The notes below the pieces were generated by a model that saw nothing but the letters and a program-made list of their open reading frames with translations, was not told where the DNA came from and did not search any database. The translations under genes were made by a program, and so were the position numbers. Positions 1 through 64,000 of a DNA stretch of 64,000 nt are shown piece by piece (the stretch's first letter is position 1; the number at the start of each line of letters is the position of its first letter). The stretch is from Dissophora ornata (Eukaryota > Mortierellomycota > Mortierellomycetes > Mortierellales > Mortierellaceae), in contig MU616565.1 of assembly GCA_025201705.1 (NCBI GenBank), forward strand, positions 62,001 through 126,000, in the 5' to 3' direction.

Positions 1-1
1 A

Positions 2-1226
2 ATGCCGCCTCAGCTTCCTCGGAACCAGTCTTCGCACTCCTTGAACCAGAACCAGGAAGAAGTAAGTCTACGACATGCTTTGATTCGTATCTACTGCATA
101 TAAAAAAACGCTTTCTCAAAAATTTAATTTTTACGCCTTCTTTTCTAGCAGGGACAGTTTAAGGCCCCCTCCGATTCCACGGCTTCAGTACCACACCTCT
201 CTCCTGCAGAGGTAGCGGAGAAGAAGCAAAAGTCGCGCATGACTTTCCACTGGCCCAAGAAAGCCTCCAAGGAGGATGGATCACAGACCGCACCGGCCCC
301 AATGCAAGCAGGTGTTAACGCGTCAGGAGGTGCGCCCACAGGAACACCACAGGACTCTTCCCGACTGAGAAACTTTTTGGGCAAGGGCAACTATAACAAC
401 AATTATAACGGTTCCTCTGCACATATGCCCCCACAGTCGTCAGGCCAGGGCTCGTTCCCTAACATGGCGCCGGCTCGACAAGTCTTTGGAGTGTCGCTCG
501 AGCAGGCTATTGAGCAAGCCATTGTACAGCCTGGATATGAGCTTCCTGCTGTGGTCTACAGATGTATTGAGTATCTGAATGCACACAAGGCCAAGTTAGA
601 GGAGGGTATCTATCGTCTGAACGGATCTTCAGCAGTGATCAAGAGCTTGAAGGACCGTTTCAACATGGAAGGCGATGTACCACTGTTGGCCAGTGATGAC
701 TATTACGATATTCACGCCGTCGCAGGATTGCTGAAGTTGTTCTTGCGTGATCTGCCTTCGTCCGTTCTTACGCGCGAGCTCCACAAAGATTTCCTTCAAG
801 TGATTGGTATGTTTTGTTATGTGCCTCCTTTTTCAACATGCATATTCCGTCCCGCGGTGCAGTTATGGAAAATTAACCGAATCAATTCATTGTTTTGATT
901 CTTTAGAACTGCCAAACCGGGGAGACCGCGTGAACGAGCTGACGCGACTGGTGTCGGTGTTGCCAGAGGCAAACTACACTCTGCTGCGTGCGTTGACGGC
1001 TCATCTGATCGAGATTGTGGAGAACGCGGATGTGAACAAGATGACGGCGCGCAATGTCGGGATCGTGTTCTCCCCCACGTTGGGTATCCCCGCGGGCGTG
1101 TTTGCGCTACTGATGTCGGACTTTGACCAGATCTTCCACACAGATGACGGGCGGATCATGCCCCTCGAGAATAGCGATGCCCAAGGTGCGAACAATGTGG
1201 ATACCAGCTTGATCTCGGACGCGTAA
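2..1226 (+). CDS. RhoGAP-domain GTPase-activating protein (5' end outside window)
   Basis: Likely exons are up to 61, about 152-806 and 907-1226, joined by GTAAGT and GTATGT donors; the phases fit across both introns. About 344 residues are visible. The first part is low-complexity (Ser, Asn, Gln, Pro). The last ~190 residues form a RhoGAP domain. It begins at VFGVSLEQAIEQA and LPAVVYRCIEYL and carries the arginine finger in GIYRLNGSS (Arg codon at 614-616). After the splice come the ARNVGIVFSPTL helix and the end of the domain. RhoGAP proteins accelerate GTP hydrolysis by Rho/Cdc42 GTPases in cell polarity. The pattern resembles fungal Bem3/Rga-type GAPs, which often have PH or PX domains further upstream, but that region is not visible here. 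The ATG at 2-4 is in frame but may be internal. The domain call is firm; the subfamily is inference. Confidence 0.9.
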
Positions 1227-1490
1227 AGAAACCCATGAAGACGAGAGGATAGAAACGCGTTTTTCTCTTCGTTTTAGACTAATGTAATTGACGCGACCAT
1301 CTCCACCACCACTTCCACACCGTTTATGTCTCTTCAACCAATAATCCCGATCCCTCTAATGCTAATAAAACGCGCTGCCTAATGCACGTGATTTTGTCTC
1401 GCGTGTTGTGTGTCTTGGGCTCAGTGCCACCTTTTTTTTATTTTCAATTTACATTCCAACAACTCATTAACTCCCACCATCACTCCCATC

Positions 1491-3502
1491 ATGCCTCCAT
1501 TCGCTTCTGCATGCGAACGATTTTTTGACATTCCCGAGCTCAGATTGCTCTTTGCTTCGCAGTTGAAAGATCCTTTTACCCCCACAGCTCAAGGTCGAAG
1601 CCTGGCTCTGCTCCTCCGTGTCTCCTCCTCGTTCAACGCCCACTTTCTCCCCCTACTGTACTTCCATCTCGAAGATCGTTGGCCTTCTGGCTCATCCTTA
1701 TCGAGACATGGCCACTTGGTTCGGCACATTAAGTGGCACAATCTGCCGAAGAAGGCGCCGCTGAAACATATAAGACTATATTGTCCGAATCTCAAGAGTG
1801 TCGACCTGAATAGCGTGAGTATGGTGAGTTGCGATATTTGGGTGCAGATTTTTGGACTATGCAAGCCAGCGATGACCTATATGAAGCCGTGGGATTCAAT
1901 AACTCCGTGCTCATGGCATCAAGACCCATCTGGCAATGATGGTGAAGGCGACGAGAACAACCAAGAAATCGTGGATTCGAGCGCCGCTGCTTCTGCGGAC
2001 TGGCACCTCCTACAGATCAGGACTCACAATCCGATTCTGACATTAATGTCCTTTATACGACACGAGTGAAATTCGGATCGCGTTTGCCTGCCAGGAACGC
2101 ATTTCTTTCCGACTCGATCCAAACTTTACGGTTGAAACTACTCATGGATACATTGATGGATACAATTCACTGGCTGATGCTCGCAGGCAAGGCTAGCCGA
2201 CTACAAGGATTGAATGAGCTCATGGTCTTTACGTATGAATCGGCAGGATGTATAGGGGAGCCTCGCGTGTCGAGTGGAATGATTCTGGACTTGGTGGATG
2301 TGTTCCCGCAGTTAAGGAAGATTTCTTTTGAAGCTCTTGTTGTCTCGAAGGACAAGAACAAGCATCAAAACATGAGAAACAATAGCAACAACGGAGCAGT
2401 GAAGAATTATCAGAGACCCATGCAACTTACAGACCTCCATATCTCGAACCTAAAATCCGTCCCAGCACTTGCAGCCGTATTACGGAACCTATCTTGGCCA
2501 TCCGCATTAACAACTCTAACCGTTCCCGATATTCCAGAATCGAACAATCTCTTACGTACCGTACACCAGTATTGTCCGAATTTGAAATCGTTTGTGCTCA
2601 AAGGCCGATCGACCTCAGTAATGTCGCCCGTGGATCTGAATTGGTTCTTGGGTCAATATCCTGATATGACGAAATTGGCGTTAATCTGGTGCCAGGTGAC
2701 GGACAGGGACTTGGAAGTTATATCACAGACTTGTGCAGATACGCAGTCTCTACAGAAGTTTACGGTTTCGGGCCGTCCACGAGTTTTGAGGCGGTATCCG
2801 CGTCTTTGGTCCGACGATGAGGATGTGGACTCTAGACAGGCGGCCACTGCTGTGAATTCTGCAGCAGCGACATGGTGGGGATTTAAGATGGTCCTGAGTA
2901 CCTCTGGACAGTTGCAAGAGCTGAAGTTTCGATATGATGTCAACTTGCCGATCGAGGCGTTTGAGCATTCGGCATCATCAACATCGATGGCAGCGACGAC
3001 GATGACAGCTTCAGTGAAAATGACGTCTATATGGCCGTGTGCAAGAACGCTGAGGGTTCTGGACTTGGGGAACGTAGTACTGCTCAACAAAGATGAAAAT
3101 GCAAGGTTTCGTAGACGGCTGCAGGATCTTATAGTGCTAAGGCAGCTGTGTATCACAGGCAAGGGTATCAAAGTTGAGGTGCCGATCGACAATCGCGAGG
3201 CGGTATCGGTGTCGGAGGATGAGAATGAAAACCAAGGAACAGAAGGCAGGAGAGGAGGAAGTGAAGATGATATGGCGTTGTTGATGCTGCCGTCATTGTC
3301 GCAGAAGGAAGAGCCTCCGTACCGATACTTATGTCTAGAAGATGTTGGGATTCAGCTTGAGGAGTATATGACGGTTGTGGAACTGCAGCGTGTGCTGAAG
3401 GCGGTACCCCGGTTAGCGAACTTTAATGTCGAGGGCAAGATAGAGGAGGCTGCCATGAGGTGGCTGACGCATCAGGGGTTGTCCGGCCTGGTTTCGGGAT
3501 AA
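1491..3502 (+). CDS. F-box/leucine-rich-repeat-like protein with apparent frameshift
   Basis: The reading frame from the ATG at 1491 gives an N-terminus (DIPELRLLFASQL ... LALLLRVSSSFNAHFLPLLYFHL) that resembles the degenerate F-box of large fungal F-box/LRR families. Irregular leucine-rich segments follow, such as YCPNLKSVDLNSV. This frame stops at 2067-2069. The homologous-looking text resumes at once two bases later in another frame, which stays open to the TAA at 3500-3502 (VKFGSRLPARNAF ... PRLANFNVEGKIEEAAMRW). The combined length is about 670 residues. No GT-AG intron explains the shift well, so it is an indel (a decaying gene) or a sequence error. Such proteins usually act as SCF substrate adaptors, but the F-box here is weak and no substrate can be named. 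A second YCPNLKS segment near 2573-2590 supports a repeat protein. Confidence 0.6.
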
Positions 3503-4945
3503 CTGGGATTGACGTCTTTCGGCTCATTTGAAATCCTCGTTCGTGTTTTTTCGCGCCATTGAATTTTCTCTAGCTGCGCTTGTGCCTTTCTAATTAAAGG
3601 CAACGGTCATCCGCAATGTCACCCACATGCCTTGGGCATTTCAGGGGACTCAGCCGGACATACGTACATTGACTACCAATATTTGTTTGTATATGACTTG
3701 CGCTGGCAACCATCGGATGAGACCGTGGATATGTATTCGGGCAATGGCCACATAGGATTAGAACTCATGAGTGTGCATGTTATCTGGGTTTGGGAATGTT
3801 TATCTCACTGTATGTTTGCAAATGCAACTTTGAAGGCGATGAGATACCGGTGATTCGAGGTGGAGCTGAAACTATGAAGGCCATTACGCACTAACACTTG
3901 AAAGTTCGCGAATCTCCAGTTCAGGCGGATCGTCGCTTGTTGGGCAAAGTCGTCGGACCCTCTAGAACCTGCAGATTGACCTTGCAGTAGGCGATAGAAA
4001 CCCCCTGCAGACGGTCCCAATGTAGATCCAACAGCTGCTCCTGTTGACTTTGTTCGTTCTTTCCGTACAAGCCTGAGGAAGTGAAGGCACGTAGCTCCAG
4101 GCTTTGCGAACACTTGATGACCTGACACGTACATTCAAGATTGAGAGATGTCAGGGAACCTGGACTCAATACCAGCGATTTCAGTCGGATCCCAGTCTTC
4201 AGTAGCTTTATTTATTCAGGGCAAGAAAAGCTCAATGAACAAAGTACCCATTCGTGAAAAGTTTTTCGCTGCACAAAAAGTGTAGTGTGGGAGGAGAACA
4301 ATGTGGCGCTATTGCTGGATGGGGCTCCATGGTCCTTGTCCAATAAATGGCCCTCCGTTTTTTACTCCGAACTTCTTGTAGCTCACGCACAGATGAACGG
4401 AATGTGCTCAGAGTCGTCCTCCCCTTGAGATTTCTCGTCCTCATCCGGGTCGGCTTTGGTGCCCTATTACCCTATGCCAGGATCTGACGCTCGAGACGAA
4501 CGTTGTGGGATGGCTTCAGGTTACTCGCCGTTGAGGAGACAAGCAGTGCTGCTTAGATCGCGAGGGCTGTGGCGAGCACTGCTGGGGCGTCTGCTCGTGC
4601 TCGGGTTGCCAATCAGCGGTTTCGTTGTTTCGTTGCAGTCCAACATTCGTGGCGAGGTCATCGGCAGTGGGCTTTGAAGCGCGTCAAAAATGGCGCTTTG
4701 CCGTGTTGTAGGCGCTATTTCCACAGGACATGGGATTTAGAGGAATGGCCCTTGGTTTCAGGGGTGTGATTGGTGCGTGGCTCGCACGTTGCGCCAGCAA
4801 CTGAAGCTTCGTGCTGTACTCAACCGAGCAAGCAGGCGCATTTTGTTGTGGGGAGTGAGTGCTCTCTCGGAAGAGTGCGCCTGAGAAGAAAACAAAGTTT
4901 ATCATTCCATTCTTCCTTGGGACGATTTGGCCCAGGGAAAACGGA
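3503..4945. other. Intergenic region, no supported gene
   Basis: About 1.4 kb between the F-box/LRR gene and the uridine phosphorylase promoter. Short open stretches occur on both strands. A minus-strand piece around 3921-4169 is leucine-rich and could be a remnant of an F-box/LRR relative, but it has no start or splice context that I trust. Nothing else is recognised. Confidence 0.4.
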
Positions 4946-4953
4946 TATATAAA
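4946..4953 (+). promoter_or_regulatory. TATA box of the uridine phosphorylase gene
   Basis: The sequence TATATAAA lies about 120 bp upstream of the ATG at 5072, followed by a pyrimidine-rich stretch (4970-5070) typical of fungal transcription start regions. It is a consensus TATA element; its use is inferred from position. Confidence 0.6.
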
Positions 4954-5071
4954 TGGGCGCCAAAACCGTTCTGTCTCGCTCCTCGTTTCTCTTCTCAAGT
5001 TTCATTCATTCCAGTCCTCTCATCCATTTCCCCATCCCCATTTCCCATCCTCCCTCTTCCGGCTTTCCACA

Positions 5072-6350
5072 ATGTCGATGACCAACGCCAACTTCCCTAT
5101 GGATGCCGAAGGCCGCACCTAGTAAGAATTCTTTAATTTTGTTCTTGTTTCCCTTGGTGGAGTGTCATTCCCACCTTCGTCTGCTTTGCCTTATAGTTCA
5201 AGTATAGTTTCTCGCCGTCCCCTCGGTAGTTGGCGGCGGCATTCCCTTTGAGTCCTTCAGCTGACCTTTCTCTCCTTCATTTCATAGTCATGTGGGTATC
5301 AAGCGCGGTGAACTCGCCAACAGAATCTTGACCGTCGGTGATCCAGCCCGTGCAATAACCCTCTCCCGATCCCTCGACGGCGTCGATCTCGAGAATACTC
5401 CTCCCAAGGCCATCCCCTCCAACCTCTTCAGCTTTGCATCACACCGCGGATTCCTGACCATCACTGGCCACTACCACGGCGTCCCTGTCTCCATCGTTGC
5501 CATCGGTGAGATCACATTTCTTTTCTATGTTTGTTGTAGCTGGTTTACAAAACTGCCATTTTATCACCATTCGTGCGCGTATTAATCCGGTATATGAACG
5601 TTCACGTGTTTAGGCATGGGTGTTTCAATGATGGACTTTTTCGTCCGCGAGTGCAGAGCTGTCGTGGATGGACCCATGATCATTATCCGCCTTGGCTCCT
5701 GCGGCTCCTTGTCAGATGCCGCCGTTGGTGACATTTGTGTCCCCTCGGGTTCTTACCTGGTCCAGCGTAACGTCGACTACTTTTCTGAGGATGCCTCCCC
5801 CGCAACAGCCACTAAGCCATACCACCTCTCCAAGGTATTTGAAGCCGATCCCGATATCACACAGACGCTTGTCAAGAATATGTCCTCGAAGCTCGGATCG
5901 GATCACGTCTGGTCTGGTATCAACGCCACCGCAGACTCGTTTTACTCGTCCCAGGGCCGTCAGGACAACAACTTTGTGGACGCAAACCAAGAGTTGTTCG
6001 AGGAGTTGGTCAAGCATAATCCCAAGACCATGACGTTGGAGATGGAGACGTTTGTGTTGTACCATTTGGCAAAGACCTCGACGGGAGCTCCTCTTATCAA
6101 AAGTGCGGAAGCAAAGAACGGAACAGCTTCTGCGGAGGTGTTGAAGAAGAACAGTATCCGGGCAGGCGCTTGCATGATGGTCTTTGCTCAGCGTAAGACG
6201 AATGGGTTCATCTCGAAGGAGGATGTGGCAAGAGTCGAGCCCATGGCTGGAAAAGCCGTCTTTGATTCGCTGGTCGAAGTGCAGTTAGGCGCAGAGGAGG
6301 AATTACACCCCTCCGCAGGCAGCGTCTGGGAGACTGCCCAAGCGATCTAA
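5072..6350 (+). CDS. Uridine phosphorylase (PNP/UDP family)
   Basis: Exons 5072-5121, 5288-5505 and 5614-6350 give 334 residues; all phases fit. The enzyme class converts uridine (or a related pyrimidine nucleoside) plus phosphate to uracil and ribose-1-phosphate in cytosolic salvage. Family marks seen are TVGDPARA near residues 32-39 (phosphate-binding Asp/Arg region), IIRLGSCGS (glycine-rich phosphate/ribose loop) and TLEMETFVLYHLA (the EMET region that contacts the nucleoside). The length is close to eukaryotic UPP proteins and longer than bacterial Udp (about 253), with an extra N-terminus. The short first exon encodes MSMTNANFPMDAEGRT and splits a Tyr codon. The next gene downstream on the same strand is a CNT nucleoside transporter, which fits a salvage role. 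Substrate preference (uridine, thymidine or other nucleosides) cannot be read from motifs alone. Confidence 0.92.
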
Positions 6351-9300
6351 ATAACCGCCATGCCAGTACATCAACTAGAATAAAAACCATAGACATATAC
6401 CTCTTTTTCTTTTTTTACGGAGATTTATTGACGGCTACACTTCCGGGCGTTTTCGGTTAATGAAAGAATATGTGTTGGAGGTATTCGCCGAATGTACGCG
6501 TGCTATTGACGAACCAATGGTTCTAACTACAACAGGGGTGTGGGTGTGAAGAATGTGTGGGGGAGGCTTTCTTTTCTGGTGAGTCCGTGAAAAAAAAAAT
6601 GGTGACTCGTACCTGCATAAGTGAACTTTAATTTCTCCACAAATCAACAAAAATCTCACGCCCAGAAAGCCAAACTAAAAAAAAAAAAAAAAAAACTGTT
6701 CACTTGTTCGCGCATCGTTCTTACTCGTCTTTTTTAGGCTCTTACTCACAAAAACAACTGCCAATAGCGGCGGGATGGGCGCGGACCCCATGACAGCCTT
6801 CTTTGGTAGATAATGCCGTTGCGCGGATATGTGGCGCACCATAATTAGAGGCATATCACCAGTCAGGGCTCGCGAGACTCTCCAAAAACTATAGATAATC
6901 CTGGGGATGAATGATAAAACCCTCCAATCGGTATTTACTAGCGGGCATACACTCATGACACAATGCGAGTAGAAAAAAATGATACAGACAGGGTTATTTG
7001 TCCATCCCCAAAAAGACAGGTGAAATACATACTCCTATCTTTGTCTCCACAAAATCTGGGGAAAGTGGAGAGAGAGCGGGGATATTCGCCAAGCGAATTA
7101 TGGTCATGCGCCTCCATGGTTTTGTCGCGTAGGCGTGATTCGCCTCTAATGTAGCCAAAAACATGCGTCATTTTCGCTACCAAGAGGTTGTCAATAAAGT
7201 CGAGTCGATCCAATGCTGATGCCTACCACTGTCAGGTATATCTCGCAGATGGTATTGACCGCAACACAGCCTACTGTCGACAAGTTCATCTTCACTTTTC
7301 CTGCACGGGCAATATTTGTCCAAGGAATAGTACTTCTAATTTTTATCAATCTGTTGCATGCAGTACAGGACAACCTTTAATCCTTTGAGTAGACCCACAA
7401 CACACAATGAAGACTTGTAATTTCAGTGGCAAATGGCAGCGTTACCCGCTCCGTGTTTTTCCTACTTGTGCGACTCTAACGAAAACTGTTGTGGGTAAGC
7501 TCAATAAAATTAATGAAATGAGCAAAAATTGTCTGTGTGTGCCTGGGCCATGTGCACGAGGAAGAAAGCGCGGCGCGACAAAGAATAATATGTATAATGG
7601 ACGTAGAGAGCCATGATCTATTTGCCAGCAGGACATACCGTCGGTTTTGTACCGCTCACTCATTTCTTTTGGCCCACTCATCATTGTTGTTCTCTGTCTT
7701 CTGAAAAAGATCGTTGTGCATATTTTATGATTCGAATCCCCGCCCCGTCGAGCTTTAAATAACACCGTTCATCACAGGACGGCGACCAAGATGAAAGAAA
7801 AATGAGGGGTAGAAAGTCCCCAGTTTTTACCAAATCGTACTGCGAGGCTCTACTATGATTGCTTTTATACAACTGTTGGAGTACCGTACTGGGATTCCAT
7901 CCCTGTTCCTTTCCATCTTTTGTGTCTTGGGTCAATGTCATTGGGCAGCGGAGTCAGGATCCAATATGAACAACACCCCCCTTCCGTCGGCTGTTTTGTC
8001 TTCTCGAAGGTTGGCTCTTGCGATATGCTGCGATCTGGACAAAGGGAGTGCAGTTGCCGTTGTCATATGAAAAATGCGAGGGAAGTCAAGAAGACATTCT
8101 GCTTGGAGGCGAGACATACAAATGCAAATTAGGCAGATAATCAGGTTGTAACACCTCTGTCGCTGTTGGTTCCCGGTATAAATCAAACACAACCTGTGCC
8201 CTGTTGTTGTGTGTAAACAAAGAACGCACAGTTCCGAGAAAACAATTACCCAGGGCTGCTGGTAGCCCGTGTTACACTATTGCTGAACTTTCAGCGCTGT
8301 AAGATTCGACATCTGCGTAATATGCCGAGGTGCACGACAAGACATGCAAGGGGGGAGGGGAGGGGAGGAATAGTTTGCGTGTAAGTACGTTGCAGCGCGA
8401 GAGTAGAAAGGAGTAGAAAGGAACCTCTAACCCGATCCGATTAACCCATTCACCAACCATTATCGCTTCATGCTCTTGCATTATTTTGACTATATACATT
8501 TCCTTGCTCGATTCCTGGTTCGACGCTTTGCTCGATTCCTTGCTCGATTTCAGCATCTTTCTAGAGTCGATCTTCATTCTCAGCGGGCACCAGCCTCGAT
8601 GAGGTGGAAGAAACATGAACCAAGCATCAAACGTGGCGTACGAGGCGAATGTACTTGTCTCTGTTTGTTTCTCATCCGACTGCACTGGACCCTTTTCTAT
8701 ACGGCGATGGGAATAAAATTGGTGAGGAGACAGAAAGGGCGGGCATCAAAATAACGATGGGTTGGTCGTTGACCTAAAAAGGTCCTTGACCCCGAGGTCA
8801 TTCCAAACCGCGATTGAATGCCTCTTCTTCCCCCGTTGTATTCTTCTGGATCCCAGCCGCGAAAGCGAGAGCCGGTGGCGCCTTTTACTTTCATGTGTTA
8901 TTGGCACAGCTGGAAGGGAGAGGAAACCATTCCGAATTAGTGAAACACAATGCGGATACGGTCAGATCAGTTGAATAAACGGCCGATTTAAATGACGACG
9001 ACAACAGTCTGCCTCTCCAGGCGAACGGCTCTTTGGTGATGTTTGGTTGTATTAAAGATCCGCTAATTGAATAAGTCGCAGCCAGTTTTATTACTCTCCC
9101 CGGGGGGTGATGTTCTTTTGTCTGTTCACTCCTGGGTCGTGGTCTTGCTGGCCCTGTTTTCTTTTTTTTTCTATATAATATTCTCAGCTCCGTCTCCTTA
9201 CTTTTTTTCTTCTGTGCTCATCCAGACCTTCCACAATCTGTTGCCAACCCTCCTTCGCCACTTCCCGCTGATTCTCACCTAGAATCCATTCCTCACACCC

Positions 9301-9362
9301 CCTTTCCGCCTTCCACCCTCCACATCCCGCGCCCGCCTTTCTTCCATCCGCTCACCCTCCTC
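6351..9362. other. 3.0-kb intergenic region without recognisable genes
   Basis: No open frame here has family-like content or splice logic. It contains an A19 tract near 6677-6695, a short imperfect repeat of TTGCTCGATTCC around 8501-8550, and pyrimidine-rich DNA from about 9150 that leads into the CNT1 promoter. No tRNA or repeat family was recognised. Confidence 0.5.
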
Positions 9363-9416
9363 CTCTCCTTCCTCTCCTTCCTCTCCTTCCTCTCCTTCCT
9401 CTCCTTCCTCTCCCTC
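9363..9416 (+). repeat. Tandem 9-bp repeat CTCTCCTTC in the CNT1 leader
   Basis: Five perfect copies of CTCTCCTTC and one variant copy (CTCTCCCTC) run head to tail and end 27 bp before the CNT1 start codon at 9444. The repeat extends a longer polypyrimidine tract that starts near 9290. In fungi such CT tracts commonly sit at or just after transcription start sites. The copy number is probably variable between strains (inference). Confidence 0.9.
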
Positions 9417-9443
9417 TTCACATCACGTTTCTCCTGGCACAGA

Positions 9444-11598
9444 ATGTTGGACGAGAAGCCATCGTCGATCTACATGGAAGACGAAAAGATGCAACACGAG
9501 GCCCACCATGAAGAGATCCAGATCGATGATGTAGAGACTGAAAATGATGACACCTTCTCCCAGCGCTCATACCACGGCCGCTTTGGCTTTTATTACCGCC
9601 ACAAGTCCCTCTTCAGCCATCTTCTCACTTTCTGCATCTGCACGGGTCTCTTCATCCCTGCCGTGGTCATCCACAAGACCGGCAACATCCTGGTCCTATC
9701 GCTGTTGTATGCTGCCATTGTCTGGTGGTTGCTTCTCCAGCACCTCCCCAAGGGCTCGGTTGCGGGTCCTATCGCCTTTGTCTGGAACGGCGGCGCTAGA
9801 CTCATCAATATGTTGCCAAGCATTGTAGTCAAGGTCATCGGATACGGTGTCCCCCCTGTCGCTCTGATCTTGACCGCAGCTTTGAGGGCCGATGATATCC
9901 ATGGTACCCGTGGTCAACGTCTGATCTCCTGCCTGGGTCTTGTTGTCCTGCTGTTGGTCACTATTGCCTGCTCCAAGGTAAAATGCTTTCCCACAAGATG
10001 TGGCCCCCACCCTCTGACGAATGGCAAGCGGAGCACAGTCGCCGGTTTATTGCGCTGTGTAACCTGGGGACATTTGGGCGAGAGTGATGGTCAATCCGCC
10101 CTTTTGCCAATTGGAATTATTATTAGTATCCGATGGATCGATGATGTGGACGACGATGACGACAATGATATACCCCTTTCCCATACGTGTGAAGCCATGT
10201 GGGATTGATCCCAAACCAGCCACTCCTGCCTCATTAGCACCATTGCATGTGCCAATGAGGCCTGAATTGCATTCGGCCTGTTCCCAACTTTCGTCTGCGC
10301 AGAAGCGTCATGGTTGTGTGTGTTTGGAGCACGTTTGGAGCACAGCCTGGCCACAAACATCCATGGAACAAACAAATCAGCATCGATCTTAATCAAGCAA
10401 CTCCACTTCCCGTGTGTTGTTTACACAATAGAACCGCAAAGCCATCTCCTGGAAGATCGTCTGGACTGGCATTTTCATGCAGTACATCCTCGGTCTCCTC
10501 ATTATCCGTTGGACTGTCGGCTACAATGTCTTCCAGTTCATTGCTCAGCAGGCGGAGAACTTCCTCAGCTATGCCTCCCAGGGTCGCGAGTTCATCTTCG
10601 GACCCAACTCGGCCACCACCGCCAGCGGCGAAGTCATTAACTTTGCCAGCTCCTTTTCTGTCTCAGTCTTGCCCGCCATCATCTTGTTCGCTGCTGTCAT
10701 TCAGTGCTTGTACTACTACAACATTGTCCAGTCTGTCGTCTCTAGCATGGCCTCGATTGTCATCCACATCATTGACATCTCTGGTGTCGAGTGTGTTGCC
10801 GCTTGCGCTGCTCCTTTCGTCGGAATGTCCGAAGCCTCCATGTTGGTCGGTCCTTTTGTCTCTGAGATGACCGATGCCGAGCTGCACCAGGTCTTGACCT
10901 CTGGGTTCGCTACCATCTCCGGTTCCGTCTTCTTGGGTCTCTTGACCTATGGCGCCAACGCCACTGCTCTTTTGACCTGCTGCATGATGTCCGTACCCTG
11001 CGCCATCGTCATCTCCAAGATCCGCTTCCCTGAGGAGGAGGTTCCTCTGACTAAGGGTACTGCCGTCGCGCCCGCCTACAAGGACCGCGAGTCGAACGCC
11101 ATTCACGCCGTTTCAAACGGAGCCATCTTCGGTATCAAGCTGTGCATTGTCATCATCGCTGTGCTCTTGGCCGTCATCTCGCTCTTGGGTCTCGCCAACG
11201 GCTTCCTTGGCTGGATCTTTGATTTCTATGGCGTTGAGATCTCGATCCAGAGGATTGCCTCTTGGGTCCTGTACCCCTTGGCTTGGTTGATCGGTATCCC
11301 CAGTTCGGATCTCATGCCCGCTGCCGAGGCTATGGGAATCAAGTTCATCTTGAACGAGTTTGCTGCTTTTGCAGAGTTCACGCAGATCCAAGACAGCTTG
11401 AACCCCCGTACGGCCCTCTTGACGACCTATGCCATGGCTTCGTTCGCCAACATTGGTTCGATCGGTACCCAGATCTCGTTGTTCCTGACCTTGGCCCCTG
11501 ACCGTGCCGATGCCATTGCTCGCTTGTCGCTGTCGGCCTGTCTCTGTGGCGCTATCTCGACATTGATCTCTGCCTGTATTGCTGGCATTGTGTCATAA
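9444..11598 (+). CDS. Concentrative nucleoside transporter, CNT family (copy 1)
   Basis: Exons 9444-9977 and 10432-11598 encode 566 residues; the intron is phase 0 after IACSK. CNT proteins import nucleosides with a proton or sodium gradient at the plasma membrane. The N-terminus (about 50 residues) is acidic and cytosolic. It is followed by multiple hydrophobic helices, the motif ACAAPFVGMSEASMLVGPF (the conserved Glu-containing substrate loop), LTSGFATISGSV, PEEEVPL, and near the end ASFANIGSIGTQISLF, the second conserved loop. This last loop has GS where CNT2 of this window has SS (FANPSSLGSQ). The Ser pair lies in the nucleoside site of well-studied CNTs, so specificity may differ (inference). 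It lies downstream of uridine phosphorylase on the same strand, which suggests uptake coupled to phosphorolysis. Intron bases 9978-10431 hold no gene. Confidence 0.95.
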
Positions 11599-12359
11599 AG
11601 AGAAAGGAAACATCTATCTTGTAACGTTCTTTCTTATGTTGAATATGTGTATAAGCAGATATCTAGTGCATTGTTTCTATCGCTTCGATTGTTGGCAGAC
11701 TGGCCTTTACACCCCCATATAACCACGGAAACCCGTTCATCGTCAGCAGGCACCTAATAAAAATAACGCCCACCAATATACCAAATGCTTCTCACCAAAA
11801 AAGAAAAAAAATGAGTGTTGAAAAATCGGGATTATCACTAAGGTGGCGTTCAGCACAAACATAAGAGAATGCACTCTTATGTTCATCAACGATGAATGCA
11901 CTCACGGTAATTTTTGGGAAACCTTTGGTATGTGTCTATTTAAGCATGATCTTTTCTGGATACATGATTGGCATGCATGCATTTACATGGAAGCATGAAT
12001 GGTAGGAGCGGGAGTGGAGGTTCTGGACTCTGTCCAAATGCGCGATCGACTGTGACATGTGGACACGTTCACCCAATTTAACGCATACTTGGATGTAAAT
12101 ATGCGTTTCGCTCTTGCGCACGCTGGCTGACTAGTCGAGATCCTTGAGATCCTCAAGATGTGTCACAAAATGTCCGTGTTGTCTAAATTGTGTCCTCACG
12201 GTAATTGTACATCGATACAATACTACGACAGCTGCATGAATTCCAAGGGAGTATAATAATTATTTTCATCAACCCAGGTTTGTTGAAAAAAAAGGACCTG
12301 GTATTTCTTGGGAACAGCTTTGTGAGGGGTGCGGGAATAAGCCATTAACCCTTGTTCGG
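11599..12359. other. Intergenic region with a perfect 10-bp hairpin
   Basis: Between CNT1 and the DOMON-b561 gene. The arms AACATAAGAG (11858-11867) and CTCTTATGTT (11874-11883) pair perfectly around the 6-nt loop AATGCA. A 10-bp direct repeat GAATGCACTC occurs at 11867-11876 and 11892-11901. No gene seen. The hairpin lies about 260 bp past the CNT1 stop and may be in its 3' UTR or simply be intergenic. Confidence 0.6.
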
Positions 12360-12368
12360 TATATATAC
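12360..12368 (+). promoter_or_regulatory. TATA-like element of the DOMON-b561 gene
   Basis: TATATATAC about 210 bp upstream of the ATG at 12572, followed by a CT-rich stretch at 12385-12450. Placement fits a core promoter; function is inferred. Confidence 0.45.
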
Positions 12369-12571
12369 TAAATGTCTGCCCCTGCCTTTTGCTTTTTATT
12401 TCACACTTTCTTTACCTCTCCATCGCTCTTCACTCCCTCTCGCTCAGTCTTACGCGTCCTTCAAGAATAGCAGGGACACCTATCGCAACATTTATAAACC
12501 ATACACACACCTCTTTTTGAGAACAACCTTTGCGCTCCTCTTCTCGAAAGAGAATAAAGACGGCGACAGTG

Positions 12572-14802
12572 ATGACTAACTCACAACTATACAACAACGC
12601 TCGCAGAGCAGGATACCTATTCTGTGTCCTACTCTCGGTTCTCTCAGGTAAAGATGACAAGCACACCAGTGTAGCTAGCCAGTCTCTCCTTTCAAAACTC
12701 TCCACAATGAAGTCATACCCCTCCAAGCCTTGCGTGATTTTTCATTTCTATTTTACATTCAAGAGCAGTGGTAGCGGTTGACAAAGAAGGGGGGAATGGA
12801 GGGAGGTCCTCTTAACGGCTGTGATCGTCGGGCCTATACTTCACAGCTCGCTAATAACGCTCATTCCAGAGCAGAGAAAGTGGGGGCATTACAGGGACAG
12901 AGTACATGGCACCTACAACTTGCCTAGCACCTTGCTACCGGTCAGAGTTGGTCCAGTGGCATTTTTTCCCTTTTTCATCTTCTTCATGCAGTCTCGTTCT
13001 TTGTTACAGATCCAGACCACAATGACAGGCGTTTCATCCCTGACGCCGCGTCTCATCATATCTCGGGAATAGTATAAATTGCATAGGGTTAAATGATGAG
13101 AGCTAATTTGCGCAAATCAGGCAATTTGCCCGGTGATGCAAACAAACAAACAAAGCGAGGACCTTGCTTTACTTTCATTACTTCTGCACCGTGTCCAACC
13201 TGCCACTGCACCCTGACTTCATGCTTACTGCACGAACCCTGAACCCCGGTCTTACGCTCATTTCGTAAACTAACATCTTGCCAAAAATCCAATCTCCGTG
13301 ACTTAGCCACGACTCTCCTCTCTGTTACCACGGGCCAGGCCCAGCAGACTCAAGACCTATGCACGAACCAGGTCTGCATCTCCGCAACCATCTTCTCCAA
13401 GAACCCTGGCACCATCGAGATCTCACTCTTTTCCAAGATCTCTGTCGGATGGATCGGAATCGGTATGGGTGGTAGCCCCAGCGACATGGTTGGCAATGAC
13501 CTCGCTGTAAGACTTTTTTTTTTTATTTATTTGTCGCCTGACTACCATGCCGTGTTGTCTGAATCACAACTAACCCTGCAATTCCACACCCCCGCAAACT
13601 GCCATCCTGACAGATCTGCTGGCCAAACGCAACGGGTACAGGCGCAATCATCTCTCAGCGTGCTGCTAAGGTGAATGGCGTTCCCACTGTGCTTAGCACG
13701 ACGGTCCCCTTCCAAGTCCAGCCCGTCAAGTCCGGTATCACGTCCTCCACCATGGATTTCACCTGCACATACTCGCGTCCGCTCAACCTGAGCACCTCCC
13801 CCATCGCTGCCACTGCCACTTCCGTGAACGTTGTCTTTGCCATCGGATTGCAAGCCGTCAAAGCCGGCGCTGGCGACGATCCACAAAAGGCGACGCTCCA
13901 GAAGCATACGTACACGGGTAAAGGTGCATTGACGATCGTGATGAAGCAGGGTTCTAGTCTTGACGGATACAATGCGTCAGCTCCCCAATTCCCAGGACAG
14001 CAGACGGGTTCAAGCGGAGGAGGAAACGGAACTGCTGATGGAACAGATGATTCGAACGCAGATATTGAAGCTGAAAACAAATACGACCAGCTCGTTAAAG
14101 CTCATGGTAAGCATCCAATGTCCTAGTTTCCTTTGCTTTGCTTTGCTTTGCTTTTTTTTTTTTTTTTACAGCCACTTGTCTCATTCACTAACCCTTCAAA
14201 CCTCCACCATTCTCCATGTAGGGATTATGATGGCAACGGCGTTCTTGCTGATCTTCCCTGTCGGCGCGATGCTCGTCCGTTTCTATGGCCACGTCTATGA
14301 AATCTTCCGCTGGCATCGCCCTCTCCAGGTCACTGGTTTCATCACTGTCATTTCTGCCTTTGGCTGCATCCTCGCTGCCGTCTATACTAGTCCTGATGGC
14401 GCTCCACAGATCAACGAGTCGCCCCACAGCACCTTCGGTGTCATCCTCATTGGTGCCTTGGTCATGCAGGTGTGCATCGGAATCTTTATTTTCCACACGT
14501 TTGACCCCAACCGTGACCCCAACAAGATTCATATCCCTACATGGATGCATCGCATCTGGGGTTATTGTGTACTGATTGGTGGAATGGTCCAGGTGAATAT
14601 GGGTATGAACTTGTATGGCATGTGGCCGACCGGCAAGGAAGGTGTGTGGTATGCATATGATGCCTGGGTAGCCATCGTGGTGCTTGTGTTCGTGGGTGGA
14701 TCGATTCTGAAGAAGTGGAGAGATGTGAAGAACAGCAGGAGCAAAAAGGAGGAATTGGATGGCTATGCTCTTCAAAACAGCCAGTATGACTTGAACCGCT
14801 GA
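12572..14802 (+). CDS. DOMON-cytochrome b561 membrane protein
   Basis: Exons 12572-12647, 13307-13506, 13614-14106 and 14222-14802 encode 449 residues; all phases fit. The N-terminus is a signal peptide split by intron 1 (YLFCVLLSVLS, then ATTLLSVTTGQAQQ). Next is a DOMON domain (about residues 43-215) with VGWIGIGMGGSPSDM and ICWPNATGTGAIISQR, then a Gly/Asp-rich linker. The C-terminal half is a cytochrome b561 domain with five or six membrane helices. Four candidate haem His residues lie in KAHG, WHRPLQ, PHSTFG and MHRIWGY. The family passes electrons across a membrane (ferric reductase or ascorbate-type electron transfer, or partner of secreted dehydrogenases). An outside DOMON haem or sugar-binding domain with a membrane b561 core is the expected topology. 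Intron 3 contains a CTTTG pentanucleotide repeat followed by a T run. The DOMON lacks an obvious canonical Met haem ligand call from sequence alone. Confidence 0.9.
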
Positions 14803-16260
14803 TAAAAAAAAAAGAGAAAAAATCCAATTCGTAGAGCTACGCCCATTGCCACATCCAACCTCGTACATACTCGTTACATATATATATACCATTTAGTGCT
14901 CTCCACATTTACATGGACAAGAATCATTGCATGAAGAAGTCATCAATAAAAAAAACGAATCATTCATATCCTTCACGAACGAATCCAACGAGCCCTAACC
15001 TTCTCTTAAAGGGGTCCCTTAACGGACATTCTGATAGAGGCTCAAGACATAGGCCTCGAAATCTCTCCCTTTCTTTACCGCGACTTCTTATCATCGCCAC
15101 AGTCCACATTTTTAGGCGGTATCACTTCCACGTCGTGCTTTCAGCAAATAAAGTTGCCACGTTTTTTTTTGTTAAGGTCAAGACATCACAAACATTTCTA
15201 GAGCGGGTTAATCTGATAAACTTACATTCCATTTGCTTGCGGCTTTCGTTTAGCATTCGGGATAAAAAGACGACACCCTCCTTCTCGACTGAGTAGGATG
15301 ATGTGTAACAAGGGCAACGCATAATACACTTTGAGTTCGTCGGACGAGAACATGTATTGTGACACAGCCAAAGCCTCAGAATTTAGAGGGGTTGTGGAAG
15401 GGCGCAAAGCCATCTCCCCCCACAGAGGATTACCATTTGTACACATGGCACACGACAATGTTTGGATGGGAAAGTGTAAAAGTCTGGTTGTTTCTACTGA
15501 CCCCTGAGTGATCTGCACATCACTCGTTTACTCGGCAGGAACTATATCCCTTTCCTCCTTGGCAACCCTTGCTTTCGTCCCTTTCGTCCCTTTCGTATAC
15601 TCCCTCTCATCTCCCCTCGTTCCGGAGGTGGTTCTTGAGTACATACAGCGGACTGTTATTATGTGGCATTTGTCGTGGGGAACGGCACCGTGCCGGTCTG
15701 GGCTGCGGTCTGAATCTAAAACGGATGCACACGCGCCGTATTTCTTTGCAATCGTCATCTATCGGAAACATGTGTTTCTGAAGCGCGATTCCCCTATCAT
15801 ATCTACAGTTGTGACGGCCTCCTGCTTACGATAAGAGCCATCCACTCAATGAGTTTTATGTGGTGACAAACAATGAAAACAATTGGACAGATTTAGTAAA
15901 AAGTGGAGAAATGACTGCGTGCGAGATCCTTTTTTTTTTCCCCCCCCTGTCCTCACTCGGACCTTTCTCGGAGCATGAGTGCTAAACACAAGTTTGTGGC
16001 GCGTAACCAATTGCATCTTGGATGAAATGTTCCTCAGGAGATGAGATAGATGCGATTTAGGTGCAGCTGCAGTCATGTCTTGACAAAGAATGAGCTGACG
16101 CAGAATATTCTCGAGGACACTTCATCCAATCGGCCGATTTTCGATGTGCGTCTTCATGTCGCGTGCCATGAAGTGACTCCATCGACTGAGGGACAGGAGC
16201 GAAGCATTTATCCGCTTGGAGTTTAAACTGTCCGATGTACTGTAAAAGACACTTTCATAT
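14803..16260. other. Intergenic region, nothing recognised
   Basis: No open frame with family-like content on either strand. The sequence is AT-rich with short poly-A and poly-T tracts. Confidence 0.5.
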
Positions 16261-16280
16261 GGCAATGGAGAACCATTGCC
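16261..16280. other. Perfect 8-bp hairpin with AGAA loop
   Basis: GGCAATGG and CCATTGCC flank the tetraloop AGAA, forming a perfect inverted repeat. It lies 50 bp left of the A20 tract and larger structured segment described next, and may belong to the same element. Confidence 0.7.
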
Positions 16281-16329
16281 ACTGTCCGTTGCTGTAAAAA
16301 AACCCGAGTGCTCACAAGATGCATGTGCC

Positions 16330-16474
16330 AAAAAAAAAAAAAAAAAAAAGCGGTTCAGCCAGAAATCTTAACTTTCTTCTGAACCGCGCCTATCAATAAT
16401 GTTGTGTGGTCCAATTTGATATCATGATAGTAGAGTGTCTACCATTGATGCGGTTCTATCTCAGCGATTGGACC
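16330..16474 (-). ncRNA. Candidate structured RNA followed by a T20 run (minus strand), family unknown
   Basis: Read on the minus strand, the segment shows an 8-bp long-range stem (GGTCCAAT, 16474-16467, with ATTGGACC, 16415-16408). That stem encloses a smaller GATAG/CTATC pairing and a 5-bp hairpin with a 3-nt loop (16442-16430). Next comes a strong terminal hairpin: GCGGTTCAG with CTGAACCGC (16387-16350), extended by an inner AGAAA/TTTCT stem around a 7-nt loop. Twenty T residues (16349-16330) follow at once. A 3' hairpin plus T tract resembles the end of a polymerase III transcript. A third copy of the GAACCGC arm (16457-16451) could compete for the same partner. I do not recognise U1-U6, U3, RNase P/MRP or SRP RNA, and no clear A or B box was seen. 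Transcription is unproven. Confidence 0.3.
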
Positions 16475-17034
16475 CTGAAAAGATAGATCCGCTTCGTGCC
16501 GCAAGTGCTTTCCGTGAGTTTCTCCCTCTTTTCACTTTCTGGCAGTTAATACAATGTGCGCCATTTTCATCTGCGCACTGCGTGGGAGGAGCCAGGTCGA
16601 CGGCGATTGGCAATTGCTTGCTGTCTTGATAAACAGCAGCAACAGTGATCATGTTCCTCGGGCAGGTTTTTCGTTTTTTGATTCAACATCGAGGCTGGGA
16701 ATCGATGCACATGCAGGACCTTGCATAGTATTGTACACCGTCTCTCGTATCCCCAGGGAAGTCTCTGACTGCCTGGCAGGTGAACAGGCTGCCAGATACG
16801 TAAGAGGTGTAATCGAGAGAAGGCGGCTGGAACTTTTTTCGAGGCTTGTTTATATTATTTTTTTCTACTGGTGCAATATGAAATGGTTTCGTATAAACAA
16901 ATCTATGCGGGATCATGTCTGGACACCTTATCAGGGTGGCGGCTGATATCCGTCACCGACGGACCATAGGGGTCTTCCTCGTCACTTCCTGAATTCGGGA
17001 TGTCATCGTCTCCTCACCATTCCGATAGTCTTCA
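16475..17034. promoter_or_regulatory. Upstream region of the ammonium transporter with GATA-type sites
   Basis: Two GATA cores lie close to the TATA box: TTATC (16928-16932, GATAA on the minus strand) and GATAG (17024-17028). GATA factors of the AreA/Nit2 type control ammonium permease genes in many fungi, so nitrogen regulation is plausible, but such short motifs also occur by chance. No gene lies in this stretch. Confidence 0.35.
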
Positions 17035-17045
17035 TATATAAAAGG
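17035..17045 (+). promoter_or_regulatory. TATA box of the ammonium transporter gene
   Basis: TATATAAAAGG, a near-ideal TATA element, is followed by CT-rich DNA and a leader of about 370 bp before the ATG at 17449. Confidence 0.65.
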
Positions 17046-17448
17046 GGATGTTATCTTTCCTTGTGTTTCTCTCTCCTTCTTTTTCCTTTCAACAACAACG
17101 CATTTATCTTTTCACGTTTTACTTGCATCCATCCTCACCCATACACGCCTTTCCATCCTCCCGCGTGTTCTGCACTCTCACTTTCCTCCAGAGCCCTGAT
17201 CAAACACCATCCCACACTACCATTGCACACAGCATAGACCCTGGACAATAGTCGTTTCGATCATCCGCATAACATCCTGATCGAACAACAAAGCAGCAGC
17301 ATAGACGCACACACCGCCGCGGCGGCCCACTTTTCACACCGAATAACAGCAGTAGCTCACACTGCCTGACACAGCCTCTTCGAACTCGTCGCTCAAAATA
17401 CGCGTCATCTGAGCTCATAACCACCGAAATCGACATATACACACAGCG

Positions 17449-19202
17449 ATGGATTCCAACACATCCGTCCCTACAGAGTACAAGCCCGGCGACATCGCCT
17501 GGGTGCTCACTTGCACAGCCCTGGTCTTTCTCATGTGTCCAGGACTCGGCCTCTTCTACGCCGGAATGGCCCGTATGAAGCATTCGCTCTCCCTCATGAT
17601 GCTCTCTGTCCTCGCCGTTGCCGTGGTCTCTATACAATGGTACTTCTGGGGCTTCTCCTTAACATTCTCTACGACCGGTGGACCCTTTATCGGAAACTTG
17701 GACCACATCGTCGGCCGTGGAATTGGCTGGGATCCTCACCCAAGTGCACCAAACGTCCCCGGAAGTGCGTTCTTTTTGTTCCAGTTGATGTTCGCGGCTA
17801 TCACACCAGCATTGGCGTACGGTGCCACAGCCGAACGCATGAGGATCATGCCCAGTATCCTGTTCCTGTTCATCTGGAGCACACTGGTCTATGACGTGAT
17901 TACCTACTGGGTCTGGGGCCCCAACGGCTGGTTAACGGTCTTGGGTGTGATGGATTACGCCGGAGGAACGCCTGTGCACATCAGCTCCGGATCGGCTGCT
18001 GTTGCCTACGCGATGGTGTTGGGCAAGCGCAAGGATTACAACCACCCCTCGACGGTCCCTCACAACGTTGCATTTGTGTTCATTGGAACGGCGCTGCTGT
18101 GGTTCGGATGGTTCGGATTCAATGGCGGAAGTGCCGTCGCTGCAAATGCCCGCGGTATTCAGACTGTCATCAACTCCCACTTGAGCGCCTGTGTCGGAGG
18201 ATTGGTCTGGGTCATGCTGGATTACCGCCACAACAAGAAGTTGACTCTGATTGGATTCTGCACGGGAGCTATTGCTGGTTTGGCGACGATTACGCCTGGA
18301 TCGGGTTTTGTATCGAGCTCGAGCTCGTTGGTCTTTGGACTTGTCGGAAGCGCTGTTTGCAACCTCTGCGTCAGCTGGAAGTCCAAGTACCATTTCGATG
18401 ATGCCTTGGATGTCTTTGCCGTTCACTATGTCGGAGGCTTGATGTAAGTTTTAATGCCATGCCTTTTCTTTTGAATCGTTACATGAATCCCAAGCACATC
18501 GCATGGATACTAAACGCGTACTCGCTGTGCTTTCTCTCATCCTTAATTAGTGGTTTGATCTTGACTGGAATCTTTTCGCAACAGTCCATCATCGCCCTCT
18601 CTTACCCCATCGGAGCTACGAATGTCCCGATCGGTGGATGGCTTGACGGTAACTACAAGCAGGTCCTCATCCAGCTCGCCGCCATCGGGTCAGTCACTGT
18701 CTGGTCCTTCGTCGTCACGTACGGAGTTCTCGTTCTCATGAACAAGATCCCTGGCCTTCGTCTCCGTCTCGAGGACCACGAAGAGGAGCTTGGTACCGAC
18801 ATGGCCCAGATGGGCGAGACCGCCTATGGTTTCTTACCTATGATGAGCAACTTCGCGAACCACGATGAAGAGTCTGTATTGGGATCAATCCATGCCAAGG
18901 GTGAGGCCTTGAACAGCACCAGCAACATCAACTTGGCAAACCTGAGCCGTCCACGCACCAACCACACTACCAGTGGCAACGCAGCTAGCAGTGGTGGAAG
19001 CACTACAGTAGCTACGGCCACGAACGTATCAACAGCAACCTTGAACTTGGATCTGCACGAGCCTCGCCCAGACGAGGATGAGGACCATCCAAGACGGTTA
19101 CCACCGATGATTGAGCAGAGTGCCAACCGTCCGACACGTCTTCCACATGCACCTCGTCATGATTATACTGAAGAAGCCAGCGACAGCGACAGCAACCAGT
19201 AG
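17449..19202 (+). CDS. Ammonium transporter (AMT/MEP/Rh family)
   Basis: Exons 17449-18443 and 18551-19202 encode 548 residues; the intron splits an Ile codon within VGGLIGLIL. The protein carries ammonium across the plasma membrane. Eleven helices are expected with the N-terminus outside. Visible family marks are GDIAWVLTCTALVFLMCPGLG, DYAGGTPVHISSGSAAVAYA (first pore His of the twin-His pair), GWFGFNGGSAVAANARG, and DALDVFAVHYVGGL (second pore His). The C-terminal cytosolic region begins with LRLRLEDHEEELGTDMAQMGETAY, whose GTDxxQxGExAY core is the conserved regulatory tail of the family. It then continues for about 130 residues as a Ser/Thr/Asn-rich extension rich in possible phosphorylation sites, longer than in many homologues. 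Whether it also acts as a sensor like yeast Mep2 cannot be read here. Confidence 0.96.
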
Positions 19203-20721
19203 GATCTGAAAGTATTCATCATTTATTATTTTTGTTTGTTATCCTTTTTCTTTTTTTTTTAAAAAAAAAACCTTGTAATTTTACCCGCAATTCTGCACCC
19301 ACCACTGTCACCAGCCCTTGCTTTCTTGCTTTCTCTTTCGTGTCTCTCCCCTCTCAACGGCATTTAGAAGTTCGAACAAATAATAAATGTGTTCCTGTGT
19401 ACAATCATATTCGAAAAATACCACGTCTGTGGAACCGCCATAGATCGCTCGTGTTGTTAGTACCGTTTCGCTCCGCTCACAAAGCAAAAGAGCAAACCCG
19501 AGATCCAAAAAAAGAAATTATATTTCCGATCTCTCTCACCAATCCACCTGCTTTTCCCCTCTATCTTTACCCCACCCACATCATCAGTGTACTGTACGAG
19601 AGAACGGGTGTCCAGAAGGACCATCTAATACACTAGTCTATCTGAGATGAGCAATACCCCCAACAAGGTGTCTGCAAGGTTAACTCTGTGAATAAGATTA
19701 CTTCGAGAGTTCCATTGTGCATGTACACCGCAGGCTGTACTCCACATGCACACCTGCTCTTTGAAATAACCTCATCCTCGCTGAAGAACTGTGCAGTATA
19801 CCATACACACACTCATCCATCATCCAGACATAAAGTCGCCGCATACCTCATACGAAAAGTGGATATGATGAGCAAAATAACGTGGACAAGCGAACGAATC
19901 GTTGTGCAGTGAATCAGAATATCTTCTATTTGTCCGATTGCATTGTTGTCATCGAACCAAGGTCTGGGTGCTGACAGGTCAACTGGTGGGCACGGCTGTG
20001 TTGAAGAGGCTTGTCTTGTTTGTTTGTGCCGTTTGCGTGGAGGAAAATGGAGGGAAAATAAGATGACGATAGTAGGGTATCAACAAATAAAGATGAGCAA
20101 AGAAAAACCACGCATGCAGGACTGGAATGCCACTCCTGTGCTCGGACGACGAGGATGCGGACGTGTCGGCGGATCAAATGCAGTCGCAGAAAAGGCCGAG
20201 GAGTTGGTCGGGCACAGAACTGACACTGGAAAAAACACTGTTGGAGTAGGTTTCATTCAATAATAAGAGAGAAACGCAGCGGACAAACCAGCGGAGGCGG
20301 ACAGCAAAGGAAAAAAATCCAATAATGTACTCAGCGTCGTACAATATGCAATCAGGCAGCAGCACAGATAACCTGCATCCCTCTCTCCATCACTACCCGG
20401 ATCGCATTCCATTCTCATTCATCCCGCTCTCTCCTCTCCCATCGCTCATTCCCCTACAAGGAGCCGCAAGGTACGTTGACCAGTGTGCCGTGTCTGCCTG
20501 ACCCCCAGGCACAGAACTCTAATATTAGCACCCTGATCCTGATCCTATCCTCCCAACAAAACACCCGCCTCGCAGCGTCAGAGTCGATATTCGTTCCTCT
20601 CCTCTTTCTCTTCTAGAGTCTTCTCTGCTCCTTCTCCTCTCTGTCCTCTGTCCTCTTCCTTTGTCGGCATCTCTCAATCCCCTCTCCCTCTTTCTTGCAT
20701 ACCCCCTCTTGGTTACACAAC
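19203..20721. other. Intergenic region, nothing recognised
   Basis: About 1.5 kb between the AMT gene and the PH-domain gene. It includes a poly-T/poly-A junction near 19249-19270 and a CT-rich tract (20360-20710) that is the probable promoter and leader of the PH-domain gene. No coding signal was found. Confidence 0.5.
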
Positions 20722-23700
20722 ATGGCACATCAGAGCCAGGGTCCCCAGAGCGGCGGTAGCTCCTCCCAACGTTCGCAACAGCAACACCAACAGCAGCAGC
20801 AGCCTGTCTACCCACCACAGTCCTCTCAGCATCACCCTCACCGCCATTGGAAGTCGCCATCCCATGTAGCGCCAGTACCCTCTGCACAAAACCCTTCCTC
20901 CCCCGCCTCGTCCAGATATGATACCCTTACTTCCTCGTCATCCGCATCCTCAGCCTCAGCTTCGTCACGGCTCCCGAAAAAGGACGGTAGTGGCGCTTAC
21001 GAACCACGCGACCATGACAGCAATGTGCTTTATTCACATCAACAACAGCACAACCACAATGGAAGCATTGGCGGCAGCAGCAACAGCATCAGCAGCGCCA
21101 GTACGGTCAAGAGTACCACAAACGGATCTAATATTAATATTGGTGGAGGTACCAGCAGCAATAGCAGTAGTGTCACGATACCGTTTATGAAACACCATCA
21201 CCACAACAGCAGTAGTAGTGGGAGTGGCCAAAACAGCATCCAATATGGAAAGCACGCCAAACATAGTAGCCATGGCAAGGATGATCACAACAATAAAAGC
21301 GGCAGCGGCAATGAGCGACCATCGATCCAGCAAACACTCTACTCGATTCCCTCGCTGCTCCAGCAGGAAAATAGCGGCATCGGCGGAGGTACCGCGACTT
21401 TGGAGCCGGTACTAGGAGAAAATGTGATGCTACAGGAATGGCTCCAGAAACGGTCGACATCGCTGCAGTTGGTGTGGAAGCGGCGGTGGTGTGTCCTGCA
21501 AAATGACCGGCTATGTTACTACAGGTCCAACGTAAGTGAGCATTTCTTGAGGGCCATTGTGTTCTTTTTAATACATGCTTTTATTTTGGGGGTTGCAATG
21601 GGTGCACCTAGGACAGGGCTCAGGATGTCGCTCGGAGGTACATCTCCAGATCTCCAGTGTGTGTGTGTGTGTGTGGTGGTGGTGGTGGCAAAGGAAGCAT
21701 GGGCGTCGCCACAACATCAACGTCATGTTGACTGTTTACAGCACATGGACACAAACAAACTATTGGCAGTTGATTCTGCGATTTTGTTTCCCTTACTTTT
21801 TCTCACGGCTCTGGTGATCAGTGCTCTGCTGCGGAGCTGCTTACATGCAGCTCCCTGCAGAATCTGTTTCTCAGCCATGGCGAACGTCTTCATTGCTCAT
21901 CAGCGGTCTGTGTGCGCGCACGCGAGCGAGAAATGCAAAGAGTCGAGAGACGGCCAATGCGCATTTCATCTCAAGAAAACACTGCCGATCGCGGTATTGT
22001 AATTGTCTGACCACCCGTCTTTTCTTCATGCATCATATTCGCTTTTCATATTCATAGACGGATGCCAAACCATTAGGAGTCCTCGACCTGGGCGAGTACT
22101 CGATCCTAGCTTCTGGCCCAGACATCTCCCGCAAATCCAAATTCGCCTTCCGTTTGTCATCCCCAGGGCCTATCCCACATCAGCACCGGCATCATGTCTT
22201 CTATACAGACTCTGCTCAGTCGCTTCAAGACTGGATGCATGCACTGCAAGTTCACATCAACCATGCGGCGGCTGCTTGGTCAATCATGACAGCGGCATCA
22301 GCGGGACTGGGACTGCAAGCGAGCGAACAGGCACAGCAGTTATTGACGGCAGGGAGCGGTGAACAGTCGATCATTGACAAGGTGCTTGATCGGTTGCAAT
22401 TGGAAGACACTCTTTCAGACATGAACCGCGATGCAGCAGCGCTAGAAATGTCGCAGACGAGGACATCTCAACTAACAGGAACAGATGGGACTTCATTGCA
22501 GCACCAGCATGGGTATCTTCCGTACTTGCCTGACGAATTTCCGAAATTGTATGGTGACGACAGCGACACATGGTCCTCTACTTCGTCCATGCCCAACAAG
22601 AGCAACAACAACAGCTCAAACATCGAGTATGTATATACTTTGACTCAGCAGAACCAACAGCAACAGACCACCAAGTCGAGTATGGATTCAATGAGAGATC
22701 CGCACCATGCACAGCACAGTCCTCTCGGTATCCATCCTGGCTACTCTGCTTCCCAACACTCGACCCATACAGGGAGCTATACCAGTAGCTCGGGAAACCC
22801 TTCCGGGTCTAGCTTCACAGAGCAATACAACATATCTGAAGCCAACAGATCGCCCCAGCAGTTGACGGACTACCAGGGACGGGCCAGTTTGCAGCAGCCT
22901 CGTGTCACTGCTGGAAGTCATGGTTCCCATTCAGGGTCGTCTTCGATGAACAGCATTTTCCATCAGCAAACACAGAGCCCACGCATGTATCCGATCCGGT
23001 CCAGTGTGCATTCTGGCATCTCAGCGGACAACAGTACGTTTGTGTCGTTGTAATTGTATTGTATCGACCTCTTTATCTCAAATCAGGGATTGCATCCACA
23101 TCTTAACTTCATTTTCGCGTCCTATTAGGTGTGCCTTCGCCAGCAACAAGTACAGCAGGGTCGCCTTTTGCTTCACCCGTACTGACTTCACAGCCCCATA
23201 ATCTGTCCAGCAATAGTCAGGGCAACAACAACACTACTCATCCGTCGCCCAGAGCATTTTACAGGGTCATCGATAGCAACTCACCTAAGCGGCCCGAGAG
23301 TGTGGCCTCCTCCACGTCAGTTTCCACGATTGCTTCATTTGGAGACATGTCCACTGTCAACGATCCCACGCCGGATAACGGGGTTAGCATGCCACCTACG
23401 GAATCCAGCCAATATAGTAAAGTTAATAGCGGGAACAAGTTGCTGGAACTAGTCACCGGCGGAAAACACCGCAAGGACAGGAAGGAACAACGAACCCACA
23501 GCAGCGCCAGTAGTCAGAGTGGAAGCGGCAGTAACAGCAGCCCTGCGCTGAAGTTGTTTAACTCTAGTTGCTCATACAGTGGATGCACGCAGCCAGCAAA
23601 GACGTGTATTTACCACAGCAAGAAATATCTCCCAGAAAGCTCAAGGAAAAACAAGGATGAGGGTGGCAAAACACCAAAGAAACTCTGGCCGGGTTCCGAC

Positions 23701-26700
23701 AGAAACGCCAGCCAAGGGAACATATCTGTGATGACTGGCCCGCATTTCAACAGTGACGGATCTTCATCTTCATTCCCGGGATCCAAGTCCGGTAGAGGTT
23801 TTCAATCAAAATCGATGGTGTCTCTGTCTAGGGACTCTGATTTTGGGGTGGAGACCAGTTCGGTCCCTCTTCCTCCAAGCGCTCTGCTCAGCCTCGTCTC
23901 TTCACCCACAAGGAGACGATCTCCGTCAGTGTCAGTCGCGGATGATGCTCTAGTAGCGAGTCAGCAGCAGCGACAGCAACAGCACCTGAAACAGCTTTAT
24001 AACTCGGATCCGACTCAGCAGCTAACAGGCATCAATATCGCACCGCCTCAAACGCCGCTGCCGCTACCACCATCAACTTTCGCGCCATCGCAGGCACTTC
24101 CTCCACTACGGCCTCGATTCAGCTCTACCCCTTCCATCAAGCATCACAACGGCAAGGAGTCACTTAGTCTAAGCCGAAAGATGGGTCTACAGATCGGACC
24201 GGAATTTGGTGCTCTCGACAAAAATGCATTATCAGGCACTGCACTGGATGGGAAATTTTTCGTGGCGAACCATCACCGGACGATGCAGAAGCTTCAAGTA
24301 ATGCAATCTTGGAAGATTCAGCCCACTGGCCCATTGCCCCCTATTCCTGGAATGCCCCAGTCGCCCCAGACTCCCATGCACAATCTTCAGTCGCAGCAAT
24401 CGAGTGTATACAATGTTGGTGTATCTCGCCATATTATTGCACCTGACGAGCTCGCACTTGCGATTGAGCAAGAGGCCAAGGAGATGCGAAGTCGACAAGC
24501 TCGTCAGATAGAAGCTCAACGGAATCGACCTACATCTATGATCGGAGGCAACGACAACGCCTATCACTCCACCTCACTCCAGGTTGGACTGTCGACGGTA
24601 TCAGAGACGTCTACCTTAACAGACGCATACGACGACTCTGTTGCGACTAGCCAGATCAGTTCGCCCAGGGAGAATCAAAGCCAAGAAGGGGATGAGCCTA
24701 TCATCAGCAGTCTGGAGCTGCTCTCGTTTTCGCCCACTAGCGAAATGATCCGATCCTTGGAGTCGCAGAGGAGCCCCATCTCTGGCATTATCTCTGTGCC
24801 GCATCCTCTGAGTCTTGCCGCAACGCCGCCACTTCCTCCCTCAATGCTTCAATCGACAGACTCTGGGATGACTACAACCACGAGCAGCAGTGACAAAGCC
24901 AATAGCGCTAATGATAGCCCGTGCATGACTCCGATTTCAGCGAGCTCGATGTTGTCTTTGCTTGGGCCGTCTGTGCTCTCGAAATCTCAGAGCAAGCCTG
25001 GAAATCAGGCTTTATCGGTCCCGGCATACTCTCAACAACAGCAACAGCAGTCGTCATGGCGCCCAACATCGCCGCTTGACTCTGTATTTTCAAATGAGAA
25101 ACAAGACTTCCCGATGAGATCATTGCCCCCACCCAAGCGACCCTTCCAGGGATCCGCGCACTTTGGACCAGATCCGAGAGTGCCTCACCGCGGAGGACTG
25201 CCTCGACGTAGCTCGGCTGCAGCTGCCGTGACTCTTTCTTCGTCATCACCTGGTATTGGTAACAGCAATATCATGGCATCTGTTGATGAACACAGTTCAA
25301 ATTCAGCCAGTGGAGGACCACTACAACCAGGCTATTTTACCCGACGACAATCTTCGTCGCCAGTCATGATCAGATTGAGTGAGCAAGGCGGACAGAATAT
25401 TTCACCTTTGTTGAGCAATGGTACCACAAGAACGTTCACTGGTGAAGCGCCCTCAGGAGAGGTCTGTCAACCGGCTTTGACTCCAATATCCTCCCCTTCT
25501 GGGTCATCGTTCTCGACATCAACTGCGGCTTCATCAATATGCTCATTTGTTACCTCGCGTCGTATTGGAAGCGACCATCATGGAGTAGTAGGTACAGTTG
25601 AGGAATCGCTTATGATGACAGGTATTACGTCGGGTCAACATACTCCAAACGGAGAAGCCGCCATGTCCCCCTCACTCGAGTATCTATCGTCGCCCTCAAT
25701 GGCTGGCAGTAAAAAGTTCCAATCCGTGCCTTCGCCCTTGGCTGCGGTCACACCCGCGGAGGGCAGCTCGCCTGCTGAGTCGCCTTCTACCCCTTCCGCG
25801 CCTCGTATGGAAGGGCCGGTTATGGCGCATGATGTGGAGTCGGCTTTGACAACGCTGGCGGCCACTGGTATTAGATATGAGAATAGCAACGAGGTGTCGT
25901 CCGTGACAGCCAGTAAGGAAGATGTGGCACCCAGGCGTAGGATGTTGACCTCGGTCCCATCTTTTGTGTTCCCAGCGCCATTGTCTAAAGAGAATTCGAT
26001 TTCAAAAGCCGCGCTTGGGGGGACCGCACGTAGTCGTTCATTGTCCACCTGTTCTGTAGACTCTTATACGGCCTCGTCCGACACATCGTCTGTACCCGAG
26101 GACTATTCGCCCCACAGCTCACGTGCAGTGTCGCCTGTCCTGTCCCCCTCGCTCCATGCAGCTGCAGTGGAGCTATATCCTGGTCTTCGTAAGCTCTCGT
26201 TGTTCACGGCCGCGGTCGGTGGGCACCCGCCACCGGCGTTGTTGAGTGGGCGGAAGGGGAGTACGGCGTCAGGGATATCTGGGCGGGATCATCACTACCG
26301 CCCTCTCCATCACCACCACTACCCTTATCACCGCCATGCAGCCAGCGCAACTGCAACGGATGATGATGATGGTGGCGGAGACGATGACGCACAGAGTGAG
26401 GATTTGCAAAATGACGAGGATTGGGCCGGAAATCTAAAGAGTACACGCAGGTTGAACGAGCAAGCGTTACCCTCACCGCTCTCGCTATCAGTGTCTAGAC
26501 GGCCTAGTGCATCCGTTCTACTGTCGACGCCACCGCCGTCGAGCCCTTTACCGCCTTTGCCACCTTTGCCACCCTCTCAACCCTCGACTCCTAAATTATC
26601 CCCGACGCGTTCACCAGCCCCTGCACCATCGGTTCCGCTGCCTGCTATTCCTTCACGATCGCCTCACAGAAGCGCGCCTCTGTCGCCGACGGCACTGAGA

Positions 26701-26793
26701 TCCTCAAAATCACACCAGCACCTCCCTCCGCTCCCTGCGACGTATGCTAATAATGACAGTCAGAGCCAGAGTCCGAAACCGACCCAGGCGTGA
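20722..26793 (+). CDS. Large PH-domain protein, low-complexity (1816 residues)
   Basis: Exons 20722-21531, 22058-23033 and 23129-26793 join in frame. Residues 1-235 are Ser/Gln/His/Asn-rich. A pleckstrin homology domain spans about 236-336 and is split by intron 1: MLQEWLQKRSTSLQLVWKRRWCVL opens it with the basic strand that often binds phosphoinositides, and SLQDWMHALQVHI is the closing helix with its conserved Trp. The rest, nearly 1500 residues, is Ser/Pro/Thr-rich and probably disordered. One short Cys cluster stands out near residues 742-760 (CSYSGCTQPAKTCIYH). Proline runs (LPPLPPLPP) near the C-terminus could bind SH3 domains. A role as a membrane-linked scaffold is likely; no specific pathway can be named. 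Intron 1 (526 bp) contains a GT repeat near 21657-21690. The ATG at 20722 is the first in frame after the CT-rich leader. Confidence 0.82.
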
Positions 26794-29700
26794 GGATGAC
26801 GATGATGACGAAGAGGCATTTTTTTTTTATACTTTTGACAAAATACATTGTAAGATAGACAGGTAGGAAGGAGAGGAGGAGGAGGAGGAGTAATAATAAA
26901 ACGCGTAATGGAGCTTCTGCTATAGTCGACACCAATATGTTTTCCTTCCTTATCTCCTCGGAATTTGGATTCAGCGGGCTAGAACGCTAAGTGACGATAG
27001 ACTGGACTATGGTAAGGAGAATTTTTGTTGCGGAAAGGGCAACGAGACTTAAAACAGCCCTGTACCTCACAGGGACTATGTCTTTGATGAAGATGGAGAC
27101 ATTCACACCCCACAGTACCCTTCTTTATATACGCCATGCGCCACGGGTTCAAAAGCCCTTCTTGCCCAGTATCCAAAAGGAGATTTTTTTACAAAAGTGC
27201 GGGGTAAAGTAAAGGCGCTTATGAAAGAAGACAGCCCCAGTATGACAAAAAGAGATCCTCATCTCGAACCAATGGGTAGTCCTGCTGCTATGGAGATTGT
27301 CGTATCTCTCCTACAAGAACACAGAGCGACGAACGATGGAAAACATGGTTGGTAAACAAAAAATGCAAACCGCATCAGCTGGTAAACGGAGGAGAGTTTA
27401 GAGTTGATTGGGTGCCACGGAAGGGTGGTCCGAGTTTGGGATACTGAATCCACGCCACTTTTTTTCATATCAGGAGACACTGTGGATTGCCTAGTCTCTC
27501 TCGATTCGGTAGCCCCCATTGCGCCTTCAAAGCCAAATCCTGGGCATGGAGTATCACAGAGTAGGATCAACAAAGCAAGCCTGAAAGACACGAGCATCAT
27601 TGCATTTTTTTATATTATATTTCTTTTTTATTCATTTTTTTTTTTTTTTTGCGTTACTATGGTGTGTGTGGATAGTATTAAAAAGATACGCATCGCCACG
27701 TCAGAGAGATCCTGTGCCGCCTCTATTATACACATGTACATGTATGGTGCCTGATCATTTGCTCTTGTTCACGCACACGACTGCCAGACTTTTTACTGGC
27801 ACTCCCCGCCTTTTTACTAGCACCTTCCAAACACATGTTTAGTTGAATAAAAATCTTCACAAGACGACGAGATGGGAAACCAATTTGGCACGGCTGAGTC
27901 GGTGCTCTTATTATTATTACAGTAATATTTTTGGGTGTCAAAACGGCGTGTTTGTCTCATCGCACGTCAGTTGAGCTTGAAAATCAAGAGTCAGGTCGTG
28001 ATGTTCCTCATGGGAAAATGAGGGGTAAAGAGGACTAGACCGACTCCATCCTAGCAATAGGCGATACAGTACCTGGTTTCCTTATCGTGGATGCATCCCT
28101 TTGCTTCATTCATGCGCATGCGCTGCAATCTGTGTTAGTCTGACAAAATTCATCCAACAACGAAGTCGCTTATCACAACAAGAACCCCATAGCCATAACA
28201 GTTAGTTTTCCACGCTGCCAAAATGAAAAAAAATAAAATAAAAAAAATCGTCGCCTATCAACTCTTTGAACTAAAGCTCCTCATAGTTTTCTTGTCCGGC
28301 TTTTCTTGCTCCGCTGGGCGGGATCTCGTGCCAGATTGTGAGGGGTAAAACGAAGACGGAGCTCAAAATGAAAAATCAAGCGCCGTTCAATGGTGTTTGC
28401 CTTTTTTGAACAGGAACAAGTGCGGGGAACAATCCTGAAAATATGACTCCACCCACTTGGAGGTGCTCTATCTTCGAGGTTAGTTTCTTGTGGTACTTTC
28501 GATCCAGTCCTTTGCTTCAGTATCGAGATTGCGACGATTACGACTGGCTAACTGCTACGTTTAGCACGGGTGAGTTAGGATACCAGACCCAGGGAACATG
28601 TGTGCATATCTCGGTGAGTTCAGCAGACAGAAGACAAAGGCTCATACGCCGTGAGGGTTAGGAAAGAGTAGGAAGGTAGGCAGCCAATAGCGATTGTTCC
28701 ATCGGAATTCGTGCATGTTTGTTTTTTATTGTCGTTTGTGAGCGCCATTTTTTTTTTGTGTGCGTATGCCCGAATGCATGGGTTCACAACATCTTTCTGG
28801 CTTGTTTGTTGTCTTTTTTGATTTTTCAGCCCAATGAAGTCTATTACGGCAATAAATAAAACTAAAAAAGCGGCAAACGACATCTGAGGACATTCCATAT
28901 CCACAACAAGGCAGGTCGGCTTCAGCTTTTTTAAACTCTCTCAGGGTTAACGTTGCACCGAGTCAAACATGCGTGGCGTACGTCCGAATAGATACCTCTG
29001 AGCTGGCCTTTGAGCGGCTTCGACTGGACAAAAAAAGTGAGGGGAAGACGGAGCCAACCACAACTTTTTTTTTTTTACAATCTTGAATTCCCGTCTAGAT
29101 CTGCATGTACACCCGACCATTCATCATTGCGAGCTTATTCATTCAATAATGAATGGACTTTCTAGGGTATGCGCATATAGTCTACCGCCCTTCGGTTTTA
29201 CAAAAGTCCTAAATCATAAGCCCCGATGGGCTGGGCGCTCCACCACACGAGCTATCGCAAACTAAAATAGGAACCATCAGGGCATTAGGACCTCATGCCA
29301 GTGTACAAGCACAGCCGCAGAACGGATTGCTGCGAGGAAGGTAAAGACAAGCGTCGTCACCTTGCCACGATCGTTCCTCAGCCACTAACCGCGCTAGAAG
29401 CTAGAAAGAGCGGTAGGTGTGGATCCGAGGAACTCCTCAAAGCATATTCTAGCGACCGAGTAATAGTGCAAACAATACCCCAACTATAACTTTTTACCAG
29501 TCTAGCGATCTTTTCGCGCCACTTGATTAGTTTATCAACAGCACATCATTGGAAGTTAAGAAAGGAGACCCTTGTAGAGAAGGCTGGGAATTACCGAGAC
29601 ACATGATACAGTTACGCACTGGATGAGAAGCGTTTGTAAATATGCAAGGTTTTGTTGCATGGGTTTGTTCGTTGTCTATGCCGCTCGCGAAAGCCAATCG

Positions 29701-30577
29701 ATAGCGTTCCGTGTGGCATTTAGCATCAATACTAATGGAAAAACAAACGTGAGCTTCAATATGTTTGTCCGCAATCCCTGGCTCAAAGTGTTTGCGGTGG
29801 TCGTCTGCCACTCGTCATCCGTCTTCTTGTGACAATGGAAGAAGAACCCTTGTTCTTTTTTATTGATGCTTACCTCTGTGTCTCTGTGTCTCTGTGTCTC
29901 TGTGTCTCTGTGTTGCTAATCAAAATAAACCGCTTACCCGTGTGATTAGACTATTTCGCATGCATATTATTCTGCTCCAGCCAACCACTTTGTTCGATCA
30001 TGCCCATGGGTCGTTCTTCCCCAGGACTATGGCCAACATTACTTCACTGCGAGCCAATCAAATATGCTTCACTTCATGCAAAAGAGGAAGGCTCGGTTGA
30101 TGTTCCAATGTGGTACGGAGGAGAAAGATAGGAGAGCAAAGCGCAAACACACATGCTCGATCAACTAGGCGGACTTGGCAACAAAACTGCTTCATAAGTC
30201 GGATTCAATAGAACGATCAACCTGTTTTTTTCTTTGATTCAATGAAATAAGCAGCGAGTAATTGTTGTTTGTTTCCCCACCAGCTAATTTATTGCCAACC
30301 CACAAAATGTTTGACTACAATATCGCCAGACACATTATTATAAAATCGCCCTTTTGGCTTGTTTGCATGTACTGGCGGCGAATAGCCTCTAGGCCCTGTC
30401 CAGCGGGATCGATTCGTCCCTGCGATCGCCCCCCGAACGAGTAGTTCGCTTTTCCATTAAGACGATAGAATACTCCACTACTCCACTAACTCAATGGCGG
30501 CCTGTTGTGTAATGTACATCCATGTACTCCTGGTAACCGTCTGCTCGTCTGCTCGTACTTTTATTCTCTTGCTCCTC
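26794..30577. other. 3.8-kb intergenic region without supported genes
   Basis: Only short unrelated open stretches occur. It includes a GGA repeat (26873-26890) just past the PH gene, several T runs, and the 8-bp tandem repeat listed separately. A minus-strand tRNA-like D arm near 29230-29265 lacks a T arm and was rejected. The last 250 bp are the CNT2 promoter. Confidence 0.5.
29873..29912 (+). repeat. Tandem 8-bp repeat TCTCTGTG, five units
   Basis: Four perfect TCTCTGTG units, preceded by one unit with a single change (CCTCTGTG). It is a simple sequence repeat in intergenic DNA with no gene nearby. Confidence 0.9.
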
Positions 30578-30585
30578 TATAAAAG
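30578..30585 (+). promoter_or_regulatory. TATA box of CNT2
   Basis: TATAAAAG about 170 bp upstream of the ATG at 30754, followed by a strong pyrimidine-rich leader (30600-30730). Confidence 0.6.
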
Positions 30586-30753
30586 CGCGCTGCTGGTCGC
30601 CATCTTTTCTACTTTTCCCTCGGCTTGATTCCTTTGTTCAAAACCCTTTCATCCTTCGTCCCCTCCCCTGTTCCCTTTCAAACAGTCGACAGGTTGCACC
30701 CTCTCCCCTTTCAGCAGGTCGCACCCCTCCTCTTGAACCAAAAAGAAAAAAAA

Positions 30754-32986
30754 ATGTCTGAACATTCCCAGCTGGAGCACGCCGCTCCTGCGGTCGACAC
30801 TCCCTTTGACGAGAAGGACCAGACACTCTTCAAGCGTCGCTCCACCGCCGAGGAGGAAGTGATGACCGACGAGAGGATCGTCGATTCTGAAGATGACAAG
30901 AAGGTGCTTGGTCTCAAGCAGAAGCACTTCAGAATGCTTACACACCTCGCTCTCTGGATGTGCTTCACAGGTACGACCGCAATTTCATTCCCAAGCGCCT
31001 CTCGCTTCTCTGTTTGGACAGCGATGTTGTGGACAAAAGGCGGCATATAGTGTCAAGGACGGCATCCAATATCTATCCTTGTTTACCCTCGGATTTCTGT
31101 TGTTTGTTTGTGTTCGTTTTGTTGACGAACGTCAGATTGTTCGCCTGGGAATTCGAGTGAGCGTCGTTTGAGGTGAAAAAAACAGAGGGGAAAGAATCGA
31201 AAGGGCTCATGCATCGGCGATGTTCTTGTCAATGGCATGAGCATGTCGAAGTCCATCATGTCCTCCATCAGCTCGCTGTTCAGTAGAGCAGTGTGTGTGA
31301 TAGTTACTGATGACGAAAAAGGGGAAAAGGGAGTGTGTGGACAATGTCTGGACCTGGGTGCTGATTCTCGTCAGCGACCACGGACAAACCCTTTGCCGCA
31401 TAAGGTTGCTTCACCTTCAGTGGGAGTTGTCCTCCAACTGCCACACGGCCACGCTGCTCACACTTGCGACATTCTTTCCACGATCTTCGTCGATAGCCTT
31501 CCTCGTTGCTGCCATCGTTTTGAACGAGAACGGTCCCATCTCAGTCCTTTCCGTCTTCTATGGCTTCTTCACCATGTTCCTGATCGTCCAATACGCCCCA
31601 GAAGGCATCTTTTCCCGCGCCGCCTTCGCTGTCTGGAGTGCCGGTGCTGATGTCATCGAGCGCATTCCTCTCAAAGTTCGCCAGGTTGTCGGTTACGGTA
31701 TCTTCCCCGTCGCATTGATCTTGACCGCCGTCGTCCGCGGCGACAACGAGAGCGGTACCCGCGTCCAGCGTGTCATTTCGCTCTGCGGATTGCTCATTTT
31801 CACCCTTGCTCTCTACGCCACCTCGCGCAACCGCAAGATGATCCACTGGCCCACCGTCGCCTCCGGCATTGGTCTCCAGTTCTTGTTGGGTCTCTTCGTT
31901 ATCCGCACCTACATCGGTGAGACTATCTTCTCGTACATTGGAGGTTTCATGGCGACATTCTTGGGCTTCTCCTCCAACGGTATCTCTTTCATTATCGGCG
32001 ACACCATGATGGGGCTTTACGGATCCTCGTTCTTGTTCGGTGTCTTGCCCGCCATTATCTTCTTCGGTGCCGTCATCCAGGTCTTGTACTACTGGAACGT
32101 CATCCAGACCGCTATTAGCTCCATGGGTAAGATCATTGTCTACCTCTTCCAGGTTTCCGGAGTTGAGGTCGTTGCTGCCTGCGCTGCTCCCTTCGTCGGT
32201 ATGTCCGAGTCCGCCATGTTGGTCGGCCCTTACCTCGAGCACGCCACCAACGCTGAGATTCACCAGGTCATGACCTCTGGATTCGCCACCATCTCTGGAT
32301 CTGTCTACTTGGGTCTCGTTGGTTTCGGTGCCTCGCCCACGCACCTGATCACTTGCTGCATCATGTCCGTTCCCTGCGCTATCGTCACCTCCAAGATCCG
32401 CTACCCTGAGGAGGAGGTTCCTTTGACCCGTGGCAAGGCCATCAAGTTGGAGCGCCCCGATGCTGAGGATTCATTCGTCCACGCTCTCGCTAACGGTTCC
32501 ATCTTGGGAATGCAGCTGTGCATTGTCATCGCCGCTGTGTTGATCGGTTTCTTGTCCCTTCTCGGATGCGGCAACTACGTTCTCAACTGGGTCTTCCTCT
32601 TCTTGGGTGTCACCGACATTACCATCCAGCGTCTTCTCGGTTACTTCTTCTACCCCTTCGCCTGGATCTTGGGAATTCCCTCCCAGGATGTCTACGAGGC
32701 CTCGAAGATGATGGGTGTCAAGTTCGCTTTGAACGAGTTCGTCGGCTTCGCCGGCGCCCAGGCTGATGGTTTCTTCACCTCTGCCTACACTGCCCGTGCC
32801 CAGCTCTTGGCGACTTTTGCCTGCTGCTCCTTCGCCAACCCTTCGTCCCTGGGATCTCAGATCTCGTTGTTGGGTAAGATGGCTCCCACCCGTGCCGGTG
32901 ACATTGCCCGCGTCTCGGTCTCGGCTGTTATTGCTGGTGCTTTGAGCACGATCATGTCCGCCTGCATTGCTGGCGTTGTCATGTAA
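30754..32986 (+). CDS. Concentrative nucleoside transporter, CNT family (copy 2)
   Basis: Exons 30754-30970 and 31497-32986 encode 568 residues; the 526-bp intron splits an Ala codon (TG after ACA G, then CC). It is a paralogue of the transporter at 9444: the same acidic N-terminus, helix pattern, AACAAPFVGMSESAMLVGPY loop, TSGFATISGSVYLGL, PEEEVPLTRGKA and the second substrate loop FANPSSLGSQISLLG. The SS pair of the last loop matches the usual CNT pattern, unlike copy 1. The intron lies much earlier than in copy 1 (after residue 72 rather than 178), so the copies are not a recent tandem duplication, or introns have moved since. Codon use is strongly C-ending in the exons, suggesting good expression. 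The ATG at 30754 follows an A-rich stretch (AAAAAAAAATG). An open frame running through the intron is a shadow. Confidence 0.95.
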
Positions 32987-33746
32987 AAAAGAAAAACCTT
33001 TTTTTTCAGTATATATATATCCTCGCTTTATTACTCTTAACGTTCGGTTGATATAATGGGGAGGGTCATCAACCGCAACTGTGCTTTTAATAAAAAACGC
33101 CCCCAATTCCAGCCCCATTTTTGTACATGGGCGGCCAACAAAACAAGCATTCTCATTGTACACTTTGATAATTATTGATGACTGGGCAAGGACTCAACGA
33201 CGACAGAAATGACCATGCCGGAGTGGATTGTCGCACAGCCCCCTCCTCCAGTAAACCCTCATTCCCGGAAAAGATATATGCATTGGGCCTCACCTGAGTG
33301 AAGTGCAACCGGTTGTGTAACTCAATTTTCAGCGACAATAACGTGTTTAGTCCTTCACGATAGAAACCCAACCCAGGCAGAAATTTGTAGTATCTATCTC
33401 CAGTATCCTCAAGCGATTAAAAAATCCGCACAAATCCCATGCAGTGCTTGAGTGCGGAGTGTGCCTGAATATGGGGGTGTGTGCCTGATTTTTTTGGGGG
33501 GGGGGCATCCCTCTTTCCTCCTTAGTTCCCTAGTCTCTCGGCTACGACCCCTTCCTTCCTTCCCTCTATCCTTGACGCGCTCAAGCCTGTTGCATGAGCG
33601 CTCTCCCTCTCTTCATCTCTTCTCCTTCTCCTTTTTATTCTATTATTTCTCCGCCATCCACCTTGCCAGCAGTCGTCTTTCTCTCTTTTTCTCTTTTTTT
33701 TTACTTCACCGCATTGGTCTACTAGGCTAGCACTCGTCTATCAGAG
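32987..33746. other. Intergenic region between CNT2 and the Crypton remnant
   Basis: About 760 bp with a G9 tract near 33497, a long CT-rich stretch (33510-33710) and no gene. The CT-rich stretch looks like an orphan promoter leader, since no gene follows on the plus strand. Confidence 0.45.
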
Positions 33747-33774
33747 ACGTATCTACGTAGATACGTAGATACGT
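33747..33774. repeat. 20-bp palindrome overlapping an 8-bp direct repeat at the Crypton edge
   Basis: ACGTATCTACGTAGATACGT (33747-33766) is a perfect 20-bp palindrome. It runs into further copies of the unit TACGTAGA up to 33774. It lies 27 bp beyond the stop codon of the recombinase remnant (33801). It could be part of the element's end or a target site, or a chance simple repeat. Confidence 0.7.
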
Positions 33775-33800
33775 TGGTCAAGTGAAATGTGTTTATTTAT

Positions 33801-36800
33801 TTAATGTTCATCAGCAGCTTCAAACTCCTCACTCTCGCTTATCATCTGCCCAGCGCTCGCTGCTTGGGCTTTTGCCTTTGCTTTCGCCTCCAGCTGAACT
33901 CGAATTGAGTTCATGGTGCTACTTTTCTTTTCTGTTGTAAACGCATCCAGAAAGTCGTCTATACTCTGCCCTCTCTCTGCAGCCTCCATCATTATCAGGT
34001 CAATGAATTGGCGGCGACGTGTGTAGGCCCTCTTGCGCGCCGTCGTAAAGGGCCATGCCCTGTCATCCTCCTTGGCATGCGATATTGGGCCATGGAACTC
34101 ATCCCATGCTTGACGTACGGTTAGAAGTCCCGAGTCAGGCAGCATGACATAGCCTTTGGCCTTGTCGTCATCTTCCTGCTGCTGCTGTTGCTGCTGCTGT
34201 CGCTGTTGTGGCTGCGTCTTCTCCAGCTGCGGTTGCGGTTGCGGTTGCGGCTCGTGGTACGTTGGTTGCAGCTGGAAATATGACGGTTGCGGTTGGAGAT
34301 ATGGCAGTTGTGGTTGATGGTGATGCTGTCGTAGATGTTGTTGTCGCAAGGGCACCAGGTTTGATTGTTCAATTCGCATGTAAATTTGCTGTATCTGCTG
34401 CTGCATTTGCTGCTGCATTTGCTGTAGCAGCACTCGCAGTTCATGTCGTTCTCGTTCTTGATGCTGTATTAGCTGTTCTTGCTGAGATCTTAGCTGTTCT
34501 TCTTGAGACCTCTGGTTGGCAAGGCTGTGAAACGATTGACGTAGGATCTCAAACTGTTGTACTGTCTGGCTGTAGAATGAGTTGACCGCATTGATCATGG
34601 TCTCGCCATGCACCTGGATATGAGGATTGATGAGGTTCGGATTCCCGTGATGAGTGTTAATCGCCTGTAGGAGTTCGACTTGAAAATCGTGGAACTCTTG
34701 GATCTGGAAAATATGTGGCAGAGATGTGATGAGCGCGTTGGACAAAGTTCGACCGAGCTCGTCAGGTTTCATATAGAGAACGGCATCTTGAAGGATGACG
34801 CGCCTCATACGAACAAGCAGTTTGAGGAAACTGATACGATCGACCAGAGTGCTGCTAACAAGCTCCGTCAACTTGGCGGTGGATGTCGATTCCTCGACTG
34901 GAACCCAATGAAGATTGGATTCTGTAGGACCATCTGGATCGACTCCTTCCATTTCTTGATCGCACTCCTTGATCCAGGAATCTGTCTTCCACGGCATGTC
35001 TTTATTGAAGCTGCTCTCGATCCAAGGAAAGATGAGGGGTTGGAGGGACAATGGTGGCGTGACAAGATCGCGCTCGATAAAGTAAGGCTCGTCCATTTTG
35101 TTGAAGTGGGCATATAAAACGCACCGACCGTTGGGTTCTTGGGCAGATAATAGGCCTCTATCTGGCCCATGCTCCAGCGGCCCATGTGGCGGATATGGTC
35201 GACGTTCAAGCCAAGGTGGTATGCTTCTGATGTCGCGGCATGGCGCCCTGCATGCGTAGCTCTGAGCGAATAAACCTCACAGGCACGCATAATTGCGCCA
35301 GTAGAATGGGTCTGGGACTGGATTGTGAGGGCTCTTTTTCGCCCCTCGAGAATCTGCTCTCGAGTTCCTCCGGCTCTGATGAGTCTGATCGCGTGCCAGT
35401 CATCCGCCTTTGAGAAGTCGGGTATGGGTTCCTTATCCACCTTGAGAAAACAACAAAAAAATAAATATAAATAAATGGATAAAAAAAATAAAAAAAATAA
35501 AAACGGGGTCGCAAAACGAGTGCGCGAGAAAAACGCGAAATAACGCGAGAAGACACTGGATGATGCTCCTCACCTCAAACGTTCAAGCATATAGAATGCA
35601 AATGCCCCAACAGTACAGCGAATGAAGCTCCGGTGGCGATATGCTATCGCATACATATTAATACCACAGTGGTTGGTTTTTCCTCGTGGCAAAGAGAACA
35701 CAAGTCCCGAAGCCAAGGCTGATCCGGGAGCAGGGTGCCGCGTCTGGATGCTGAAAATATCTGAGAGCATCACATTACGGAGATCCTCGTCGCGCAGTAT
35801 CATTTGGTGTCGTGCCGTGAGACTCAAATGTTCCCGAAGATGCGGAAATCGATTTGTGCTGCTGTATGTGCGTTTGCCTTCCCGCTGGAGTGGTGGAAGC
35901 ATGCGCCATGTAAATGATAACATGCGGAGGAATTGATTGCCTGTATATGGATCGAGGATGGAACAACTGGCTGTACGAGTGTCGCCCGTTGTTGTTTTTG
36001 TATAGACCAGGTTCGCGCCATATTGTTTGATAGCTTCTTTCAGAAGACCGTCGGAGGTAGGGTTAGGTGCTGGGTTGGGATAAGATGCACTGCGTGCATT
36101 TTGCTCTCTCCACAAGAAGACGAGTGCCTTCCGATGGTTTTCCACTGTCCCGAGACTGACTGGGACGCGAATCGTCATGTGGCCGTTCTTATCTACTTCG
36201 ACCTGTTCAATAACTATGAAAGAAAGAAAGAGAAGATTAAGAACGAAAGAAAAGGAAGACGGTTAGATATTTTTCTAAGGTACGCAGTTATAAATCCACA
36301 AGCTTGCCTGACCTTGTGTTCCATCACTTGTGATGATATTGGTAGTAGCAACTTTAGTTGCCGATCCTTCGTCATTATCAGCGTTAGTGTCAATAGTGAC
36401 GCCATTCACGTCATCGTCACCATCGACATCCCTGGACGACGGGGGCGTTGTAGAATCCAAGGCCCGGGATATCTCCCAGTTATTGCGTTCGTGTTTGTTG
36501 GTGGTGTAGATGGCACCCAAGGTCGTGGTCGCCTCATCCGCAGCTCTTCCTCGACATCCTCCTCGTCCTCGACTTCTTCCTCATCCACTTTGCCCCCCTT
36601 CTGCAACTTGTCCGACACCAAACCAACTTGTCCGATGTAACCAGCATTCGGGTTAACTCTTCTTTGCACTGTCTTGTGAAATACGACAGACTCGAAGTAG
36701 TCCAATATCCGAGCAGCATTCACCGTATAATCCACGATGCTTTCGTCCACTGCATTATCGGATTTCATGCACATGCCGTCGCAGTGGATCTAAACAGCAA

Positions 36801-37522
36801 ATGGCAGTTGGCAAGGACATGTAGATAGTAGAGAGGGAGAGAGGGAGAGAGAGAGTAGATAGTGTAGAAACATGCTAATGCTTTTTTTTTAGCTTTATTG
36901 TCCATTCCATATGCAGCCATGGCACTTCTACAAGAAGACAGACAACATGGGAACACGGCAAACACAGTAAAGCATGCACAGCTGCACAGTTACGTGCCTT
37001 CCATTGCCTGAGATATTTCTTGTATGTTTTTTGCGTCGACAAGCCGCTGACATCCCTCGCAAGAACAGTCGCGAAAACTTCGTTGGCCGATCGCCTCCTT
37101 GCATCTGCGATCTGCATATCGGTCATGGCAGACATAGTCGTAGGGATTGTTGTGGCAGAGAGGAGATCAGGGACAGGGCGATAGTGCCGTTGTCTTTGAC
37201 TTTCTCCCTTAAACATTGCTGCAGAGCTCCCTTGTCCCTGTCCCTGTCGTTGCCGTCGTTGTGTCGGTGTCTTTTGAAGGCGTGAAACGGAAACGGAAAC
37301 GGAAGATGGTGAGGTTGGTTGTGTTGTAGAGGGCCCAGCTTGCCCCTCGAGTTCTGTGGAGGGTCCAAGCTTAGCCTTCTTTGGCTGGCGTGGCTAGCGG
37401 GGTCTCTTTGGCCGCTCTTTCGGCTGTTGCTGCGTCGTGCCACCTGGAGGAGGTACGCTTTGTTCCGCCTCTGGTTCATGTTGCCTTTTCCTTGTATTCC
37501 TCGTACCCACGAGCATATCCAT
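33801..37522 (-). pseudogene. Crypton-type tyrosine recombinase with GCR1-like C-terminus, decayed
   Basis: Read right to left. The N-terminal part starts at the ATG 37522 (MDMLVGTRNTRKR). It reaches a helical segment SANEVFATVLARDVSGLSTQKTYKKY (written here only to mark the core-binding region). After an intron comes DESIVDYTVNAARILDYFESVVF. The catalytic domain lies at 36202-35570 (TARHQMILRDEDLRNVMLSD, first catalytic Arg) and 35440-35100 (LRATHAGRHAA, then MGRWSMGQIEAYY with the GRW box and Tyr). The C-terminus (35096-33801) holds a Gln-rich coiled region and a GCR1_C-like DNA-binding end (GLLTVRQAWDEF, ARKRAYTRRRQFID). Lesions seen: a TAG at 37396-37394, a frame change near 36530, a frame mismatch across the intron at about 35570/35440, and a one-base frame change near 35098. 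Cryptons move by tyrosine recombination and lack terminal inverted repeats. An intact source copy elsewhere is likely. Confidence 0.8.
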
Positions 37523-37863
37523 AGTAATTGACAATTGATGGCGTTTATTATTATTACTGTATCGAGCGCGTCTGGAAGGGCGAGAATGAGGAGAATGGGG
37601 AGAATGACAAAAAAAAACGCGAAAAAACTTTGGGGTCCTCCAAGCCATTGGTCACGGTGGTCAAATTTGGACTCGCCTTGTGATGTCCACCTCTGGACGC
37701 GTCAGCGACAACAATGAGATTCTTTTTTTTTTACTTCCTCCATCCATACACCACATCACAGGCGCACCGCTTCTTCGTCCGCACACACCACTTCTCTCCA
37801 TAACAAAACAAGAATTCGACTTTCTTTAACTTACGCTGGTACGCTATTACAAATTTCAACACA

Positions 37864-38883
37864 ATGGCACAACCTCCCGTTTGGCTCCCCTTCTTAACAG
37901 AGCTGCAGCAGGTTATTGATCAACAAGACTATTATGGCTTCTATAATGCGCTCCTTGTGCCTTCCCACTTTACCAGCGCTATGTCGTCGCGCCGCAGACG
38001 CACCCCAACAAGAGGGACGCTGTCGATTATCTCATAGACTACTACGTGCAATTCGGCAAATATATCGTGCTTGACGTCAAAGTCAAACCCAACAATGTAT
38101 TCTCGCAGCCTTCGTGGATCGCCGGCGCACAGGAACAGGTCTACGCCAGATTCAGGACAATGCGCCCCACTATGTCTTTGTCTCGCAGCCTGCCGAGTGC
38201 CGCGATTTCAATGACGGCACAATGCTCTCAAAATTGGCCATCGACAAGAAGATCCACCACCTTGACTGCCTTGCGCTGGATGGAGGATACACGCTGCACC
38301 TGGAAGGCATTATAGCCGCCAGCGACACACTCACGTCGCCAAATTTCTGCTACCCGATCCGCAAGCGCAAGGGCATTGAGTTGACAGAAGAAGAAATCAG
38401 ATACAATGCCGTCTTTGGCAGCGTTCGCTCAAAAGTCGAGAGTTACTTTGGAGATATGCAGACAACATTCACAAAGTTCAGTCATACCGTGGTGAATCCA
38501 ATATCGCAACGGAACTACATCACAGCCACTGGATTCAGGACGACTTCGACTATCCCGATGGAGAAGATGCTATGAGCGACATGCAGGCTACCGCACCCTC
38601 CTTCAAAGTCAAGGTCAATGATGCAAAATGCATCTACCGGCTACAGGAGAAATTTCTGGGTCTTGCAATCAGTGGCCATGACACTGACCAGGAGATGGAC
38701 AATGATGGCGGCCAGGATTATGTGGTCCAGAAGATCCTGGGTCATCGTGGGGAGAGCGAGTCCCTTGAATACCATGTGCTCTGGAAGGGTTATGATGCCA
38801 GCCACTCGACATGGGAGGTGACATCCCAATTCAATGATCAGCGCACAATAGAGGACTACTGGAACTCGCTCAGAATCTTCTGA
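37864..38883 (+). pseudogene. DDE_Tnp_4-like transposase with C-terminal chromodomain, frameshifted
   Basis: Coding text passes through four frame segments: from ATG 37864, from about 37957, from about 38140, and from about 38540 to the stop at 38883. The third segment shows the end of a DDE fold: CLALDGGYTLHL (second Asp), PIRKRKGIELTEEEIRYNAVFGSVRSKVESYFG (third residue, the Glu, in the conserved YN..R..VE helix; only the start of the domain is missing or unclear). The last segment is a chromodomain: QDYVVQKILGHR, YHVLWKGYDASHSTWE, IEDYW, with the aromatic cage residues. The first two segments do not look like a transposase. RDAVDYLIDYYVQFGKYIVLDVKVKP followed by EQVYARFRQIQD recalls PD-(D/E)XK nuclease-like proteins of fungi (inference). 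The gene is either a chimera or two broken pieces side by side. Confidence 0.65.
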
Positions 38884-39302
38884 AAGGTGGTAGTCCGGAT
38901 CCTGGTTGGATGCGGTGTGCTGTGTATTCTTACAGGTCTCTGGTGGTTTTAAAAGCATCTGCAGTGCGACACGATCCCAGGCCAGGCTGCTTCACTCAGC
39001 AGCTGACGGATAATTAATGGATCCCACTCACAGTGGCGGCAATGCCAATTCCAGAAGCAGCGCCATGAACAATCGTGCGCTGTTTTTTTTAAAATCATCG
39101 TGAGCTTCTAGGAGCGCTGCTCATATCAAAGACTGCCGCGCAGAGAAGACAATTATCGGCTTTTAGTAATCACAGCAAACACAGGAGGTGGGCCGACCGC
39201 AGCCTGATGTTGGCTCTCCCGGAGGCTGGCAAACAATCTAGCATGCAAACTATAGCTATTGCTGACATGCATATTCGACAGCACAAGGATAACCTGGCGC
39301 GT
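38884..39302. other. Spacer within the mobile-element island
   Basis: About 420 bp between the chromodomain stop and the first recognisable Fanzor text. Short open segments near 39243-39310 on the plus strand may be further decayed Fanzor sequence, but I cannot support that. Confidence 0.4.
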
Positions 39303-39747
39303 GCGATGCTAATGTACGCTCAGTGATGCCACATGGTGACCCACACAAGGCCTTTCGGATTGTAGATAGCTTGCTGTACCTGGATATCCGCCTATGGTGG
39401 TGTGCTGCGTGGACGAGTTTAGGACCTCCATTTCGTGCTGCATATGCCACAAGCGAGTGCGGACAAAAGAACGGTCGGTGATATGTCCTGACCCGACCTG
39501 TGGCGGACTGCGCCCTCCAAACTACGACGCCATCCACATGCTGGACCCCAAAGCGGGACTCCACCGGGACCGCGACCACAACGCTGGCCAAAACATGGCC
39601 AACGCAGCCCTTCAGTGGGTCCAAGAGTTCAAGTGGCCCGAGGCACTGAACCGACAAGTTGCCAAGCAGCAACAAGCACCGTGTGGAGCGGTGCAATCCA
39701 TATGGACTTCGGTAAGTGAGAATGCTCTCAAATTTAGGACGTGGTGA
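39303..39747 (+). pseudogene. C-terminal remnant of a Fanzor (eukaryotic TnpB/OMEGA) nuclease
   Basis: The frame from 39394 reads VVCCVDEFRTSISCCICHK, then a second Cys pair in CPDPTC, then GLHRDRDHNAGQNMANAALQW, ending at 39747. This order matches the end of TnpB/Fanzor proteins: the strand before the zinc ribbon with the EFRTS (D/E-x-RTS) motif, a four-Cys zinc ribbon, and the third RuvC catalytic Asp in a RDxNAxxN-like motif. Upstream text in another frame (39305-39390, RSVMPHGDPHKAFRIVDSLLYL) fits the preceding helix, so a frameshift lies near 39385. RuvC I and II, the WED and recognition domains are absent. Fanzors are RNA-guided DNA nucleases carried by eukaryotic transposons. Here it sits beside Crypton and DDE remnants. 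No guide-RNA region can be defined because the element is truncated. Confidence 0.72.
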
Positions 39748-39946
39748 GCTCCACGTACAAAGACTAACATCTGCTCACGGAGCAACTTTGCGTTGTAGGT
39801 CTAATAAATCTGATACATGACACGCGATCAACAAATACGATTCACTCAGTTTTCTGGGGTCACAAAACATGCAGCATGGCTTTAATATATGATAGTGTCT
39901 GGGATGCTAATGCAAACTCTGCTCAATAAATGTCTTTCCACTATAT

Positions 39947-42114
39947 TCACAAAGCCTCTGGAGCCTCCGCAAAATTGCCAACGTTGCTCAGCAGCTCGCC
40001 ATGGATCACGTTCAGAGCCTGGATGGCCTGCCGCTCCAGGATCACACACGAGATATTAATCTCCGATGCGCCTTGCGAGATCATCTCAATGTTGATGCCC
40101 GCCTTAGCTAGCGTTGAAAACATCCGACCCGAGATCCCAACCATGTTCTTCATCTGCTTTCCGACCAACGAGAGAATGGCCATCTCCTTCATCACGTCGA
40201 CCGTACCGATCGAACGCAATGACTCCATGGCCTTCTCCATCTCGGCCTCAATCACGTTGGCGCCCAGCGCCATCGAGATGTGCACCTCTGACGTCGAGAT
40301 CAGGTCAACCGCAATACCATACCGGTCCAGCGTGCTGAAGATCTGAGCAAAAAATCCATGCGAGACAGACTTGCGATTCGAGTGGATGTTGAGAACCCAT
40401 ACATTGTCCTTGATAGTCACAGCCGTAGGATGCCGCCGTGAAAGATCCAGCTGGTAGCCATTCTCTAACAAGACCTTGGATGAAGGTGGAGGGGTACTCC
40501 TGCCATTGGGCGTGCATACACCTGAAGGCTGGTCCGGGAAGATGATAGTGCCCGCACCCTGGGGGTTCATCACGTTCTTGATGCGGATAGGGATTTGAGC
40601 GCGGATGACCTGCTCCATAGTGAAGGGGTGGATGACTTCGGAGCCATAGTAGGTCAACTCAGAGGCTTCCTCAGGGGTGATGATGTTGAGCAGCCTTGCC
40701 TCCTTGACCTTGCGGGGATCTGCCGTAAAGATACCATCGACCTCCTTCCAGACCTGAAGTTCCTCTGCATCGAGGCCGACTGCGATCAAAGCTGCAGCTA
40801 GATCCGTGTATCCTCTGCCGATGCTCGTCAATAAGCTGCCGGGAACAGAGCCAAAGAAACCTAATATCGACATATTGCTTTCAGTCAGTCATCGGAAATT
40901 TCAGGAGCGTGCGGTCACAGGAAACCTTGTGCGCAAAAAACTTTTTTCCCCGCCCCACAATTGACTCCTTCTCTTACCGGTAACGACAGGAACGCGGTTG
41001 CCACATTTGGAGACAGCGGCCGCAAAGGCGCGCGATAGGTAATCGTAAAAGTTCTGGTCCAGGCAGTTGACATCAAAGACAGCCTCGATCACATTCTCCA
41101 GATTCACAAACTGCGTTTCGACGCCACGGTCCTCTAACAGGCCAGCAACAATTCTGCAAGAGAGCTTTTCGCCGACAGCCATGATGATATCCTTTGATCT
41201 CGGCGAAATTTCCTCAATGATCTAGAATGGATTTAGTCATACAGCATGAAAAAGATGGCTCTGTGAATAACTCGTCCCTCTTCTCGATTGTTTGCGACTC
41301 CTGTTTGTGCTTGCTTGTTACCTGTGCTGCTTCCAGGAAGGATCGGAGGCGGTCACAGTCCTGATTGACCTCGTCCTGCACCTTCTTCAAAATATCTGGG
41401 TTGGAGATGTGCGTCTGGGCGGCATCGAGATGGTCGAGCCGGATCTCCTGTACCGTCTCAATATATTCAATCGATCCAGGGACCATCGCTGATGCGGCGG
41501 CCCTCAGCAATCTGAGTAAAGAGGATGTAAAATTGCACCAATGGGGTTATTATTCGTGAAAAAAATAAACCGAACGAGACAACGTGCGAGATAGCAAAGA
41601 GGCAAAAACTGGCTCCGACTTATCGCCGATTCTGATTGTCGGGAATATCCTATTACCTATTCGTAGTGCCCAACGACTTGCTCTCGCTGCTCCGTGCAGA
41701 GCAGACGACGACGACCCGATTCGTCTGGAGATGTGACCTATGCGCGAATTTTTCAAATTTTGCATTGATTAGTGACCAAGATCAAACTGTCTGATAAGAT
41801 CTCTCTCCACATACGCACAGAGGCCATGCGTGCTCTCTATCCGAGCAGAGTAATTCCTTGCTGCTCCAGCATAGCCCATGGAGAAGAAAAAAAAGTCAAG
41901 CAGTTGAAGAGGCTACTCACTGGACAATGGTGCCTGTGATGGCCTCGATAAACTTTCCGATACTGGTGCCACCAAACTTTTGTACAAGCCATGGCTTATG
42001 AGTGCCAAAATGTTCTATGTTGCTGTTGCCATTGGCGTGAGCATGGACATTGACCTCAAGCGCCATGTGCGGAGGGAGGGAACGTCTGAGGGGAGAGGCA
42101 CTCATGGAAGGCAT
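39947..42114 (-). CDS. HOM3: Aspartokinase (first step of Thr/Met/Ile synthesis)
   Basis: Five exons on the minus strand: 42114-41921, 41737-41657, 41511-41322, 41221-40978, 40860-39947. The joined length is 1623 nt, 540 residues, and all phases fit. The enzyme phosphorylates L-aspartate with ATP in the cytosol. Motifs: WLVQKFGGTSIGKF near residues 42-55 (ATP/aspartate site), VVVVCSARS, VPVVTGFFGSVPGSLLTSIGRGYTDLAAAL, and VWKEVDGIFTADPRKV (nucleotide site). The C-terminal third holds two ACT regulatory domains (VLNIHSNRKSVSHGFFAQIFSTLDRYG; LVGKQMKNMVGISGRMFSTLAKAGINIEMISQGASEINISCV), so feedback inhibition, in fungi by threonine, is expected. The start at 42114 (MPSMSASPLRR) is the first in-frame ATG; 42066 (MALEV) is an alternative. 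The length agrees with yeast Hom3 (about 527). Confidence 0.95.
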
Positions 42115-44466
42115 GGAGGCGAAATGATTCTTTGGAATTGAGAGCGGAGTGTGGGGAGTGGGGAGTGGTTGACGGCGGTCAAGAGTGGTCGGGAGGGTAT
42201 ATGCTGATATGCTGTTGTCTTTGTGACTGTAGTTGTTAGCGCAAACGAGGTAGTGGCGAGAAGACAAAAAGAAACGAAGGAGGAAAAGAGTAAAGGTCGA
42301 TCCCGGCAGGGGCCTTTCTCTTATGGAGAAATGCCTGTCTCTGTTCCAGACCGAAAGCGACCCTGTCAGAGATAAGGTCTGTGTCCCCTGCCGTGAATTA
42401 TATCCCGGTGCAATGAGTCAACCTTCATTTCCGTGGACAAGACAATTTGAAGGCCAGATCAAGTGCGCAATTACACGGGGAAGCCATAGTCGATCTACAT
42501 CTAATTGACTGATTCCGTTGCTCCTGCTGTGTTATCTCCTTTCTCGCCATGCAGGTCAGTCATTGTACCTACTCGCGTGCCCCAACCACCCTCTGGAGTG
42601 GAGAGGAGGATATATGTGCTCTAATGGTGAGCACCATGCAATATTCATCGATCGTTGCTCAGAATGTACACTATTTGTGTGCTTATGTACCCCCTCTCAT
42701 ATCAATCCTGGTCTTGATGTTGTGCGTAGTGCACACCTCACACACGCGCTCGAGCTTCGTTGCACGAAAGTGTTTGAACACGAGTAAGCTTGACGCGACT
42801 CATTTGTAGCTCAACATATTATGTCTGCTTTTAGAGTGTGGGGAAAAGGAAAGACGTGATATTCTGGATCATTTTTCTCGTGCACAAGTCGCGGATGCAA
42901 AACAACAATAACGGTTGCAGCAGCAACAACAACAACACTGCAGGCAATAGCAACTACAACACAAGGAGATACTATTGTTTATGTGTTTGTCACTGGGGAT
43001 AACACTCTTAGTCATGATTTCCTTTTTTGCTCAGCAATCGATGACTCTGCTGAATATCTGGGTTCAATATTATTTTTTTTTCGTAGGCAATTGGGCAAGC
43101 TGCCTCTGGTGACGCAGCGCGTATCCTCGTTTTGTAAAAGAAACTTATCTCATATACTTTGCGCGCTGCTACGGTTATGAGGATACACCCCCTTTGGCCT
43201 TGACAAAGAGATGGTTTAAGGAAATGATCAAGGGCATAATAACTTACCAACGCCAGCATTGCCCACGGTGGTGGTAAGCACTGTCGGGACGCCATGAATG
43301 AAGCGTGCTGTGAGGCGCCCTTCAACCTTTCTCTATAAATGGGCAGAGAAACACAATGCGCAAATCGGGTGTAGATCTGGCAGCCAATACCTGCGGGTGT
43401 TTAACCGAGACGACAAATGTGCGTCGCAGTACGCTATTTTTCACATCTTCACAGGATTAACACCAGCATGGTTTTGTCTCATACCTATTTTTGCTTCTTT
43501 TCTGTTGCTGCTACGTTTGGTATTGTTTGCTCCGAAGCACATGCATGCACCTCGCCAATTGGGCTTAGTTGCTGTCAAGTCCGGAGATGTCCCCAATTGA
43601 CAACAAAGAGGCAAAGAGCATAGCAAACGGTCAGATGATGGGGTCCAATTTGCGTGAGCCAGGTGCACTGGTGTGTGGTAATAAAAGAGTGTCTCAATTT
43701 GCAATGGTTGTTTTTGGCCGTAGCCGTGTTTCGGATGACAGGATCAATTGCTCAGGAGCAAGAACGAGCGGCTGTTGCAGCGAATAGCGCGGGCGCATGA
43801 TCGTGGCGTGTTGTTGATCGCGGATCAGATGATGTTGTTCTTTTTTTTTGCTATGCGCCCTGCACACGGCTAAGCACCCGTCAGTTTTACATATGACATC
43901 TGAGCACCAGTGGCAAGATGACAGGTACACCCAATCGTCAATTACATGTATACTCGGCCTGCCTGATTTAATCGTTTTAAAATTGAGGTTTTATTTAATT
44001 GCACATTTGTCTCAGATGAAAATAATTTTCTGCCTTCTTTTGTGCGGACCCGTCCCCATCCGACAGCGAACCGGACACGCCGAGGTCAGACATGACTTCA
44101 TCCACTCCTCCAATCTCAGCGGTAATTTCCTTTTCTGGACAGGCAAATCTTTCCTGCCACGTTTGGCGTCGTGAGCAGCCGCCTTCTTCGACCGGCTTCT
44201 CTCACCTTCCCCTGGCGCTACATATCTTCCAGATCTTTTCTTCGCTTTCTTCTTCTTCTTCTTCCTCGTTCCAATCTTCACAACCTCACTTTCTTCACTC
44301 TCCCTGTTACGAATTACCCTCCTCCTCTCTATCTCTCAGCACTGCAACAACTATTTGCTGACGCCTCCACCCTTTTTTTGTGTCTTGGCGCTACATTTTT
44401 TTACGTCCACCCCACAATCACGCACACTACGCTAGAGCCCCAATATACCATACTACAGCACACAAG
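42115..44466. other. 2.35-kb intergenic region between divergent genes
   Basis: It separates aspartokinase (minus) and the PPR gene (plus) and so holds both promoters. It contains a CAA/CAG-rich stretch at 42900-42960 and a pyrimidine-rich PPR leader (44170-44400). No coding region was recognised. Confidence 0.5.
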
Positions 44467-47281
44467 ATGATGAACCTCAAGACAACAGCCATGCTGGGCA
44501 ACATCACCCGCCAGGGTGTATCGCGCCAGTTCATGCCCCTGACCAATTCCAAGAACTCGGTCCTCAATCTCTCGCAACGTACCGCGTCCCAGAGTGGAAA
44601 TGTCTCAGCAAACGCACCGTCGAACCCTGTCCGATCCTTCTCATCCACGCAGGCAAGCCGTGATGGCAACAACAACAACAATGCCAACCATAATATCACG
44701 GGCGCTCATCAATTTAACAACCCCTCACACTTCTCGACAACACATCTCGGAGCACTTCCTTTGTCATCGCAAAGATTTCAGGGTCCGCTGGCTTCAAACG
44801 TTAACTTCCGGAAGGATTTCAACAAAAGCGGGAACAAGACCATTCCGAGATACAGTCAGCTTTCAAAGGATGCTTGGGATGCAGTCAATGGACAGGATGC
44901 CCGTGCAGTCTTTTCATACCTGCAGGAGATGCGTCATGAGGGACTCTATGCAGACTCGGCTCTGTCGTCAAGGATTATTTCACAGTTTTTGGAATTGAAT
45001 AACCCGAAGGATGCAGAAAAGGCGTTGTCCATGTTGGTGGACTGTCACCGCAACCTTGGAAGAACCTTGTCTGCCGCACAAAAGAACACATACACGTCAC
45101 TGGCAAAGGATATCGCTAACCACAGCAGTGATTTCTCACAGGCACTTTCGCTTGCAAAGCTTCTCGACCGGTTAGTGACACATCCTTGTCATCATTTCGT
45201 CGATTGCGTAGAAGCCATTTATTGTTTATTTTTTTTTTACTTACATCACTACTCTATGTCATCTGTCAATTTTTTTTCTCTATAGACACGGACTACTTGC
45301 TTCATCCGGATTCGCCGACGGAGCACTTCGCTCGTATCGCCAACTCAAGACCACTGCAGGTCTCGATGCTGTCAAGACAGTCATCAACACTGGCGATGTT
45401 GACACCTTGCTCACTCTCCAGTCTTCACTAAAGACTAACAATCGCTACAAGCACCTCATCGAGATTCTCTCGGATGCAAAGGAGATGAACATCATCCCTA
45501 CTCAGGAAACATGCTCCCGCATCTCGCTCTCGTTTATGCAACTGAACGACTATACTGGCCAGCTGGCCTGGGACACTGCCGTCCAAGAGATTTACCCCGG
45601 ATACAAGCCCACTGTTCCTGAGGATATGGAGCAGGATATGGCTACGCTCGGCTCCGCTTCGTCGCCATCGTCGCCAGCATACTCTCACCACAGTAGGAAC
45701 AGTAGTACTTCGAGCAACACTTCCAGCGGCAACAGCAATAGTAACAGCACTGGTGCCTCTGCCAGCACAGCAACTTATAGGGCACCCAACTCTGGTAGCC
45801 AAGCTATGCCACGCAATGGCGATGCTTCTGAGGCCATCATTCGAGCCTGCAGATTCGGCTATGCGGCGGTAGCGCTTGAGAGTATCAACAAGATGATTAG
45901 TCAGAACCAACTCCCATCCGCACAGGCGATCGCAGACACGATTCAAGTCTGTGCCAAGCGCGAGAAGGAGCGCACAACAGACTACCAGCAGCTGTTCCAG
46001 TTGGCACACCAGTCCCTGGACTCGATCTCGGACGAGGCTCAAAGACACTCGGCCGAGTATGAGGTCTATAATGCCATGTTGGTTGCTAACGCGACATTGG
46101 GTGACATGACAAGTGCCAAGAAGAACTATGATGATATTGTTCGATTGGGTCAGTTCCCAGATGCTACTGGCTATGCGACATTGTTGATTGCGACGACCAC
46201 GGGCGCCGTCGACGAGGCTCATGATGCGCTCAGGATTCTGGAAGAAGTCAAGCGACACAGGATCAAGCCCAATATCTTTTTCTACAACGTCGTCATCGGC
46301 AAGTTGTCGAGGGGTCGCAAGATCGAGCGTGTCCTTGAAGTCTACGAGGAGATGGTCCAGCAGAACATCCGTCCCAACGCCATCACGTACGGTACCTTGA
46401 TCAGCGCCTGCACTCGCGTCGGATCTGAAGAGATGGCCAAGAACCTATTCCAGGAGATGGTCTCTGCCACCAACTATCATGCTCGTCATGGCCCCCACAA
46501 CGCCATGATTCAGTTCTATGTCCGCCAGAAGAAGGATCGCCAGGCCGCATTGCGTTACTACGATGACATGCTCCAGCGTCGCCTTACACCCACAGAACAT
46601 ACCTACACCTTGTTGATTGAAGCCTTTGCCTGCATCCAGCCCTACGACCTGACCGAAGCCAACCATCTGATCCAGTCCCTGAAACGAGGCCCCGTCCGCG
46701 CCTCCGAGTCCCATTACGGCGCACTGATCCACGCTTACGGTGTTGAGCACCGCGACGTGAGCACTGCCGAGACGGTCTTCAACAACATGTTGGCCACAGG
46801 TATCGTTCCTAAGGGTCCCGCCTACCAGTCTCTGATCGAGTCCTTCATCACCAACAACCAGGTCTCGCGCGCGGTCGCTGTCCGTAACGAGCTCTTGAAG
46901 TCGGGCCAGCCCTCAAGTGCCTACATTGAGAACACGCTGATCCGTGGCTACAGTCTCGATAAGAACATCCGCAAGGCTGAGGAGATCTTTGATGCGATGA
47001 TGGATCCTTATGATGCGCAGAAGAACAAGAACAGCAACGGCTCTGCTAGCGGTGTGATTGTGAAGGAACCCTCGACGTATCAGAGCATGGCCACGGCTTA
47101 CTTGGAGAATGGCATGATCGACAGGGCACACGAGACCTTGACGAGGATGAAGGGTCAGCATTACCCTGACTTGGTGATCAAGCCCGTGGAGGAGGCCATC
47201 TATGCTGCAAGCAACAAGAGCATTCATAGCGGCAAGAATGCTCTTGAGTCAAAGAAAGAGGATCTGCGTGTTACTGCCTAG
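44467..47281 (+). CDS. Mitochondrial pentatricopeptide-repeat (PPR) protein
   Basis: Exons 44467-45170 and 45286-47281 encode 899 residues; the intron splits an Arg codon (LLDR). The N-terminus is basic and rich in Ser, Asn and Gln without acidic residues (MMNLKTTAMLGNITRQGVSRQF ... VRSFSSTQAS), typical of a mitochondrial targeting peptide with an RSFSS-type cleavage region. PPR units of about 35 residues follow, clearest after residue 500: PNIFFYNVVIGKLSRGRKIERVLEVYEEMVQ, PNAITYGTLISACTRVGSEEMAKNLFQEMV, TPTEHTYTLLIEAF, PKGPAYQSLIESF. An Asn/Ser/Thr-rich low-complexity insert (about residues 340-390) interrupts the array. PPR proteins bind single-stranded organelle RNA and act in mitochondrial RNA processing, stability or translation. 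The specific RNA target cannot be named. The long antisense open frame at 45428-46258 is a shadow of the repeat codons. Confidence 0.9.
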
Positions 47282-47565
47282 AGATTGAAACAACTTGTAT
47301 ATTTTACTCTTCTGTCTTTTTTTTTTTTTTACGACGAATGTAATTGCCCTGTACAAATAAAAATAAATGCTTTTCATCGAAACTCGACTTTGTCTGGGGG
47401 TAATTCTTAGGCTAGAATCCAGCACTCTCTCCATGAAATTCTAGAGAGGTCAGGATTCGAGCCTGGAGGACTTTATTGCGTTTTGGGGGCTACATCCAGA
47501 GACGGACGAGAAATCAACGGGGAGGAGAAGCTGAACTGTACAATACTCTTCAAAATTCTTCTTCT

Positions 47566-48712
47566 TCAGTAAGATGGGGGATTGGCGTCCTTCTTGTCGA
47601 CGGGCGTCACATACTTAGTCGTAGTGGTTGTAGTTGTGGTGCGGACAGGACCCGAGGTCGAGGTCGAGGTCGTGGTGTGGCTAGTCTGCTGTGGCTGGCC
47701 CTGCTGGACGACCTTGTAGTGGTGGATCACACCTGGAGCGGGAGCGCCGCTGGGTGGGGGCTGCGACGCGACAGTGACGTAGGAGCGACGCTGAGCCTGG
47801 CCGGGGCGACCGCTCCCGTTGACGCGGCGGCCGGTCCTTGGATCCTCGCGGTTCGTGTAGATGACCCACCAGGCATAAGCGATACCGGGACCATATCCGA
47901 GGAGAGTCAGACCGACACTACGAGAAAGGCGTAATAGAAAACCCCGAGGGGGAGGTATGTGGTTAGCTGAATACACAAACAGCAAAACGGTCCAGAATGT
48001 TTTTTTTTTGTTTTGATCAACCGCGTTTGTTGCAGCATTGATTATCCAATACATGCAGGGAGTGGAGTTGGGACGCGGAGAGAGGGAGATTTATGTCCTC
48101 TTTTGGTGACACAAGGGTCAACAAATAAACAGAATTCAAGGCGAGGAGACCTTTTTCTGCCTTGCTCGCATTGTGCCTTTTTTTTTTGTTTCTATTCACG
48201 CACGTCGGGAACAAACGCATAACGAGAGCAGCTTGCATCATCCGTCATGGGCGCGCCTCTTTTCGTTTTTTTCCCGTCTCAGCTGAAGTAGGGAGGAATA
48301 TCGGGGTGGGGTTTTTTTTCTCTCTTACCTGATGAGGAAGTCAGCACCGCATCCTTCCTTGAACAGAACTAAGAGAGCAAGAAGCGGAAAACACGTTGAG
48401 AACATTGTTCAACGGAACAGAGGCAATGCATCCTCGAGTTTACCGCGGAAGAACGCGTTTCTCGTGCAAGCATCGACCGGGTGTGAGTGAATTGAGGGTC
48501 CCTGCAACGATTCACTTACCGGCCTAGAGACACAGCAAGATGTGCGTGAGCGAGAGAGAGCACAAGAGAGAAGGTTGGAGGTTACAAAAGCGGACCTTAA
48601 TGCTGTGCTCACGTATCGACTAGCGCCAGATGATTCAGGGGAGACTTACAAGGGGAGGCAGGAAGAATCCAATGACGAAGAGGACGATATCTGAGCCTGT
48701 GAAATGGACCAT
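47566..48712 (-). CDS. PMP3/UPF0057-type small membrane protein with C-terminal tail
   Basis: Exons on the minus strand: 48712-48650, a 4-nt exon 48523-48520 (GCCG), 48368-48329, and 47917-47566. The joined length is 459 nt, 152 residues. The product reads MVHFTGSDIVLFVIGFFLPPLAVLF, then KEGCGADFLISVGLTLLGYGPGIAYAWWVIY: two membrane helices with the family core PPLxVxxxxGCGxDFxINxxLTLLGYxPG. Only with the 4-nt exon do the phases agree and the conserved Ala-Val between PPL and LFKEGCG appear. Pmp3-type proteins sit in the plasma membrane and affect membrane potential and salt tolerance. Unlike the ~55-residue classic form, this one carries a ~75-residue Gly/Gln/Thr-rich cytosolic or outer tail ending NPPSY; tailed forms occur in fungi (Sna-like). 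A TTTTTTTTTG run precedes the last exon within intron 3 on the plus strand. Confidence 0.9.
48520..48523 (-). other. 4-nt microexon of the PMP3-type gene
   Basis: On the minus strand, TCTCTAG then GCCG then GTAAGTG: a good acceptor and a strong donor flank only four bases. The exon supplies one Ala codon and the first base of Val. Skipping it shifts the frame immediately after PPL and destroys the conserved second helix, so it appears obligatory. Confidence 0.85.
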
Positions 48713-49358
48713 TGTGAAGGTGGATGAGTGGGGGAGAAGAGTGAATGAGAAAAGGAATGAGAGAGAGAAAAACGGCATGTCTTAAATAAGTCTCGGCACA
48801 AGAGGAGCGAGAAGCTCGTAAGGAACGCAACGCAACGGCCAGGAAATCACATGACTTGGCCTGGGCTTTTGGCCCTCGCCGCGCAGAACACATGTGGCCA
48901 TGGCGCGTTTTCCTTGGAAAATCCAACATGGCTTTTGCTACACTGCGCTCTTCAGTCCGCCGGATCTATGCCATCGCATTGACCCTCGACCATTGGGGCC
49001 GCCATAGTACTATTGCTCCAGACTGTCGTTTCGATGGCCTCAAAAGGACCACCAGCAAACGAATGCGGAGTTTGGCATAGCCATTCCAGTGTCTTTTGAA
49101 AACCGCGATGTGAGCCCTTTTCTTCTTTCACGCGCCCGCAGCGTACTAGATATGGCAATCGTGGCATGCTAACAAAAGTAGATTGGGCCATTTCAAATTT
49201 TATAAGGACTCCTCGAAAGTAGCATGGGCGCAAAATGAGAATCCACAATATTACACTTCGTAGCACATGCTCGCGTCAATAGTGCCGATATTTAATTATG
49301 TTTCTGCGATTGTCAACCACAAGTAAGGAGGATGGTTGCCGGAAAGTAGCAGCGATTT
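48713..49358. other. Intergenic region upstream of the PMP3-type gene
   Basis: About 650 bp between the 3' end of the IQM-like gene and the PMP3-type start. A GA-rich tract (48721-48775, CT-rich on the minus strand) just upstream of the start is the likely leader. No further gene seen. Confidence 0.5.
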
Positions 49359-51606
49359 CTATCTAGCCTCATCTGTCTCTACTTTAACATCCATCTTGTA
49401 CAGCGGCGCCTCTAATCGATTGCCCGATGTCTCTTGTCCCCCACCAACCGCACCACTCTCTCCTTCAGCCTCCAGGATGCCATACGAGACTTTCACACCG
49501 TCCATTGAGATGCCCATCTCCTTCAAGTTCATCAACAGCTTGTCGAAATGCCTCTGGCCCGGCCTGTAGTGTCCCGATTTCGGGTTGATCTTGACTAACT
49601 TGCCATGGTTGACAATAATACCACCTGCTGCACAGACCGTTCCTCCGCCCAGAAAGCTAGAATGATGGAAATTTCCTTTGACCTTTTGGGCAACGTAAAG
49701 CGTTCCCTGTGGGTCTGTCACGTAGATGAACTTTGATTTGTTTCGGATCCGTTTCTTCTCCAAGCGGGTGGCCTCGTCATCATTTTCATTCGAGTCTGGC
49801 AGCACCTGGGAGACATCAACGTCGTCGTTCGCTAGCACAGACGCGGGCAGGGTGTGGACAGGCTTGTCCGAAATCTTGTAGTAGAGCAAGCCATCCACGA
49901 CATGGACGGCGTACTGGAGACGTTCGTTCTCGAGAAGGTACTGGACCCGTTGCTGATCCAGGCGGTCGCGAGGGCGCTCTTCCAGATTGACGTCCTTGCC
50001 ATCGCCTTTGTCCAGCCAATAGAAAAAGTTTTGCGACGTTTCTTGCTTCAGCCAATACTCGTGATAAGGCTTTTTTTTTGAAGAATTTCATGAACGGAGA
50101 ACGGGCAGAAAGGTTTGAGGGTTGTGCTTAGTTCGATTGACCAGTTCACATACATGTGACATGACATGCCCAGTCATCTGCCGTGTGGTTCATACCTTGA
50201 GGTTTGAGCCATAGCGGTGCTTCTTGTCTGACATTTCGAGCCAGTGCTCAGTGAGCTGTAAGGGTGGGAGGTACAGAGGCGGTTAATGCTGAGAATTTCG
50301 ATTCTGTTACACGGATCATAGATAATGATAGTTAAACATACCAGGACAAGCGCCTCCTCCGTAGAAATATTGCGACTTCCCTATGAGCAGCAAACGAACA
50401 TGAGCAATGAGGCATGCTGAGTAAATTATATCGCGCTTAAGGTGGGAGGAGCTGAGGCTTCGTTTAGCTTCCATACATCTACTCCAAGACTTGCTGCAGT
50501 AGACGTTGATTCTGTTGGCGTCGCAATTGAATGACCAGGGGGTTCGCTCAACATGGCCGTCTGGTGGGATCAATCGGAATAAAAAAAACACACACACAAG
50601 AAAACACAAGAAGTGGACGAATAAAAAAAGACGAAAAGAAGAGCATGAAAAAGGGAGATGGAGTGGGATAATAAAAAGAATGATGTTTACCTTGCCTAGT
50701 CGCGAGCCAAGAAACTCTGCGCGTCTCCAAGCCCAGCGTGCTCTGCTCTCATTGGGCGCCTGGGATGATGATGAGGGATGCTGATTTGGGTCGTCGGGGA
50801 TCATGAGTGATGGACTCTGTGGCAGATGGTCTTTGTCCTTTGCGTCCATCTTGTGGATATGTTGGATACGGCTGTAATCGATCAAAAATCTCCATTTCTA
50901 CGTTGCAATTATCCAAAGATTGGCCAATAGATACAAATGTTAGTTGTGGTTGGATGCAGGTATGGATTATGACCGGTCAGTTGGATGGTCAAGAAGAGGA
51001 GGGAAGTGTAGGAAGATACGTGTGGGATGATTCCCTTGGATTTAACCTGCGCGTGTTGTGATGCCCTTAGAAAAAAGCACCGCCACCCAGCGCTGGCTAT
51101 AATTTTATCCGACTGGAACCTTCACGGCATGTATTACCTGGGATGCTGTCAGGGCTGATCCATACAATTCACGGCGGGACCTACAAGAGCGAGTGAGAGG
51201 GAGCGGGAACTTTGTCAGCAAGCGATTCTTCCACAGAAGAGACATAGGTCCAACAACTGCGAGGCAAAATTGCCCCAAAGTTAGCTTGGGTCGACGCTCA
51301 CACTACAAGTACATTGACAGAAAGCCAATTCTTGGCAAAATAGTAAACTCACTGGTATCCTCGGTAGACAGACTGGATGAGTGTCGCGGCAGAGGCGAGT
51401 TTCGCCACCTCCTCAGACGGGGGTGCTTTTTGGACACAATCTTTATCTAAATCCACGTCTTTGTTGTCGTTGTCGTTGCTGTCTTTGACGCCCTCGCTCT
51501 GTGCTGAGATGGAGAGATGGTGTAATGGCAGGGTGGATGGCGAGGGGTGGTCTTGGCGGTGTTCGCTCTCTTCGGAGAGATTTATACTCGAAGCTGCGTT
51601 CATCAT
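49359..51606 (-). CDS. IQ-motif calmodulin-binding protein of the IQM type
   Basis: Six exons on the minus strand: 51606-51353, 51180-51138, 50897-50691, 50380-50342, 50255-50196, 50069-49359. Joined length is 1314 nt, 437 residues, and every phase fits. An acidic Ser/Asp-rich N-terminus leads to an IQ motif (AATLIQSVYRGYQSRREL, crossing intron 1), which should bind calmodulin. The conserved body follows: KWRFLIDYSRIQHIHKMD, EHWLEMSDKKHRYGSNL, YHEYWLKQETSQNFFYWLDKGDG, then KFIYVTDPQGTLYVAQKVKGNFHHSSFLGGGTVCAAGGIIV and KINPKSGHYRPGQRHF. This order matches plant IQM proteins and their fungal relatives (heavy-metal or stress-related in plants; the exact activity is not established). Exon 6 uses an unusual acceptor, a run of nine A then AG, with little pyrimidine tract just before it. 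Tentative links to calcium signalling are inference. Confidence 0.88.
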
Positions 51607-51925
51607 CTTTGTTTTGAGATGCAGAGTGTGTGTGCGTGTGTGAATGACAAATGACGATGAGAAAGGGGATGAGAGAAAAAGTAGGATAAAAAGAGAACCG
51701 CGGGTTGCTCGGCCCAACCTCTGGCGACATTCCGTGTGTTCTTTTGGCGCAATACAGCCAAAAAGTGCTCAAAGCACACAGCCCTGGCCACTTCCCCGGG
51801 TTTCTCGCATTACTGTGCCTGAAATACAGTCGGGGCCGTTGTAGTGACATCGTGACTACAACATTTTTTTGAAAAGCACTTTTTTAAGTTTAACTGGGAA
51901 ACTTTATGGTTATTGTATCATCTCA
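51607..51925. other. Spacer upstream of the IQM-like gene
   Basis: About 320 bp holding the presumed promoter of the minus-strand gene. A (GT)n-like stretch lies near 51625-51645. Nothing else is recognised. Confidence 0.45.
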
Positions 51926-52590
51926 CTAAGTAGGTGGTAATTTGGCACTGTTCCGGACCTCAACAGCAAGCCCTTTCATCAAATGAAGAGTCTCCGTGTC
52001 GTGCCGATCAAGGGCTTGTTCATCCATCTTCCTTCCTCGGTTTTGCCAGTACATCGCAAGCTCAAGACCCTCCATCATTGTTGCGGCGTCCCACGACTTG
52101 GGTAGAGGGATTTCGTCCTCGAGTTCATCCTCATCCTGCTCGACTTGCTCTTCAGCCTTACCCTTGCCGACCACAATATCTACAATCTCGTCAATTGATT
52201 TGGGGTTGGGCTCCTCCATTTGAAGGTGGTCCTACTCGAACCCCAGATATTCTTCGGCACTCATTGGGTTGAGAAGAACTTCGCTTGGAATCTTGTTTAT
52301 AATCGGCTGGATCTCCATCCGGGTATCCCTGTTGTGAGCAGATATATCCAGGAGTGTTTGTTGAACGTCGCCTTCCTCAAGGGCTCCAGTCGCCCTCCAG
52401 CAGTTAGCTACAGTTGAAGCCGTGATACTATTCCAGGCTCAGACAATTCAGTTTGAGTAGACCTGACAGAAGACCACTCTCGCGTTCCTTTTCAAATTCC
52501 TGAACTACTCGTCGAACATGTAGGTTCCAGCATTTGACTTTGAAGTTGGCTGTTATGCCTGCGTCCATGGGCTGTAATTAGTTCGAAGAA
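51926..52590 (-). pseudogene. C-terminal remnant of a pogo/Tigger-type DDE transposase
   Basis: Minus-strand text begins LQPMDAGITANFKVKCW, the typical region after the second Asp of the DDE_1 superfamily (QPxDxGIxxxFK). It then shifts frame near 52440 to AWNSITASTVANCWRATGA and continues as PMSAEEYLGFE. There it meets an in-frame TAG (52234-52232) and goes on DHLQMEEPNPKSIDEIVDIV to an acidic tail ending at 51926. The helix-turn-helix, CENP-B-like and first catalytic regions are missing. Tc1/mariner-pogo elements insert at TA. A pogo-like MITE lies 3.4 kb to the right, which may or may not belong to the same family. Confidence 0.72.
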
Positions 52591-53377
52591 AGCCATGCGT
52601 TTCGTATGTTCATGTTCGTTGACCTCCAAAAAACGGACACTTCTTACGTAATTCTATTGTACATTTGCTCGCGACTCGAGTTTCAGTCAAAGCCTTTATT
52701 CTGAGGATCATGTAAAAGTCTTCTAGAAGGGCATGAAGGTCAAAGCACTATTCTATGCTAACTAGGTGTTCATGTGGAAGATTTCGTTTTTGTTGCGAAG
52801 CACCATTCGAGTTTCCAGTCGACTGGTTCTTCAGTCGACTTGAGTGAAATAGTACGGCTGCGGTTGGATTTAGCAAGTCGACTGAGACGGGACTTTAAGC
52901 TAGCCTTCATGGATGACTTAGCGAAGCTGTAGAAACCTTAGGAAGTAGGCCATTTTACTATCCGTAGCCCAGTCGGCTGATAGCTAACTAGGCACGGACT
53001 AGAGCCCACTGCAGAAAAAGCCGTTGGCCGGAAACCTCAGCGACCACCCATATTGTGACTTTCCCCATTCACTCTCGATCGCGCTCGATTGAACATTCGC
53101 AGGCACTAAATTGAGTGCGGTCTGATGAAATAAAGCAGGACATGAAAAGGGTACTGGAGCTATTCCAAGGCATGACTTTCTTATCCTAGTCCTCGGCGGT
53201 TCACATGTAGTTTTGCGTTGCATGGGCTACATGTTTCCTTATCACTCCACTTTTTGCATCATATTCGACAAGCCTGTCTGAGCGCAATGGCAAGATTGGC
53301 TGCTGGAAAATTCTACAGCTACAAGCGGCTTAATGGTTCTAAAGTTCAGTAGAAATATCGTACATGTACTAGCTTGC
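52591..53377. other. Intergenic region between two gene remnants
   Basis: About 790 bp with no supported coding signal. It contains several GTCGACT/AGTCGACT-type words near 52818-52842 and 52877. It lies between the transposase tail and the WD40 fragment and may be decayed element sequence. Confidence 0.4.
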
Positions 53378-54228
53378 TCATAAAAGCTCTATATCCAGCG
53401 CAGCAGGCTCACCTACGGCCCCGCGTTGCAATAAGAGCTGTTTATTCGGTGGGCTTAACCCTCCCACGTCTTGAATCGATGTATTCGACAGCAGAAGCCT
53501 CTCCGGTGCAGACCTCCAGTGCAACCTTACGAAATACTCATTCCTATCTTCCATGACCCACCACAACCGCACTAAACCATCATCACATCCAACAACAACA
53601 TAACTATTGTCGGAAGTGACTCTCCAAGAAATACTGTTTACCTCAGCGTCGTTTTGAATCACCACAAAACACTCACCCGTCGCAGCGTCCCACAGCCGCA
53701 CTGTCTTGTCCCGGCTACTAGACGCAATCTGATCTCCCTTTGGCGAATACACGGCGCTTGAAACCCAGCTGATATGGCCGCTCAAGGTGTGGCTGCAATC
53801 TCCTGTTTCAATATCCCACAGCCTCACTGTCTCGTCCACACTGCCAGATGCAATCTGATCTCCTTGTGGTGAATACACGACGCTCGAAATACTGCCGCAA
53901 TGGCCGTTCAGGGTGTGGCGGCAATCTCTAGTTTCAACATCCCACAACCGCACTGTCTTGTCCATACTGCCAGACGCAATTTGATCTCCTTTTGGCGAAT
54001 ACGCGATACTCTTAACCCAGTCGCCATGACAACTCAATGTGTTGCGGCAATCTCCGGTTACAACGTCCCACAGCCGTACTGTATTGTCCTCACTGCCAGA
54101 CGCAATCTGATCCCCTTGTGGCGAATATACGACGGTCACAACTCGTTTTCTATGGTCGCTCAAGGTGTGGAGGCAATTTCCGGTTTCAACATCCCACAGC
54201 CGCACTGTATTGTCCTCACTGCCAGATG
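53378..54228 (-). pseudogene. WD40 C-terminal fragment of a probable NLR-type (STAND) protein
   Basis: About 283 residues in one frame carry near-identical 42-residue WD40 units at 126-bp spacing (conserved words GDQIASGSMDKTVRLWDVET, TLNGHCGSISSVVYSP). The ending matches what is seen at the end of fungal NACHT/ankyrin-WD40 proteins: a degenerate last blade (SYVVVGCDDGLVRLWWV), VRLHWRSAPERLL, then NKQLLLQRGAVGEP. The open frame enters abruptly at about 54228 in the middle of a blade. No NACHT or other upstream domain is found to the right, where a recombinase fragment sits instead, so the gene is 5'-truncated. Such proteins are candidate non-self recognition receptors. The high repeat identity fits recent repeat shuffling, a known trait of these families. 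A stand-alone WD40 gene is possible but there is no promoter or good start. Confidence 0.7.
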
Positions 54229-54378
54229 TATGTTATCGAAAGATCGCGATCTATCATGATATTTACTGTCCAGGTGAACCAATCCTCAGATATTTGAAAG
54301 TGTTGCTCGATGAATGGAAAGACCTGCCTTTGGAGTTCAATCGATGGGATAAGAGTATTCCGCGATAGCCACAAGCAT
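54229..54378. other. Junction segment with a short unrecognised plus-strand frame
   Basis: Between the WD40 break and the recombinase fragment. The plus strand is open from about 54232 to a TAG at 54366-54368 and reads YHDIYCPGEPILRYLKVLLDEW, which looks protein-like but is not recognised. It could be a third piece of inserted DNA. Confidence 0.3.
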
Positions 54379-54645
54379 TCACTGGGAGTGTGCAGCCAGC
54401 CATTTTAAGGTGACCTGTGCCGAATGCCGATCAAAGTAGTGCGTTGTTATGCGTTCGTTGTTCCAATGCCCAGCCTGAGTAATCGAGCCGATGTCTGCCC
54501 CAGCTGAGAGAGCATGGAACGCCCCAGAGCCACGATGCGCGCGAGTGGGCTTGTTTGTAGGGTTGGCCGATTTGTTCCCCATCTCAGATGCATTCCTGTA
54601 CTGCGAGTTGTGGGACAGCTGCTTTGTTGGATCGCCCGAACTCAA
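54379..54645 (-). pseudogene. Tyrosine recombinase C-terminal fragment, unlike the 35-kb Crypton
   Basis: The minus-strand frame ends THYFDRHSAQVTLKWLAAHSQ. Just before lie RAHRGSGAFHALSAGADIGSITQAGHWNNERIT. Family reading: an Arg box (TRAHRGSGA, where the usual His is replaced by Arg), the GHW box, and a catalytic Tyr in THYFDR. This arrangement is that of eukaryotic tyrosine recombinases (Crypton or related). It differs clearly from the recombinase at 35.2 kb, which has GRW and EAYYLPKNP. No N-terminal catalytic Arg region was found, so this is a fragment lying exactly where the WD40 gene is broken. Confidence 0.5.
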
Positions 54646-55913
54646 GAGTAATATCTGGCGCCATATATCCCCATTGAAATCTGGAGGGTTCCTTGGGTGT
54701 TACAGGTATGTAGATCGCTAATAGGTCAACGGGGTGCAACGGACATCAAGCATAGACAGCCAAATACTATACAAGCCAAGGCGGACCATACCGTCCACAG
54801 CTCGAATAGATATAACACGAAAACACCGACAGGGCAGACTTTGACATCCTTGCTCCGTATGATGACCCTTTTGTTTTCTTTGCCTTCGCGGTTTTTCTTT
54901 CGTCGTGGCGTCGAAAAGGAAATTCGGACAACATTCTAGATTCCATAGCCCCCTTAGTCAACGGTCTGGGTACCGAGGTCTTTCTCCAAATGTTTGTAGA
55001 GGATATCGACAGTGGCAGAAATAGTAATCAATGACACCAGGGAGGAAAAGGCAAAGCAGATACATGATATATTTGCTTCGTGTCGATGTATCATACATTG
55101 ACATTTACGCGAACGCCTCCTGATCCTGCGCATAATAGTCAGAGAGATGACTCTTTTGGGGGCGCAATGTTCAACCGCAATGTTCAACCGCAATACTCAA
55201 CCGCAATGGTGCATTTGCAGATGCTGACCCCTTTTTTCGCCCTCACTGGAGGTGGAGGATGTACATGTGGTAATTGCAGATAACGAGAGCTCCGCTACAA
55301 AAGAGCTGACAAGGCCTGGAAAGGGTCTGATCGCGCTGTGAGAATGTTGACTCTGTGGTGGTGGGTTTACAAAGATTTGCCCTGACAGCCTAGTTGTGTG
55401 GCGTTGTTCCACCATGTAGACACGTGAACGAAACTTTGCATCGCAACTATTTTCCTTTGCGGCAAGTTTGAAAGTCGATCCACCTGATAAAGACTCTTGC
55501 TTTTGGGGAGCACTCATGCGCAGCCCTGGTGAATCATTCTCCGACTCTCGAAGTTCTGGAGCTGGAGGGTTGTCCTGATTTGACCAGTTAATGCATGCGA
55601 CAGACGCTCAGGTCACGCCCGAGACCTTGCATCCTTGAAACCGCCGTCAATGGTGTTGAGGGTGTTCAAGGGTAGGATCATGGGCACGCCAAGACAGAAT
55701 AGGCGTTTTGGAATGAGCGGATAACACTGAGTGGGAGCTCTTCTCCATACTGCTGAAGGGCGAGCGCTTCGGCACGATTTGTCCGCCTCGAATAACTCTG
55801 GCTAGGCTATGAGACTTTATCGGGAATGGAGGAGATCCAGTGGATGGCGAAGCGTTGGTCCAAGCTTAAGTCATTTACAGGCTCGTGCTCGAAGGCGCGA
55901 TGAAGATTTCGTG
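54646..55913. other. Intergenic region, nothing supported
   Basis: About 1.27 kb between the recombinase fragment and the MITE. A triple repeat of CAACCGCAATG-like words occurs at 55172-55208. No gene recognised. Confidence 0.45.
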
Positions 55914-55915
55914 TA

Positions 55916-56101
55916 CAGTCAACCCCCGATATAATGCCACTCGCTGTACTGACATTTTCCATGTAGTGACACCACTTGAATTTTCATTATATTTTTTTAC
56001 TATGCATTTCTTCTCGTTGTAACGACATTCCCATACAATCGCCTATAATGACACCTCCAAATCTCTGTACCAAACATGTCATTATAACGGGGGTTGACTG
56101 T
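55916..56101. mobile_element. 186-bp MITE with pogo-like ends and TA target duplication
   Basis: The left end CAGTCAACCCCCGATATAATG (first 21 bases, one mismatch) matches the reverse complement of the right end, CAGTCAACCCCCGTTATAATG. Similarity runs about 24 bp with two mismatches. TA dinucleotides flank both sides (55914-55915 and 56102-56103), the hallmark of Tc1/mariner/pogo insertion. The inside is too short to code for a transposase, and it repeats ATAATGACA-like words (56045-56053). It must have been moved by a transposase encoded elsewhere. Confidence 0.88.
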
Positions 56102-56103
56102 AC

Positions 56104-56740
56104 ATGTACGAAGTGCCGAGCACGTGGACAGTGCACCTTTGTCGAAATTCCAGTATCTTTGGAATAAACAGATGTATGAACCAACACAGCCAAGGGGGCA
56201 AATAGGGGATAGATTGCACTGCAATGACACGTAGAAAGATATCTGGGGCACACAAAAAAGTTTTGCACAAAGACAAACAAACCAGAATATCACAAACAAA
56301 CGCTATGGAGCCCTTTCAATGCGATAGGGGCGCATTAGGTGGTAGATGGGCGAATGCATTTTCTTCCTCGGAGAAAAATCGCTTCCACGAGGGACGGGAG
56401 AACAGCAGCACCGCTTTGCTCTGCAGCCATGCAACATGCGCCAGTGCTCTCATTCTTGGACACTCTCCGATCGACCAAACAAACAACAAACGGGACGGTA
56501 TGGCACAAGAGGCGCACAGGAGGGGCACAGGAGGCGCACAGGAGATGAGTCCCGACGCCCCTCGCCACCATTCATCTCCTCCGCCAGTCGAATATCCACA
56601 TTTCGATCATAAAAACCCCCCTCACCCATCCTCGTATGGATCCTTCTGTTTCGCACTTTTCACATCTTGCCTTCGTGTTTTCATTCATCCTTCCCTCCCA
56701 TTTTTTTCCCCTCTTTCACCCGCGTTTAATTAATATAACG
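56104..56740. other. Intergenic region upstream of the lipase gene
   Basis: It holds a short direct repeat of AGGCGCACAGGAGGGGCACAG-like units (56508-56545), and a CT-rich leader before the lipase start. A weak TATA-like ATAAAAAC lies near 56609. No gene seen. Confidence 0.45.
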
Positions 56741-59678
56741 ATGACTTGGTCAGTAGACTGCTCTGCGGCTACTTCCCCCGCCTCTGGCACTGCCACACAC
56801 AATGCGCACAGCAACAGGCAACATCCATTCGCCCTAAAATCACACACCGTGCCTGACAAACTTTCAGTCCGCGATTGCCATCTTCGAGAGTTCTGCGGCA
56901 GCAAGGGGTCTATCCTTCACGACTTTAAGGGCACAGTGACGACGAGCGAGTCTCAACCGCTCAAGGAACATATATCAATCCAGTCTATGGATTTCCTCAA
57001 CTACTTGCTCGGTGGCCTATCAACGTACCTTCAAAACTTGAGACATCCGTCCAGGATTCCTGGCACAGGTCTGAGGAGCAAGGCATATGCGCTTGGACTC
57101 CTACCAGGGGTCGTGGCAGTCCTTGTGTTCTGTCAGTGGACGATCACGCTGGTTCTGGTGTGGAGCTCGTACACGAATTTAGGAAAGAAAGCCTTCCAGC
57201 TGTTTTTGAAAGACTTGATCTTGTTGTTCGACCCTACAGGTAAAAAAAAAAGGGCCTGACTATCCTATGACCCTTCTTCACCCATCACCTGTGTTGGTGG
57301 AAATTGAACAAACTGTCGGCTATTTACTTATTTCTCCTATCTGTATTTCTAGACACGGTGGATCCTACTGGAACAGACGAGGCTATAAAGCAAATGGGTG
57401 AGGTCAAGCCAAAGTCGACGCCGTCGTTCAGTTACTACATCGCCAATCTCCTCCTCATCCTGTCGACTGCAACGTATGAGCGCGACGATAACCTTGTCAA
57501 GGCTGCGTCAAAGATCATGAGTGATATCGACAACGAGGATGAAAAAGCGAAAGCTTCGAAGTTGCTGCAGGCGAGCGAAAAGACTATTGACAACCTAGCG
57601 CAGTTACTGGGAATGAGATTCATGGGAGTCAGTGAGCTGAAGTCACTTGGAGGGCCATACGCAGGACTGTTCTATAACGACGAGATGATCATCTTGGTAT
57701 ACAAGGGTACCTCTGTCCTGGCTTTCAGTAAGTGATGCGTTTCTTGTATAATTCCTTTCGGAGACATCGCTGGGCGTTAAGTCTGATAATCCTGACATTT
57801 TTTTTGTGCTAATTAGACGAGTATCTGATCGACGGCACCATTCAGCGCGTTGAAGCAAGTGAATTCTTGTATGGCGAGGTGCACAAGGGATTCTATGAGT
57901 CGCTCTTCCCTGACCCCATGCCTTCGGACTGCTATGACCGTGCTACGTACAACAGGACCAATCCTTTCAATACTATCATGGAGACTATCTTTGAGATAGC
58001 TAAAGAGATCAAGGCAAAAACCGGGAAGCCTGCAAACCTCTGGATTACTGGACACTCTCTTGGTAGGTAGAGCTCGCACAAAGCCAATGCGGATGATTCA
58101 ATGATCAGGATCGACCTATTAACAGCATTTCTTGTGATGCATCCTCTAGGTGGAGCATTGTCTGCTTTGACTGTGGCTCGACTGCAATTGCCGCTTCGCG
58201 TTGACGATCCCCTCTTCGAAGGCTGCGACCCTAAGGCAATCAAGATCCACAATAGCGATGGGTCGCCACGTACAGTCCTTCAAGAAATGCTCGCTCGCTT
58301 CAACGCGTCCTACTCCTCTTCCCCTTCCTCATCGTCGTCTTCTAATTTCGCATCGTCATCGTCGACACCTACGCTTTCGGCTTCCACAACCTCTTCTAGT
58401 TTGACCTTCCCGTACAATATCTTCCACAGCCAGCACGATCACTCGTCAAATCACCACCATAATCTCTTACATCACACAGTCCAGGATATCAAGAATATCA
58501 TCACTGGTGACAATGGCGCAGACGATGAGTTTCTGCTCCTTCGAGACTGCTACACTTTCGCCAGCCCAAAACTTGGCGATACAGCCTTTTCACAAGAGTT
58601 CAATCGTCATCATACAGAGTATCTGCAGCGGAATACGTACAAACCCGTTTATTACCGCGTGATTGTTGACAAGGACATTGTCCCGAGGCTGCCACCGGGT
58701 TGCAGCACAGACCCAGATGACCACCGAGTGCGCATGTTTCCCTGTGCCAACTGTGCAAAACCGTCTTCGGATGTAGATAATGAGTCGACTGAGCCGTTGA
58801 ACCCACAACACCAAAAGTCCCAGCCTGTCAGCTATGGAGCGGTCGATAAGCGAAAGACTAAGGACACAACAAAGTCATCGCCATCACTACCAACCACAGC
58901 CGCATCGACGGAATCGACAACAACGAACAAAGAGCCACCACATATGCACTCGCTGCTGGACTACAGGCATGTGGGTCAATTGGTATCGTTGCCCAACCAG
59001 TCCATCCCACCCACTGTCAAGCCCTCCGAGTTCCAGACGAACCTCTGTGGCAATGTCCTACGCACGGACGAGAGCATGAAAGAGCTTCTCCATCAAATAG
59101 AGATTGCTTTGCAAGTCAGTGATGCCACGGCCACAGCTACAGCCACAACCGGCACCCAGGGTCCTACTCCATCACCATCCCCTTCGTTCAATGCCCAAAA
59201 GATCGTTGACGAGATTGAACGCGCAAAACTCTGTCACGATCTGGACGAGAACTCCCGTCTGCGCGTGCCTTGCGATGCTGAAAAGTTCCTTTTGACATTT
59301 CCCAATGTGATTTCGCATGCTCCGGCGGCATATCAAAGGAACTTGGTCCGATCCCGGTATTTCTTTACAAGCTTCCCAGGAACTGAGCTGGAAAGCCTGA
59401 TCCAACAGGCCTTGGTGGAGCAGCAGAATGCGATACAGCAGCAGCAAAAGATTCAGAAGGAGAGCGTGGTGCGAGTGGTGCAGATGGAGGATTTGGGGGA
59501 GATGATACAGGTGGAGCGAAAGGATCAATACCTGCAGAAGCTGAAGGGCCATGGGCACGTTGTTGCGACAGTCTTTGGAGAGGGTGAGATGATCCTGCCA
59601 GTAGCAACGCCTCAGGGGTCCACAGCGGGCGTGTATGTTTATCGCGATTCTGCTGTAGTAATTGACGTGACAGAATAG
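56741..59678 (+). CDS. Membrane-anchored class 3 lipase (alpha/beta hydrolase)
   Basis: Exons 56741-57239, 57353-57727, 57817-58062 and 58150-59678 encode 882 residues; all phases fit. Two adjacent hydrophobic segments near residues 113-145 (LGLLPGVVAVLVFCQWTITLVLVWSSY) predict a membrane hairpin or anchor. The catalytic elbow GHSLGG (Ser about residue 372) spans intron 3. The following landmarks are CYTFASPKLGDTAF, YYRVIVDKDIVPRLPPG (catalytic Asp) and LDYRHVGQLVSL (candidate His). These match the lipase_3 family of triacylglycerol and related acyl hydrolases. A Ser-rich insert (about 428-460) and a Ser/Thr-rich insert (about 630-680) separate the core motifs, and a ~200-residue C-terminal extension follows. 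This makes it much longer than secreted lipases such as Rhizomucor lipase. Location in the ER or a lipid-droplet-linked membrane is inference. Confidence 0.9.
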
Positions 59679-62308
59679 AGGGCAAAAGGAATAAATCAAC
59701 CTGATTCTCGACATGGTTTATTTTGTTGGTCTTCACATGCAAAAGTAACGGAAACAATGATGAAAACTGATGTATGGAATTGTTCTTTTATTCTTCGCAC
59801 AGCTATGCTACATTCAAATCACTTCTAAAATTTCCCTACCTTCGAAGCGCAACCGGGACTCTGAAAAAAAATAGAAAAGCACCTGCGATCGGATCAAATC
59901 AAAATAACTGATTAGTAAACACGATCGACTGCAATATTGGCACCCTTTCCGAACACCACACAACAAGCTTCCCCGACGCGTCGAGCACAGAGAGGATTTA
60001 GAAAAGAGACTTGCTGATTACAATAGGAATTGAGAGGAACAGAGGAAATGGGAGAGGAAATTGGGGAGTTTTTTGTTTTTCAGATAACATTTTCTCGTCA
60101 TGCTTCACATATCTCGGAAGCTATAAGACGGCTTTTCCTATCAAAGAATTATATAAAATGTAATTTCATCATTGAAACCCCTCTCTCTTTGCTTCAGATG
60201 TCCCCCATTCTCCAATTGCCTTGCCAGGGTCCTTCTATGTCCTTGATCTCCATTTCTTTTGCGCTCCGGGTAGCCCATGGTGAATGTCGAACAATGAAAA
60301 ATTTATTTACCTTGATACCACTCGTTCTATTGCTTATTACGATTTACAGCGCTCAAAGGATGGCACAGTAAACAATCTAGTATTTTCGATTTGGGCAAGG
60401 ATATACTGTTAGCCTCATCGCTCACAAACATATCGTATCTCCGAACAAGAATAATGACGGGTGGGAAGAGTGAAAGTTTCGATGAATCAGACATCCAAGG
60501 AAGTTATAGCCAGCATTAGGAAAGACAAGATCACACAGCGCTCGACGATGGCAAACTGCTCTCTGATCGCTTCACTAACACTCTACGCATTGCTGCGAGA
60601 GAGGGAAGTGACTGTGGACCGTCTTATAACATGGTCCTTTTGGTGGAAACTGCGAATTATAAAAACTTCATCATTTCAATCAAAACATCACTCCCCGACC
60701 GCCTCCTTTTTTCTGTATGAATCTGGACAAAAAACTCACCATATGCTATCCAGATCCAGCTCCAGATCACTCTGACGCCATGTACAAACAACTGGTCCTG
60801 GCTCCAATGACTTGGAATGAGACACCTGTACATCGTTGACAAAAATATATATTGGTTAGAATACTTTTCGTTTAATGATGTTGAAGACATGTACATCAAG
60901 GACTGATGTATTTTCTTTGAGTGGGTCAGTGGATTATACTGGCAAGTATGACACTCCTCAGCGAAGGAGTGTAAAGGTATCACCATGGTCGATAAGATTA
61001 AATGAAGACAAAGTATGGTTTTCATCATTCACACGTCAAAGAAAATAAAACACGCGAGGGTATATTTGTGGATCGGTAGTCTGCCGCCTTTTTTTTGCAG
61101 TATGCACCAAGGTGCGCACAAGGAGGCAGGCCATAGATCCAGAAAGAAATACTGCGTTTGTAGAGGGATGGAAAAGAAACGAACAAGGCGTTGACTTACG
61201 TTGTTGCAGACTGCAGAATGGGAGGGATGCGGAGGAAAGAAGCAGTGAAAAAATTTTCAGCGGGTGTTTTTTATAGTGGGGACGTGTTGTGATTGCAAAA
61301 AAGACGCCACCGTGTGCTGGGTGACTGCCTGCAAGGATGCAAGGACTGCAGACAGACAGACGGATATTCCAGACGCCGACAAGGAAGCGGAGCTCGCACG
61401 CGCGGATAGCGAGCACGAGCAATTGAGCGCCATGTTCTCGACATCGATAGAGTCTGGTAGTCGAACAAGGTATGACCATCTGGCACCTATCGTACCACCG
61501 ACCCGTCCCAAGTTGATTGGCACTTGTACCAGCGCTGCAAGTGTTTCCAGGCGATTAGATTATGCAAGCAATTGACACTAAAAGCTCCAGGGAACGCGTA
61601 TAATGGCCTGTAAGTGGACACATCTTGTGGCCTGTGTGTCCTCCTCTCTATCTCTCTTGTCATTAGCCAGCATGATTGGTCAATCAAAGTCGCTGAAGCC
61701 TTTTGAAACGTGGGTAGCGCCAAGGTCGCGTTCGGCTCTTTGAGGAGGCGCTGGCCAGGAGGGTGTCCAGCATACAACGGCCGGGAGTTGTAGGCAACTG
61801 AAGACGACATATAAATTATATCCTACGAGAGCCGTCTAGGCTCAAGGCCAACTCTTCTTCCGAAATACAACGGGGGAAACCCAAGCTCGCGAACGAACAT
61901 GGACATCGGATGAGGAACAGGGATGATGAGCAAGGATGATGATGATCCTCCGGCGGATCATCTCGTTCTCTATCCCGCATAGTGCGGTAAATAGTGTGTC
62001 TCTTTCGGAGCTGCACTAAACGCTAAATGAGTTTTTAGACAGGAGATAGTCTAAGTGCTCTCTCTTTTGTGCTCTTTTTCTCTCCACCCATTCCTCGACT
62101 GGAGCTTATCCTAGAAAATGGGCCACTCCCCTCTCCTCTCGAGTCCGAGGGCTGTAGCAATACCACATGCACAAGAAAGAACAAAAAAGGGTCCAGACGC
62201 GCAACGACAGCGTTGGGCTATTTATTGTCTATATGTATTATTCGGTAGGGGTCTTTTTTAGGCAAAAGGATCCTAAATTACACATCATGCATTCTTCTCT
62301 CTTCGGTC
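59679..62308. other. 2.6-kb intergenic region between convergent genes
   Basis: The lipase (plus) and the Kre9-like gene (minus) both end towards this region. No family-like open frame, repeat or RNA gene was recognised. Several T runs and short GA-rich tracts occur. Confidence 0.5.
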
Positions 62309-62857
62309 TTAGAAGGCCATTGCAGCAGCAACAACGGCAGCGACAGCCATGGCCATGGGGGCAGCGGACAAGTAGCTGGCACCGCTGACGGCAGCGGCGG
62401 TTGTGGCAGCAGCCTTGGTCGAAGTGGCAGTGGTGGCGGCGGTAGTGGCGGCAGTGGTGGTGGCGGCGGTGGTGGTGGCAGCGACGGTGGTGGCGGCAAC
62501 AGTGGGCATGACACCGGTGGGGGTTGCGCCAGTCGCGGACTTGATCACGAAGTAGTGAGAGTAAGCGTCACCAATACGGACCGAGTAGTAGTCGGCAGTC
62601 AAGGTCGCGGGGAGGGTGACCTTGAGGGACGTGCCACCAGCGGTACCTGTGCCGAGGTTCTGGACAAGGGTCTGGTGAGTGGGGTCACCCTTGAAGAGGT
62701 CGACGGAGAGAGCAGTGGTAGCGTTAGCCTTCCAAGTGACGGTGACGGCAGTGCCGGCGGTCCAGACGGTGCTCTCGATGGGCATGGTGGGGTAAGCCTC
62801 CTGGGCCATGACGGCAGCGATAAGCGAGGCGGCGAGGGCGACAATGGAGAAACGCAT
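62309..62857 (-). CDS. GPI-anchored Kre9/Knh1-like surface protein
   Basis: Single exon, 182 residues. A signal peptide (MRFSIVALAASLIAAVMA) is followed by a domain of the yeast cell wall synthesis Kre9/Knh1-like N-terminal family (about residues 24-106): STVWTAGTAVTVTWKAN, VDLFKGD, and YYSVRIGDAYSHYFVI. Then comes a Thr/Ala-rich stalk built on AATT repeats (about 118-155), a likely O-glycosylated spacer, and a C-terminal hydrophobic tail (AMAVAAVVAAAMAF) after small residues, as for GPI attachment. The protein is expected at the plasma membrane or cell wall. Family members are linked to beta-1,6-glucan assembly in yeast, but most short fungal members have no proven activity. Upstream on its own strand is a long CT-rich stretch (62860-63000). 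The stalk repeat count may vary between strains. Confidence 0.88.
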   Translation of the reverse strand: MRFSIVALAASLIAAVMAQEAYPTMPIESTVWTAGTAVTVTWKANATTALSVDLFKGDPTHQTLVQNLGTGTAGGTSLKVTLPATLTADYYSVRIGDAYSHYFVIKSATGATPTGVMPTVAATTVAATTTAATTTAATTAATTATSTKAAATTAAAVSGASYLSAAPMAMAVAAVVAAAMAF

Positions 62858-64000
62858 GTTGAGGATGTGTGTGGTTGTTGGGTTGTTGAGGGGGAAGGGT
62901 TAGAAGGGCGGTCGTAAGGGTCGAAGTAGGCGGAGGATGGGTGTAGGTAAAGGAAGTAATCCAAGTGAGGGGGGAAGTGTAAAGGCTTGAAGAAAAAAAG
63001 GAAAAGAAAAGAGAAGAAATGAAAAAAGAGAGATCGAATGAAATACTGCTTGTGGACAGGCAGGGCGACGAGGCGCCCCTCGACTTCCTTCGGCCCTCGA
63101 ATCCATGCAAGGCCTGCTCCGTTGCAGCTGTTGCTGTTGGTGGGCCGATCCCCGCGAAGGTCGCGCGAGAGATGATTGGATGCAGCATCCAATTACAGTG
63201 CATCAAGTTTGAGAGCCACGAAAGCCGCCAATACCTGTCGCACTTTGTTTGCGAGGAGGAAAATCAATATTACACTCCCACTGTCCCGAATATGCACCGC
63301 ACGACCAATAATAATCATAAATTACGTCCGCTGTCGCTTACGAGTGCGACAGTAGTGTCCTTTCCGACATGATGGAGCAAGGTTCTGGTGCCAGGATGGG
63401 TCTAGAAGATGCCTTGTCGTAAGGTGCATGCTGGTGGTGGTGCTACTGCACTTGGCTCACCGTTATGGCACAAGTCTAGTGCTGGTTGATAATACTCGAT
63501 GGCTCTTCAAAGACAGCCGCTCCGAATCTAAGTGAGCACTGGAGATTTGGCTATTTATACAAGTTGCATGCTCCACGGCCTGTAATACACCTCAAGGTTT
63601 ATGGCCAAACCCCGGGAGAGATAAAAAAAAAAAAGAGGGTGTAGCATGAAAAGGAAAACCCTATTCACTTCATTTCAAGGTCATACCCTTTCTTTGTTCC
63701 TGAGATATATATACATTCATCATTGGCATAGAGGCATATCCACGAATATCCTGCATTAGCATACCAGAGCCATTACAATTGTGAGCGTCAGTATTATCCG
63801 GCGAATTTTGACGGTCGGCCGAAAAATATCACAACGTCGTCGTGCCTTGTCTTTCCTGGCTCTCTGTACGTTCTCTTATGATCATTGCGAGGATCTATTG
63901 TTGCTACGCAAGGATCCAAGAGTTGATGTTCAGAACAAACGTAAAACAAGTACTCAGAAAGTCTGATATGACAAAGGGTGTTCAACTTCAAAAAAATAAC
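62858..64000. other. Upstream region of the Kre9-like gene, to the window edge
   Basis: It includes a purine-rich (minus-strand CT-rich) leader at 62860-63035, an A12 tract near 63628, and no recognised gene up to the right end. Confidence 0.45.

Follow-up and report, generated by a model that had tools for sequence, protein, structure and literature searches.

Probable broken 3' end of a Fanzor1-type element in Dissophora ornata and its relatives with a predicted FEN1/XPG-type nuclease domain

Results and Discussion

The window, a stretch of 64,000 nucleotides from Dissophora ornata (C4:62001-126000 of a genome assembly of 31.4 Mb in 968 contigs), contains at 39394-39803 what is most probably (about 0.8) the broken 3' end of a Fanzor1-type element, from a lineage whose one gene encodes both a FEN1/XPG-type and a Fanzor nuclease. 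Among the sequences covered here this predicted two-nuclease lineage was seen only in Mortierellomycota. The architecture of the family looks new within a known kind, and the relic itself looks ordinary and dead.

The relic in the window

An open reading frame on the plus strand (39370-39744) reads from 39394 as MVVCCVDEFRTSISCCICHKR...VICPDPTCGG...RDRDHNAGQNMANAALQW. In an earlier note a Fanzor remnant had been placed at 39303..39747 on account of the order EFRTS, four-Cys zinc ribbon and RDxNAxxN-like motif. That order was found in the frame as EFRTS, then four Cys, then RDHNAGQN. The extent held from 39394 onwards, but the first 90 bases (39303-39392) belong to a repeat, and the element runs on to about 39803. 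The following features were assigned:

38075..38880 (+): DDE_Tnp_4 fragment, then a chromodomain in another frame (Pfam); a neighbour, not part of the Fanzor
38886..39392 (+): MITE-like repeat of about 507 bp, abutting the 5' side of the relic (copies on C849, C423 and C87)
39394..39672 (+): Fanzor C-terminal coding relic, 93 codons (tblastn, alignments A2 and A3, hhalign)
39415..39417 (+): alternative RuvC-II Glu, the Glu of DEFRTS (E, six residues, CxxC; alignment A3)
39436..39501 (+): zinc ribbon, with Cys at residues 23, 26, 39 and 44 of the frame from 39370 (sequence, alignment A2)
39574..39576 (+): RuvC-III Asp in the second RD of RDRDHNAGQN, aligning with invariant RD columns
39673..39747 (+): frame tail up to the stop; its last residues differ from the tails of L035 and P0001 (alignments)
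39748..39803 (+): noncoding 3' end of the element, ending ...CGTTGTAGGTCTA; this end is common to L035 and L036 (99.8% identical to each other), which diverge beyond it

The relic is homologous to residues 1076-1168 of P0062 (1168 aa, Dissophora globulifera), i.e. to the last 8% of the full-length protein, with 80% identity over 93 aa (tblastn, E 6e-43). No other piece of P0062, P0063, P0064 or five XPG-Fanzor proteins was found in the window at E < 0.2; the Fanzor element was therefore truncated at the position that corresponds to residue 1076, and its end alone is left. Lacking all upstream parts (flap domain, REC, WED and the RuvC-I Asp), the relic cannot work and is inert. Compared with the copy on C356, dN was 0.13 and dS was saturated. 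Differences were strongly skewed to synonymous sites, 0.74 of which differ, against 0.12 of the nonsynonymous sites. This skew suggests that selection was acting while most of the divergence built up, and that the truncation is comparatively young.

At least three other copies of the MITE-like family exist, 77-85% identical to the one in the window; the terminal inverted repeats of the family are imperfect (GGYGG...CCGCC). No target-site duplication was seen in the window copy, and matching 3-bp flanks were noted by eye at two other copies. The DDE transposase that had been reported beside the remnant is real but degraded; the DDE_Tnp_4 match (E 9e-5) is below the Pfam cut-off and the chromodomain scores E 4e-11, apparently marking a chromodomain-bearing transposase. 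An aspartokinase-like host gene (AA_kinase and ACT domains) was observed close behind the relic, at 39947-41218 (-) and further.

A Crypton-type recombinase had also been placed within 2 kb of the remnant, at 36.9-37.5 kb, and was not confirmed. No Pfam match was obtained there at E 0.1, and the Crypton probe, a sequence with NDC10_II and GCR1_C domains, matched elsewhere only. Its sole match in the window, at 54240-54696 (-), lies 15 kb from the relic. This match reads as a Crypton tyrosine-recombinase remnant, about 70% identical to a frame in L051. The frame formerly read as Crypton (about 36875-37393, -) has partial matches on six other contigs, among which Crypton matches occur only on C299, about 1.8 and 2.5 kb off and on the opposite strand. 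In the genome, 4 of 24 Crypton loci had a Fanzor or XPG locus at a distance of up to 3.5 kb (about 1.1 expected), only one of them in the same orientation. The proposal that the Fanzor rides on a Crypton is not supported by these results. At that one locus (L051 on C824) a Crypton C-terminal frame stands directly upstream and in line, and Cryptons may be carriers for some Fanzor copies. A comparable case is Mucor MCi-2A, a Fanzor1 element that carries part of a Crypton transposase according to excerpts of Bao and Jurka (2013, PMC3627910). It is alike in being a Fanzor1 element of a fungus, one subfamily of which has a Crypton gene, whereas the relic has no confirmed adjoining Crypton.

Copies in the genome and their 3' ends

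The PF07282 profile gave 59 matches in the genome, 54 of them over the cut-off. The first Fanzor exon had 50 matches and the middle exon at least 116 (scored for 96 of 128 candidates). Once the matches of the window clade are added and overlaps merged, 117 Fanzor loci result. Counts for the large families are lower bounds, and a decayed gene broken into pieces far apart would have been entered twice. Intact copies had been thought probable in this fungus. Many longer copies were indeed found, and at least two (L043 and L046) have open frames in every exon inspected. The last 90 residues of L035 (C356) are identical to those of P0064 (Dissophora ornata). The copies nearest to the relic, on C356 and C840, are 99.8% identical over 410 bases, and their position at contig ends suggests young repeats that the assembly failed to span. 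Four PF07282 matches of near-equal score carry one internal TAG (C96, C4:140448-140627, C209 and C918). Three of these are at contig ends, one copy lies 14 kb past the window, and together they are perhaps one recently spread Fanzor subfamily.

A conserved noncoding 3' end had been suggested earlier as something to look for in longer copies, and many of them have a structured noncoding 3' end. This is a long stem-loop, shared with a short dispersed repeat. Four main-clade copies (L045, L046, L047 and L051) have a small hairpin (TTTGTGTGT..GC..AACACA) after the stop, and the longer stem-loop stands beyond it. The small-hairpin pattern occurred 24 times in the genome and 0 times in the reversed control. 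By coordinates, six of the 24 sites are close to matches of Fanzor or XPG (C21, C120, C298, C474, C791, C824), and the majority of the rest fall on copies of the short repeat. With up to three mismatches the pattern was absent from the window; a looser version had one window match, at 47958 (-). Just beyond the Fanzor 3' end of L045, at about 593-1276 (- orientation), a histone H2B-like frame was noted by eye.

Folding was evaluated for 16 3' ends (60-80 nt, 200 dinucleotide shuffles each). The stretches were chosen by eye, and the set does not include L063, L067 or the 3' ends at L042, L048, L050, L052, L053(+) and L054, so that the z-scores are descriptive. In 11 of the 16, z was -3 or lower (L043, L045, L046, L047, L051, L053(-), L061, L062, L065, and the near-identical L035 and L036 with -3.5 and -3.3). 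The other five were L044 (-2.6), L049 (-1.0), L064 (-1.3), L066 (-0.1) and the window end (-1.3), where a closing stem is predicted within 39761-39802 and the fold is no better than shuffles. Earlier, longer stretches had given L046 +1.2, L047 -1.1, L051 -2.7, L035 -2.2 and the window +0.2; those of the main clade (-2.7 to +1.2) stopped before the long stem. RNAalifold on eight ends returned two hairpins with 12 pairs, one double change and an unhelpful covariation term (+0.33). It missed the lower stem, the sequence of which differs between L047 and L061/L065, each folding alone to a similar shape.

The short dispersed repeat (about 197 bp, at least 40 matches, 40 of 67 candidates scored) has the same kind of end. 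Its copies L061-L067 share the 3' hairpin with the XPG-Fanzor elements, several have the long stem-loop, and L061 agrees with the Fanzor at L053(-) in 93% of 55 bases. The plain reading is that the XPG-Fanzor elements and the short repeat are autonomous and short partner elements; the repeat is possibly a non-autonomous partner or a stand-alone source of guide RNA. Rfam at E 1 gave no match in L061-L064 or in window 38800-40000, and no tRNA was found in L061-L064. CTTCGGTGACGTAATT lies beyond the stop codon of several Fanzor copies and beyond several of the short repeats, and TGACGT or ACGTCA occurred within 250 bases of 8 of 16 Fanzor ends, compared with 8-10% of control pieces. An ATF/CRE-like insertion target was considered and dropped, because CTTCGGTGACGTAATT sits at the apex of the 3' stem-loop in L061, L062, L065, L047 and others.

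Transposons often end in hairpins. The 3' stem-loop could accordingly be a DNA transposition end and not a guide RNA scaffold, a reading of appreciable but less than even probability, in keeping with its presence in the short repeats and the little covariation detected by RNAalifold. It is opposed by the UUCG or UUCU loops present in several copies, by the similar shapes of stems that differ in sequence between L047 and L061/L065, and by the location of the stem-loop, which is where Fanzor guide RNAs lie according to excerpts of PMC10711439. A transposition end and a guide scaffold are not mutually exclusive, and one stem-loop could be both.

A predicted FEN1/XPG-type domain in the full-length relatives

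The full-length fungal relatives of the relic appear to carry a second, FEN1/XPG-type nuclease domain at the N-terminus. In P0062 and a Mortierellomycota protein family this domain is joined to the Fanzor part, and both active sites are conserved in the family alignment. Both parts are covered by 24 of 54 database proteins; many of the other 30 are labelled partial. The N-terminal domain agrees with the FEN1/XPG fold and has the conserved acids, in a model without the first part of the domain; FEN1 matched the P0031 model only at E 0.0035 (Foldseek). In P0062, Pfam gave only a faint XPG match (E 0.12) and a sub-threshold TNB match (E 2e-4), a single-sequence PDB search with P0062 returned no FEN1, and a PDB search with family alignment A1 at E 1 returned no solved Fanzor.

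At the level of genomic sequence and database gene models the fusion is present. An alternative is that the XPG-like nuclease and the Fanzor are two adjacent genes of one element, merged by gene prediction and in reality yielding separate proteins. The joint proteins are indeed predicted gene models, and many database proteins start in the Fanzor part. Of 47 XPG-like loci, 22 had no Fanzor match within 3.5 kb, two had one on the other strand, and 23 were followed downstream, at a distance of up to 3.5 kb, by a Fanzor locus of the same strand (0.3 expected). On C264 (L060) an XPG-like piece overlaps a Fanzor-like one (E 9e-4) in reversed order; this locus was left out of the support for the fusion. 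Two genes are nevertheless unlikely, since the joining intron is of phase 2 and in frame in all four copies examined, from three subfamilies, single gene models span both parts in several genera, and the XPG-then-Fanzor order is retained in the diverged window clade (P0062, C28).

A predicted single gene for both nucleases sets the family apart from known systems. Most Fz1 proteins have 600-700 aa, with PpFz1 and its RuvC insertion as a notable exception (excerpts of PMC11423790), and Fz1 of up to about 800 aa are given in excerpts of PMC10711439. Compared with Fanzor1 (SpuFz1, GtFz1, PpFz1), the family is longer (about 1150-1360 aa) and adds the N-terminal FEN1/XPG domain. DPG at RuvC-I, near-exclusive in Fanzors, is found in the window clade, whereas all five main-clade proteins aligned have DLG. 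Unlike FEN1, XPG (Rad2) and EXO1, the domain is joined to an RNA-guided-type nuclease, occurs in multicopy loci and has low sequence identity. The general layout, in which a structured 3' end comes after the nuclease gene, is shared with the TnpB systems of IS607 and IS200/IS605, whose guide RNA derives from the right end of the element; the elements described here are eukaryotic, with introns, the alternative Glu and the flap-nuclease fusion.

No XPG/FEN1-Fanzor fusion was found in the open-licence PubMed Central literature (CC0, CC BY, CC BY-SA; supplementary tables lie outside this scope). In that literature no paper joined Fanzor with Mortierella, XPG or Mortierellomycota, or Mortierella with Crypton and transposable elements. 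Fanzor papers naming FEN1 or flap endonuclease had no fusion in the title or the start of the abstract, and TnpB-XPG led to Cas12a work only. The 649 eukaryotic proteins of PMC10432273, of which excerpts were available, may include some XPG-Fanzor members without remark.

Assignment of the relic to Fanzor

The Fanzor identity of the relic rests on its relatives, because the relic is sub-threshold for PF07282 and its fold could not be modelled. Its own structure model was poor (pLDDT 59), with three Foldseek matches, all at E > 4. The relic profile gave weak PDB matches (E 0.02-0.7) in which TnpB, Cas12f and Cas12m chains were mixed with zinc fingers, and nothing useful came from single-sequence PDB searches of the relic, the L051 long exon and P0062. 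In the database the relic frame had 10 homologues (E 2e-54 to 9e-21); together with the identity to P0062 and the excess of synonymous differences from the C356 copy, these show that the frame did not arise by chance. Those with an organism name were all fungal (5 of 5), from Mortierellaceae-type genera, presumably all Mortierellomycota. In profile searches of this segment, as proposed earlier, Pfam PF07282 scored only E 0.054, and relic alignment A2 matched XPG-Fanzor alignment A1 with 96.7% probability (hhalign, E 4e-10). The structure model of P0031, a member of A1, had SpuFz, GtFz and PpFz as top matches above everything else (Foldseek), with modest TM-scores against SpuFz (0.31 by query, 0.55 by target). 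By predicted structure, the full-length family thus has the Fanzor1 fold, and the relic profile aligns to this family. Neither of the results that the earlier note named as contrary, a placement in another zinc-ribbon family or a lack of longer copies, was obtained.

Excerpts of PMC10711439 list TDG, DPG and the alternative Glu as Fanzor marks. These marks recur in P0062, where an XPG-like N-terminus is followed by LLTDGYQ, AIDPGIK, DEFRTSIFCCRCH, a stretch rich in Cys and finally RDRDHNAGQN. The WED TDG column of the family has Asp in 46 and Asn in 8 of 54 proteins. The RuvC-I DPG segment is missing from the relic and reads AIDPGIK in P0062 and P0063 and AVDPGIK in P0064. The pattern in PMC10711439 is the alternative RuvC-II Glu, six residues and CxxC, followed by CxxC and D within 4-8. 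The first half was found in the relic (Glu at 39415, CxxC from 39436), and the second half departs from this spacing, with Cx4C and a longer gap to RD. The Fanzor pattern in the excerpts of Bao and Jurka (2013, PMC3627910), [TS][TS]xx-C4 zinc finger-x(5,50)-RD, was found in the relic as TSISCCIC, C....C and RD 21-23 residues after the last Cys.

Another reading, in which the segment belongs to a different zinc-ribbon family or has been domesticated by the host, is very improbable. It might be suggested by the faint PF07282 match, the derived zinc ribbon with Cx4C and a long insert before RD, and the still open frame with dN << dS. It is contradicted by the 80% identity to the end of full-length P0062, by the retained element 3' end and by the start of the segment flush against the repeat; the low dN relative to dS is also what one would see if the truncation came after most of the divergence. 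The earlier assignment to a Fanzor remnant is thus upheld by the match to P0062 and by the alignment to a family whose member's model matches solved Fanzors.

Proposed working of intact elements

FEN1/XPG enzymes cut 5' flaps and bubble junctions. Known Fanzors load RNA from the element 3' end and cut a matching target, according to excerpts of PMC10432273, PMC11423790 and PMC10711439. RNA-guided working of the present lineage is inferred from the conserved catalytic residues, the fold and the 3' ends. The element ends shortly after the gene, in many copies with the stem-loop. In an intact copy the transcript of this 3' end, with the adjoining flank as guide, would load into the Fanzor part, and the RuvC site would cut matching DNA, e.g. 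an allele or a donor site that lacks the element. Next, the displaced strand or a 5' overhang would be trimmed by the flap nuclease, so that repair would copy the element back in or keep it. Such cooperation of the two nucleases would be simplest as processing of ends or the displaced strand in cis, because an R-loop or a staggered cut offers FEN1/XPG substrates. Alternatively, the fused flap domain may have a role in excision or integration.

A bolder and rather improbable extension would combine a Mortierellomycota two-nuclease Fanzor, its flap nuclease acting on DNA opened or cut by RuvC, with the short repeats (at least 40 copies) as stand-alone guide-RNA genes acting in trans. Each dispersed repeat would then supply a guide from its own flank, so that one protein could guard or copy many loci.

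Significance

Known Fanzors and their bacterial ancestors have a single RuvC site for cutting, and the ends are then dealt with by the host. If true, a natural FEN1/XPG-type fusion spread over several genera would represent a second enzymatic step within an RNA-guided system. The proteins of this family are present in databases as 'Cas12f1-like TNB domain-containing' or 'hypothetical', several of them from cultured fungi such as Mortierella alpina. The fusion, if true, would make the service of a Fanzor to its transposon directly testable, namely whether end trimming leads to repair that copies the element.
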